Positions 1 through 45,037 of a stretch of 45,037 nt of DNA are shown piece after piece. The stretch covers positions 1 through 45,037 of the forward strand of contig CAMBSB010000025.1 in assembly GCA_945870155.1 (NCBI GenBank). The letters run 5' to 3'. The notes beneath the pieces are model-generated. The model saw nothing but the letters and a program-made list of their open reading frames with translations, had not been told where the DNA came from and did no database searches. Made by a program: the position numbers and the translations under genes. How positions within the stretch are numbered: the first letter of the stretch is position 1; every line of letters starts with the position of its first letter. This stretch comes from Paludibacter jiangxiensis. GTDB taxonomy: Bacteria; Bacteroidota; Bacteroidia; Bacteroidales; Paludibacteraceae.

Positions 1-1
1 A

Positions 2-997
2 GAATACAGTATATTTGATTTATTATCAAAATCATGGGATTATGATGCAACCGTACCAATTGTTGAAAAATTGTCATTAGCATTATTTTCTCTTGAAGCC
101 AATTTATCAGGTAGCTTTCTTCATTATATGCGTTCATATCGCAATGGAATAAAATTAGATATTGTTAAACTTCTTAAAGAACATGGTTTGATTAACAGCG
201 CTTTCAATTGGTCATGGAGAGCATATCTTAACATGCAAACTGATGCACAATTTAAGACAAATCTTGGAGATGAATTTGATAATTATGTACGCTTTTTATT
301 AGAAGGAAGTGAAGAAAAATTTACTTTATTGGATTTATCAAGTGATAATATTTATAATCACATAATTAATAATGCTAGCTTCTCAGGTTCAGTTAATGGC
401 ACTTTTGCCAGTTCCTTGACATATAACTTTGAGAAAGACAAAAATCTGTTGCAAAAAGATAAAATCGATATCAGTGTAGATTATTTAGCCGCAAAAATGG
501 TTTTGCTCACCAATAAAACTACCAATAAAAATGTAATTGTTAATTACAAACGTAAACACGACCCAAATGATGAGTATAAAATTTATCATGGTAAGTACAA
601 TTTAACAGATAAGAAAGTGGTATATGTTGATATCAGTGATTCGCTTGAATATAATTTTTTGATGGATCCATTTACAGATAAACCTGAAAACAAACATCAA
701 AATATTCAATTTCTTTTATTAGTAAACAAAAAATGTCCATCACTTGTAGGTGTATTCACGACATTTAAGGCATCGTTTGAACTTACAGCAACTCCTGTTT
801 CCGATATAACTTCTTTACTCTCGGTTTATGTCGAATCGAAAAGTAAAGGTATTTTCATTCATAATTATACAGGTAATTCGAAAGATGCATTTGTTCTTTC
901 AGGTGCGCAATTAAAAATGTCGCATCCAGATTTAACATATCATAATATAAACGCTTATAATAGTACTAAAACCATATTTAAGTCCAACATCTTATAA
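2..997 (+). CDS. Hypothetical protein, N-terminal part of a frameshifted gene; 5' end outside window
   Basis: The frame is open from base 2, so the true start lies upstream of the window; the TTG at 71 is only an internal codon. I do not recognise the family. The visible 331 residues are polar, mixed alpha/beta, with no signal peptide or membrane segment in view. The frame stops at 995-997, but the +1 frame is open from 951 and continues with plausible protein to 1466. Removing one A from the AAAA run at 968-971 joins the two into one reading frame of about 488 residues. The gene therefore looks broken by a one-base insertion, or the sequence carries an error there. Function unknown. Confidence 0.6.
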   Translation, partial: EYSIFDLLSKSWDYDATVPIVEKLSLALFSLEANLSGSFLHYMRSYRNGIKLDIVKLLKEHGLINSAFNWSWRAYLNMQTDAQFKTNLGDEFDNYVRFLLEGSEEKFTLLDLSSDNIYNHIINNASFSGSVNGTFASSLTYNFEKDKNLLQKDKIDISVDYLAAKMVLLTNKTTNKNVIVNYKRKHDPNDEYKIYHGKYNLTDKKVVYVDISDSLEYNFLMDPFTDKPENKHQNIQFLLLVNKKCPSLVGVFTTFKASFELTATPVSDITSLLSVYVESKSKGIFIHNYTGNSKDAFVLSGAQLKMSHPDLTYHNINAYNSTKTIFKSNIL

Positions 998-1466
998 AAT
1001 AACTGCATATTACAACAGCGAACACCGTTACGATTACAAAAATAGTCCCAGTGATATTTCAACTTCACTGCCAACCATTCAAAACTTATCAAAAAATATG
1101 ACAGTTATCTATGATGGCTTGAAAGGTGAAATGAAAATTACTATTTCAAGTCATATTATCAATAAATTTGAAACAATTTATGAAGAAAAACCACGGATAG
1201 TGAAAACAAGTGAATGGTTTCAGAATGGGACAATGGCATTGGAGAAAATAATGATACTTACACCAAGTTCTGAAGGTATTTTATTTTTTAGCACCAATAA
1301 TTCTACTGAAACAAAGGCATCAATAAAGAATATGTCTTTTTCACGCAGGGATTTAAATTTCAATATTGATACTGGTAATGTTACTTCAGATAAAACCACA
1401 ACATACATTGATACCGATTATTCAACTGAAGATGTGATTCTGGTTATATTGATGAATTCGGAATAA
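951..1466 (+). pseudogene. C-terminal part of the same frameshifted hypothetical gene
   Basis: This frame is open from just after the TAA at 948-950. Codons before the first ATG (1098) already read like protein, for example the stretch beginning ITAYYNSEHRYDY at about 1000, so 1098 is not a convincing independent start. No promoter is visible between the two parts. The C-terminal 122 residues from 1098 are polar and beta-rich and match no family I know. The simplest reading is that 2-997 and 951-1466 are one gene with a single-base frameshift in the overlap at 951-997. Confidence 0.55.
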
Positions 1467-1498
1467 ATTTAATAATATCAACTGCAGTATTATAAAAC

Positions 1499-1720
1499 AT
1501 GTCCTACTTATTTTATTGGTCAGCTGATGTTAATGTCGATTGGGATGTGATTTCGTTTCTTTAATTCAGAATAAAAAAAAGATATTCCGAGTATTTTTCT
1601 GAAAATCGGAAGAAGCTGAGCGATTTAATTAAAGCCTATCGCGATGTGGGTGTAGCATGGGGTAATGGACAAAGAAGAACAGTTATTTACAAGTCCTACA
1701 ACAATATATACAGGACGTAG
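1499..1720 (+). pseudogene. Decayed short coding remnant with in-frame stop
   Basis: One frame from ATG 1499 to TAG 1718-1720 encodes 73 codons interrupted by a single TAA at 1562-1564. The second half (residues such as YSEYFSENRKKLSDLIKAY) has the composition of a real soluble helical protein, unlike random AT-rich DNA. It lies between the broken gene upstream and a terminator-like hairpin at 1755. It is probably the tail of a lost gene. The family is unknown. Confidence 0.35.
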
Positions 1721-1754
1721 AAGGTATTAATATTTTAAACGGATATTAAATTGA

Positions 1755-1783
1755 AGGCTTACTCATTCGGGTAAGCCTTTTAT
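1755..1783 (+). terminator. Rho-independent terminator-like hairpin
   Basis: A perfect 8-bp stem, AGGCTTAC (1755-1762) and GTAAGCCT (1771-1778), closes an 8-base loop and is followed by a short T run. It would end transcription from the broken genes upstream. Confidence 0.6.
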
Positions 1784-1830
1784 AATAATATGATATAAGT
1801 TAGGATTATTGTCTTTGCATATATATACTC

Positions 1831-1864
1831 AGCCCCCTAGCCCCCAAAGGGTTGAGGGGTTGAG
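1831..1864. repeat. GC-rich interspersed palindromic repeat, copy 1
   Basis: A C-rich arm (CCCCCTAGCCCCC) is followed by AAAGGG and a G-rich arm, in an otherwise AT-rich intergenic stretch. It belongs to the family seen at least a dozen times in this window. The rest of 1467-2142 holds the gene remnant, the terminator hairpin and AT-rich DNA without recognisable signals. Confidence 0.75.
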
Positions 1865-2142
1865 TAGTTTTTAAAACTTATGCATTTAAATAATCTTGAT
1901 AGTTAACTTTTCTCGATTTTTTCAAGCGTTATTTTCTCCTCCCAAATTTCCAATATTCATCATTCAAAACTTCTTTAGTACATTTTCCTTCTATATTAAA
2001 TAAGGATTGAACCTTTTAACATGAGCAATGTTGTACTGTAAATATAATTGTAACTATTACAAACCAGTTTTGTGGATTGAGCATTTAAAACTATATGTAT
2101 GTACAATGTACCTTCATAAAACAAAAATTTAAAAATATACTC

Positions 2143-4476
2143 ATGAAAAAATCAATCATTACTTTATTAATTGTTTTAAATATCATAGCTGTAAATGCAG
2201 GTAAACTCAAAGGAAAAATACAGAAACCTGGCGATAATGGTATGATTAGTTTTTCATTAAATGGAAACGGCGGAATGCCCATGTCATCAGGCGTGTCGAA
2301 TGCATTTAGTTTTAATCCGAATGTAGGTGTTGAAGTGGGTTGGGGTAATTTTGGACTGGGCATTGATGCAAGTACCTTTACTACAAAATCAAATTTTGAT
2401 TTTGACGCCTACTCGACACCGTTGAGAGCTCTTGATTTTCTAACCATAACAGGTTCAGGTAGCAGTTGGAAAAGCACATCCTTTGCTTTTGGACCTTCAT
2501 ACAGTTTTTCGCTTCGGTCGGTGAAACCTATTTCAGGTGTTGGAATTGTAGTTAAGCACAATTACCCAAAAGCTACAGTAAGATTATCTATTAAAGGCGG
2601 TATCACCATGAACGAAGCTCCGGACTTTTTGATTATGAACAATGTTTCCCGTAAAGCCGTTGCAGCTTATTCGCCTCCCACCGATTTCAAAAAAAACGCA
2701 TTAACATTAATACCAAGTATCCGATTTAATTATTGGCTATCGCATAGTATTGCTTTGAGTGCCAACGTGCAATATGCCATGCAAAGTGGTCAGACTGCAT
2801 TCAAAACAGGCTACAAAGATTTATCCAATGTCAATATTTCAACTCCCATTTCGCCGGATCAATTTACCAAAAATATCTCTTCGGCACCAGATATCACTAC
2901 CACCACGGTTGGTCCTGATAAATATTTAAGTGTTGGTGCAGGATTAATCATTAGTTTTGGAGGCAAAAGCCGGGATGGAAGTATCAATGGGAATAAAAAA
3001 GGAATAACCGAAAAGGGATTAAAAAAGAATGAAGCTGAATATATTTTGGCCGATGCTCAGGTAAAAGCCATTGCAGAAACATTAGTGAATATGCGCAAAG
3101 GCTGGGATGGAACTGTAAAAGGAGGAAACATTGCTGAAAAAAAAGGAATTAATGAAAAAGGACTTAAGAAGAATGAAGCTAAAAGCGAGAATATCAATTT
3201 ACAATTAACATCAACTGCCCAAACATTGGTTAACTTAGCTCGTAAAGGCTGGGATGGAACCGTAAAAGGTGGAAATATTGATAATGAAGCTGATATAATG
3301 ACTGTTACAGAAACATTAGAAAACATTCGCAAAGGTTGGGACGGCTCGATAAAAGGAAAGAAAACAGATTATGTTGCAAATGAAGCCGATGTGAAAGCTA
3401 TTGCCGAAACATTAGTCAATTTGCGTAAAGGCTGGGATGGAAGCATCAAAGGGAATAGAAAAGGAATAAATGAAAATGGATTGAAAAAGAATGAATTTGA
3501 TGCGAATACAACTCAAATGATTGTACCACATACCGGAAAAGCAAAACCCAAAAACGGGTTAAAAGTTGCTGTAATGGGAAGTGGACAAACCAATTCCAAT
3601 GGCACACCAATTATAGACGGAAAAACTGTTAATGGCTCCTTGTTTTCAGATAAAACTAAAAAAAATGCTTTTGTTGAAGTGAGTATTTCGCAAGCTGAAA
3701 GCGGAGATAAAGGCAGTGCAATAACAGATGAAAATGGTAATTTCAGTATAGAATTGAATCATGATACTTTACATACAATCTTTTTAAATGGAGTTGAATT
3801 TGGTAAAATTAAATTAACAGAGAGCAAAGGCTGGGATGGTAGTGTCAAAGGCAATAAAAAAGGAATTACTCAATCCGGCATAAAGAAAAATGAATCTGCT
3901 CGAAAAGGGTGGGATGGGACTATAAAAGGCTCAAATGTGTCGATACCTATAAATGGAGAAGTAATTCATGTTCAAACTACTCCTGATGGTTGTATTGTAA
4001 TGTTTGCCGATAATGGATTCAATGTGAATTCGAGAAAAAAAACAATGACTGTGTTATCAAAAAAACAATTTGCTGATTTTGGTGAAAGAATAAAATCAGG
4101 ATTACACGCTGCCGGAGGTGCATTAGCGCAAGGAGCTTCCTTACTTGGTGGCGCATTGCCCGGTGGTGCCGTAATATCGGCTGCGGTTTCGAATGTTTCT
4201 TCCAATCAAACTGATGGAGCATCATCGAATGCTAATGTTAAATCAGTAGACAAAAAGAAGAAAAAAGTTTGGGACTCCGGAAGAGATGATAATTGTGATG
4301 GTTTGATGAATTTACCAGATGGAGATTATGAAATAGAAGTTATATTTGAAAATATTCCTACTTCTAAATCTTCAAAAGCAGAACAAACCGCAGTAACAAT
4401 CGAGTTTAGTACCTTAAGTAATGTATTGAAAACAAAACACGACACGGTTAAAAATTCCATAAACAATGTAAGATAA
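2143..4476 (+). CDS. Exported protein with barrel-like N-terminal domain and six KGWDG repeats
   Basis: The start at 2143 is preferred because it begins a clean signal peptide (MKKSIITLLIVLNIIAVNA); the upstream ATG at 2095 only adds a polar prefix. Residues about 25-275 are Gly/Ser/aromatic-rich beta strands ending in GAGLIISFGG, typical of a small outer-membrane barrel. Then come six copies of R/S-KGWDG-T/S-V/I-KG (at 3094, 3241, 3328, 3424, 3823, 3901), several followed by a KKGI(N/T)xxGLKKNE unit. Between the fourth and fifth copies lies a carboxypeptidase-regulatory-like segment (residues like GSAITDENGNFSIEL). A Gly/Ala-rich stretch and the ending DSGRDDNCDG...LPDGDYEIEV follow. Probably surface- or envelope-located. 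I know no named family with this order; function unknown. Confidence 0.75.
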   Translation: MKKSIITLLIVLNIIAVNAGKLKGKIQKPGDNGMISFSLNGNGGMPMSSGVSNAFSFNPNVGVEVGWGNFGLGIDASTFTTKSNFDFDAYSTPLRALDFLTITGSGSSWKSTSFAFGPSYSFSLRSVKPISGVGIVVKHNYPKATVRLSIKGGITMNEAPDFLIMNNVSRKAVAAYSPPTDFKKNALTLIPSIRFNYWLSHSIALSANVQYAMQSGQTAFKTGYKDLSNVNISTPISPDQFTKNISSAPDITTTTVGPDKYLSVGAGLIISFGGKSRDGSINGNKKGITEKGLKKNEAEYILADAQVKAIAETLVNMRKGWDGTVKGGNIAEKKGINEKGLKKNEAKSENINLQLTSTAQTLVNLARKGWDGTVKGGNIDNEADIMTVTETLENIRKGWDGSIKGKKTDYVANEADVKAIAETLVNLRKGWDGSIKGNRKGINENGLKKNEFDANTTQMIVPHTGKAKPKNGLKVAVMGSGQTNSNGTPIIDGKTVNGSLFSDKTKKNAFVEVSISQAESGDKGSAITDENGNFSIELNHDTLHTIFLNGVEFGKIKLTESKGWDGSVKGNKKGITQSGIKKNESARKGWDGTIKGSNVSIPINGEVIHVQTTPDGCIVMFADNGFNVNSRKKTMTVLSKKQFADFGERIKSGLHAAGGALAQGASLLGGALPGGAVISAAVSNVSSNQTDGASSNANVKSVDKKKKKVWDSGRDDNCDGLMNLPDGDYEIEVIFENIPTSKSSKAEQTAVTIEFSTLSNVLKTKHDTVKNSINNVR

Positions 4477-4496
4477 GCTTGAATTAAACTCTTTTT

Positions 4497-4533
4497 AAAG
4501 GCTGAATTTCGTAACAGAAGTTCAGCCTTTTTT
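4497..4533 (+). terminator. Rho-independent terminator
   Basis: A 10-bp perfect stem, AAAGGCTGAA (4497-4506) and TTCAGCCTTT (4521-4530), is followed by further Ts, 20 bases after the stop of the KGWDG-repeat gene. A strong intrinsic terminator. Confidence 0.85.
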
Positions 4534-4596
4534 AGTGTTTAATTATCATTAATAATAAAAAATCAGTGATACTACAATAATTTATTGGTGATACTA

Positions 4597-4626
4597 TTGT
4601 AATATAAAAAATTTAGTTTATCTTTG
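4597..4626 (+). promoter_or_regulatory. Bacteroidota-type promoter of the ArsM-like gene
   Basis: TTG at 4597-4599, then exactly 19 bases, then TATCTTTG at 4619-4626. This fits the Bacteroidota sigma factor consensus (TTTG-N19-21-TAnnTTTG). It lies 14 bases before the ATG at 4641. That is very tight and favours translation from the ATG at 4665. Confidence 0.8.
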
Positions 4627-4640
4627 CACCGTCAATTAAA

Positions 4641-5288
4641 ATGAATATAAAAAATTACCAAATTATGGAGACTGATGCAATAAACGCGCGTTATACCCAA
4701 TTAAGTGAAACTAGCTGTTGCTTGTCGTGTGGAGGTGCTATAAATCATGCAAAACCACTTTTAGATGAAGTGTGCGTAGACCTTGGAAGTGGTAGAGGAA
4801 ATGATGTGATACGATTAGCTGAACAAGTTGGTGAACAAGGGTTTGTTTATGGTATAGATATTTCGGATGGAATGATAGCGAAAGCCAAGGCAAATTTAGC
4901 CAAGTTTGATGTGGAAAATGCTGAAATTTTAAAAGCTGAATTAGAAAAGCTACCTTTACTGAACGAAAGTGTGAATTTGGTAATTTCAAATTGCACAATT
5001 AATCATGCAAAAGATAAGCAAGCCGTATGGAACGAAATAAATAGAATACTTAAAGTTGGCGGACGATTTGTTGTAAGTGATATTTACGCAACCACCCCAA
5101 TTGCCGACGAATATCGAAATGATCCCGATGCAAATGCTGAATGTTGGGCGGGTGCTGTTACAAAAGACGAATATCTTACAATGCTTGAAACGGCCGGATT
5201 TAAAAATTTGATGGTTTACGAAGAATCGGCTCCATACGAAAAAGGGAAAGCTGAAGTAGCAAGCTGGACAATAGAAGGAAAAAAATAA
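4641..5288 (+). CDS. ArsM-like SAM-dependent methyltransferase
   Basis: A class I methyltransferase of 215 residues. The SAM-binding loop is DLGSGRG (47-53) with the acidic GIDIS at 71-75. The segment VISNCTINHAKDK (Cys118) followed by ECWAGAV (Cys168) matches the two positions where arsenite methyltransferases carry their metalloid-binding cysteines, and an extra CCLSC sits at 26-30. ArsM enzymes methylate trivalent arsenic with SAM and need thiol reductant, usually thioredoxin; three thioredoxins and a reductase lie downstream. The protein is shorter than typical ArsM (about 260 residues or more), so another soft metalloid or thiol substrate is possible. The promoter position suggests that the ATG at 4665 (METDAINARY) may be the used start. 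It is probably the first gene of the redox cluster. Confidence 0.75.
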   Translation: MNIKNYQIMETDAINARYTQLSETSCCLSCGGAINHAKPLLDEVCVDLGSGRGNDVIRLAEQVGEQGFVYGIDISDGMIAKAKANLAKFDVENAEILKAELEKLPLLNESVNLVISNCTINHAKDKQAVWNEINRILKVGGRFVVSDIYATTPIADEYRNDPDANAECWAGAVTKDEYLTMLETAGFKNLMVYEESAPYEKGKAEVASWTIEGKK

Positions 5289-5295
5289 AGAAAAA

Positions 5296-5351
5296 CTACC
5301 CCCAACCCCCTAAAGGGGACTTTAGAGTTCCCCTCTAGGGGTTAAGGGTGG
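5296..5351. repeat. GC-rich interspersed repeat, copy 2 (double)
   Basis: Two back-to-back units: CCCCCAACCCCCTAAAGGGG and TTCCCCTCTAGGGGTTAAGG. They fill the space between the methyltransferase stop and the Cys-rich peptide gene. Confidence 0.8.
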
Positions 5352-5380
5352 TCATTATTCACAACTAAAACAATTATTTA

Positions 5381-5488
5381 ATGAAAAGTGTAGTGAAGAA
5401 AAGTTGCGCATGCAACACCATTTCAGAAGCTAAAGTAGCACAATGTTGCGCTAAAGTTTCAAACATCGTAGCTGGTTGTCACGACTAA
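5381..5488 (+). CDS. 35-residue Cys-rich peptide, possible radical SAM substrate or metal(loid)-binding peptide
   Basis: ATG 5381 to TAA 5486-5488 encodes 35 residues starting MKSVVKKSCACN. Cysteines lie at 9, 11, 22, 23 and 33 and the ending is AGCHD. It sits between an ArsM-like methyltransferase and a radical SAM/SPASM enzyme, the place where RiPP precursor peptides are often found; SPASM radical SAM enzymes commonly modify such peptides. CxC, CC and CH could equally bind a soft metal or metalloid. The composition (14% Cys, balanced Lys/Glu/Asp) is unlike the flanking GC-rich repeats, which supports a real gene. No own promoter is visible, so it is probably co-transcribed with the methyltransferase. 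Whether it is translated is inferred. Confidence 0.55.
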   Translation: MKSVVKKSCACNTISEAKVAQCCAKVSNIVAGCHD

Positions 5489-5493
5489 GTTAC

Positions 5494-5599
5494 ACCCCTA
5501 ACCCCTAAAGGGGAATTTATTCCCTTTTGGAGGTTAGGATTTTGTTTAACCCCTGATCCCTAATGGGGAATAACAAAACTCTTTACATCAGGTTAGGGA
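5494..5599. repeat. GC-rich interspersed repeats, copies 3 and 4
   Basis: ACCCCTAACCCCTAAAGGGG with a distal GGAGGTTAGG arm (5494-5538), then AACCCCTGATCCCTAATGGGG with a distal GGTTAGGGA arm (5548-5599). They fill the space between the peptide gene and the radical SAM start at 5620. An apparent coding extension back to 5563 is repeat sequence. Confidence 0.8.
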
Positions 5600-5619
5600 C
5601 TTTTTTAAAATTCAACAAA

Positions 5620-6999
5620 ATGTCTATTATAACATATAATGCAAGAGACTTCGAATACCTATCACCTAACTCCCCTTCAGGGGTTGGGGGCAGTACTCTT
5701 TCTAAGCACAATATAATTACCCCAATTGCAGATTCGGATGATTTTTTCATTGTAAATCCCTTGCATAAATCGGCCGACATAATCAGTGTCGATGAGCTTA
5801 AAAAGCTGCGTGCCAAACTCGATTTATGGGGTGAATTTACGCAGCGTGGTTATTTGATGGACGAAACCAAAGAAAAAAAAGCATTTAAACTGGCTTATCT
5901 CGATTTTGTTGAAAAGCGCGAAGAAGATGAAACGCAGCTATTTTTTGTTCCAAACTACTCTTGCAACTTTGCATGTTCGTATTGTTATCAGGAAGGGTAT
6001 AATCCGGTACAGAAAGTGGTGAATAATGATGTGGTTGATGCATTCTTTAATTATATAAAAACAGAATTTGCCGGACGCAGAAAATATATTACCGTTTTTG
6101 GCGGTGAGCCACTATTACCGAGCGACAATCAGCGAAATATGCTGACACACTTTATTGCCAAAGCCAACGAAGCTAAACTCGATTTGGCATTTGTAACCAA
6201 TGGTTATACACTGGTAAACTATGTGGATTTATTAAAATCAGCGAGCATTCGCGAAATTCAGGTGACGCTGGATGGAACGCAGGAGGTACATGATGGCCGT
6301 CGTTACCTGAAAGGAAAACAACCTACGTTTGATAAAATTGTGGAAGGAATTGATGCTTGTCTGGCAGCCGGAATCAATATTAACCTCCGCATGGTGATTG
6401 ACAAAGAAAATATAGAAAATTTGGCAGGATTATCACGTTTTGCTATTGATCGTGGCTGGACAAATTCGCCTTATTTTAAAACACAAATTGGGCGCAATTA
6501 CGAACTTCATTTTTGCAACAGCACACCCGAAAAACTTTTCGATCGCGCTACATTGTATCAACATTTATATGAATTACTGAAAGTTCATCCTTATATTGCT
6601 GAGTTTTACAAACCGGCATTTTCGATAGCAAAATATATATCTGAAAATGAGTCACTTCCTACAGCATTGTTCGATTCATGCCCGGCTTGTAAAACCGAAT
6701 GGGCTTTCGACTTTACCGGAACAATTTACTCTTGTACAGCCACTGTAGGCAATAAAGGTGATGAGTTAGGAACTTTTTATCCTACAATTACTAAAAATGA
6801 TGAAGCCATTGAAAGTTGGCAAAATCGCGATATTACGACCATCGAAAAATGCAAAACTTGTGATGTGGCATTGGCTTGTGGAGGTGGTTGTGCTTCGGTA
6901 GCGAAAAATAAATTCGGACATCCAAACAATCCTGATTGCAGACCGGTAAAGGAATTGTTGAGTTTGGGAGCGGCGTATTATTTGAATCCTGCCCCCTAA
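5620..6999 (+). CDS. Radical SAM/SPASM domain protein, candidate peptide maturase
   Basis: 459 residues from ATG 5620; the in-frame extension to 5563 is repeat-derived and was rejected. The radical SAM cluster motif is C115-x3-C119-x2-C122 (SCNFACSYC), with GGEP at 161-164. A C-terminal SPASM region has Cys at 354, 357, 372, 411, 414, 420, 424 and 440 (CKTCDVALACGGGC), enough for two auxiliary [4Fe-4S] clusters. Such enzymes make 5'-deoxyadenosyl radicals and often modify peptides or sulfatase Cys/Ser. No sulfatase is nearby, whereas a 35-residue Cys-rich peptide is encoded just upstream. Residues 14-24 are encoded by a copy of the GC-rich repeat, and the final codons and stop also come from a repeat. 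Substrate unproven. Confidence 0.85.
   Translation: MSIITYNARDFEYLSPNSPSGVGGSTLSKHNIITPIADSDDFFIVNPLHKSADIISVDELKKLRAKLDLWGEFTQRGYLMDETKEKKAFKLAYLDFVEKREEDETQLFFVPNYSCNFACSYCYQEGYNPVQKVVNNDVVDAFFNYIKTEFAGRRKYITVFGGEPLLPSDNQRNMLTHFIAKANEAKLDLAFVTNGYTLVNYVDLLKSASIREIQVTLDGTQEVHDGRRYLKGKQPTFDKIVEGIDACLAAGININLRMVIDKENIENLAGLSRFAIDRGWTNSPYFKTQIGRNYELHFCNSTPEKLFDRATLYQHLYELLKVHPYIAEFYKPAFSIAKYISENESLPTALFDSCPACKTEWAFDFTGTIYSCTATVGNKGDELGTFYPTITKNDEAIESWQNRDITTIEKCKTCDVALACGGGCASVAKNKFGHPNNPDCRPVKELLSLGAAYYLNPAP
5663..5693. repeat. GC-rich repeat inside the radical SAM coding frame
   Basis: ACCTAACTCCCCTTCAGGGG plus TTGGGGG lies in frame near the start of the radical SAM gene and encodes LSPNSPSGVGG (residues 14-24). 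Confidence 0.75.
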
Positions 7000-7017
7000 C
7001 CCCCTAAAGGGGGAATG
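6991..7017. repeat. GC-rich repeat providing the radical SAM stop codon
   Basis: CCCCCTAACCCCCTAAAGGGGG overlaps the 3' end of the radical SAM gene. Its first TAA is the gene's stop, so the last residues (Pro-Ala-Pro) are repeat-encoded. Confidence 0.8.
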
Positions 7018-7101
7018 AGTAAGGTATTTTAAAATCTTTGCTCGTTTAAATATGAATTAAAAAAACACATTATAATTTTTAATTAACAATGCTTGCTTTA
7101 T

Positions 7102-7151
7102 CTCCCCCTCAATATTCCCCCTTCAGGGGGTTAGGGGGCTGGGTTAGGGAG
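7102..7151. repeat. GC-rich double repeat with G-quadruplex motif
   Basis: Two C-rich arms are followed by GGGGG-TTA-GGGGG-CT-GGG-TTA-GGG (7126-7149), four G runs with 2-3-base loops. It ends 13 bases before the start of the thioredoxin-reductase fusion gene, so it would be in that gene's 5' leader. It is nearly the same sequence as the copy at 31451. Confidence 0.8.
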
Positions 7152-7164
7152 CCAATATTTTTTT

Positions 7165-8430
7165 ATGAAAGAAATTAATGCAGCTGATTTTCAGCAAGAA
7201 GTACTTAATGGTGGTAAAGTAGTAGTTGATTTTTATTCAACCGAATGTCCACCTTGCGAAGCCCTGGCACCAAAATTTGATGCTATGGCCGAATTATATG
7301 GCGAAAAAATCAAGTTTGTAAAAATTTTTCGTCAGGGAAACCGTGAGTTGGCTACAGAGTTGGGTGTAAGTTCATCTCCAACATTGTTGTTTTTCGAAAA
7401 CGGAAAACAAATTTTTGATACCATCAGTGGTGGCATTAAAAAATCTGAAATTGTGGAGCGTTTGGATAAAATGCTGACTTCCGAAGAAGTTAAAGTGATA
7501 AAATCCAATCAGAAAAAAACAGTTTCGGAATACGATGTAGCTATTCTGGGCGGCGGTCCTGCCGGATTAACTGCCGGAATTTATCTGGGTCAGGCAAAAA
7601 TTAAAACAGTTTTGATAGACCCTGCTTTGCCTGGCGGTTATATGGGAATTACACATCAGGTTTCAAACTATCCGGGTTTTGAGCAACCACAGCCGGGTTT
7701 TATGTTGGCACACTACATGAGCGAACAGGCAAAACACACCGGCATCGACTTTAAAGTGGCGGTGGATATTACTTCGGTTGATTTGATGAAAAAAGAAATT
7801 GTGATTGACGAATTGGAAACCATCAAAGCTAAAAAAATTATTATTGCTACCGGAACTACACCCAACACTATGAATGCTCCGGGTGAAAGCGAATTCAAAG
7901 GAAAAGGAATTTCGTACTGTGCTACCTGCGATGCTAAATACTTTGTCGACAAAGAAGTTACTGTTATTGGTGGTGGAAATTCGGCAGTGGAAGAAGCATT
8001 GTTTATTACAAAATTTGCCAGCAAAGTAACTATGATTCATCAGTTTGATAAACTCACTGCTAATCAAACCGCTATAGAACAGCTTCAAGCCAATGAAAAA
8101 ATTGTAGTGATGTACGAACATGAACCTCGCAAATTTGAAAAACGTGATGGTAAAATGATTACTATACTCGAAGACTTGAAAACAAAAGAAACCAAAGAAC
8201 TGGCTGCTGATGGTGTTTTTGTGTTTATTGGTTTCAAATCCAATGTGGCAGTTTTGGGCGAACATCTACCTAAAATGAATAATTGGGGTTATATTATTAC
8301 AGATGAAGATATGAAAACAAATTTGCCGGATATTTATGCCGTTGGTGATATTATCAGCAAAAAATACCGTCAGATAACTACTGCAGTTGCCGATGGAACT
8401 ATAGCAGCAATTACTATTTCGAAAGAATGA
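7165..8430 (+). CDS. Thioredoxin-thioredoxin reductase fusion
   Basis: 421 residues. Residues 1-105 are a thioredoxin domain with active site ECPPC (27-31) and the cis-proline at 72; the usual Trp before the first Cys is Glu, and the WCGPC dipeptide is Pro-Pro. Residues 122-421 are a low-molecular-weight thioredoxin reductase with FAD-binding GGGPAG (129-134), redox CATC (C252, C255), NADPH-binding GGGNSA (269-274) and the C-terminal YAVGD FAD motif. The enzyme should pass electrons from NADPH via FAD and CATC to its own thioredoxin domain. The known mycobacterial fusion has the opposite order (reductase first). Placed after an ArsM-like gene and a radical SAM gene, it probably supplies reductant to that pathway. 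Cytoplasmic. Confidence 0.93.
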   Translation: MKEINAADFQQEVLNGGKVVVDFYSTECPPCEALAPKFDAMAELYGEKIKFVKIFRQGNRELATELGVSSSPTLLFFENGKQIFDTISGGIKKSEIVERLDKMLTSEEVKVIKSNQKKTVSEYDVAILGGGPAGLTAGIYLGQAKIKTVLIDPALPGGYMGITHQVSNYPGFEQPQPGFMLAHYMSEQAKHTGIDFKVAVDITSVDLMKKEIVIDELETIKAKKIIIATGTTPNTMNAPGESEFKGKGISYCATCDAKYFVDKEVTVIGGGNSAVEEALFITKFASKVTMIHQFDKLTANQTAIEQLQANEKIVVMYEHEPRKFEKRDGKMITILEDLKTKETKELAADGVFVFIGFKSNVAVLGEHLPKMNNWGYIITDEDMKTNLPDIYAVGDIISKKYRQITTAVADGTIAAITISKE

Positions 8431-8446
8431 CCCCCACCCCTTACAG
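8431..8446. repeat. Partial GC-rich repeat
   Basis: CCCCCACCCC directly after the stop of the fusion gene looks like the left arm of the interspersed repeat without its right arm. Low information content, so only a tentative member. Confidence 0.4.
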
Positions 8447-8534
8447 TCTTAGTCTGGATAAATTGAGTGGAAAATAATATAATTCTATTTGACAGAATAT
8501 CTTAGTGTAACTTTGGGAAATTATTTTGTGTAAC

Positions 8535-8558
8535 TTTGTGTAATAGCTGTTACACAAA
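8535..8558. repeat. Inverted repeat TTTGTGTAA / TTACACAAA
   Basis: A perfect 9-bp inverted repeat with a 6-base spacer lies within a run of related TGTAACTTTG and ACACAAAG words (8508-8592), between the fusion gene and the DUF1847 gene. It could form a hairpin or be an operator. It is not followed by a T run, so it is not a classical terminator. Confidence 0.5.
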
Positions 8559-8674
8559 AAACACAAAGAACACTCAAAATTCACAAAGTTATGATGGATT
8601 TATTCAGTAGAAATACCATCAGTTTTGAAATTATCTTTCTGATTCTTTAATATGTCAAAGTAGGAATAAAAAAT

Positions 8675-9247
8675 ATGATTAAAGATAAGTATATAAAATA
8701 TGAAACTATCTCCAAGTCCCCTTTAGGGGATTTAGGGGTTAATTCAAACGAAACTAACCCAAATTCCCCCCACGGGGGGCTAGGGAGTCGATATTTATAT
8801 TCCGATTCCGACATGAAAATAATGCGGGCAGCTGAAGATGCGTTGCTTATGGGTCAGAACCGTGTAGAAGAATTGAAACTTTTTGCTACAAACTCCGGAG
8901 TAAAGCGCATAGGTATAGCACATTGTGTGGGTATGACGCGTGAAGCCATGGAGCTGAAAGCACGTTTTTCGGATCGGTTTGAAGTTTATACCGTGGATTG
9001 CAAATATGCCAAAATAAAAGGTTCGGAAATGCTTGACGATGAAACTGTAAAAGGGACATCATGCAATCCTGCCGGACAAGCAGATTTTTTGGCTCAGCAT
9101 AATACCGATTTGAATATCTCATTTGGACTTTGTGTAGGACATGATATTCTGTTCAATATGAAATCGAAAGCTCCTGCAACTACTTTAGTGGTTAAAGACC
9201 GTGAGCATAAACACAATCCGTATCAGGAATTTATAATTGAAAAATAA
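8675..9247 (+). CDS. DUF1847 family protein with repeat-encoded N-terminus
   Basis: 190 residues. The core from about residue 47 matches DUF1847: R63VEEL, IGIAHCVGM (Cys84), TVDCK (Cys109), TSCNPAGQAD (Cys130), FGLCVGHD (Cys153), DREHKHNP. Family function is not known; the conserved Cys and His suggest metal or thiol chemistry. Members I recall begin with a Cys-rich segment. Here residues 13-39 are instead encoded by two copies of the GC-rich repeat (SKSPLGDLGV and NSPHGGLGS), so the original N-terminus appears replaced or lost. ATG 8675 is kept as the start because the frame is intact, but ATG 8813 (MKIMRAAED) could be the working one. It fits the redox cluster by position. Confidence 0.8.
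   Translation: MIKDKYIKYETISKSPLGDLGVNSNETNPNSPHGGLGSRYLYSDSDMKIMRAAEDALLMGQNRVEELKLFATNSGVKRIGIAHCVGMTREAMELKARFSDRFEVYTVDCKYAKIKGSEMLDDETVKGTSCNPAGQADFLAQHNTDLNISFGLCVGHDILFNMKSKAPATTLVVKDREHKHNPYQEFIIEK
8716..8786. repeat. Two GC-rich repeats inside the DUF1847 coding frame
   Basis: GTCCCCTTTAGGGGATTTAGG (first 20 bases count; 8716-8741) and TTCCCCCCACGGGGGGCTAG (from 8764) lie in frame without stops and encode residues 14-39 of the DUF1847 protein. Confidence 0.8.
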
Positions 9248-9255
9248 TTGATATT

Positions 9256-9804
9256 ATGAAAATGAAATTTATCATTCCGGTTATTATTCTTTTGTTGTTA
9301 AACTCATGTAAATCAATAGATAAATTAACTCAGTTTGATATTCCATTAAGCCAAACAATTACAATTCCGGCTATTATTCCAATAGATTTGCCATTTGATA
9401 TTCCAACGCCTGACATAATGCTTGATATTGAAACAACTTACGATTTGGATGACAGTGGATATGAACTGAATAATACGAATAAAAATTTAGTTGAGGAGGT
9501 TCTTTTAAAAGAATTAGAATTGACTGTTATTGAGCCTGTTGGAGAAGACTTTAGTCTTTTAAAATCAATAGAAATATACATTTCGGCCGAAGGTGAATCT
9601 GAAGAAAAAGTTGCTTGGTTAAATAGTTTTCCTGAATCAAACAATACTCTTCTGGAGACTTCAAAGGCAAATTTAAAAAGATTTGTTTTAAAAGACAAGA
9701 TAAATCTGAGAGTAAAAACAGTTACTGATGAGATAAATACGCGTGAGTACGATATTAAGATTGATGCTGTTTTTATGGTAAATGCAAAAATATTAGGAAT
9801 TTAA
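9256..9804 (+). CDS. Putative lipoprotein of unknown function
   Basis: 182 residues starting with a lipoprotein signal: Lys-rich n-region, hydrophobic IIPVIILLLL and lipobox LNSC (Cys18). The mature part is beta-rich (repeated IPxxIPIDLPFDIPTPD, then alternating hydrophobic strands). It has no cysteines after the lipidated one and no catalytic motif I recognise. It starts 8 bases after the DUF1847 stop and is followed 20 bases later by the membrane thioredoxin gene, so the three are probably one transcript. Likely anchored in an envelope membrane facing the periplasm. Confidence 0.75.
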   Translation: MKMKFIIPVIILLLLNSCKSIDKLTQFDIPLSQTITIPAIIPIDLPFDIPTPDIMLDIETTYDLDDSGYELNNTNKNLVEEVLLKELELTVIEPVGEDFSLLKSIEIYISAEGESEEKVAWLNSFPESNNTLLETSKANLKRFVLKDKINLRVKTVTDEINTREYDIKIDAVFMVNAKILGI

Positions 9805-9824
9805 ACATTTAGATAAAAATTAAA

Positions 9825-10235
9825 ATGCAAACAGTATTAATAGTAATTGGAGTAATTTTGGGAACGATAGTTTTACTAAACATTTATGCACGAGCAAAAA
9901 TGAAGAATGCTCCTAAAGTTGCAGATAGTGAAAGAATTCTCACATTGACCGACAAAAATTTCAAACAACAAACTAAAGGGAAACTGGTTTTAGTTGATTT
10001 TTGGGCCGAATGGTGTGCTCCTTGCCGCATGATGGCGCCAATTTTAAATGAAGTTTCAAATGAATTACCCGAAGGTAAATATGTTGGGAAAGCCAATATT
10101 GAAACATATCAATCGTTGGCTCAACAATTTAATGTGCGAAGCATTCCAACACTTATTTTATTTCAGGATGGAAAAGAGATTAATAGGTTTGTGGGTGTAA
10201 AAACAAAAGATTTTTTGTTGAAAAATATGAAATAA
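9825..10235 (+). CDS. Membrane-anchored thioredoxin
   Basis: 136 residues. An N-terminal hydrophobic helix (residues about 3-20) is followed by a basic stretch and a classical thioredoxin domain with WCAPC at 63-67 and RSIPT holding the cis-proline. The positive residues after the helix (ARAKMKN) suggest a cytoplasmic thioredoxin domain by the positive-inside rule; the periplasmic alternative cannot be excluded. It probably exchanges disulfides with the neighbouring flavoproteins or the lipoprotein. Confidence 0.88.
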   Translation: MQTVLIVIGVILGTIVLLNIYARAKMKNAPKVADSERILTLTDKNFKQQTKGKLVLVDFWAEWCAPCRMMAPILNEVSNELPEGKYVGKANIETYQSLAQQFNVRSIPTLILFQDGKEINRFVGVKTKDFLLKNMK

Positions 10236-10272
10236 TTTACTATTTGTTTATTTACTATTTACAATTTATTAA

Positions 10273-11439
10273 ATGAAAAAAGTACTCATTTTAGGTGGCG
10301 GTTTTGCTGGTGTTGAGGCAGCCATACGTTTGCAAAAAAGCAAACAATTTGAAGTTAGTTTGGTTTCCGATCGGGATTACTTATTTGTATACCCCATTTC
10401 AATTTGGGTACCTGTTAGAACGCTTAGTTTTGAGAATGCCAAGCTTCCTTTAGAGCAAATACAGAAAAAACATGGATTTAAACTGATATTTGACAAAGTA
10501 ACAGCTATTCAGGCCGCCGAAAATACGGTTCAACTTGAAACTCAAACATTATCATACGATTATCTTGTTGTGGCTTTCGGATCGGGAAAAATGCAGCCCA
10601 AAGGAATTGAATATACCACTACCATTTGTGGCCGTCCGGAACAAACCCTGGAATTGCGCGATAAATTAGATGCTTTGATAGCTAAAGGTAGCGGAAAAAT
10701 AGCCATTGGTTTTGGTGGAAATCCCAAAGATAAAACCACAGTGCGCGGTGGTCCCGGTTTTGAATTGATATTCAATATTCATCATTACCTGAAGAAAAAA
10801 GGGATACGCAAAAACTTTGAACTGACTATGTTTGCACCTATGCCTGAGCCGGGCGCACGTATGGGAAAAAATGCCATGAAAGCCGTATATAAAATGTTTT
10901 TAGCATTGAATATTCAAAGCCGTTTTGGTAAAAAAATTACTGAATTTCAGGAAGATGGTGTTGTATTTGAAGATGAGTCGAAGCTTGTTTCGGATTTAAT
11001 CATGTTTATTCCGGCAGGTGCAGGTTCGCCTATTCTTAAAAATTCCGATTTGCCACTTTCAGAAGCAGGTTTTGTGAAAATAAACAACTTCAATCAGGTG
11101 GAAGAGTTTCCGAATGTTTTCGCCATTGGCGATGCTGCTGCATACGAAGGTCCTGAATGGACAGCCAAACAAGGACATATTGCTGAAATCATGGGTGCTA
11201 ATGCTGCTTATAATATTATCCAAATTAATAATGAATCTGTTAAACGTAAAGGATATCAAGAACACTTGAGTATTATTTGCGTTATGGATATGGGTAACGG
11301 AGCTGCTTTTGTTTATCGCGACAGCAAAAGAGAATTTATGATTCCGATGCCAATTTTTGGTCACTGGATGAAACAAGCCTGGGGACTTTATGCCAAGTGG
11401 ACAAAACTTGGTTTATTTCCAAGATTACCCGGAATGTAA
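10273..11439 (+). CDS. SQR-like FAD-dependent NAD(P)/disulfide oxidoreductase
   Basis: 388 residues of the two-dinucleotide-binding-domain flavoprotein family. GGGFAGVEAA (8-17) binds FAD, YDYLVVAFGS (about 95-104) is typical, and NVFAIGDAAA (281-290) is the C-terminal FAD motif. The length and the C-terminal amphipathic tail (residues 360-388, Trp/Phe/Leu/Lys-rich, as used for membrane binding) resemble sulfide:quinone reductase and NDH-2. Only two Cys are present (119 and 336). The position where SQR has its middle catalytic Cys reads RGGPG (158-162), so ordinary sulfide oxidation through a Cys pair plus flavin-linked Cys is doubtful. Substrate unknown; persulfide or quinone reduction are possibilities. 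Flanked by thioredoxin genes. Confidence 0.8.
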   Translation: MKKVLILGGGFAGVEAAIRLQKSKQFEVSLVSDRDYLFVYPISIWVPVRTLSFENAKLPLEQIQKKHGFKLIFDKVTAIQAAENTVQLETQTLSYDYLVVAFGSGKMQPKGIEYTTTICGRPEQTLELRDKLDALIAKGSGKIAIGFGGNPKDKTTVRGGPGFELIFNIHHYLKKKGIRKNFELTMFAPMPEPGARMGKNAMKAVYKMFLALNIQSRFGKKITEFQEDGVVFEDESKLVSDLIMFIPAGAGSPILKNSDLPLSEAGFVKINNFNQVEEFPNVFAIGDAAAYEGPEWTAKQGHIAEIMGANAAYNIIQINNESVKRKGYQEHLSIICVMDMGNGAAFVYRDSKREFMIPMPIFGHWMKQAWGLYAKWTKLGLFPRLPGM

Positions 11440-11473
11440 AACATTGAATATTATGTAAGTATTACAATTAATC

Positions 11474-11500
11474 AGCCCCCCTAGCCCCCTAAAGGGGGAA
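11474..11500. repeat. GC-rich interspersed repeat copy
   Basis: GCCCCCCTAGCCCCCTAAAG followed by GGGG, in the 271-bp gap before the soluble thioredoxin gene. The rest of the gap is AT-rich without clear signals. Confidence 0.8.
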
Positions 11501-11710
11501 TTCTAGTGCTTTATTAAATATTATATCAATCATTAAAATTCAATTTATGACATTTTAAGTTTCTTTTTAATAAGAAGTTTAATCAAAATTAATGTTCAGT
11601 ACTATTTGAGTAGTATTGAATTTTACGAATTATCATTACTTAGTTTTAGAAATAAAATACCCTTTCAATATTAAACAATAAAAATTCAAATAACAAAAAT
11701 TACAATTAAA

Positions 11711-12073
11711 ATGGGAACAATTCATTTAACCAAAGCAGATTTTTTATCTAAAGTAGCTAATTACGAAACAAATCCAACAGAGTGGAAGTACGAAGGAGAT
11801 AAACCTTGTATCATCGATTTTTATGCCTCCTGGTGTGCTCCTTGTAAAACAGTAGCACCAATTTTGGAAGATTTAGCCAAAGAATACGAAGGACAAATTT
11901 ATATATACAAAGTTGATACAGAAGCAGAACAAGAATTAGCCGGTGCTTTTGGAATTCGCAGTATACCAACCATACTTTTTTGTCCAATGGAAGGTGCTCC
12001 ACAAATGGCACAGGGTGCTTTACCAAAGGATACTTTCAAAAAAGCAATTGCTGATGTTTTGTTGAATATTTAA
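11711..12073 (+). CDS. Thioredoxin (cytoplasmic)
   Basis: 120 residues, no signal peptide. WCAPC at 41-45 and the cis-proline loop RSIPT. It has an N-terminal extension (TKADFLSKVANYETNPTEWKY) that differs from E. coli TrxA but is common in Bacteroidota thioredoxins. It is the first of three closely packed genes (2-base and 1-base gaps), so co-translated with the thioredoxin-fold and two-helix proteins. A likely general disulfide reductase using the fusion reductase at 7165 or another one. Confidence 0.9.
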   Translation: MGTIHLTKADFLSKVANYETNPTEWKYEGDKPCIIDFYASWCAPCKTVAPILEDLAKEYEGQIYIYKVDTEAEQELAGAFGIRSIPTILFCPMEGAPQMAQGALPKDTFKKAIADVLLNI

Positions 12074-12075
12074 GT

Positions 12076-12345
12076 ATGGATAAGTACAATCAAGTAAGCC
12101 TTGAAATGTTTTATACGCTTAGCTATCCAAATTGCAAATTACTGCAACGCTTACTTGACGAAACACTACCCGAATTTGGTGAAAAATTTGTACTCAAGAA
12201 AACAATGGCCAATGGACCTTTGGGTATGATTAAAACTTTGAAAATGGGCATTCACACTGTGCCTACATTGTTAATTAACAACGAAATAGCATTTAAGCAA
12301 GTACCTACAAAACAAGAATTAATAAACAAACTCAAATTTTACTAA
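12076..12345 (+). CDS. Small thioredoxin-fold protein with a single active-site Cys
   Basis: 89 residues. The fold is suggested by FYTLSYPNCKLLQRLLDE, where CxxC is reduced to YPNC (Cys20 only), and by HTVPTLLINN with the cis-proline at 63. It has the size and pattern of glutaredoxin-like or mini-thioredoxin proteins. With only the second Cys it cannot do ordinary dithiol exchange; a monothiol role, or binding of a thiol, cluster or metal, is more likely. It starts 2 bases after the thioredoxin stop. Confidence 0.7.
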   Translation: MDKYNQVSLEMFYTLSYPNCKLLQRLLDETLPEFGEKFVLKKTMANGPLGMIKTLKMGIHTVPTLLINNEIAFKQVPTKQELINKLKFY

Positions 12346-12346
12346 A

Positions 12347-12580
12347 ATGGAAGAAAAGAAAAAACTACGTTGTCCACTGGGTGTTCCCGGAGGAATTTTA
12401 GCTACATTAATTGGTTTAGCAGGAATTGTTTTAAATAGTATTGATTTTAATTTATCGGGATTGTTGTTTTCAATAGCTTTATTTCTGATAGGCGGACCAT
12501 TTGTTCGTATAACCATGATGGTACATTCTGCTAATGACAGATTGGACGAACTGGAACGTAAAATGGACGAAAAGAAATAG
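12347..12580 (+). CDS. Small two-helix membrane protein of unknown function
   Basis: 77 residues. Two hydrophobic helices (about 12-31 and 35-57) are followed by a charged tail (NDRLDELERKMDEKK) that should form a short coiled coil. One Cys at residue 9 (LRCPLGVPGG). No family recognised. It begins 1 base after the preceding stop, so it is translationally linked to the two thioredoxin-fold genes and may anchor or partner them. Confidence 0.65.
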   Translation: MEEKKKLRCPLGVPGGILATLIGLAGIVLNSIDFNLSGLLFSIALFLIGGPFVRITMMVHSANDRLDELERKMDEKK

Positions 12581-12774
12581 ATCAACATGATGCAAGAAAC
12601 CACAGAAATGTATAAATTCCACTGATATGATGGTGGTTTCTACGATTACATTATTCTACAAAATCAATAACAATAGTTTTAAACCATGCGAATTTGTAGA
12701 TTTTTTAAAAAAGTTTCTTTACACCAAACCCCAAAAGACTTGTCTTTAAAGATTCAAAATATTGCATTTTTTAG

Positions 12775-12782
12775 TACTTTTG
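12775..12782 (+). promoter_or_regulatory. Candidate -7 element before sufS
   Basis: TACTTTTG matches TAnnTTTG, 35 bases before the sufS ATG. No good TTG lies 19-21 bases upstream, so only the -7 half is supported. A 9-bp inverted repeat AGAAACCAC/GTGGTTTCT (12595-12603, 12633-12641) lies between the preceding stop and this site. Confidence 0.5.
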
Positions 12783-12817
12783 CAAAACAAAAAGACGATA
12801 CAAAGGGTTAATAAGAT

Positions 12818-14041
12818 ATGGAAAATAAATTTTTTGAAGATATACGCTCTGACTTTCCAATTTTAAACGAAAGAGTTTACAATAAACCTTTGGTATATTT
12901 TGATAATGGGGCAACAACTCAAAAACCCCGTTGTGTGGTGGAGAAAATTGATTATGCTTACTATCATTTAAATGCCAATATTCATCGTGGTGTACATTTT
13001 TTAAGTCAGCAAGCGACTCTGGCTCATGAAGATGCACGAAAATCAGTTGCAGAATTTTTAGGATCGAATAAAAGTGAAGAAATAATTTTCACACGTGGTA
13101 CAACCGAGGCTATCAACTTGGTTGCAACATCTTTTGGTGAAGCTTTTTGTAAATCGGGCGATGAAATTGTTGTTTCGGTGATGGAACATCATTCAAATAT
13201 CGTTCCCTGGCAAATGTTGTGCGAGCGTAAAGGCATGAAGTTAAGGGTAATACCTATGACTGAAGCCGGCGATTTGGACATGGATGTGTATAAAAGTTTA
13301 TTGAACGAACGCACCCGCATAGTGTCAGTTATGCACGTATCGAATGTGTTAGGCACAATAAATGATGTGGCTGAAATTATACGAATTGCACACGAAAAAG
13401 ATATACCGGTATTAATTGATGGAGCACAGGCAGTACCGCATATTCCGGTAGCTGTGGTAAAATTAGATGCTGATTTTTATGTTTTTTCAGGGCATAAAAT
13501 TTATGGTCCTACAGGAATTGGTGCATTATACGGAAAAGAAAAATGGTTGAATGCCATGCCACCATATCAGGGTGGGGGCGAGATGATAGCCAGCGTTAGT
13601 TTTGAAAAAACAACTTATAACGAACTTCCTTTTAAATTTGAAGCAGGAACACCGGATTATATTGGTTCAACAGCTTTGGCTGAAGCCTTGAGATATGTGA
13701 GTGAAATTGGTTTAGATAAAATTGCTAAGTACGAACACGATTTAACTACTTATGCTACAGAGCGTTTGAATGAAATAGATGGGCTTAAATTATTTGGAAC
13801 ATCGTCGGATAAGAGTGCTGTTATTTCATTTTTAGTTGGAAAAATTCATCCATACGATATAGGTATGTTGCTCGATAAACTGGGAATTGCAGTTCGTACA
13901 GGACATCATTGTGCACAACCTTTGATTGATTCACTCGGAATTCCCGGTACGGTGCGGGCTTCATTTTCGTTTTATAATACCAAAGCCGAAATTGATGTTT
14001 TTGTAGAAGCTTTAAAAAGAGTGGTGATGATGTTGAGCTAG
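12818..14041 (+). CDS. sufS: Cysteine desulfurase SufS
   Basis: 407 residues, full length for group II cysteine desulfurases. The PLP lysine is K227 in FSGHKIYGPTG, the catalytic Cys is C365 in RTGHHCAQPL, and TRGTTEAINLV is the typical PLP-phosphate region. The short Cys loop marks SufS rather than IscS. It takes sulfur from cysteine as a persulfide and passes it to SufE for Fe-S cluster assembly. sufE follows at 14420 after a repeat-rich gap; sufBCD are not in the window. The enzyme also supplies sulfane sulfur, which fits the redox cluster just upstream. Confidence 0.95.
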   Translation: MENKFFEDIRSDFPILNERVYNKPLVYFDNGATTQKPRCVVEKIDYAYYHLNANIHRGVHFLSQQATLAHEDARKSVAEFLGSNKSEEIIFTRGTTEAINLVATSFGEAFCKSGDEIVVSVMEHHSNIVPWQMLCERKGMKLRVIPMTEAGDLDMDVYKSLLNERTRIVSVMHVSNVLGTINDVAEIIRIAHEKDIPVLIDGAQAVPHIPVAVVKLDADFYVFSGHKIYGPTGIGALYGKEKWLNAMPPYQGGGEMIASVSFEKTTYNELPFKFEAGTPDYIGSTALAEALRYVSEIGLDKIAKYEHDLTTYATERLNEIDGLKLFGTSSDKSAVISFLVGKIHPYDIGMLLDKLGIAVRTGHHCAQPLIDSLGIPGTVRASFSFYNTKAEIDVFVEALKRVVMMLS

Positions 14042-14042
14042 T

Positions 14043-14270
14043 AAGAGCAAAGAGCAAAGAGCAAAGATCAAAGAACAAAGAACAAAGACCAAGACTAGAA
14101 CCAAGAATAAAGACATGACTAGGTCAAAGCTCGAAGATGAATCAAGAGGACAGAAAGAGTTGAAGATTTGAAGATTGAAGAATGAAAGAAAGGTCAAAAA
14201 CGAAACATGAACCTAAATTTAACATCTAAACTTTTGTAAGACAGAGTCGGAACTATTTCATACTGAAACA
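14043..14270. repeat. AAAGAACAAAGA-type repeat block plus dispersed 47-bp element
   Basis: Starting 2 bases after the sufS stop, (G/A)AGCAAAGA-type units repeat to about 14095, then a decaying purine-rich tract, then a 47-bp element at 14221-14267 (core AAACTTTTGTAAGACAGAGT) that recurs at 33583-33629. The rest of the gap to 14419 is AT-rich, with a tandem TTAACCAATCAAC word just before sufE. Confidence 0.8.
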
Positions 14271-14419
14271 CCCAATTAGTCCTTTAACTTCTTACTGATT
14301 AAGTTGTGTTGGAATTAAGACAAAGACTTATATATTATATTGTTTTACAACTATTTACCTAATAAACCAATTAACTTATTAACCAATCAACTAATTAACC
14401 AATCAACAATTTACCCAAA

Positions 14420-14839
14420 ATGACAATAAATAACTTACAAGACGAAATTATTGAAGAATTCAGCCAATTTGATGATTGGATGGATAAATATGCTTTGCTG
14501 ATTGATTTAGGAAATACGCTGAAACCTTTCGACGAAAAATATAAAACGCCTCAGAATATTATTGAAGGCTGCCAGAGCAGAGTTTGGTTAAATGCTGAAA
14601 TAAATGATGGAATAATTACTTATCAGGGAGAAAGTGATGCAATACTTGTTAAAGGAATAGTTTCTTTGCTCATTCAAGTTTTATCGGGTCATACACCCGA
14701 AGAGATACTGAATACCGAGCTTTACTTTATTGATAAAATTGGGCTAAAGGAACATCTTTCGCCTACTCGCTCCAATGGTTTAGTGGCTATGATTAAGCAA
14801 ATGAAAATGTATGCACTTGTGTATAATGCGAAGAAGTAA
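14420..14839 (+). CDS. sufE: SufE family sulfur acceptor
   Basis: 139 residues, the usual SufE length. The persulfide-accepting Cys51 lies in EGCQSRVW. The C-terminal GLKEHLSPTRSNGL is diagnostic of SufE. It accepts sulfur from SufS Cys365 and stimulates the desulfurase, handing sulfur to the SufBCD scaffold. Confidence 0.95.
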   Translation: MTINNLQDEIIEEFSQFDDWMDKYALLIDLGNTLKPFDEKYKTPQNIIEGCQSRVWLNAEINDGIITYQGESDAILVKGIVSLLIQVLSGHTPEEILNTELYFIDKIGLKEHLSPTRSNGLVAMIKQMKMYALVYNAKK

Positions 14840-14847
14840 GGCGATTT

Positions 14848-15037
14848 GAAAGTTTGATGTTTGAGAGTTTGAGGTTTGATGAGTTTGAGGTTTGAGAGTT
14901 TGAAAGTTTGAGGTTTGAGAGTTTGAAGATTTTTCTTCATCATCACATTATCATATCATCACATTATCACATTATCAGATCATCACATCATCAGATCATC
15001 ACATCATCAGATCATCACATTATCATATCATCACATT
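14848..15037. repeat. Two adjacent tandem repeats (AGTTTGAGGTTTG and ATCATCACATTATC)
   Basis: 14848-14930 consists of GTTTGA-centred words; 14936-15037 consists of about ten 9-11-base units of ATCATCACA/TTATCAGATC type. They fill the convergent gap between sufE and lpxH and leave about 8 bases to the lpxH stop. Spacer-free and simple in sequence, so not a CRISPR array. Confidence 0.85.
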
Positions 15038-15045
15038 CTTCTTTT

Positions 15046-15786
15046 CTATATTTCAAAATATTCCAATGTAAAATTTTCACCATCGAATTTGCCATAAGAG
15101 AATATTGATACAAAATCGCCCAGAATAACTACTCTTTTTTTGTCTAAAATTTGCAAATCGAGCGCCAAGTGCCGATGTCCAAATATCATAAAGTCAACAT
15201 TTTGGTTGTTTTGAGCAAATTTTTTGGCAAAAACTACCAATTCTTCGTTTTGTTCCCCTTTGTACACATTTTCTATATGTAATATTCGCTCCCGGTTGTG
15301 TTTCGACCAGTTATAACCAAATTCTTGTCCTAACTGAGCCGGAACATATCGAAATAATTTTTGAGCAAATTGGCTGTGAAACACCTTTCTGATTATTTTA
15401 AAGCCTTTTTCGTCAGAATTTAAACCATCTCCGTGAGCTAAAAAAAATGTTTTATTTCCAAGTTGAATAATTTCTCCTTGTCGATGTATAATCAATCCTA
15501 CTTCTTTTTCCAGATATCCAAAAGTCCAAATATCATGATTTCCGGTAAAAAAATGTATCTCAATGCCAGCGTCAATCAACTCAGCCAATTTACCCAAAAA
15601 ACGGACAAAACCTTTAGGGACTACAGTGCGATATTCAAACCAAAAATCGAACATATCACCCAATAAATAAATGGCAGTTGCATCTTTTTTTGCCATTTCC
15701 AGCCAGTCAACCAACTTTTTTTCGTGCGCTTTAGGGTCTGAAACCAAGCGAGAACCCAAATGTGCATCTGATAAGAAATAGTTCAT
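15046..15786 (-). CDS. lpxH: UDP-2,3-diacylglucosamine diphosphatase LpxH
   Basis: 246 residues, calcineurin-like metallophosphoesterase. Metal ligands are seen in FLSDAHLG (D-x-H), LLGDMFDFW, GNHD, HGDG and GHRH, in the order and with the FDFW signature of LpxH. It hydrolyses UDP-2,3-diacylglucosamine to lipid X in lipid A synthesis, at the inner face of the cytoplasmic membrane. Its presence agrees with a Gram-negative cell. Confidence 0.9.
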   Translation of the reverse strand: MNYFLSDAHLGSRLVSDPKAHEKKLVDWLEMAKKDATAIYLLGDMFDFWFEYRTVVPKGFVRFLGKLAELIDAGIEIHFFTGNHDIWTFGYLEKEVGLIIHRQGEIIQLGNKTFFLAHGDGLNSDEKGFKIIRKVFHSQFAQKLFRYVPAQLGQEFGYNWSKHNRERILHIENVYKGEQNEELVVFAKKFAQNNQNVDFMIFGHRHLALDLQILDKKRVVILGDFVSIFSYGKFDGENFTLEYFEI

Positions 15787-15829
15787 TTTTTATTTTGTAA
15801 GAAGTAAGTTTGAGTTTTTATGTGTAGAA

Positions 15830-15863
15830 GTCTTTGTTCTTTAATCTTTGTTCTTTTGTCTTT
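15830..15863 (-). repeat. AAAGAACAAAGA-type repeat after the DUF59 gene
   Basis: Read on the minus strand (sense for the DUF59 gene) it is AAAGAACAAAGATTAAAGAA continuing CAAAGA, starting 1 base after that gene's stop. Confidence 0.8.
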
Positions 15864-15864
15864 C

Positions 15865-16179
15865 TTATAAAAATCCTAATTCAAGCTGAGCTTCTTCACT
15901 CATCATGCTCTTATCCCAAGCAGGTTCAAAAACAATATTTACCTCAACATTTTTAACTCCTTCTACACTGCCGGTTTTCATGCGCACATCTTCCACAATA
16001 AAATCAACTGCCGGACAGTTAGGTGCAGTCAAAGTCATGTCAATATTCAATTGACCATCCTCGGCCAAATCAATTTTGTATATCAACCCCAAATCATAAA
16101 TATTAACTGGTATTTCAGGGTCGAAAACAGTTTTCAGCATCCTTACAATTTGTTCCTCTTTTTCTAAAAATTCATTCAT
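15865..16179 (-). CDS. DUF59/MIP18-family iron-sulfur assembly protein (SufT-like)
   Basis: 104 residues of the DUF59 (MIP18) family. DPEIPVNIYDLGLIY (20-34) and TAPNCPAVDF with conserved Cys55 are the hallmark segments. Members act in Fe-S cluster maturation or transfer; in Bacteroidota they sit in or near suf operons, which agrees with sufS and sufE on the other strand. The PaaD-like paralogue role is less likely without phenylacetate genes. Confidence 0.88.
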   Translation of the reverse strand: MNEFLEKEEQIVRMLKTVFDPEIPVNIYDLGLIYKIDLAEDGQLNIDMTLTAPNCPAVDFIVEDVRMKTGSVEGVKNVEVNIVFEPAWDKSMMSEEAQLELGFL

Positions 16180-16301
16180 GGATATTTATCTTCAATTTGT
16201 TTAAGTACTAATTTTATTTCAAAACATGTTTATTTGTTTTCCATTTAACAAGCAAAATGCACAAATAGTTTATAGTTACAGTAGAAGTTTTCGGGACTTG
16301 A

Positions 16302-16706
16302 TTATATTTGATTTCCAAATTCTACCAGTCTGTCAAATTCGGGTAAAGATGCAGCTAATTTACCCTTTATCACAACAACAGTATCCACTTTTGCTTTTAT
16401 ACAAAGTTTGTCATCGCTTTTTCTACGTATTTCCTGATAGAAAACATATTTCACACCCTCTTTTTTAACATGTAATTTGGATATAAAACTATCGCCCGAA
16501 CGCAATGACAATTTGAAAGCCATTTCGATGCGTGCAACAACTGCATCAATACCTTCGGAATGAAGTTTTTCGAAACTTACATTTTGCTCCAGTAAAAACT
16601 CATGACGTGTGTGTTCTAAATAATTCTGGTATACAGAATTGTTTACAATTCCTTGTAAATCAAGTTCGTAGTCGCGTACTTTTAATTCTAATTCGTAAAT
16701 ATGCAT
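16302..16706 (-). CDS. Acyl-CoA thioesterase, 4HBT/YbgC-like hot-dog fold
   Basis: 134 residues. YELDLQGIVNNSVYQNYLEHTR (residues 13-34) matches the 4-hydroxybenzoyl-CoA thioesterase signature, with Asp16 in the catalytic position. Length and the single hot-dog domain fit YbgC/FadM-like acyl-CoA thioesterases. The substrate chain cannot be told from sequence. Between this gene and the O-methyltransferase lies a 34-base spacer of CAAAC words (sense strand), so the two are probably co-transcribed. Confidence 0.85.
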   Translation of the reverse strand: MHIYELELKVRDYELDLQGIVNNSVYQNYLEHTRHEFLLEQNVSFEKLHSEGIDAVVARIEMAFKLSLRSGDSFISKLHVKKEGVKYVFYQEIRRKSDDKLCIKAKVDTVVVIKGKLAASLPEFDRLVEFGNQI

Positions 16707-16740
16707 TTTTATAAAAGTTTGGTGTTTGTCTGTTTGATGT

Positions 16741-17367
16741 TTATTTCTTCCTAATTATTGTCAATCCATCTCTCAGTGGTAGCATTACTTTTTCTACCCG
16801 ATTGTCAGAACTTACAAAATCGTTAAATCTCATAATTTCAATGGTTTGCTTGTCGTTGTTTTCCACTTTTTGCAATACTTTTCCATCCCAAAGTGTATTG
16901 TCGGCTAATATAAATCCACCACTCCGTAATTTTGGTAAAACAGCTTCGTAGTAAGCCAAATATTCCCGTTTATCTGCATCAATAAAAACAAAATCGAAGG
17001 TAATATCCAGCTTATCAATTACTTGCAAAGCATCGCCAATGTGAAGTTTAATTTTATCATTATATTCTGAAGCCGAAAAATTTTGTTTAATGAAATCTTC
17101 CAACTCATCATCGCATTCTATAGTATGTAAAATACCATTTTCGGGCAATGATTCGGCCATACACAATGCAGAATAGCCCGTAAAAGTGCCTAATTCAAGA
17201 ATATTGTGGGGTTGAATCATTTTGCAAAACATGGACAAAACGCGCCCTTGCAAATGACCGGATAACATACGCGGATTTATCAGTTTTAAATGCGTAGCCC
17301 TGTTTACCTTGGCTAAATATTCAGGCTCAGCATCCGTATGACTTAGTATGTAATCTTCAACATTCAT
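16741..17367 (-). CDS. Class I SAM-dependent O-methyltransferase (catechol-type)
   Basis: 208 residues of the cation-dependent O-methyltransferase family. ILELGTFTGYSAL is the SAM-binding motif, FDFVFIDADKREY and ADNTLWDGKV carry the metal-binding acidic residues, and HLQGRVLSMFCKM is the family's N-terminal helix. Members methylate catechol-like hydroxyls or, in bacteria, often unknown small molecules. No pathway is suggested by neighbours. Confidence 0.88.
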   Translation of the reverse strand: MNVEDYILSHTDAEPEYLAKVNRATHLKLINPRMLSGHLQGRVLSMFCKMIQPHNILELGTFTGYSALCMAESLPENGILHTIECDDELEDFIKQNFSASEYNDKIKLHIGDALQVIDKLDITFDFVFIDADKREYLAYYEAVLPKLRSGGFILADNTLWDGKVLQKVENNDKQTIEIMRFNDFVSSDNRVEKVMLPLRDGLTIIRKK

Positions 17368-17399
17368 TTGTTAATTTCATCTGTTTGTAATTCATATAC

Positions 17400-17430
17400 C
17401 TGCCCCCTAACCCCCTAAAGGGGGAATAAG
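17400..17430. repeat. GC-rich interspersed repeat copy
   Basis: GCCCCCTAACCCCCTAAAGG followed by GGGAATAAG, essentially the same as the copy at 6991. It lies in the 320-bp gap between the O-methyltransferase and M16 peptidase genes. Confidence 0.85.
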
Positions 17431-17500
17431 TAGTGTACTACAATTGTTTGTTATTTTATAATTAATCCCTTGTGTGTCAAAATTTTATTTTAGACATAGG

Positions 17501-17650
17501 TTTTCATGTTTCGTGTTTCACGATTTTTCGATCAAAATATTAAAAAAGTGTGTTTCAAAAACTTGGTCATAAAACCCCCATTTGGAAGATGAAGTCTTCA
17601 AGTTAGATATCTCAAAAACATAGTCAATAAGGCTCCATTTGGGGTTGGGA
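17501..17650 (-). repeat. Degenerate copy of the 80-bp composite repeat found at 40564-40722
   Basis: On the minus strand it shows CCAAATGGGGG, then GACCAAGTTTTTGAAACA, then words like GTGAAACACGAAACATGAAA, in the same order as each unit at 40564-40722 but with decay and a partial second unit (CCCCAAATGGAGCC, about 17630-17645). Together with the adjacent copies it fills the 17368-17687 gap. Confidence 0.65.
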
Positions 17651-17684
17651 ATCTTTGTTCTTTAATCTTTGTTCTTTTGTCTAT
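17651..17684 (-). repeat. AAAGAACAAAGA-type repeat after the M16 peptidase gene
   Basis: Sense for the M16 gene, it reads AGAACAAAGATTAAAGAACA, nearly identical to the copy after the DUF59 gene; it begins a few bases after the M16 stop. Confidence 0.8.
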
Positions 17685-17687
17685 ATT

Positions 17688-18908
17688 CTAAATATATTTC
17701 AACACACTTAATTGCTTTACATCAAATATTTCGTTGGCAATTTCCTGCAATTGTTCTGCTGTTATTGCTTTAATTAAATTTCGAACTGTTTCTAAATCAT
17801 CAATTTTACCATAACGCAAATAACTTTTGCCCAAACTCAGAGCCAGATTTTCTTTTTGTTCTGTTGCAATTGCCATTTGCCCCAACAATTGTAATTTGTA
17901 TTTTTTTAAGGCATTAGGGCTTAGTTTTTGTTCCCTGAGTTTAGTCAATTCTTTGTGTACCAACTGTTCGCATTTCTGTGCATTTTCAGGGTCGCATCCA
18001 AAGTACACGCTCCACATACCTGTATCGGTAAATGGTTGATAGCTTGATTCTACATTATAAACCAATCCATGTTTTTCGCGCAACGACAAATTTAACATGC
18101 TATTCATACCAGGACCGCCTAAAATGTTGTTTAGCAAGTACAAACCCATACGTTTTGGATGATACAAATCGTAGGCTCTATTACCCAACATAAAATGTAC
18201 CTGATGCGTGTTTTTGTTTATCTCAGTTCGGCTGGGTGTATAATTAGCAGGGGCAATTCGTTTAGGTTTTTCTTCAAAAGTTCTGTTGATTTTCAGGTAT
18301 TTTTGAGCCCATTTTGTTAACTGATTAAAGTTAATGTCGCCAATAGCGAAAAAAACCATTTCATCTGTACGATATTGTTTTGAAATAAAATTATTCGAAT
18401 CGGCTGTAGTATATTGCTCTAAAAGCTCTGGTTTTCCCAATATATTATGACCGATAGCATGGTGAGCAAAAAGGAGCTCTTCAAAGTCATCAAAAATTAA
18501 TTCCGAAGGGCTGTCGTTATACGATTGAATTTCATCAATAATGATAACTACCTCTTTATCAATTTCTTTCTGTGGAAATGTAGAATTAAAAACAACATCG
18601 GCTATTAGCTCCATTGCACGTTCGAAATGTTCGTTCAGTACGGTTGCAAAAACCACGGTTTCTTCTTTCGAGGTAAAGGCATTCAACTCGCCACCAACAT
18701 TTTCTAGTCGATTTATTATATGCCCCGAACGACGCTTTGCAGTCCCTTTAAAAAGCATGTGCTCAATAAAATGTGCCATACCCTGCTCATTTTCAGCTTC
18801 ATCGCGCGACCCGGCATTGATAACAATTCCACAATAACTTACAGCCGTATTGTCCGGTTTATGTACTATTTTTAATCCGTTGGAGAGTGTATATGTTTGG
18901 TAATTCAT
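17688..18908 (-). CDS. M16 family zinc peptidase (insulinase-like)
   Basis: 406 residues, a two-lobe M16 subunit. The inverted zinc motif HxxEH is H46-F-I-E-H50 (GMAHFIEHMLFKGT), followed by the conserved ENVGGELNAFTSKEETVVFATV. The C-terminal lobe has GGPGMNSMLNLSLREKHGLVY, the R/Y pair region of processing-peptidase-type M16B proteins. It cleaves peptides or short proteins inside a closed chamber. No signal peptide, so cytoplasmic as far as can be seen. Confidence 0.92.
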   Translation of the reverse strand: MNYQTYTLSNGLKIVHKPDNTAVSYCGIVINAGSRDEAENEQGMAHFIEHMLFKGTAKRRSGHIINRLENVGGELNAFTSKEETVVFATVLNEHFERAMELIADVVFNSTFPQKEIDKEVVIIIDEIQSYNDSPSELIFDDFEELLFAHHAIGHNILGKPELLEQYTTADSNNFISKQYRTDEMVFFAIGDINFNQLTKWAQKYLKINRTFEEKPKRIAPANYTPSRTEINKNTHQVHFMLGNRAYDLYHPKRMGLYLLNNILGGPGMNSMLNLSLREKHGLVYNVESSYQPFTDTGMWSVYFGCDPENAQKCEQLVHKELTKLREQKLSPNALKKYKLQLLGQMAIATEQKENLALSLGKSYLRYGKIDDLETVRNLIKAITAEQLQEIANEIFDVKQLSVLKYI

Positions 18909-19031
18909 TGTGTTGTTTTATGTATTTCAAAATCAGCCTAATTCTCAAAACTACAAACGAAACAGGATGATTGAAACTAAACAGGAAATGAATATATGTA
19001 GAAAATATCCATTTCCTGTTTTTACATTTTG

Positions 19032-20675
19032 CTATTTCTGTTTTTTAATTACTTCTAATGCTATTAAAACTGTTTTGTCGTTTTTGTAAAATAATGGATA
19101 AAAACCTGAATCACCCAAAATATTACGTACAATATACGACTGAAGTTGAGAATTAATTAATCCACGCGAAATATTTATATCTTTATTGTTCGGTGCTACA
19201 CCTTTAGTTGCTGCAAATTTCACAAAATCATCTAATACAGCCTGATTTTTAAGGTATTCCGATAACTGTTGCCAGCTTTTAAAAGTGTTTAGTTTTTTGC
19301 GATTATTGTCGGTATATTGAAATGCAAATTGATATAAATAACCATAATTTACCACTTTGTTTAGATATGTTGAGTATTCACTTGTATCTCTCGACACAAA
19401 AATATCGGGCATTATGCCTCCACCACCATAAACTGTTCTTCCCTTTAAAGTCTTGAATTTAAGCGAATCAGCAATGTGAATGCTATCTTTGCTATCAAAT
19501 TCGCCATGCAAATACCTATTCAGAATATCATTTTCGTACTTTTCGGAATTACCTTTTATGTAAGGTTTTTGTATGCTTCGTCCCGAAGGAGTAAAATAAC
19601 GTGCCACCGTTAGTCGAATAGCAGAACCATCTTTCATATCCATTTGCTGCTGAACAAGTCCTTTGCCAAACGAACGACGACCAATAATGATACCTCTGTC
19701 GTTATCCTGAATTGCGCCAGAAAAAATCTCGCTTGCCGAGGCCGAAAATTCATCAATCAAAACGACTACAGGTAAACCAATACAACTTCCTTTTCCATCC
19801 GATTTTGCCTCGAATCGGGGATAGGATTTGCCTTCGGAATACACAATCAAAAGGTTTTGAGGCAAAAATTCGTTTACCATCTGTATCGCCTGATCCATAA
19901 AACCTCCGCTATTTTCACGTAAATCAATAATATATTTCTTTGCGCCTTTTGCCCTTAAATCGGCTATACCATTTAAAAATTCGGAATAAGTGGTAGCTGC
20001 AAATTTACTCACCTTTATAAAACCAACCCCAGGCTCAATCATATAAGCAATATCAACCGAATTAACAGGAATTTCACCACGAGTTACCGTATATTTAAGC
20101 AATTCCTTGGTTCCATTACGTTTAACGGCTAGTTTTACTTTCGATTTGGCAGGTCCCCGGAGTTTTTTCATCACTCTTTCGTTATTTATTTTTTTACCCG
20201 TAAAGTTGGAGTCATTTACCAATACTATTCTATCGCCGGCAAGTAATCCTACTTTTTCAGAAGGGCCACCACTAATCACCGACACGATAGTAATCGTATC
20301 GTTTTGAATATTAAATTGTACGCCTATGCCATTAAAACTTCCTTCGAGTTCACTATTTACCGTTTCTAAGTCCGATGCAGGAATATACACCGAATGTGGA
20401 TCGAGTTTTGAAATTAAATCGGCCACTACTTCTTCTGTTAAATCATTAACATCTACTGTATCAACATATTGTGAGTTAATTAAAGCAAGCAATTCCTCCA
20501 CTTTATTATCCCCTCTTCCTGAAAAAATATTGCTAATTTTCGATTTTGAGCGCAGGTGAGCTCTATCTGCCAATAAATTTCCAAGCACTAAGCCAAAAAT
20601 TACGGCTGCAAACACAATTAATACTAAAACCAGATTTTTTTTATTCATGCGAAAGTTAATTATTTTATTTTTCAA
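19032..20675 (-). CDS. S41 carboxy-terminal processing peptidase with PDZ domain
   Basis: 547 residues (or 538 from the second ATG, at 20648, MNKKNLVLVL). One N-terminal membrane helix (about 12-31) anchors a periplasmic protease. A PDZ domain spans about 90-170 (GIGVQFNIQNDTITIVSV...LLAGDRIVLVND). The S41 catalytic core has LRENSGGFMDQAI, the Ser in EFSASASEIFSGA and the Lys in RRSFGKGLVQ, a Ser-Lys dyad. A C-terminal helical domain of about 130 residues follows. Ctp proteases trim the C-termini of envelope proteins. The dCMP deaminase gene is 34 bases upstream, a common arrangement in Bacteroidota. Confidence 0.92.
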   Translation of the reverse strand: MKNKIINFRMNKKNLVLVLIVFAAVIFGLVLGNLLADRAHLRSKSKISNIFSGRGDNKVEELLALINSQYVDTVDVNDLTEEVVADLISKLDPHSVYIPASDLETVNSELEGSFNGIGVQFNIQNDTITIVSVISGGPSEKVGLLAGDRIVLVNDSNFTGKKINNERVMKKLRGPAKSKVKLAVKRNGTKELLKYTVTRGEIPVNSVDIAYMIEPGVGFIKVSKFAATTYSEFLNGIADLRAKGAKKYIIDLRENSGGFMDQAIQMVNEFLPQNLLIVYSEGKSYPRFEAKSDGKGSCIGLPVVVLIDEFSASASEIFSGAIQDNDRGIIIGRRSFGKGLVQQQMDMKDGSAIRLTVARYFTPSGRSIQKPYIKGNSEKYENDILNRYLHGEFDSKDSIHIADSLKFKTLKGRTVYGGGGIMPDIFVSRDTSEYSTYLNKVVNYGYLYQFAFQYTDNNRKKLNTFKSWQQLSEYLKNQAVLDDFVKFAATKGVAPNNKDINISRGLINSQLQSYIVRNILGDSGFYPLFYKNDKTVLIALEVIKKQK

Positions 20676-20709
20676 TTGTTGTATAATAATTATGCGTGCT
20701 AATTATTTA

Positions 20710-21135
20710 TTATTCAGATACTTCAATAAATTGAACATCAATATTGGCTCGTTCTAATAATTCCACACCATCCATAATTCTGTATTTTTCACCGTAAATT
20801 ACTCGCTTAATTCCTGACTGAATTATAAGTTTGGCACATTCAATACAAGGTGAAGCTGTAACGTACAAAGTGGCACCATCGCTGCTGTTGTGCGAACGTG
20901 CAATTTTGCTTATTGCATTGGCCTCGGCGTGTAAAACATACGCTTTCGATACATTGTTCTCATCTTCACATTTATTTTCAAATCCCGAAGGTGTTCCATT
21001 ATATCCATCCGAGATAATCATTTGATTTTTCACCAGCAATGCACCTACTTTTCGACGTTCGCAGTAGGAGTTTTCGGCCCAAATACGCGCCATACGCATA
21101 TATCTTTTATCGAGTTGAATCTGTTTTTCTGTCAT
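20710..21135 (-). CDS. dCMP deaminase family protein
   Basis: 141 residues. Zinc-binding H69AE71 in VLHAEANAI and C97-IE-C100 in SPCIECAKL, the cytidine/deoxycytidylate deaminase signature. DGYNGTPSGFENKCED is the ComEB/dCMP deaminase-specific insertion. It converts dCMP to dUMP for thymidylate synthesis. The first gene of the pair with the S41 peptidase. Confidence 0.92.
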   Translation of the reverse strand: MTEKQIQLDKRYMRMARIWAENSYCERRKVGALLVKNQMIISDGYNGTPSGFENKCEDENNVSKAYVLHAEANAISKIARSHNSSDGATLYVTASPCIECAKLIIQSGIKRVIYGEKYRIMDGVELLERANIDVQFIEVSE

Positions 21136-21249
21136 ATATTATATTGTTGCAAACTGCAGATAATTAAGGGTATGAGTGATTTATTTAATACAATGAATTA
21201 ATTAAACGTACATTTGTATGTATCAATATTCATATTTATTGCGAATTAA

Positions 21250-21283
21250 GTCTTTGTTCTTTGTTCTTGGCTCTTTGTTCTTC
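21250..21283 (-). repeat. AAAGAACAAAGA-type repeat after the Mur-ligase-like gene
   Basis: On the minus strand it reads AGAAGAACAAAGAGCCAAGA and continues with ACAAAGAACAAAGA, 7 bases after the stop of the Mur-ligase-like gene. Confidence 0.8.
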
Positions 21284-21290
21284 TATATAT

Positions 21291-22217
21291 TTAGTTTGAA
21301 ACTTCGGCAAAACCACCAATTACCGAATAAAACTGATCATCGGTAACGCCAATTTGGCGACAGGCAATGCGAGCTGCTTCAATATTTTGAAGATTAAATT
21401 CGCCGGATATTTTTATTGGAACTTTACCTTTTTTCGATTTTAAAAATGTAATTCCATCATGCACTTCATTTTTTGGTGTTTTATAAGAAAAAGGCACTAT
21501 GTCACGCCGAAGTTTGCTTGCAATATCAATTAAATTAGCATCTCCTTCAAAGTAAATCAATCGTCCTTGAACTTCCATTGAATCTGTAAACTTTTTAAAA
21601 AGTTCAATATATTCTTCCGAACTGGAAGATGCATTTTTTTTACTGCAATCTATGCCGGTAATTATTGCAATATGAGCTTTATAAAAAATAAATTTTGATC
21701 GATTATTATTAGTTGAAATAAAACTTTCGTCTCCTTCTATCACAGCAATTCTTGCATCGAAAGTTAAGTTAACCGTGTTTTCAGAACCCAAACATTGTTT
21801 TTCAATCAAATAATCAGTATCAATTTTTAACTGTTTCAGTACAAAAACTATCATTGATGCAATAGTGGCTTTACCAAAACTTCCACCTACTACAATCCGG
21901 GTTTTACTGCGTGTTTGAAGATAAACATATTCGGGGTACGATAATACTCTTAATCCTAATTCTTTTGCTTTTAATAATTCAGGATTATCAGCAGCAACAT
22001 TTTTTCCAATTACAATAGAAGTTAAGCTTTTATTGATTTTTTCGGGAAACCAGCCCATCTTCTCCGGTAAAATTCCATGTAATTTTAACGTGCTCAAAAC
22101 AGGTTCTGCTATTTCAATATCAGAACCACTGACTGTAATATTGTTTTTTTTACTGCTTGCTATTGCCAAACATCTCAAAACCGGACCTCCAATTGCAATA
22201 AAATGTATTCTATGCAT
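21291..22217 (-). CDS. Truncated, degenerate Mur-ligase-like protein (Mpl-related)
   Basis: 308 residues. The N-terminus (FIAIGGPVLRCLAIA; PEKMGWFPEKI) resembles UDP-N-acetylmuramate:tripeptide ligase Mpl, a peptidoglycan-recycling enzyme of about 450 residues. The ATP loop, normally GTHGKTT, reads GSFGKAT (112-118), and the protein ends shortly after EFNLQNIEAARIACRQ, so it lacks the C-terminal ligase domain. The frame is intact and a promoter-like element is present, so it may be a repurposed protein rather than a dead gene. Ligase activity is unlikely. A repeat block begins directly after the stop. Confidence 0.75.
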   Translation of the reverse strand: MHRIHFIAIGGPVLRCLAIASSKKNNITVSGSDIEIAEPVLSTLKLHGILPEKMGWFPEKINKSLTSIVIGKNVAADNPELLKAKELGLRVLSYPEYVYLQTRSKTRIVVGGSFGKATIASMIVFVLKQLKIDTDYLIEKQCLGSENTVNLTFDARIAVIEGDESFISTNNNRSKFIFYKAHIAIITGIDCSKKNASSSSEEYIELFKKFTDSMEVQGRLIYFEGDANLIDIASKLRRDIVPFSYKTPKNEVHDGITFLKSKKGKVPIKISGEFNLQNIEAARIACRQIGVTDDQFYSVIGGFAEVSN

Positions 22218-22270
22218 GGTATTAAATACTGGGTTTTATGTACTTTTGCTCTGAAATTCAAAACAAAGCG

Positions 22271-22278
22271 CAAAAGTA
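22271..22278 (-). promoter_or_regulatory. Candidate -7 element of the Mur-ligase-like gene
   Basis: The minus strand reads TACTTTTG about 55 bases before the ATG. A second TACTTTTG, on the plus strand at about 22240-22247, faces the TauE gene. No clean -33 element at the standard distance for either. Confidence 0.4.
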
Positions 22279-22420
22279 GTAAAATTTTATCAAGTAATTA
22301 GCTTAAGAGTTTTTTTGTTAAGATATAAGCGCCTAGACGAATGGAATTTAACTTTCATTTTGTTACATTTTTCATTTTTAAAACAGTTTTTTCAAAACGT
22401 TTAAAATAGTACTTCATCAT

Positions 22421-23194
22421 ATGACTGAGATAGGTTTTCTTTTGCTTGGTATCATTGCCGGTATTTTATCCGGTTTGTTTGGAATAGGTGGCGGAATAGT
22501 TATGGTTCCTTCGCTCATTGCATTTTTTGGAATGGAAATTTTGGATGCGAATGCCACCTCGCTCGCAGCAATGCTTTTGCCTGTTGGTTTTTTTGGTGTT
22601 ATGGCTTATTATAAAGCCGGATTAGTCAATGTAAAAGAATCTTTGTGGATTTCACTCGGATTGTTTTTGGGATCATTTGTGGGCGGTGAATTTGCGGTTA
22701 ATATTGACGAAGGACTATTAGCTAAACTTTATGCGGCAATTTTATTTTATATCGCTATAAGTTATTTCGATGTTTTATCGTATTTCAAAAAGAATAAAAA
22801 ACCTAAACCCATGCAAACTCCAATAAAATCAAGACCTTACTGGGCTTTTATTTTAGTTGGAATAGCTGCCGGCATCTTTGCCGGATTATTTGGAAAAGGC
22901 GGAGGAATTATTATTGTACCCATTTTAATCGGTCTTTTTCATTACGATGGAAAAGCCGCTACAGCCACTTCACTTACAGCCATGCAGTTGCCTGTAGGAC
23001 TTCCCAGTGTAATTATTTATGCACACGATGGTCATTTAAATATTTTATTTGCAGCACTTATTGCCCTGGGCATAGTTATAGGAGTGTTTTTCGGTTCAAA
23101 AGCCGGTATTAAATTGCCATCAGCGGTATTTAAAAAAGTATATGCTGTTTTTCTGTTGGGAGTAGCCGTTTTTATGGTTTATAAGTACATTTAA
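22421..23194 (+). CDS. TauE/SafE family membrane transporter
   Basis: 257 residues, about eight membrane helices in two homologous halves. Each half carries the family's Gly-rich loop: GILSGLFGIGGGIVMVPSL (first) and GIFAGLFGKGGGIIIVPIL (second, about residues 150-170). Family members export sulfite, sulfoacetate or other organosulfur anions, or take up sulfur compounds. The substrate here is unknown; sulfur metabolism is consistent with, but not proven by, the suf and thiol genes elsewhere in the window. Confidence 0.88.
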   Translation: MTEIGFLLLGIIAGILSGLFGIGGGIVMVPSLIAFFGMEILDANATSLAAMLLPVGFFGVMAYYKAGLVNVKESLWISLGLFLGSFVGGEFAVNIDEGLLAKLYAAILFYIAISYFDVLSYFKKNKKPKPMQTPIKSRPYWAFILVGIAAGIFAGLFGKGGGIIIVPILIGLFHYDGKAATATSLTAMQLPVGLPSVIIYAHDGHLNILFAALIALGIVIGVFFGSKAGIKLPSAVFKKVYAVFLLGVAVFMVYKYI

Positions 23195-23324
23195 ATAATC
23201 AATAATAATTAGTGATATGTTTTGAGTAAACCATAAGTAATGAAACGCTCAGTCATTTGAGATTTTGATAGTTCTGATAAGCATCTAATGTAATTCATTC
23301 ATTTTTCTTTAAAAAATACATACC

Positions 23325-25667
23325 ATGAAAAACAAAAATGAAAATTTGATTGATCAACTTCAATTAAAATTAGAATTGTTGTCGCGAAAGCATCAGCTTA
23401 TTTCAAAGGAAATTGAAGAGTTGCGAACTGATTTACAGGAAATAGTACGCACTGAAAATGAGGAGGATAGTGTGGTTGAGCAAGGAGTAGCGGAAAATGC
23501 CTTTATAAGTTCAATAGTTGATCAAAATAACACAGCATCTGTAGAAGCAAGCCAAAAACCGGAAAATAAAACTTCCGATAGTCAGGCAAAAAAGGCTATT
23601 CTACCGACAATAAAACTCGATTGGGAAAAATTTATAGGTGAAAACCTTGCCAATAAAATTGGTATTGCCATCACCATTATCGGGGTTTCGATAGGTGTGA
23701 AATATTCTTTCGACCATCAACTTATCAGTCCGTTCATGCGTGTTATTTTGGGTTATATTTTTGGTGTAGTCATGCTGGCTGTAGGTTTTAAATTGAAAAA
23801 AAACTTCAAAAACTTCAGTGCTGTATTGGTGAGTGGTGCAATGGCAATTATGTATTTTATTACGTTTTCGGCTTATAGTTTTTACAGTTTATATCCTCAG
23901 TCCATTGCCTTTGTTATCATGGTTGTTTTCACCATCTTTACTGTGTTGATGGCCGTAAAATTTAATTTACAGCTTATTGCACATATTGGTTTGGTGGGTG
24001 CTTACGCTGTTCCGTTTTTGCTTAGCGATGGGTCAGGGAAAATCGTGATTCTTTTATCGTATATGAGCATAATCAATATCGGAATTTTAAGTTTAGCTAT
24101 TACAAAGTATTGGAAACAGCTTTATTTTGTATCCTTTGGCTTGAGCTGGCTGGTTTTTGTTTCGTGGTTTTTAGGCCTGTCCAATACCAATGACTATTTT
24201 ACAGCAATACTGTTTTTTGCAACAATATTTTTTGCTACTTTTTATGCTATTGCGCTTATTTACAAATTAATAAAAAAAGAAAAGTTTAATTTAGGCGATG
24301 TAGTTATCATCTTGATTAACTCTTTTGTTTATTATTATATTGTGTATACCACTTTGGATGCCCATGTTAATTTTACCCATTACCTGGGCTTGTTTACATT
24401 ATTGAATGCATTGATACATTTAGCCCTTAGCATAACTATTTATAAGCAAAAGCTGGCCGACCTCAATTTGTTTTATCTCTATTTCGGTTTGTTTATTACA
24501 TTTATTACCATTGCAATACCCGTACAGCTCGATGGAAATTGGGTAACCTTGCTTTGGGCTTGTGAGGGGGCATTATTGTTTTGGATAGGACGTGTAAAAC
24601 AGGTTGCCTTGTACGAAAAACTTTCGTATCCGCTTATAATGCTTTCAATTTTAAGCATTTCGCACGATTGGGTACAATACTCATTCTCAACAATATCAGT
24701 GCCTGTTTTGAATATTGGATTTCTTTCGGCTGTAATTGTCTTTTCCTCGCTCCTTTTCATTATTTACCTCAATAATAAATACCAAGCCGTACTCACAATT
24801 TCAAGGGATGAAGCTTATATGACTTTTGTGAATATTCTTGTTCCTGTGTTTTTCATGTTGGTTTTATATTTTGCTTTTAGAATGGAAATAAATAAGTATT
24901 GGACAGCAGAATATCTAAATTCAGCCATACAATTACCAAATTCGGCAGATGGTTTTAAAATGCTTGAACACGATGAAAATATAGTGCAATATAATGAAAT
25001 AGTATTGTTGAACTTTACACTCTTGTTTTTAGCGGCAATAAATGTATTCGGCAACAAAATATTTAAAAATCAGTTTTTAGCCTTACCCGCCATCCTATTG
25101 AGTGCTATTGCTATATGTGTGTTTTTAACCAATGGTTTGTACATTTTTAGCGAACTAAGAACTAACTTTCTAAATCAAAAAGCCACTGATATATATCAGC
25201 TAACCGGCTGGAGTATAGGCATTAGATATCTAAGTATAATATTTGTGGTACTGCTAATGGTTTCGGCAGCTAAAACAGTAAAATTGCAGATTTATGACTC
25301 CTATTTAAATAAAAACTTGCATAAAATTTACGAGTGTTTTGTTGCCATAACTATTTTGTGGTTAATGAGCAGCGAAGTCATCGAATGGCTACATTGGAAT
25401 GGCTATCCAAATCACTATAAAATTGGCATTTCTATACTTTGGGCCGTATTTGCTTTGGCAGTTGCTGTAATTGGCATCTGGAAAAAGAAAGCTCATTTAC
25501 GTTGGAGCGCCATAATTCTTTTTGGAATTACTATTGCCAAAGTTATGCTGTATGATATTGCTAATATGAGCAGTATTTCCAAAACCATTATTATGATTTT
25601 ATTGGGATTATTACTACTTATATTTTCATTTCTTTATAATAAGTACAAATCCTTTATAAACAATTAG
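23325..25667 (+). CDS. DUF2339 family polytopic membrane protein
   Basis: 780 residues. A coiled coil (about 8-45) and a low-complexity linker lead into LDWEKFIGENLANKIGIAI, the DUF2339 entry motif, and then some twenty or more hydrophobic helices to the C-terminus (LLLLIFSFLYNKYKSFINN). The function of this large inner-membrane family is not established. The last 110 bases of the gene are repeated at 31148-31257, on the far side of the accessory block, so this 3' end looks like a junction. Confidence 0.88.
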   Translation: MKNKNENLIDQLQLKLELLSRKHQLISKEIEELRTDLQEIVRTENEEDSVVEQGVAENAFISSIVDQNNTASVEASQKPENKTSDSQAKKAILPTIKLDWEKFIGENLANKIGIAITIIGVSIGVKYSFDHQLISPFMRVILGYIFGVVMLAVGFKLKKNFKNFSAVLVSGAMAIMYFITFSAYSFYSLYPQSIAFVIMVVFTIFTVLMAVKFNLQLIAHIGLVGAYAVPFLLSDGSGKIVILLSYMSIINIGILSLAITKYWKQLYFVSFGLSWLVFVSWFLGLSNTNDYFTAILFFATIFFATFYAIALIYKLIKKEKFNLGDVVIILINSFVYYYIVYTTLDAHVNFTHYLGLFTLLNALIHLALSITIYKQKLADLNLFYLYFGLFITFITIAIPVQLDGNWVTLLWACEGALLFWIGRVKQVALYEKLSYPLIMLSILSISHDWVQYSFSTISVPVLNIGFLSAVIVFSSLLFIIYLNNKYQAVLTISRDEAYMTFVNILVPVFFMLVLYFAFRMEINKYWTAEYLNSAIQLPNSADGFKMLEHDENIVQYNEIVLLNFTLLFLAAINVFGNKIFKNQFLALPAILLSAIAICVFLTNGLYIFSELRTNFLNQKATDIYQLTGWSIGIRYLSIIFVVLLMVSAAKTVKLQIYDSYLNKNLHKIYECFVAITILWLMSSEVIEWLHWNGYPNHYKIGISILWAVFALAVAVIGIWKKKAHLRWSAIILFGITIAKVMLYDIANMSSISKTIIMILLGLLLLIFSFLYNKYKSFINN

Positions 25668-25678
25668 TTAGGTAGATT
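25558..25678 (+). repeat. Direct repeat, left copy (3' end of DUF2339 gene)
   Basis: About 120 bp, roughly 90% identical to 31148-31268 by eye, same orientation, offset 5590. It covers the last 36 codons, the stop and about 11 bases beyond. Similarity stops abruptly on both sides. Together the copies bracket the five-gene accessory block. Confidence 0.85.
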
Positions 25679-25696
25679 ATGCTGTTATTGTCTTAT

Positions 25697-26797
25697 TTAC
25701 AAATATTTTTCCATATCACTGTTTGAAAATTCTATATCAAATTCTTTGTCTAAGTCCCTGAGATGAAAAACACATTTAATTACCTCTCTAAAGTCTGAAA
25801 GAATAATTGTTAACCCAAAATTTGGTATAGAATAACCGTTTTCATCAACCTCTACACTTTGCAGCGTAATTTCATTTTCATTTTCATTTTTTAAATACAA
25901 TGTTTTATCCGAAATATTAACTTTTTCTACAAATGCAAGTATATGTTTGTTCTGCGTATTAATTGTAAGCAAATAATATACACTTCGAACATTCACCTTT
26001 GTTAGCACTTTTATTGTAGATGAAGTATTGGAATAGGTAGGATTTATTGTTTTCTCTACTTGTTCCGTTAATTTATAATTGATAGATTTATCAGATTCAA
26101 AAATAAAATTAACGCTTCTGTGTATCGGTGGAAAATAGGGTATAATTACTGCTTTTTTTAAATTATCTTCTCCAATAATTTCAGCAATATCCGTATCGGT
26201 CTCGCATATTTTAATCCCTGTCAAATCTGCGCCGTTGAGTTTTGCATTGGTAAGATTGGCATATTTAAGGTTGGCATTGGTAAGATTTGCTCCCGACAAA
26301 TCGGAATCAGATAACTCTGCAGAAGATAAGTCTGCACCTATTAGGTTTGCATTCTGCAAGTTAGCATTTGTAAAATCAGTAGAACTGCAATCTGCCTTTT
26401 GCAGTATAGCATCTCTCAGATTGGCATTTATGAATTCAGCAGAGCAAACATCTGCTCCCGTGAGGTTTGCTTTTGTAAAATTAGAATTATTAAAATCGCA
26501 CAATGCAAAATCAACATTACTCAAATCGGCATTTTCAAAATTCACATTTTCGAGATGACAAGACATAAATTTACAGTTTTTTAGCCTTGCATTCGAAAAA
26601 TCTGAACCATTGAAATTGATAAATGCAATATCGGCACCTTCAAGATTTACATTTTGAAAATTGGAGTTTTCTAATGTTCTATTCCAGTTTGAGTCACCAT
26701 TTATTGTTATTCCTTGTAAATCATCGCCTGAAATATCCAATGGGATATTCAAATCTTGATTTAAAAGATAGCTAGTTATTTTATTGGGTGTAGACAT
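25697..26797 (-). CDS. Pentapeptide-repeat protein with C-terminal extension
   Basis: 366 residues. Residues about 28-200 are continuous pentapeptide repeats A(D/N)LxX (for example ADLSNVDFALCDFNNSNFTKANL), forming a right-handed quadrilateral beta-helix. Residues about 215-366 are a beta-rich domain (residues such as HILAFVEKVNISDKTLYL) that I do not recognise. No signal peptide. Pentapeptide proteins include DNA-mimicking gyrase protectors and parts of toxin or effector proteins. It is the last gene of the five-gene minus-strand block, 46 bases after the PLD/J gene, and ends 29 bases from the DUF2339 stop. Confidence 0.85.
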   Translation of the reverse strand: MSTPNKITSYLLNQDLNIPLDISGDDLQGITINGDSNWNRTLENSNFQNVNLEGADIAFINFNGSDFSNARLKNCKFMSCHLENVNFENADLSNVDFALCDFNNSNFTKANLTGADVCSAEFINANLRDAILQKADCSSTDFTNANLQNANLIGADLSSAELSDSDLSGANLTNANLKYANLTNAKLNGADLTGIKICETDTDIAEIIGEDNLKKAVIIPYFPPIHRSVNFIFESDKSINYKLTEQVEKTINPTYSNTSSTIKVLTKVNVRSVYYLLTINTQNKHILAFVEKVNISDKTLYLKNENENEITLQSVEVDENGYSIPNFGLTIILSDFREVIKCVFHLRDLDKEFDIEFSNSDMEKYL

Positions 26798-26843
26798 GAG
26801 AAAATACTATTTGTAAATTTATATTGCAAAAAAAAGGCATAAA

Positions 26844-28268
26844 TTAATTCATACTCGCTAAAAACTCATCTGCAAGATCTGAAGCATCTTTTTCATTAAT
26901 CTGATTTTTTAGTTTCTCAATTTCATCTTTCAACTGTTGTTTAGTTGTTGCAAAATACTCATCCCAGTCACTTATATTAACTATTAGTTTGTAGGTGTTG
27001 TTGCCTTTTATTTCGAGTATTTTGTTTTGAATTATTTCAATTTTTTGTTTTAATCTCAATATTGTAGATTTAAGTTTTAACTTGTCATCTATTTTAAGCC
27101 CTGCTGAAGCAGTTAAAAAGCCTTTTTCAAGTTTATTAAGGATTTCTGTAATTCTGTCTAAATCGTTTTTCTCATTGGCATCATTTAGCTCTTTAAAAAT
27201 CTCTTCAGCCATTTTTTGAAATTCAACTGACTCATTTGAAAATTTATCAGGATGACAAAGAACTACTGCTTTTCTAAATTTGCTTTTTATTTCTACTTTT
27301 TGTAACTCCGTTAACTCTATAAAAGTCTTCGACTTTTCAGATTCAAACTGATTTCTATAATCTTTTTCATCTTTATCTGCTTCTTCAAATTTTGGCTGGT
27401 CATCAATAAATAAAATCTTTCTTAGTTTCAGAATTTCAAGAATTAAAACTCCCAATTCATAAGCGTGACGGTGATTAAAACTAGAAAGTAATTTTTCCAT
27501 TTCAACTTTTTCATTTTCAAATGCACTTAACTGATTCTCCAATAATTTCATTTCGAGTTTAAGCGCTTGAACTTCAGGGTCTTTCCAAATGTCTGTTTGT
27601 TTAAATTTGTCAGAGAAAATTTGAATTTGATTTATAGCATTACCATATTCCTTGTTTGCAATGAAATTGTATATTTCGTTTAGTTCATTGTTGAAAAAAT
27701 AAACTTTAAGTTTTTCATTTTCTTTAAGAATTTCGTCGATGTCTTCCAACAGAATATAGTTTTTAATAATCTCCAGACGTTTAATAATTTTACTAATTGG
27801 GAAATCCATTTCCTTGAAAATTGAACCTGTTTCAGGGAAATACTTCTTTAAGTTTTGATTGAACTCGTCTATAAATTGTTGAACTAAAATTGAATCATCT
27901 TTAGTAATAATTATATTCTCAAAATCATTTTCTACTTCATTTCCCCAGTTGTATGACCCAGTAATTACTGTATTATTATCGATAATACAAAATTTATTGT
28001 GAATCAATTCCGTATTGCCATTACCAACAAAATTGATATCAGAATTTTTAGTTTTTAAAAGGTTAAAATTTATCTCAGATTTCACATTTATTGCTTCATT
28101 GGATAGAAATAACGAAACTGAACATCCATCATTCGCTTTTAAAACCAACTCTTCAAACAAAGTTTTGTTTTTAAACCATGCTACAACAATATAAATTGAT
28201 TTTTGTGCTTTGGCAATTTCGGTATGAATCCGTTCAGAAATATTTTCGAATACTGCTTCTGTTTGCAT
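26844..28268 (-). CDS. PLD-family nuclease-like domain fused to a J-domain-like segment
   Basis: 474 residues. Residues 1-145 are a phospholipase D fold with one HKD motif, H90-N-K92-x4-D97 followed by GSYNWG, as in small nuclease-type PLD proteins that work as dimers. A helical, coiled-coil-rich middle (about 155-320) follows. Residues about 322-375 look like a J domain: KVEIKSKFRKAVVLCHPDKF with the HPD tripeptide at 339-341, which in DnaJ proteins stimulates Hsp70. A coiled-coil C-terminus (400-465) ends the protein. A PLD nuclease joined to a J domain suggests chaperone-gated nuclease action, as in conflict systems; this is inference. It starts 2 bases after the LRR gene's stop. Confidence 0.82.
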   Translation of the reverse strand: MQTEAVFENISERIHTEIAKAQKSIYIVVAWFKNKTLFEELVLKANDGCSVSLFLSNEAINVKSEINFNLLKTKNSDINFVGNGNTELIHNKFCIIDNNTVITGSYNWGNEVENDFENIIITKDDSILVQQFIDEFNQNLKKYFPETGSIFKEMDFPISKIIKRLEIIKNYILLEDIDEILKENEKLKVYFFNNELNEIYNFIANKEYGNAINQIQIFSDKFKQTDIWKDPEVQALKLEMKLLENQLSAFENEKVEMEKLLSSFNHRHAYELGVLILEILKLRKILFIDDQPKFEEADKDEKDYRNQFESEKSKTFIELTELQKVEIKSKFRKAVVLCHPDKFSNESVEFQKMAEEIFKELNDANEKNDLDRITEILNKLEKGFLTASAGLKIDDKLKLKSTILRLKQKIEIIQNKILEIKGNNTYKLIVNISDWDEYFATTKQQLKDEIEKLKNQINEKDASDLADEFLASMN

Positions 28269-28270
28269 AA

Positions 28271-29470
28271 TTATAATGTTACAATATTTATATTTGGTAT
28301 ATATTTCTTTATTTCGTCTATTGTTAAAGTTGAAATATTCTCTTTACTACAATATAAGGATTTCAAACTTGTTATGTTAATTAATGACGAAAAATCCTCT
28401 ATTGGATTTTCAAGACAACTTATATCTCTAAGATTTTTCATTTTGGAGAGAACAGATAGTTTAGAAATTTGGTTTTGATCACAATGAATATTTTCAAGAT
28501 TTTCTAAATGGCTAAGACTTTCAAGATTATTAATCCTATTATTTGAACAAAAGATTGAGGTCAATTGTGTAAGTGCACTTAGAGGACTCAAATTAGTTAT
28601 TCCATTTTTTTCACAATTAAATACTTTCAAGTTTGTTAATCCAACTAGAGGACTTAAATCATTTACTTTATTGTTTTCAAAAAAGAACCAGTGTATTTTT
28701 TTTAATCCTTTTATTGGACTTAAATCTGTAATCAAATTATTTTCACAACATAAATCTTCAAGTTCTTCCATTCTACTAATTGGAGATAAATCTGAAATAT
28801 GATTATCTTTAATATGAAGATTTTTAATTTTAATCATATTTCTTAAAGGACTTAAATCTGAAATTTTATTATATGCAAATGCCAAACTTGTGATATTATG
28901 TAATTTTATTAAAGGCTTTAAATCATAAATATTGTTAAATGCAAAACCTAATCTTTCAAGTTTAACTAAATCTTTTAATGGACTTAAATCTGAAATATCA
29001 TTTTTTGAGCAATATAAATATCTTAAATTATTTAAATCAACTAAAGGACTTAAATCTGATATTTGATTGTTAGTACAATCTAAGTATTCCAAGTTTTTTA
29101 GTTCTTTTAAAGGAAGTAGATTTTTTAGAGGTGTGTCGTTGTTATAAAATAGTTCTGTTGAATAATCAATCCTTTTTAATTTAATAACTAGATTAAGTTC
29201 TTCTAATGTTGGTGTTTCAATAATTCCAAATTCATTAATATAATTAGCTGAATCTTCTTTTGGACGATTTTCTATTTTACCTATTTCAGCATTAAAAATT
29301 TTTTTCCAAATATCACTTAATTTAAACCACCAATCCCAATGATATTGGGTAATATCATAGTTTGCCGATAGTAATTTATTTGTGATTGAAATTGACTTCT
29401 CAGCTTTAACTAAATTATGTGAACTTATTGGAACAAGTGAATTGTTTTTATTAGCATTGTTATTTTCCAT
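28271..29470 (-). CDS. Cytosolic leucine-rich-repeat protein
   Basis: 399 residues. About twelve 20-22-residue repeats from residue about 113 (LxxLxNLExLxCxNNxISDLSPL) of the internalin/SDS22-like type. The N-terminal 110 residues are a non-repeat cap region with HWDWWFKLSDIWKKIF. No signal peptide, sorting motif or membrane segment, so probably intracellular. LRRs bind proteins; in this operon it could be a sensor or scaffold. At DNA level the repeats give a recurring AGAGGACTTAAATC-like word. The gene is only 2 bases from the PLD/J gene. Confidence 0.88.
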   Translation of the reverse strand: MENNNANKNNSLVPISSHNLVKAEKSISITNKLLSANYDITQYHWDWWFKLSDIWKKIFNAEIGKIENRPKEDSANYINEFGIIETPTLEELNLVIKLKRIDYSTELFYNNDTPLKNLLPLKELKNLEYLDCTNNQISDLSPLVDLNNLRYLYCSKNDISDLSPLKDLVKLERLGFAFNNIYDLKPLIKLHNITSLAFAYNKISDLSPLRNMIKIKNLHIKDNHISDLSPISRMEELEDLCCENNLITDLSPIKGLKKIHWFFFENNKVNDLSPLVGLTNLKVFNCEKNGITNLSPLSALTQLTSIFCSNNRINNLESLSHLENLENIHCDQNQISKLSVLSKMKNLRDISCLENPIEDFSSLINITSLKSLYCSKENISTLTIDEIKKYIPNINIVTL

Positions 29471-29490
29471 AATCGAAGTGTAATTAAATA

Positions 29491-30264
29491 CTATCCATTT
29501 ATACTAAATTCTGAATTACGTATAGGTTTGTTTAAACCAAATTTAATTGAAATATCTTTAACTAATTCATAAAACCATTTAGGAGAATATGGACCAATAA
29601 CTATTTCATCAATTAATTCATTAAGATTGGTTTTAATATAAATGCCTTCTTTGACTTCTTCTTTTGACCAATCATGATTAAATCCATTAATTTTCGTTTC
29701 ATAAATCAATCTAACCTCATCTTCATATGAATAGGCTTTTTGTTTATGAATATACGGTAACATTATATTACCATCAGGCATAATATCTTTAGAATAATTT
29801 AAATAATAAATTTCACTTAGTCTTATTTTCTCAGTTGTGGCTTTAAGGGAGTTTGTTAACTTCGATATTGATGATTGAATCATAATACCTTTACTAAAAT
29901 CAGAATAAATTTTCCAAAGAGCAGCAGATTCTTCAGTTTTTTTATTCCAACAGTTAACACATACTGTTTCTTTGTTTTTTTTTTCTAATTCAAATTCAGA
30001 TTTTACTTGATCGATAATTTCATCATCCGTCATTATATCCTCAGACTGTCCAGAATCCCTAAAACACTTATACCATTTCACTCTAAAATCAAAATTTGCA
30101 TTTGAAGTAGTTCCTTCAAATTGATCTTCTAACATATCTAATCTACAAAAGAATAATGATTGTTTGTGAAGTATTGAGATAAATTTAGTTAGGTCAAGAT
30201 ACTTTACAATTGCATAATCTGAAGAAGGAGAATATAAAGGTGCTGAATCATTTAAAATGGGCAT
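29491..30264 (-). CDS. DUF2971 family protein
   Basis: 257 residues. Family landmarks in order: KYLDLTKFISILHKQSLFF at the N-terminus, MLEDQFEG (the usual DPFE-like turn), VCVNCWNKKTEESAALWKIYSD (the C-W-S-x-LW-x-Y segment), YSYEDEVRLIYE and EIVIGPYSP. DUF2971 proteins have no settled function but often lie in mobile or defence regions. It is 20 bases upstream of the LRR gene on the same strand. Confidence 0.82.
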   Translation of the reverse strand: MPILNDSAPLYSPSSDYAIVKYLDLTKFISILHKQSLFFCRLDMLEDQFEGTTSNANFDFRVKWYKCFRDSGQSEDIMTDDEIIDQVKSEFELEKKNKETVCVNCWNKKTEESAALWKIYSDFSKGIMIQSSISKLTNSLKATTEKIRLSEIYYLNYSKDIMPDGNIMLPYIHKQKAYSYEDEVRLIYETKINGFNHDWSKEEVKEGIYIKTNLNELIDEIVIGPYSPKWFYELVKDISIKFGLNKPIRNSEFSING

Positions 30265-30402
30265 AATATTAAATTTTTAATTATTATTGGGGCAGCTGAA
30301 TTATTATTTTTAAATTACTTACTTTTTAAATAGATTTCTATGGTTTAAGTATGTGCAATAAATTAGTCGGTTAATACGAAACTTTTTAATTTTGCCATAT
30401 CA

Positions 30403-31023
30403 TTATATTCTTTTGAAATAACGTTCCGAAAAATTACCAACTTTAGCTAAAAATCCGGGTTGTTTACCAGGCAAATAATATCTTAAAGTAACATTTAAAA
30501 TGCTGTCATCTGCTGGTTCAAAAGATTCTATAAAATATTGATTATCTTCTTGTAACGTTATTTTCATTTCATAATTAGACAAAATTGTTATAGTATTATT
30601 TATATTTTGTGTAATAGTGATTCGTCCTTTATAGAATTCAATTAGAATATCACATTCAGTATACGTGTAAATTGAAAAATTTTCACTTTTCCAATTTCCA
30701 GAAAAATCTATTGATTGGGAAAGTGGTGAAATTTCATTGCTATTACATATAATTATTTGAGTATCAGCTTTACATAATGTCTTTAAAACTTTAACAGCTT
30801 CATCATAGGATTCACAATCGTGATACCATGATTTAAAATCATTTACCACACAACCAACTGAAGTATTTAACTTCCAAGAATTTTTTTCTTTCATTTCAAT
30901 ATATCCAACGTTGCTCTTTAAATCATAAGTCAAAATATAAAGGTTAGTGTTAAATTGTTGATTGCGCTGAGAATCAACAATGCAACCACAATTTTTAAGT
31001 CCGTCTTTTATAATATACAACAT
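30403..31023 (-). CDS. Hypothetical protein, first gene of the accessory block
   Basis: 206 residues, soluble, beta-rich, with several Cys in the first half (KNCGCIVDSQ; VGCVVND; HDCESYDEA; TLCKAD). No family recognised. It lies 138 bases upstream of the DUF2971 gene on the same strand, and 125 bases from the right-hand direct repeat. No Bacteroidota -7 element is evident in front of it. Confidence 0.65.
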   Translation of the reverse strand: MLYIIKDGLKNCGCIVDSQRNQQFNTNLYILTYDLKSNVGYIEMKEKNSWKLNTSVGCVVNDFKSWYHDCESYDEAVKVLKTLCKADTQIIICNSNEISPLSQSIDFSGNWKSENFSIYTYTECDILIEFYKGRITITQNINNTITILSNYEMKITLQEDNQYFIESFEPADDSILNVTLRYYLPGKQPGFLAKVGNFSERYFKRI

Positions 31024-31147
31024 AGTAAAGTATTAAAATGGAAGTAGTTAGTTAAGAAAAATTATTCAAAATATTTTCCACAATATTACATAATTTTCTT
31101 TTAAAATCCAATAAAATAAGGAAATACTTATTAACAAAATCATTTAA

Positions 31148-31257
31148 TTGCTGATATGATCGGTATATCCAAAACTACTATTTTGATTTTATTGGGATTA
31201 TTACTACTTATATTTTCATTTCTTTATAATAAATACAAATCGTTTATAAACAATTAG
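31148..31257 (+). pseudogene. Remnant of a DUF2339 gene 3' end; right copy of the direct repeat
   Basis: Encodes the DUF2339 C-terminus in frame to the stop (ending LLLLIFSFLYNKYKSFINN), with changes upstream (ADMIGISKTTILIL against ANMSSISKTIIMIL). Nothing upstream of 31148 resembles DUF2339. Either a tandem paralogue was destroyed by the accessory block, or this is the displaced gene end left after an integration. The repeat continues to about 31268. Confidence 0.8.
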
Positions 31258-31450
31258 TTATGTAGATTGTACTTGGTTTGCTGATATAAAATAAAGTTTT
31301 CTAAAAATTATATATTGAACAAATGCTTACTAATCAGCACCTCTCATATTGATATAACAACGATTTTGATTTAATTAAGGAGATAAATTGCTGAAAAAAC
31401 AAGAATATAGTCAGTTTATTTTATGAATTTACTTCAAATTACGTCCCAAA

Positions 31451-31507
31451 ACTCCCCCTTAGTATTCCCCCTTTAGGGGGTTAGGGGGCAGGGTTGGGGG
31501 GCTGAGC
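31451..31507. repeat. GC-rich double repeat with G-quadruplex motif
   Basis: Nearly the same as the copy at 7102-7151: C-rich arms then GGGGG-TTA-GGGGG-CA-GGG-TT-GGGGGG (31476-31501). It lies in the 475-bp gap upstream of the porin gene. The rest of that gap is AT-rich apart from the direct repeat end and a candidate promoter. Confidence 0.85.
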
Positions 31508-31709
31508 CACAATGGTCAAATATCAATTGGTATTTTTCTATTGTGGCTAATGTGTTTTTATTGAGCATATTGTACTATAGAAATTAACCCTACCAATATT
31601 CATATTTTGGGTCGTTATTCACCAAATTAGCCAAATATAGGTAGATGATTAAATAATATGTTGCAGAGTTTACATATTAGTAGGTATTTTCAGTTGGTAG
31701 ATGTAGGGG

Positions 31710-31717
31710 TAATTTTG
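31710..31717 (+). promoter_or_regulatory. Candidate -7 element before the porin gene
   Basis: TAATTTTG matches TAnnTTTG, 27 bases before the porin ATG, with a T-rich TATTTT (31685-31690) 19 bases upstream as a weak -33. Confidence 0.5.
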
Positions 31718-31743
31718 CTCCTGAAAATATCAACTAAAAATAA

Positions 31744-32961
31744 ATGAAAATGAAACGACTTTTTTTCTTTTTCTTGGTTAGCGCATTCTTCATAACCACT
31801 ATTGCTCAAACAAACGAGGCAAACACCGACAACAATTTTGAAAATGTAGCTCAAAAACTATTAAATTCTGACTCAAAACTTACAATAGGAGGTTATGGTG
31901 AAGTACATTACAATCAGGTATTGAACAAGCAAACGCGCGACAATGCAGTACTTGACGCACATCGCATGGTATTGTTTTTTGGGTATAATTTTACCGGAAA
32001 AACGCAGTTTGTAACTGAAATAGAAATGGAATATGCCAATGAAATATGGGTAGAACAAATGTTTTTGCAACACAAATTAAATGACTACGTCAATTTAAAA
32101 GCCGGAATGCTACTTATTCCCATGGGTATTATAAACGAATATCATGAACCTGTTACTTTTAACGGTGTTGAACGCCCTGTAATCGACAATAAAATTTCAC
32201 CATCCACCTGGCGAGAAGTCGGTTTGGGTGTTTCCGGAAATATTTTGCCTTTAACAATGAAATATCAATTGTACCTGGTAAACGGTCCTTCGGGTTACGA
32301 TGGTACAAAAGCATTGTTTAAAGGTGGCGATGGTCTGCGTGGTGGTCGGCAGAAAGCTTCGAAATCATATATGAGTACACCAAACTTTACAGGGAAAATT
32401 GAATATTTTGGTATAAAAGGACTAAATCTTGGAATTTCAGGCTACTTTGGAAAATCGCAAAGTAAGTTGTACGATAAATTGGACAAGGCAAATACTGCAT
32501 TAAAACTAAAAGCTGACTCATCGGTAATAGGTATTTCGATGCTGGGAGCCGATGCCCGGTATAATTCAAAAGGACTAGAATTACGTGGTCAATTTTATCA
32601 CTCTATGTTCTCTAATACACTGCAATACAATACTTTTACGCGTATAGGGTCGAAAAATAATGATTTGGGGAATAGTATGATTGGTTATTATGTGGAAGCG
32701 GGATATAATGTTTTTCGATTCTTTGAAAAATCGAAAATGGAGCTAATTCCGTTTGTTCGCTACCAGGACTATAATCTCCACAACACTGTGAATGAAAACA
32801 TTACAGTTAATAAAGCATATATTTCAAATATAATAACCACAGGCTTAACATTGAAACTAACTAAAGGAGCTGTAGTAAAAGCTGATTTAGATTTTTCAAA
32901 AACAAATGCCAGTCCTACACGCACAATAACATTAAATGGTGGAATAGGCGTAACATTCTGA
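31744..32961 (+). CDS. Outer-membrane porin (OprP/OprO-like beta-barrel)
   Basis: 405 residues. Signal peptide about 1-21 (FFFLVSAFFITTIAQ), then LTIGGYGEVHYNQ, the opening strand of many Bacteroidota porins of the phosphate-selective-porin superfamily. VNLKAGMLLIPMGIINEYHEPVTFNGVERP is the typical loop with a Pro/Gly constriction. It ends in Phe (NGGIGVTF), as barrel proteins do. Substrate unknown. The FMN-binding gene starts 4 bases after its stop, so the two are one transcript. Confidence 0.85.
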   Translation: MKMKRLFFFFLVSAFFITTIAQTNEANTDNNFENVAQKLLNSDSKLTIGGYGEVHYNQVLNKQTRDNAVLDAHRMVLFFGYNFTGKTQFVTEIEMEYANEIWVEQMFLQHKLNDYVNLKAGMLLIPMGIINEYHEPVTFNGVERPVIDNKISPSTWREVGLGVSGNILPLTMKYQLYLVNGPSGYDGTKALFKGGDGLRGGRQKASKSYMSTPNFTGKIEYFGIKGLNLGISGYFGKSQSKLYDKLDKANTALKLKADSSVIGISMLGADARYNSKGLELRGQFYHSMFSNTLQYNTFTRIGSKNNDLGNSMIGYYVEAGYNVFRFFEKSKMELIPFVRYQDYNLHNTVNENITVNKAYISNIITTGLTLKLTKGAVVKADLDFSKTNASPTRTITLNGGIGVTF

Positions 32962-32965
32962 TAAA

Positions 32966-33505
32966 ATGAGAATAATATTGATTATATGTTTTTTTTTAGT
33001 TGGTGGTGGAATGGAATTAAAAGCCATTCCACCTATTAGTATTGAAAAATCCTTAAGTTCAGAAATAAAAAAAACTTTAGGCAAAGCTGACTTTTCATTA
33101 ATCCCAGTGTCTATACCTGATAAGTTTAAAGTAAACGGAAAGTTTTATTTTATCAATTCGGGCGCTAATGAGCAGCTTAAATATGCCTATTTTGGCAGGC
33201 TAATAACCGGTCGTTCAGGTAATAGTGTTGATTCAGAAGTATCTGATTTTCTTGATTATATAATTTTCTTTTCCCCATTATTTCAAGTGCTAAAGGTGAA
33301 AATAGTTCGCTTTAACAGCACACATGGAACAGAAGTTTGTTCGCCAGCTTGGTTAAAGCAATTTATAGGCTATACACCCGCAAAAAGTTTAATGGTTGGA
33401 AAAAATATTGATGCAATTTCGGGAGCTACAGCTACTGTGAATGGTATTACATATGATATTCAGTCGAAAACAAAAATTTTAAATGAAATAGGAGGGGGGA
33501 AATAA
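32966..33505 (+). CDS. Exported FMN-binding-domain protein with flavinylation motif
   Basis: 179 residues. Signal peptide about 1-20 (IILIICFFLVGGGMELKA). The C-terminal FMN_bind domain has DAISGATATV with S152-G-A-T155, the motif where ApbE attaches FMN covalently to Thr, as in NqrC, RnfG and extracellular flavinylated proteins. GTEVCSPAW contains one Cys (125). It is likely a periplasmic one-electron carrier. The pairing with a porin suggests electron exchange across the envelope, or flavoprotein action on a solute the porin admits. No apbE in the window. Confidence 0.75.
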   Translation: MRIILIICFFLVGGGMELKAIPPISIEKSLSSEIKKTLGKADFSLIPVSIPDKFKVNGKFYFINSGANEQLKYAYFGRLITGRSGNSVDSEVSDFLDYIIFFSPLFQVLKVKIVRFNSTHGTEVCSPAWLKQFIGYTPAKSLMVGKNIDAISGATATVNGITYDIQSKTKILNEIGGGK

Positions 33506-33521
33506 GTGTGTTTTTCAGATA

Positions 33522-33629
33522 ATAGAACAAAGATTAAAGAGCAAAGACAAAGTAATTCCAAACTCCAAACATCAAACTAGATACATCAAACTTTTGTAAG
33601 ATAGAGTTTGAACTCTTTCATACCGAACA
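33522..33629 (+). repeat. AAAGATTAAAGAGCAAAGA block plus second 47-bp element
   Basis: Starts 16 bases after the FMN gene stop in sense orientation (33522-33555), continues with CCAAACATCAAAC words, then the 47-bp element at 33583-33629 shared with 14221-14267. The remaining gap to 33885 has AT-rich DNA and a candidate -7 element TATATTTG at 33768-33775 facing the PAS-HTH gene. Confidence 0.75.
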
Positions 33630-33885
33630 AGAAACCTCAAACAAGAAACGCAAAACTTGAAACAAGATGGAAAAACTCCAGCAGTAGAACTAATAAATCA
33701 TATAAATTTTTTTTAATAGATATAATAGCTTATTCATTCCAACAACTCTTTTTTTCGGAAAAAAGCTTATATTTGTAATCAAAAAGCGCGCTAAAATTAA
33801 AAATGCATTTAAACTTCATTATTGTTTATAATGCATTGATATTTATTTGTTTGCTTATTAAAATTCAGCATGTAATTTTCATTTT

Positions 33886-34644
33886 ATGTACGAAGAAAAC
33901 AACATAGATTTACCTGATTTATCAAAACTATGCGAATGGCTTCCTTTGCCATACCTGATAATTGAAAAGAATGGAGAAATAGTTTTTATAAATAACTTTG
34001 CCATTGATTTTCTAAAAAAAACAAATAAATCCGACTTTAGAACCATTAATAATATCAAGGAAATTATTGTTGACGTTTATCAATTCAACGATATTATCAA
34101 GGATTTAAATAGAAATGAAAAAGTTGTAAATCGCAAAATACTTGTTAGGTTTAAATTGAATGAAATAACTATTATTGAATTAACTGCTTGTTATATAAAG
34201 CCTTTGAGAGAAAAAGTTTTCATTCACTTTTCGGATATAAGTACCTTAGACAAAAAATTTTACACAAATTTAGCTTCACATTACAAACAAGAAATTCAAA
34301 AACTGAAACCTTATTTGAATAAAGCCGGACAGGAAGTGCAAAACCAAATATTGACTAAAGACTTTTTGGAAGAAGCTTTAATTAAAACTCCAAGCATAAA
34401 TAATCGCATAGAACTTATTCACGAACAAAGGCTTGCTGAATTGTCTAATATTTTCCCGGAACTTAACACCAATGAGCTGATTATTTGCAGTTTATTGTCA
34501 TTAAAACTGAGTTATGAAGAAATTTCGGAAATAACAAAAAAAACTTCGAATAGTTTGAGGGTAGCTTTTCATCGTATTTTAGTTAAATTGAAGTTTGATA
34601 ATGCCCATGAGTTTTTTTCAGCTGTTTCAGCATCAGTAAGTTAA
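33886..34644 (+). CDS. PAS-domain regulator with C-terminal helix-turn-helix
   Basis: 252 residues. The N-terminal 120 residues are PAS-like (LPLPYLIIEKNGEIVFINNFAIDFL...VFIHFSDIS). A helical linker follows. The last 60 residues (FPELNTNELIICSLLSLKLSYEEISEITKKTSNSLRVAFHRILVKL) are a LuxR/GerE-like DNA-binding domain of the kind common in Bacteroidota regulators. No membrane segment or kinase domain, so a cytoplasmic one-component sensor and transcription factor. Targets are unknown; the adjacent porin/FMN genes and the barrel gene are candidates by position. Confidence 0.82.
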   Translation: MYEENNIDLPDLSKLCEWLPLPYLIIEKNGEIVFINNFAIDFLKKTNKSDFRTINNIKEIIVDVYQFNDIIKDLNRNEKVVNRKILVRFKLNEITIIELTACYIKPLREKVFIHFSDISTLDKKFYTNLASHYKQEIQKLKPYLNKAGQEVQNQILTKDFLEEALIKTPSINNRIELIHEQRLAELSNIFPELNTNELIICSLLSLKLSYEEISEITKKTSNSLRVAFHRILVKLKFDNAHEFFSAVSASVS

Positions 34645-34685
34645 TACAAAACTTTATTTGAATAATCAGTTGATACTCAAATTGT

Positions 34686-34737
34686 TCCATTTCGCAATTC
34701 TCAGTTAATCAAGAAATTAACTGCATTCGAAAATGGA
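34686..34737. repeat. Nested inverted repeat between convergent genes
   Basis: The inner arms CAGTTAAT (34702-34709) and ATTAACTG (34716-34723) are perfect, with a 6-base loop. The outer arms TCCATTTCG (34686-34694) and CGAAAATGGA (34728-34737) pair with one bulge. It lies in the convergent gap after the PAS-HTH gene and could act as a transcription end or processing site, though no T run follows. Confidence 0.5.
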
Positions 34738-34863
34738 AAGTGATTACAATTTAATTACTCAAAATAAGAAAAAATCTTATTCGGCTTAAATTTGCTTAAT
34801 GCGACTTTTCTTTCCTTTTTGCTTCGACGATATTATACGCATCGACTTACTTAGATCATGGAG

Positions 34864-35571
34864 TTACTTGTCGCGAAAAATAAAATTATATCCTGGGCCC
34901 AAACAAAAATGAAGTGCAACATTGTAAACCTTCACATTCAAATTATCTTGCGATAATTCAGTATAAGCAAAAGTAGTTTTGAATTCAGTATTAAGAAAGA
35001 AACGTTTGCTTAACTTAAACTGGTGTGCTACAGCAAAATTTAAGGCAATTCCACCTGGCATATATCCTTGTTTAAAAAGGCCGCGGGTATTATCAAAAGT
35101 AATGTCACGGATTTTAAATTCAGGATGAGCAATTACTGTTCCAGCGCCAAATTTAAAAATCAAATCTTTATAATCAATTCCATAATTAAAGGTTAGCATG
35201 TTAATGCCATGTGAAACATTAAAACTAGTAACTTCGGGCGGGTTGTTAAATAAATAAATCTTGTGATGATTTAATTCCAATTCAAATAAATTTTTGTTGT
35301 ACCATGACCCAATTCTGTAGCCATAATAAATGGGTAGTTCCAATGACCTCGTATAATATCCAGCTAAAAATTTAATGTCCGGATAGCCTGTTTGTTGAAT
35401 TACTAAGGGTGTACGGAAATTATCGGCAATTCCACCATAAAATTCAGCTGTCCAACGTTTTTGAGCAGAAATCGTTGTTAAAGAAATGGAAATAATAAAG
35501 AAAATAAATAGAAACATGAATATATTCAACAATTCATGTTTGTTTTTTGAGTTAAATGATTTGTTTTTCAT
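34864..35571 (-). CDS. Outer-membrane beta-barrel protein of unknown function
   Basis: 235 residues. Basic n-region then a hydrophobic signal (NIFMFLFIFFIISISLTTISAQ, about 16-36), then RWTAEFYGGIADNF and alternating polar/aromatic strands to the end, typical of a small 8-10-strand barrel. It lacks a terminal Phe. No family named with confidence. Confidence 0.7.
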   Translation of the reverse strand: MKNKSFNSKNKHELLNIFMFLFIFFIISISLTTISAQKRWTAEFYGGIADNFRTPLVIQQTGYPDIKFLAGYYTRSLELPIYYGYRIGSWYNKNLFELELNHHKIYLFNNPPEVTSFNVSHGINMLTFNYGIDYKDLIFKFGAGTVIAHPEFKIRDITFDNTRGLFKQGYMPGGIALNFAVAHQFKLSKRFFLNTEFKTTFAYTELSQDNLNVKVYNVALHFCLGPGYNFIFRDK

Positions 35572-36257
35572 GATAATAGAAATTTATTTGGTTTGATTTT
35601 GGAAACATTTATATGTATTTTAACAGTATTGTTTTTTTTGTTAAATCCTGCAATTAAGCAAGTCATATAGTAAGTGCCTGTAAATATGTAAAAAAACCAG
35701 TTTTATTTCGATAGATAAGTATTATCTATCATCAATCACGTGTAAATATTTATTTTTAAAAGCAAAATTTATATTTATATAGTACAAAAATATATATTCT
35801 TTTTTATATATGAATAATTTATGCAGTTTTTTTCTTAAATCGTTCATTCCATACATCTTAATCATATTTACGAACAAAAGATTTTAATAACGTATCGGAT
35901 GGTATTTCTGAAGAATCCATCCTTTTTTATTTTATTCTTGTGTTGTGTCATTGAATTTTTTTCTCAATAATTAAAATCATTTATAAGCTATTAGACAAAA
36001 GTAAAATCAAATTAGCAAATTGAGATAAAAAAACACGAATAGATTTCAGTTTGAAACAATATTTGGAATAAACTTTCAAGTTGGAAGTTAATATTTAAAA
36101 CATCAAAAACTAAGAATTTTGTTGATTTTTTTGCCATATTATTTCAAAAAAAACCGTAATTTTGAAAGTCAAAATTGACTGGTAAAAACCATTATTGACA
36201 ATATTTTTAAAATTGCGACTTAAGTAGATTTGTACATGTAAATTTAAAATAAAACCC
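35572..36257. other. 686-bp intergenic region before gcvP
   Basis: Very AT-rich with no gene of convincing composition. Two plus-strand -7-like elements are present, TAATTTTG (36157-36164) and TAGATTTG (36225-36232), neither with a TTG at 19-21 bases. A perfect inverted repeat AATTTTGA/TCAAAATT (36158-36176) overlaps the first, and TGGT-AAAA-ACCA (36180-36191) lies between them; either could be an operator. No glycine riboswitch core was recognised. Confidence 0.5.
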
Positions 36258-39107
36258 ATGAAAGACTTATTCCAGGATCGTCATATTGGCATTTCTAAAA
36301 ATGATGAAGCATTAATGCTTGAAACTATTGGTGTAAAATCGCTCGAAGAACTGATTGATCAAACCATTCCTGCCGATATCCGTCTCACCGAATTAATAGA
36401 ACTTCCCGAAGCAATGACAGAACGGCAGTATGCCGAGCACATAACAGAACTTGCCTCGAAAAATCAGCTTTTCACTTCCTATATCGGACAAGGTTGGTAC
36501 GACACTGTTACTCCGGCGGTTATACTGCGCAATATATTCGAAAACCCATCGTGGTACACTTCTTACACCCCATATCAGGCCGAAATTTCGCAGGGACGCC
36601 TCGAAGCTTTGCTTAATTTCCAAACAGCTGTAGCCGATTTTACAGGCTTACCCTTGGCTAATGCCTCATTGCTCGACGAAGCCACAGCCGGTGCCGAAGC
36701 AGCAACCATGATGTACAATCTGCGCAACCGCGAACAAGTAAAAGCCGGAGCAAATATTCTTTTTGTTGATAAAAATGTTTTCGCACAAACATTGGCTGTT
36801 ATCAAAACCCGCACTGCTGTTCAGGGAATAGAACTACAACTGGGTGATTTTGCCACATGTAAATTTACCGACAAGCATTTCGGAGCCATTGTGCAATTTC
36901 CAAATGCCGACGGAAACATTGAAAACTATGCCGATTTTGTAAACAAAGCCCATGCAGCAAACTGCAAAGTAGCTGTTGCTGCCGATATTATGAGTCTTGC
37001 CCTACTGACACCTCCGGGAGAATGGGGAGCTGATATTGCATTTGGATCGACACAAAGATGGGGAATTCCGATGAATTTTGGTGGTCCCGCGGCGGCTTAT
37101 TTTGCTACCCGCGAAGAATTTAAACGCGACATGCCCGGACGAATAATTGGTATCAGCAAAGATGCCAATGGTAAACCGGCTCTCCGCATGGCTTTGCAAA
37201 CACGCGAGCAACATATCAAACGCGAAAAAGCAACTTCGAATATTTGCACAGCACAAGCTTTGTTGGCCTCAATGGCCGGCATGTACACCGTTTATCATGG
37301 CGCTGATGGTATTAAATCCATTGCTCAACGCATTCATGCCATGGCAACTTACATCAACGAGATACTTCCTGTCTATGATTTTGCACAGGAAAATGAAAAC
37401 TTCTTCGACACCTTGAAAATTAGTCTACCCGAAAATCTCAGCTTGGACGATTTCAAAAAAATGGCGTTGGAGTACGAAGTCAATTTCCGCTATTTTGAAA
37501 CAGGAGAAATTGGAATCAGCTTTGACGAAACTACTGACATAGAAGATGTTAATGCATTAATTGAAATTTTTGCAACAGCTGCCGACAACTCTCCCGTTTA
37601 TGCTGATGAAGAAGACTTGGAAGGTTTACAATCTTTTGACGAAACGCTGGAGCGCAAAACAGCTTATCTGACTTTTGATGTATTCAATAAATATCACAGC
37701 GAAACAGAAATGATGCGTTATATCAAGAAACTTGAACGACGCGATATTTCGCTCACTCACTCCATGATTTCATTGGGTTCGTGCACCATGAAGCTAAATG
37801 CTGCTTCTGAAATGTTGCCATTGAGCCGTCCGGAATTCAATAGCATTCACCCGTTGACTCCCCAAGATCAAACAGAAGGTTTTAACGAACTGATTGCTGA
37901 TCTTGAGAGTTACTTGTCGACCATTACCGGATTTGCAGCTTGCAGCTTGCAGCCCAACTCTGGTGCTGCTGGCGAATTTGCAGGTCTGATGACTATCAAA
38001 GCTTATTTTGAAGCCAAGGGTGAAACACAACGCAACACGGTTTTAATTCCGGCATCGGCACATGGAACCAACCCTGCATCAGCTGCTCAGGCAGGTTTAG
38101 AAATTGTGGTGGTAAAATGTGACGAAGGCGGTAACACCGACATAGAAGACTGGAAAGCAAAAGCTGAAACCAACAAGGACAAATTGTTGGGCTGTATGAT
38201 TACTTATCCATCTACACATGGTATTTTTGAAGAAAGCATAGTAGAAATGTGTGCAACAATTCACTCCAATGGTGGCCAGGTTTATCTCGATGGAGCAAAT
38301 ATGAACGCGCAAGTTGGGTTAACGCATCCCGGCAAAATTGGCGCTGATGTTTGTCACCTGAATTTACACAAAACATTTGCCATTCCGCATGGTGGTGGTG
38401 GTCCGGGTGTAGGTCCAATTTGTGTGGCAGTACATTTGCAACCCTATTTACCAAGCAAAGAAAATGGGAAAAACACGGTTTCAGCTGCACCTTATGGAAG
38501 TGCTGGCGTTTTACCTATTACCTACGGATATATTCGCATGTTGGGCGAAGCAGGTTTGACTGATTCTACAAAATACGCTATACTGAATGCGAACTATTTG
38601 GCAGCTCGTCTGAAAGACAGTTATGGCATACTTTATACAGGTAAAAATGGTCGCGTTGGTCACGAATTGATTTTGGAAGCACGCAATTTCAAAGCTTCTT
38701 CTGGCATAACCGAAACCGACATTGCCAAACGTTTGATCGATTACGGCTTTCATGCTCCAACACTTTCATTTCCTGTGCATGGTACACTGATGATAGAACC
38801 AACCGAAAGTGAATCGAAAGCAGAACTCGACCGTTTTGCAGAAGCAATGTTGCAGATTTTTGCCGAAATAAAAGAGGTGGAAAACGGCACGGTCGACAAA
38901 ATAGACAATGTATTGCTTAACTCCCCTCATCCCGAATATGCTATTGTATCGGACGAGTGGAATCATAGCTACAGTCGTACCAAAGCTGCTTATCCAACAG
39001 CCTGGGTAGCCGAAAATAAATTCTGGGTCAACGTTGCACGTGTTGATAACGCATTTGGCGACCGCAACCTGATGTGTACTTGCCGCCCTACAAGCGATTG
39101 GGAATAG
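36258..39107 (+). CDS. gcvP: Glycine dehydrogenase (decarboxylating), P-protein
   Basis: 949 residues, the single-chain homodimeric form, both halves present. The N-terminal half opens with DRHIGISKNDEALMLETIG; the C-terminal half carries the PLP lysine in HLNLHKTFAIPHGGGGPG and the Gly-rich loop after it. It decarboxylates glycine and moves the aminomethyl group to lipoyl-GcvH. gcvH lies 3.6 kb downstream at 42745; gcvT is not in the window. Base composition is clearly less AT-rich than the surroundings, as for a highly expressed gene. Confidence 0.97.
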   Translation: MKDLFQDRHIGISKNDEALMLETIGVKSLEELIDQTIPADIRLTELIELPEAMTERQYAEHITELASKNQLFTSYIGQGWYDTVTPAVILRNIFENPSWYTSYTPYQAEISQGRLEALLNFQTAVADFTGLPLANASLLDEATAGAEAATMMYNLRNREQVKAGANILFVDKNVFAQTLAVIKTRTAVQGIELQLGDFATCKFTDKHFGAIVQFPNADGNIENYADFVNKAHAANCKVAVAADIMSLALLTPPGEWGADIAFGSTQRWGIPMNFGGPAAAYFATREEFKRDMPGRIIGISKDANGKPALRMALQTREQHIKREKATSNICTAQALLASMAGMYTVYHGADGIKSIAQRIHAMATYINEILPVYDFAQENENFFDTLKISLPENLSLDDFKKMALEYEVNFRYFETGEIGISFDETTDIEDVNALIEIFATAADNSPVYADEEDLEGLQSFDETLERKTAYLTFDVFNKYHSETEMMRYIKKLERRDISLTHSMISLGSCTMKLNAASEMLPLSRPEFNSIHPLTPQDQTEGFNELIADLESYLSTITGFAACSLQPNSGAAGEFAGLMTIKAYFEAKGETQRNTVLIPASAHGTNPASAAQAGLEIVVVKCDEGGNTDIEDWKAKAETNKDKLLGCMITYPSTHGIFEESIVEMCATIHSNGGQVYLDGANMNAQVGLTHPGKIGADVCHLNLHKTFAIPHGGGGPGVGPICVAVHLQPYLPSKENGKNTVSAAPYGSAGVLPITYGYIRMLGEAGLTDSTKYAILNANYLAARLKDSYGILYTGKNGRVGHELILEARNFKASSGITETDIAKRLIDYGFHAPTLSFPVHGTLMIEPTESESKAELDRFAEAMLQIFAEIKEVENGTVDKIDNVLLNSPHPEYAIVSDEWNHSYSRTKAAYPTAWVAENKFWVNVARVDNAFGDRNLMCTCRPTSDWE

Positions 39108-39141
39108 ATTCAATCTTAAATAAAATATTTAGCCTTAACAC

Positions 39142-39175
39142 AAAAAAGGCTGTCATGATTAATGACAGCCTTTTT
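39142..39175. terminator. Bidirectional terminator between gcvP and hup
   Basis: A perfect 9-bp stem GGCTGTCAT (39148-39156)/ATGACAGCC (39162-39170) has A6 before and T5 after, so it has a T tail on both strands. It ends gcvP and the convergent hup gene. Confidence 0.9.
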
Positions 39176-39190
39176 AGATTACTTAATTTC

Positions 39191-39463
39191 TTAGTTAATT
39201 GATGCTGTTAATTCAGCACCAGCTTTAAACTTAGCAACTTTTTTTGCAGCAATAGTAATTGCTTGTTTTGTTGCTGGATTAATACCGGAACGTTCAGAAC
39301 GTTCGGCAACAGAGAAAGTACCAAAACCAACTAAACTTACTTTATCACCTGCAATAAGTGCATCAGATACGCTTTTTACAACTGCCTCAAGCGCTTTTTT
39401 TGCATCAACTTTGCTTAAACCTGCTTCTTCAGCAATAGCATTGATTAATTCTGCTTTGTTCAT
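39191..39463 (-). CDS. hup: HU family DNA-binding protein
   Basis: 90 residues from ATG 39463 (MNKAELINAIAEEAGLSK), the canonical HU length. An in-frame extension to 39547 was rejected because the promoter lies inside it. GFGTFSVAERSERSGINPATKQ is the HU beta-arm signature with the Pro that intercalates into DNA (GINPAT). A small nucleoid protein that bends DNA. Confidence 0.97.
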   Translation of the reverse strand: MNKAELINAIAEEAGLSKVDAKKALEAVVKSVSDALIAGDKVSLVGFGTFSVAERSERSGINPATKQAITIAAKKVAKFKAGAELTASIN

Positions 39464-39517
39464 ACGATTTTTTTTGAATTTTAATAATTTTTGACAAGAA
39501 ACACACATTTGATTATG

Positions 39518-39547
39518 CAAATGTAATTGATTGATTTTAATTGACAA
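39518..39547 (-). promoter_or_regulatory. Bacteroidota-type promoter of hup
   Basis: On the minus strand TTG (complement of 39545-39547), exactly 19 bases, then TACATTTG (complement of 39518-39525). Same layout as the promoter at 4597-4626. It leaves a leader of roughly 50 bases before ATG 39463 and rules out the longer start. Confidence 0.85.
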
Positions 39548-39584
39548 TCAATTAAATAAAAAAAAATCGTTTTTTTTTACATTT

Positions 39585-39620
39585 TCTCCAAAAATATGTT
39601 AGAAAACATGTTTTTGGAGA
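39585..39620. promoter_or_regulatory. 16-bp inverted repeat between hup and rhomboid gene
   Basis: TCTCCAAAAATATGTT (39585-39600) and AACATGTTTTTGGAGA (39605-39620) pair over 16 bp with one mismatch and a 4-base loop. It lies between the two divergent promoters, just before TACTTTTG (39630-39637), the candidate -7 of the rhomboid gene. An operator for a dimeric regulator is the simplest reading. Confidence 0.55.
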
Positions 39621-39764
39621 AAAATATATTACTTTTGTATCAATTAAACAGTTAAATCGAATAATCTAAACCAATTGAAATTAGTTGCAAATAACTTGTA
39701 GTTTCGCAAGTTAACTTATAAAATACTGTGTAATTTAGATTTCTTAAATAAACATAAAATTAAA

Positions 39765-40544
39765 ATGAATAATTTTTTAAATTCAATTCCTCCGGTAGTA
39801 AAAAATTTACTAGCTATAAACATTATACTTTGGCTATTAACTCTCGTTTCACCCAGTTTTTTTGCTCGTTGGGGTGTAAATATCAACTTAACCGACATAC
39901 TTGGTATGCACTATTGGGCTTCCGAAAAATTTAACCCAGCACAATTACTGACATATATTTTTATGCATGGTGGTTTTAATCACATGTTTTTCAATATGTT
40001 TGCAGTTTATATGTTTGGTAGTGCACTAGAGAATATCTGGGGACCACGCAGATTTTTATTTTATTATTTGCTTACCGGTGTAGGAGCTGGAATTATACAA
40101 CAACTTTTCTGGACTGTTGAATTTAATTCCATGGTAAGCACCATGAATGAAGCTATCAGTGCAAATTCAGGAGAACTTTTATTGGGATATCAAAGCGAAT
40201 TGAGTAAATATTTTAGTTTCAGTAATTTACGTGCATTTGATGCAGCAGCTTTAATTGATTTAAAACGGATGTTTCTCGATTTACCAATCACAGTTGGTGC
40301 ATCAGGTTCTGTTTTTGGTCTTTTATTGGCTTTCGGTTGGCTGTTTCCCGAAGCTCGCTTGATGTTGATATTTTTCCCTGTACCCATTAAAGCCAGAATC
40401 TTCGTGGCAATGTATGGTGTTTTGGAATTGTTTTTGGGAGTTGCCAATTTTTCGGGAGATAATGTAGCACATTTTGCCCATTTGGGTGGTATGCTGTTTG
40501 GTGTGATACTTATTTTAATTTGGAAAAAGAAGAAAACTTTATAA
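39765..40544 (+). CDS. Rhomboid family intramembrane serine protease (first copy)
   Basis: 259 residues, about six membrane helices. HGGFNHMFFNMFAVYMFG (68-85) is the conserved loop and helix 2. The catalytic Ser180 lies in VGASGSVFG (GxSG) and His239 in HFAHLGGMLFG. A roughly 45-residue soluble insertion (about 119-165) between helices is longer than in GlpG. It cleaves transmembrane helices of substrate proteins in the inner membrane. A second rhomboid gene follows. Confidence 0.93.
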   Translation: MNNFLNSIPPVVKNLLAINIILWLLTLVSPSFFARWGVNINLTDILGMHYWASEKFNPAQLLTYIFMHGGFNHMFFNMFAVYMFGSALENIWGPRRFLFYYLLTGVGAGIIQQLFWTVEFNSMVSTMNEAISANSGELLLGYQSELSKYFSFSNLRAFDAAALIDLKRMFLDLPITVGASGSVFGLLLAFGWLFPEARLMLIFFPVPIKARIFVAMYGVLELFLGVANFSGDNVAHFAHLGGMLFGVILILIWKKKKTL

Positions 40545-40563
40545 GGTTTTAGATAGCCAAGAG

Positions 40564-40722
40564 ACCCCCAAACCCCCAAATGGGGGCTTTAAGACTAAGT
40601 TTTTGAAACATACAACACGAAACTTGAAACGTGAAACACAAATACCCCAAATCCCCAAATGGGGGCTTTAAGACCAAGTTTTTGAAACATAGAACACGAA
40701 ACACAAAACACGAAACACAAAT
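40564..40722 (+). repeat. Two tandem 80-bp composite repeats
   Basis: Units 40564-40643 and 40644-40722 each contain CCCCAAATGGGGG, GGCTTTAAGAC(T/C)AAGTTTTTG and a run of (A)CACGAAACAC words. The second ends at the base before the ATG of the second rhomboid gene, so it forms that gene's whole leader. A decayed copy lies at 17501-17650 on the other strand. Confidence 0.9.
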
Positions 40723-41610
40723 ATGGATATTATTGAAAGAATAAAATATAATTTTAATCAAGGCAGTGCTTTAACCAAATTGATTTATATCAATGTTGGT
40801 GTTTTTGTTGTTATTCAAACCATCACTGTATTATTTGCCTTATTCAATTTTACAACAGAGAGTTATATAAGTTATCTTGCAGTGCCTGCCGATTTGAGTC
40901 TTTTACTTAAACACTTTTGGACATTGATAACTTATATGTTTGTCCACGAAAAGTTATTTCATATTCTTTTCAATATGTTGGCTTTGTTTTGGTTTGGCAA
41001 AATATATTTAATGTATTTTTCTGAAAAACAACTCGTAGGATTGTATGTAATTGGCGGATTATCAGGAGCATTACTTTATATAATTGCATATAATGTTTTT
41101 CCGTTTTTTGCACCATTACTTTCGCAAAGTATTTTGTTGGGAGCTTCAGGTTCTATTATGGCCATCATTGTGGCAGCAGCTGTAAGTGCTCCTAATATGG
41201 AATTAGCCATGTTGTTTATCGGCAATATTAAACTAAAATACATAGCCATTATTTCTGTTCTGATTAGTTTTTTTGGAATAACTTCCAATAATGCCGGAGG
41301 CGAAATTGCGCATCTGGGTGGAGCTTTGTGTGGTTATTTATTTGTTGTATCTTTGCAGCAGGGCAAAGATTTAACAGCTTGGGTAAATAAACTTTTTGAT
41401 GCATTTTCAACCCTACTAAAGCCTAGGAAATTAAAGGTTAAGCAAAACACAGCGGGTACAAAACCCCGTATGAGCGATGCTGAATTTAACCAAAATAAGG
41501 CTAGAAAAATGCAACAAATTGACCATATCCTTGATAAAATTAAATCATCAGGATATGAAAGTTTGACTAGTGACGAAAAAAAACAACTTTTTGAACAAGG
41601 CAAAAAATAA
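40723..41610 (+). CDS. Rhomboid family intramembrane serine protease (second copy)
   Basis: 295 residues. HEKLFHILFNMLALFWFG is the conserved loop; catalytic Ser142 in GASGSIMAI, His197 in IAHLGGALCGY. A cytoplasmic tail of about 75 residues (SDAEFNQNKARKMQQIDHIL...LTSDEKKQLFEQ) is typical of Bacteroidota rhomboid proteins and could bind partners. Paralogue of the preceding gene; differs in lacking the soluble insertion. Confidence 0.93.
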   Translation: MDIIERIKYNFNQGSALTKLIYINVGVFVVIQTITVLFALFNFTTESYISYLAVPADLSLLLKHFWTLITYMFVHEKLFHILFNMLALFWFGKIYLMYFSEKQLVGLYVIGGLSGALLYIIAYNVFPFFAPLLSQSILLGASGSIMAIIVAAAVSAPNMELAMLFIGNIKLKYIAIISVLISFFGITSNNAGGEIAHLGGALCGYLFVVSLQQGKDLTAWVNKLFDAFSTLLKPRKLKVKQNTAGTKPRMSDAEFNQNKARKMQQIDHILDKIKSSGYESLTSDEKKQLFEQGKK

Positions 41611-41629
41611 TTTTTCAAAAAAAACAAAT

Positions 41630-42730
41630 ATGTTTGGCAGAGCAATATTAAAAAGTTTGATGTTAACAGCAAATTTAGTTGTTGTCTTCATTTTATTGCT
41701 TACAATACTTGGCTCAAAAATTAGCCCTGAAAAATTCATTATTCCAGCATATACTACACTCTTTTTTCCTCTAACGATATTAGCAAATGCCTTTTTTGTG
41801 TTTTTTTGGATTTTTGCACGTAAATGGCATTTTTTAATTTCTTTAGTTCTTTTGTTTATCGCAGCACCTCAAGTAGCAGAAACTATTCCTTTACATTTTG
41901 GTCAAACAAAAACCAATCTGAAATCAAATTTAACGATTCTTTCATATAACACTATGTTGAATGCCGGATTAAAAAAACACACCAAAGAAAATCCAAATTT
42001 AGTAATTCAATATATAATTGATACCGATGCCGATATAGTATGTTTACAAGAGTTTTCAATAAGCAAAAAAAAGGAATTTTTAACTGAAAACGATATTCTT
42101 AAAGCATTAAAAAAATATCCATATCATCAAATTACTTACAAACAATATAATAGCTGGTGTATTTCGGGAAATGCTACTTTTTCAAAATTTCCTATTATAG
42201 AAGAAGGAGTCATAGACTATAATTCTAAGCATCAAAATGCTCAATATTCAGATATAAAAATTGACAATCAAATATTGAGGGTGTTTAATGTGCATTTGGA
42301 GTCAAATAAATTGACAAGCAAAGACAGATCGTTGCCCTTGGAACTAAAAGACGAATTCAATACAGAAAAATTGTCGGGAACAACGCGTCATTTATCAAAT
42401 AAGCTGGGTACTGCTTACAAAGAAAGAGCAAAACAAGCTGATATAATGATTAAAGAAATAAAAAAATCACCACACAAGGTAATAATTTGTGGTGACTTCA
42501 ATGATGTTCCCACATCCTATGCATATACTGTTATCAAAAACAATTATAAAGATGCTTTTGCTGAAACGGGTTTTGGTTTAGGCTGGACATACAATGAGTC
42601 AATATTCCGTTTTAGAATTGATTATATTTTGTACGATAAAAGTATACATTTGGTAAATTACAAAAGAAGTTTTGTAAAGTACTCAGATCATTTTCCAATA
42701 AAAGGCAGTTTTTATATATCAAAAATTTAA
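41630..42730 (+). CDS. Membrane-anchored endonuclease/exonuclease/phosphatase (EEP) family protein
   Basis: 366 residues from ATG 41630, 19 bases after the rhomboid stop; a GTG start at 41570 overlapping that gene is possible but less likely. Three N-terminal helices (about 8-28, 38-61, 65-82) are followed by an EEP domain: LTILSYNTM, DADIVCLQEF (metal Glu), FNVHLES, ICGDFNDVP and SDHFPI. The fold hydrolyses phosphodiesters in DNA, lipids or inositol phosphates; the substrate is unknown. The catalytic domain is probably outside the cytoplasm. Common beside rhomboid genes in Bacteroidota. Confidence 0.87.
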   Translation: MFGRAILKSLMLTANLVVVFILLLTILGSKISPEKFIIPAYTTLFFPLTILANAFFVFFWIFARKWHFLISLVLLFIAAPQVAETIPLHFGQTKTNLKSNLTILSYNTMLNAGLKKHTKENPNLVIQYIIDTDADIVCLQEFSISKKKEFLTENDILKALKKYPYHQITYKQYNSWCISGNATFSKFPIIEEGVIDYNSKHQNAQYSDIKIDNQILRVFNVHLESNKLTSKDRSLPLELKDEFNTEKLSGTTRHLSNKLGTAYKERAKQADIMIKEIKKSPHKVIICGDFNDVPTSYAYTVIKNNYKDAFAETGFGLGWTYNESIFRFRIDYILYDKSIHLVNYKRSFVKYSDHFPIKGSFYISKI

Positions 42731-42744
42731 ATTTTAATAAAATT

Positions 42745-43122
42745 ATGAGTAATCCTGAAAATTTAAAGTACACAAAGGAACATGAATGGATTCGCGTTGA
42801 AGGCGATAATGCTTATGTAGGTATCACTGATTTTGCACAAAGTGAATTGGGCGAAATCGTTTTTGTAGAAGTAGAAACTATAGGCGAAAGTTTAAATGCA
42901 GGTGATGTTTTTGGCACTGTGGAAGCTGTTAAAACCGTATCTGAATTATTTATTCCAGTTGATGGTGAAGTGCTAGAACTTAACCCTGAACTTGAAACTA
43001 CTCCTGAATTGATTAATGATGACCCTTATGGGAAAGGTTGGTTAGTTAAAATCTCAATTGCAGATGCAAATCAACTGAACGAACTTTTAACGGCTGAAGA
43101 ATACGAAGCCATATTGGGCTAA
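42745..43122 (+). CDS. gcvH: Glycine cleavage system H protein
   Basis: 125 residues, full length. Lipoyl-lysine K63 in GTVEAVKTVSE, and KYTKEHEWIRVEG at the N-terminus. It carries the aminomethyl group from GcvP to GcvT. It starts 14 bases after the EEP stop and probably shares a transcript with purE, 24 bases downstream. Confidence 0.97.
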   Translation: MSNPENLKYTKEHEWIRVEGDNAYVGITDFAQSELGEIVFVEVETIGESLNAGDVFGTVEAVKTVSELFIPVDGEVLELNPELETTPELINDDPYGKGWLVKISIADANQLNELLTAEEYEAILG

Positions 43123-43146
43123 ACAATAATTATATTTTCAAATACA

Positions 43147-43653
43147 ATGATACCAAAAGTAAGTATAATCATGGGCAGCACTTCTGACTTGCCCGTTATG
43201 GAAAAAGCAGCTGCATTGCTCGATCAGTTTGAAATTCCATTCGAGATAAATGCTTTGTCAGCACACCGTACACCGGCTGAAGTGGAGAAATTTGCCAAAA
43301 ATGCAAAAGATAATGGCATACAAGTAATAATAGCAGCGGCCGGAATGGCGGCACATTTGCCGGGTGTAATTGCCTCAATGACAACGCTTCCTGTGATTGG
43401 AGTGCCCATAAACGCAAGTCTAGATGGCATGGATGCTTTATTAGCTATAGTACAAATGCCTCCCGGAATTCCTGTGGCAACAGTAGGAATAAATGGTGCA
43501 TTGAATGCGGCTATATTAGCAGTGCAAATTATGGCTGTTGGTGATGTGGAATTGCAATCAAAACTTGCACAATATAAAGAGGATTTAAAGAAAAAAATTG
43601 TGGAAGCTAATGAGCAATTGGCTCAGGTAAAATATAGATTTAAAACCAATTAA
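43147..43653 (+). CDS. purE: N5-carboxyaminoimidazole ribonucleotide mutase PurE
   Basis: 168 residues, class I PurE length. MGSTSDLPVM and LSAHRTPAEV bind the substrate, followed by AAAGMAAHLPGVIASMT and PINASLDGMDALLAIVQMPPGIPVATV. It catalyses N5-CAIR to CAIR in purine synthesis. Cytoplasmic octamer in the family. Confidence 0.97.
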   Translation: MIPKVSIIMGSTSDLPVMEKAAALLDQFEIPFEINALSAHRTPAEVEKFAKNAKDNGIQVIIAAAGMAAHLPGVIASMTTLPVIGVPINASLDGMDALLAIVQMPPGIPVATVGINGALNAAILAVQIMAVGDVELQSKLAQYKEDLKKKIVEANEQLAQVKYRFKTN

Positions 43654-43680
43654 ACTTTTTCGTAATTGTGGCATTTTCAC

Positions 43681-43688
43681 TATCTTTG
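43681..43688 (+). promoter_or_regulatory. Candidate -7 element of pgk
   Basis: TATCTTTG matches TAnnTTTG, followed by TGC as at 4619; TTTTTCG (43656-43662) about 19 bases upstream is a partial -33. It gives pgk a leader of some 55 bases. Confidence 0.6.
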
Positions 43689-43749
43689 TGCTTCAATTTT
43701 GAGTTTTTAAAAATCATTTTAATTATCAATCAATCAAATATATAACAAT

Positions 43750-45009
43750 ATGCAAACTATTGACAAATTTAATTTTGCTGGAAAAAAAACTTTCGTTCGT
43801 GTAGATTTTAACGTACCTTTGGACGAGAACTCAGTAATTACCGATGACAACCGCATTCGCGCTGCACTTCCTACTTTGAAAAAAATTCTTGCCGATGGTG
43901 GTAGTATCATCATTGCTTCGCACATGGGTCGCCCTAAAAAAAATCCGGATTTAAAATACTCATTGAAAGCTATTTTACCTCGTGTTTCTGAATTGTTGGG
44001 TGTAGATGTAAAATTTGCAAACGACTGTATGGGCGAAGAAACAGCCGCATTAGCAGCCGGATTAAAACCAGGTGAAGCTCTTCTTCTCGAAAATCTTCGT
44101 TTTTATGCCGAAGAAGAAGGAAAACCACGTGGCGAATTTGCCAATGATGATGAAAAAAATGCTGCAAAAAAAGTATTGAATGAAAGTCAAAAGAAATTTA
44201 CAGAAACTTTGGCTTCTTATGCCGATTGCTATGTAAACGATGCCTTTGGTACTGCACACCGCGCACATGCTTCTACTGCACTTATTGCCAAGTATTTTGA
44301 CGAAAACAATAAAATGTTTGGCATGTTAATGGAGAAGGAAGTGATTGCTGTTCAAAAAGTTATGACAGACACTGCTCGCCCCTTTACAGCCATTATGGGT
44401 GGTTCAAAGGTATCGTCTAAAATTGAAATTATCGAAAACTTATTGACCAAAGTTGACAATTTAATTATTGCCGGTGGAATGACTTACACATTTACAAAGG
44501 CACTTGGCGGAAAAATTGGCAATTCAATTTGCGAAAATGACAAACTTGATTTGGCTTTGGAATTAATTGAAAAAGCCAAAGCAAATAAAGTAAATTTAGT
44601 GCTTGCCGTTGATGCTAAAATTGCCGATGCATTCAGCAATGATGCTAACACTCAATTTGTTGCAGTAGGTGAAATTCCTGATGGTTGGGAAGGTTTAGAT
44701 ATTGGACCTGAAACAGAAAAGATTTTTGGTGATGTTATAAAAGCTTCAAAGACTATCCTTTGGAATGGTCCTACCGGCGTTTTTGAGTTCGATAACTTCA
44801 CAAGTGGATCACGCTCAGTTGGCGATGCCATAGTAGAGGCAACTAAAAATGGTGCATTCTCATTAGTGGGAGGTGGCGACTCGGTGGCATGTGTTAATAA
44901 ATTTGGTTTGTACGACGGTGTTTCTTATGTTTCAACCGGTGGTGGAGCTTTACTCGAAGCCATTGAAGGACGCATTTTACCAGGTATTGAAGCAATTCGC
45001 GGATATTAA
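43750..45009 (+). CDS. pgk: Phosphoglycerate kinase
   Basis: 419 residues, complete. [32 protein letters not shown] and the C-terminal [14 protein letters not shown] with [13 protein letters not shown] are diagnostic. It has a Bacteroidota-type insertion ([22 protein letters not shown] region, about 125-150). It makes ATP and 3-phosphoglycerate from 1,3-bisphosphoglycerate. Own promoter likely, since purE ends 97 bases upstream. Confidence 0.97.
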
Positions 45010-45037
45010 ATACTAATTGATTAGAATAATAAAAAAA

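Follow-up and report, generated by a model that had tools for sequence, protein, structure and literature searches.

Organization of the locus

The window, i.e. the whole stretch of 45,037 nucleotides that was analysed, corresponds to contig 25 in a genome of 5.79 Mb. An ORF check placed the eleven genes considered here exactly where an earlier, sequence-only reading had put them, all on the + strand, and Pfam and NCBIfam matches bore out the families assigned in that reading (methyltransferase, radical SAM, Trx-Pyr_redox_2 fusion, DUF1847, thioredoxins and SQR-like). A terminator-like hairpin (4497..4530, +), with a 14-pair stem followed by a T run, lies between the preceding gene and the block, and a promoter-like match TTG-N18-TATCTTTG (4597..4626, +) precedes the first gene; both are consensus matches only. 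TTG-N18-TATCTTTG, which we take to be the Bacteroidota-type promoter consensus, has four matches on the whole + strand versus 2.8 in shuffled sequences, so the match at 4597 constitutes weak evidence.

The core cassette consists of four genes, all on the + strand. The first encodes an ArsM-like SAM methyltransferase of 207 aa (4665..5288) in an ORF that opens at 4641; the start may be 4665 instead, since the 13 orthologues selected for alignment mostly start there. It is followed by a precursor-like Cys peptide of 35 aa (5381..5488) with the leader MKSVVKK and the core AQCCAKVSNIVAGCHD, by a radical SAM/SPASM enzyme of the CteB type (5695..6999, in an ORF opening at 5563), and by a fusion of thioredoxin (CPPC) with thioredoxin reductase (CATC) recognized by family matches (7165..8430).

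Seven accessory genes follow on the same strand: a DUF1847 protein (8675..9247, Pfam match from about 8804, 6.7e-34), a lipoprotein without a family match whose lipobox was read by eye (9256..9804), a membrane-anchored thioredoxin (9825..10235, TIGR01068 over the cut-off), an SQR/FCSD-like flavoprotein (10273..11439, Pyr_redox_2 1.9e-25), a soluble thioredoxin (11711..12073, TIGR01068 over the cut-off), a one-Cys thioredoxin-fold protein of 89 aa (12076..12345) and a small membrane protein with two helices, read by eye (12347..12580). The thioredoxin fold proposed for the one-Cys protein is backed by a weak match (TIGR00411, 4e-9), the score of which is below the cut-offs.

Linkage and co-occurrence of the core genes

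The radical SAM enzyme was found at E <1e-130 in 24 of 60 genomes, the own genome included, and one further genome has a fragment of it at a contig end. The peptide was encoded near it in 24 of these 25 loci, the 25th being cut by a contig end. Scanning GTDB genomes yielded 353 stretches that code for a relative, and the best 80 loci were retained for counts; matches at E 1e-5 anywhere on the stretch were accepted and the peptide was recognized by its sequence pattern. These 80 loci overlap with the 25 loci from the 60 genomes, so the two sets of counts are not additive. Among the best 80 of 353, the peptide was present on the same stretch in 78, the Trx-TrxR fusion in 79 and the methyltransferase in 75. 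The core genes were thus linked, not scattered, in relatives, which is the outcome of the neighbourhood search for co-occurrence that the sequence-only reading had called for.

The exceptions are few. L091 and L092 have no peptide on the stretch, and both genomes carry it on another contig, beside the methyltransferase; the five loci without the methyltransferase are these two together with L105, L115 and L121, which start at contig ends. In L102 the peptide is 9.7 kb from the radical SAM enzyme.

The accessory genes were matched in far fewer of the same best 80 loci: the membrane thioredoxin query in 40, DUF1847 in 33, the soluble thioredoxin in 26, SQR in 22 (any identity; 14 in its ORF cluster), the lipoprotein in 3, and the one-Cys thioredoxin and the two-helix protein in 2 each. 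The view of all eleven genes as one block therefore had to be given up: across the 80 loci and 25 further loci of a second phylum (see below) four genes form the core and the rest are variable and lineage-specific. A single pathway comprising the whole block was rejected, as the accessory genes vary with lineage. Bacteroidota cassettes often adjoin enzymes of the sulfide/persulfide type.

Among 395 genomes of the phylum (own included) the radical SAM enzyme occurred at E <1e-180 in six, the peptide was present in the same six, and the methyltransferase was found at E 6.3e-101 or better in the same six. On the basis of this joint occurrence a chance neighbourhood was rejected. Two other genomes, G110 and G444, encode radical SAM relatives at E ~1e-65 with other Cys peptides adjoining, which suggests a sister family of peptide maturases. 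Neither the cassette peptide nor a methyltransferase of the cassette range was found in these two members of the set of 395.

Pairwise distances were correlated among the three enzymes, with values of 0.86-0.92 for 86 loci and 0.83-0.93 for 18 loci of the second phylum, which also reflect shared species history. No plasmid-borne cassette was found; five plasmid records contain matches to the radical SAM enzyme, with 25-30% identity.

Occurrence of the cassette in a second phylum

The second phylum was entered via locus L131 (genome G457), the record of which is titled Spirochaetales. The 16S rRNA gene was sought in seven genomes, the own one and six of the second phylum, and was found in one, G601; it was also found in 2 of 7 relatives of the window. 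The 16S sequence of G601 shares 74% identity with that of G015, which belongs to the same genus as the window, and therefore represents a different phylum.

The peptide was present in 25 of 149 second-phylum genomes, one copy in each. All 25 stretches gave tblastn matches to the methyltransferase and the radical SAM enzyme. The Trx-TrxR fusion was matched in 22 of them; the other three (L170, L174 and L189) are at contig ends. By called ORFs the figures were 22/25 for the methyltransferase, 23/25 for the radical SAM enzyme and 22/25 for the fusion. Compared with the window proteins, the methyltransferases are 34-66% identical and the radical SAM enzymes 35-57%.

The four core genes stand here mostly without the neighbour families that were sought. 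Of the proteins encoded downstream in the window only DUF1847 and a thioredoxin gave matches, one each in the 25 loci; DUF6132 was likewise found once, and the other families sought were absent from these loci. Since neighbours of the sulfur type are nearly absent in the second phylum, they look like a Bacteroidota addition.

The Cys peptide

Every copy of the peptide that was found ends in CC(A/S/T)K.(S/T)....GCHD. There are 75 distinct peptides in the 78 loci, in all of which GCHD is followed by the stop codon, and the C-terminal 16 residues include ten that never vary (A, C, C, A, K, S, G, C, H and D), each being encoded by two to four synonymous codons. The Q of the core is replaced by L in two cases; in the second phylum S or T can take the place of the A following CC, and T that of the S. 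There is hardly any variation in the N-terminus M(K/R)S(L/V)(V/I)KK, and the middle part differs in sequence and length among the 78 loci. An invariant core combined with synonymous codon changes in 78 loci shows that the short Cys-rich ORF pointed out in the sequence-only reading is a genuine gene. In a Pfam/NCBIfam search no family matched the peptide meaningfully.

A relay between Cys pairs in the peptide leader and in the methyltransferase tail was considered and rejected. Among 97 loci the pair was present in the tail only in 39, in the leader only in 33, in neither in 23 and in both in 2. On a FastTree tree the two traits change only 7 and 11 times, too few for support; the idea was dropped because an independent-pairs test cannot reach significance with these numbers. 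The 23 loci with neither pair indicate that neither is required.

The ArsM-like methyltransferase

The best ArsM model, NF008823, matched the methyltransferase with 182.7 bits, below its cut-off of 263. Numbered from 4641, residues C30, C118 and C168 align with C72, C174 and C224 of CmArsM, which are As(III)-binding sites according to the part of the source available (PMC3877260). C118 and C168, which also align with metalloid-binding cysteines of AS3MT, had been placed at metalloid-binding positions in the sequence-only reading; the third, C30, had not been named there. In an alignment of 101 rows (the window plus one best match from each of 100 loci) C30 is found in 99/99 ungapped rows and C118 and C168 in 101/101; C26 (91/101), C27 (91/101) and C45 (85/101) are less conserved.

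The cassette group differs from canonical ArsM in several respects. It has H122 in 101/101 rows versus L in 18/18 canonical relatives, its members comprise 207-239 aa versus 241-375 aa in these 18 relatives, and in the printed sequences the spacing from the CC pair to the C30 motif is shorter by approximately 25-35 residues. A tree was built from 100 cassette and 18 canonical sequences, with one short row omitted; a single branch with support 99 separates the two groups. From these features we infer a more open active site that may be suited to a peptide or peptide-bound substrate.

Among the 395 genomes the next-best methyltransferase matched at 2e-50, and 192 had some match at 1e-25; the gap between 6.3e-101 and 2e-50 sets the cassette enzyme apart from canonical ArsM as a score class in the first phylum. 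The divergent enzymes of the second phylum score 139-262 bits, overlapping the canonical range. These second-phylum methyltransferases are distinguished by location, H122 and the tree.

The radical SAM/SPASM enzyme and the Trx-TrxR fusion

The radical SAM domain was matched by PF04055 at 1.6e-20; the 44 N-terminal codons of the ORF are beyond the reach of most orthologue matches. The enzyme was aligned with 73 orthologues picked for diversity from 102 (n=74 with the window). C90, C94 and C97 of the CX3CX2C motif are invariant in 74/74 sequences, as are C329, G342, C347, C386, C389, C395, C399 and C415, which correspond to CX9-15GX4C-CX2CX5CX3C-C, a pattern that we take to be the seven-Cys SPASM motif. 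A structure model was built from the 74 sequences and replaced a model from 14 sequences (pLDDT 62.9). Three strands with helices are predicted at residues 7-75 of the N-terminal region, a candidate RRE-like domain, and CteB could be aligned to the model over model residues 3-433. A peptide gene accompanies the enzyme on the same stretch in 78/80 loci and in 25/25 loci of the second phylum.

The Trx-TrxR fusion is of at least 390 residues in 99 of 106 matches. In 85 of the 99 long fusions the thioredoxin part has CPPC and the reductase part CATC; in 10 further long fusions one residue of one motif is changed. It was found on the same stretch in 79/80 and 22/25 loci of the two phyla, with the exceptions at contig ends.

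Interpretation of the cassette

We favour, with moderate confidence, the reading of the four-gene core as a RiPP-type peptide-modifying system. At the sequence level it is supported by the joint inheritance of the peptide and three enzymes: a radical SAM/SPASM enzyme resembling CteB, a methyltransferase derived from ArsM and a Trx-TrxR fusion. The radical SAM enzyme would grip the leader (MKSLVKK) by its N-terminal domain and modify the core CC(A)K.S....GCHD; a thioether or another link from a Cys would be the most likely modification. The ArsM-like enzyme would use SAM to methylate a soft nucleophile in the peptide core, either a Cys thiolate belonging to the peptide or a trivalent metalloid that would be held by the three peptide cysteines and passed to the three-Cys site of the enzyme. 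The Trx-TrxR fusion would keep the cysteines of the peptide and the enzymes reduced via NAD(P)H. Leader binding, radical modification, methylation and reduction by the fusion is the most likely course, with the sequence of the steps left free.

The product is perhaps a modified Cys peptide, S-methylated or carrying a metalloid, and the matured peptide probably acts inside the cell as a thiol, sulfane-sulfur or metalloid ligand. No exporter or leader protease was conspicuous among the recurrent neighbour ORF clusters, which were identified in part, and this favours an intracellular product; the conclusion is based on which clusters recur. An organometalloid (e.g. with an arsenic-carbon or metalloid-methyl bond) or an S-methylated, cofactor-like product made from the invariant CC...GCHD core by the radical SAM enzyme and the ArsM-derived methyltransferase with a dedicated Trx-TrxR, and hence a RiPP pathway built on ArsM chemistry in two phyla, is a more specific and rather doubtful proposal.

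Several findings were counted against the RiPP-type reading. The radical SAM enzyme is apart from the peptide in L091, L092 and L102, and the Trx-TrxR fusion is kilobases off in L079, L080 and L084. None of the NCBIfam RiPP-maturase cut-offs was reached among the 25 of 72 families listed, the best score being 132.9 bits versus a cut-off of 525 (TIGR04463). Finally, AS3MT is able to methylate cysteines of its own, and its arsenic methylation in vitro is aided by glutathione, thioredoxin and thioredoxin reductase, but in the available part of that report the thioredoxin components did not increase Cys automethylation (PMC9013690).

The best surviving alternative, which we consider unlikely, is a metalloid pathway in which As(III) or another soft metalloid is carried or scaffolded by the peptide. 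The peptide-bound metalloid would be methylated by the ArsM-like enzyme and joined to carbon by the radical SAM enzyme, and the outcome would be an organometalloid peptide or a detoxified product. The three As(III)-binding cysteines retained in the methyltransferase and the three invariant Cys and the His of the peptide core agree with it, as does the joint action of ArsM with a radical SAM enzyme in the biosynthesis of arsinothricin and arsenosugars, described in the accessible part of PMC8552651. However, no HTH_5 (ArsR) or SBF (Acr3 superfamily) match was present on the contig of the window, those of the own genome being on other contigs, and the ArsR and Acr3-type queries from the own genome matched 2/80 loci each in a rough test, which for ArsR rests on L217 and L218 (the ORF in L216 is another protein). 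Moreover, a second methyltransferase match at E 1e-25 or better is present in 4 of the 6 cassette genomes; three second methyltransferases among the matches listed score 5e-45 to 4e-43, i.e. in the canonical range, so that arsenic methylation may already be served there. The SPASM type of the radical SAM enzyme also contrasts with ArsL, which probably has one cluster as far as the source could be consulted. An ordinary arsenic-resistance operon found no support, as matches of the ArsR/Acr3 type are absent from the window and occur in 2/80 loci for each query family.

It is quite improbable that the matured peptide is instead a small thiol or persulfide carrier recycled by Trx-TrxR, with a glutathione-like role in sulfide-rich anoxic habitats. 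The near-constant presence of the fusion on the same stretch (79/80 and 22/25 loci) and the Bacteroidota neighbours (rhodanese, SQR, flavoprotein-rhodanese fusion, YgaP-like, sulfur transport, OsmC and DUF302) speak for such a carrier, but the sulfur-type neighbours are almost absent in the second phylum and the methyltransferase would have no obvious role unless it caps one thiol. That the genes form an ordinary thiol-redox neighbourhood with a spurious small ORF, as the different downstream genes in different genomes might imply, is extremely improbable, being contradicted by the co-occurrence in the same 6/395 genomes and in two phyla and by the invariant peptide core with synonymous changes.

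To return to the RiPP-type reading, the dedicated Cys-peptide or soft-metalloid pathway with a thioredoxin-type reductant that had been proposed from the window alone fits the conserved four-gene core and fails for the wider eleven-gene block. The four-gene unit, with its nearly invariant 16-residue core region, offers a test bed for the action of an ArsM-type enzyme on a peptide. If the metalloid or S-methyl chemistry proves true, it would link arsenic enzymology with peptide natural products and add a new peptide ligand or cofactor for bacteria of two phyla.

Comparison with known systems

As far as our searches reach, the cassette core represents an as yet undescribed variant among radical SAM RiPP systems; no paper describing the four-gene cassette was found in literature searches. 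In the part available of a RiPP survey of 1,136 Bacteroidales genomes, the families without rSAM-containing areas are the underrepresented ones, e.g. Paludibacteraceae (PMC10352776).

The methyltransferase resembles ArsM and AS3MT in its fold, as judged by sequence, and in the three As-binding cysteines. S-methylation in RiPP maturation is known but rare, with PtyS and LopH as examples, and words starting with "arsen" do not occur in the available text of a review on RiPP methyltransferases, which thus does not treat any ArsM-type enzyme under that name (PMC11285071). The arsQML genes for arsinothricin and the ArsM/ArsS pair for arsenosugars share with the cassette the pairing of a radical SAM enzyme with ArsM, but, unlike in the cassette, no peptide is described for them in the accessible part of the source, and ArsL is described there with a single cluster (PMC8552651), whereas the cassette enzyme has ten invariant cysteines of the cluster type.

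The CX3CX2C motif and the seven-Cys SPASM motif are common to the cassette enzyme, CteB/SCIFF and the ranthipeptide/sactipeptide maturases (PapB, Clo7bot, CefB and TIGR04463), and the likeness to CteB extends to an end-to-end alignment of the model and to an adjoining gene for a short Cys-rich peptide. The cassette differs from CteB-type maturases in NCBIfam scores far under the cut-off, in a peptide without an NCBIfam model, and in having an ArsM-like methyltransferase and a Trx-TrxR fusion as partners.

Organization of the cassette in related loci

A Cys pair was found only in the peptide leader in 33 and only in the C-terminal tail of the methyltransferase in 39 of the 97 loci encoding both proteins; it was present at both places in 2 of these loci and at neither in 23 (raw counts). 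In three loci of other genomes (L091, L092 and L102) the radical SAM-TrxTrxR pair was separate from the methyltransferase and peptide genes and was adjoined by DUF6132, and in L102 also by a putative YeeE/YedE sulfur transporter, judged by eye.

Among the 80 loci selected as the best of 353 GTDB stretches encoding relatives of the radical SAM enzyme, 32, many of them from Bacteroidota, encoded a DUF302 protein close to the Trx-TrxR fusion (e.g. L085:12673-13080). DUF6132, rhodanese, YgaP-like and sulfur-transport proteins were also repeated neighbours in Bacteroidota loci. Upstream of the methyltransferase, 31 of the 80 loci encoded a protein of about 146 residues bearing a zinc ribbon of the IS1595 transposase type (PF12760; e.g. 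L059:8441-8881), located on the strand opposite to the methyltransferase in 30 of the 31. This protein, which may have been domesticated as a regulator, was not observed in the window.

C-rich imperfect palindromes of the CCCCTAACCCCCTAAAGGGG type, constituting one family, occurred in the window at 5291-5350, 5486-5517, 5672-5690, 6985-7016, 7114-7145, 8714-8785 and 11470-11501. They were dispersed between the genes, and copies were also contained within the N-terminal extension of the radical SAM ORF and, likewise, that of the ORF encoding the accessory DUF1847 protein.

Sister radical SAM loci

The more distant radical SAM enzyme encoded in two further genomes (L150:7023-8752 and L151:5579-7196) was adjoined by Cys-containing peptides of 52-61 aa, and a protein resembling, by eye, a membrane peptidase was encoded nearby. 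These sister loci possibly represent a further unnamed RiPP system.
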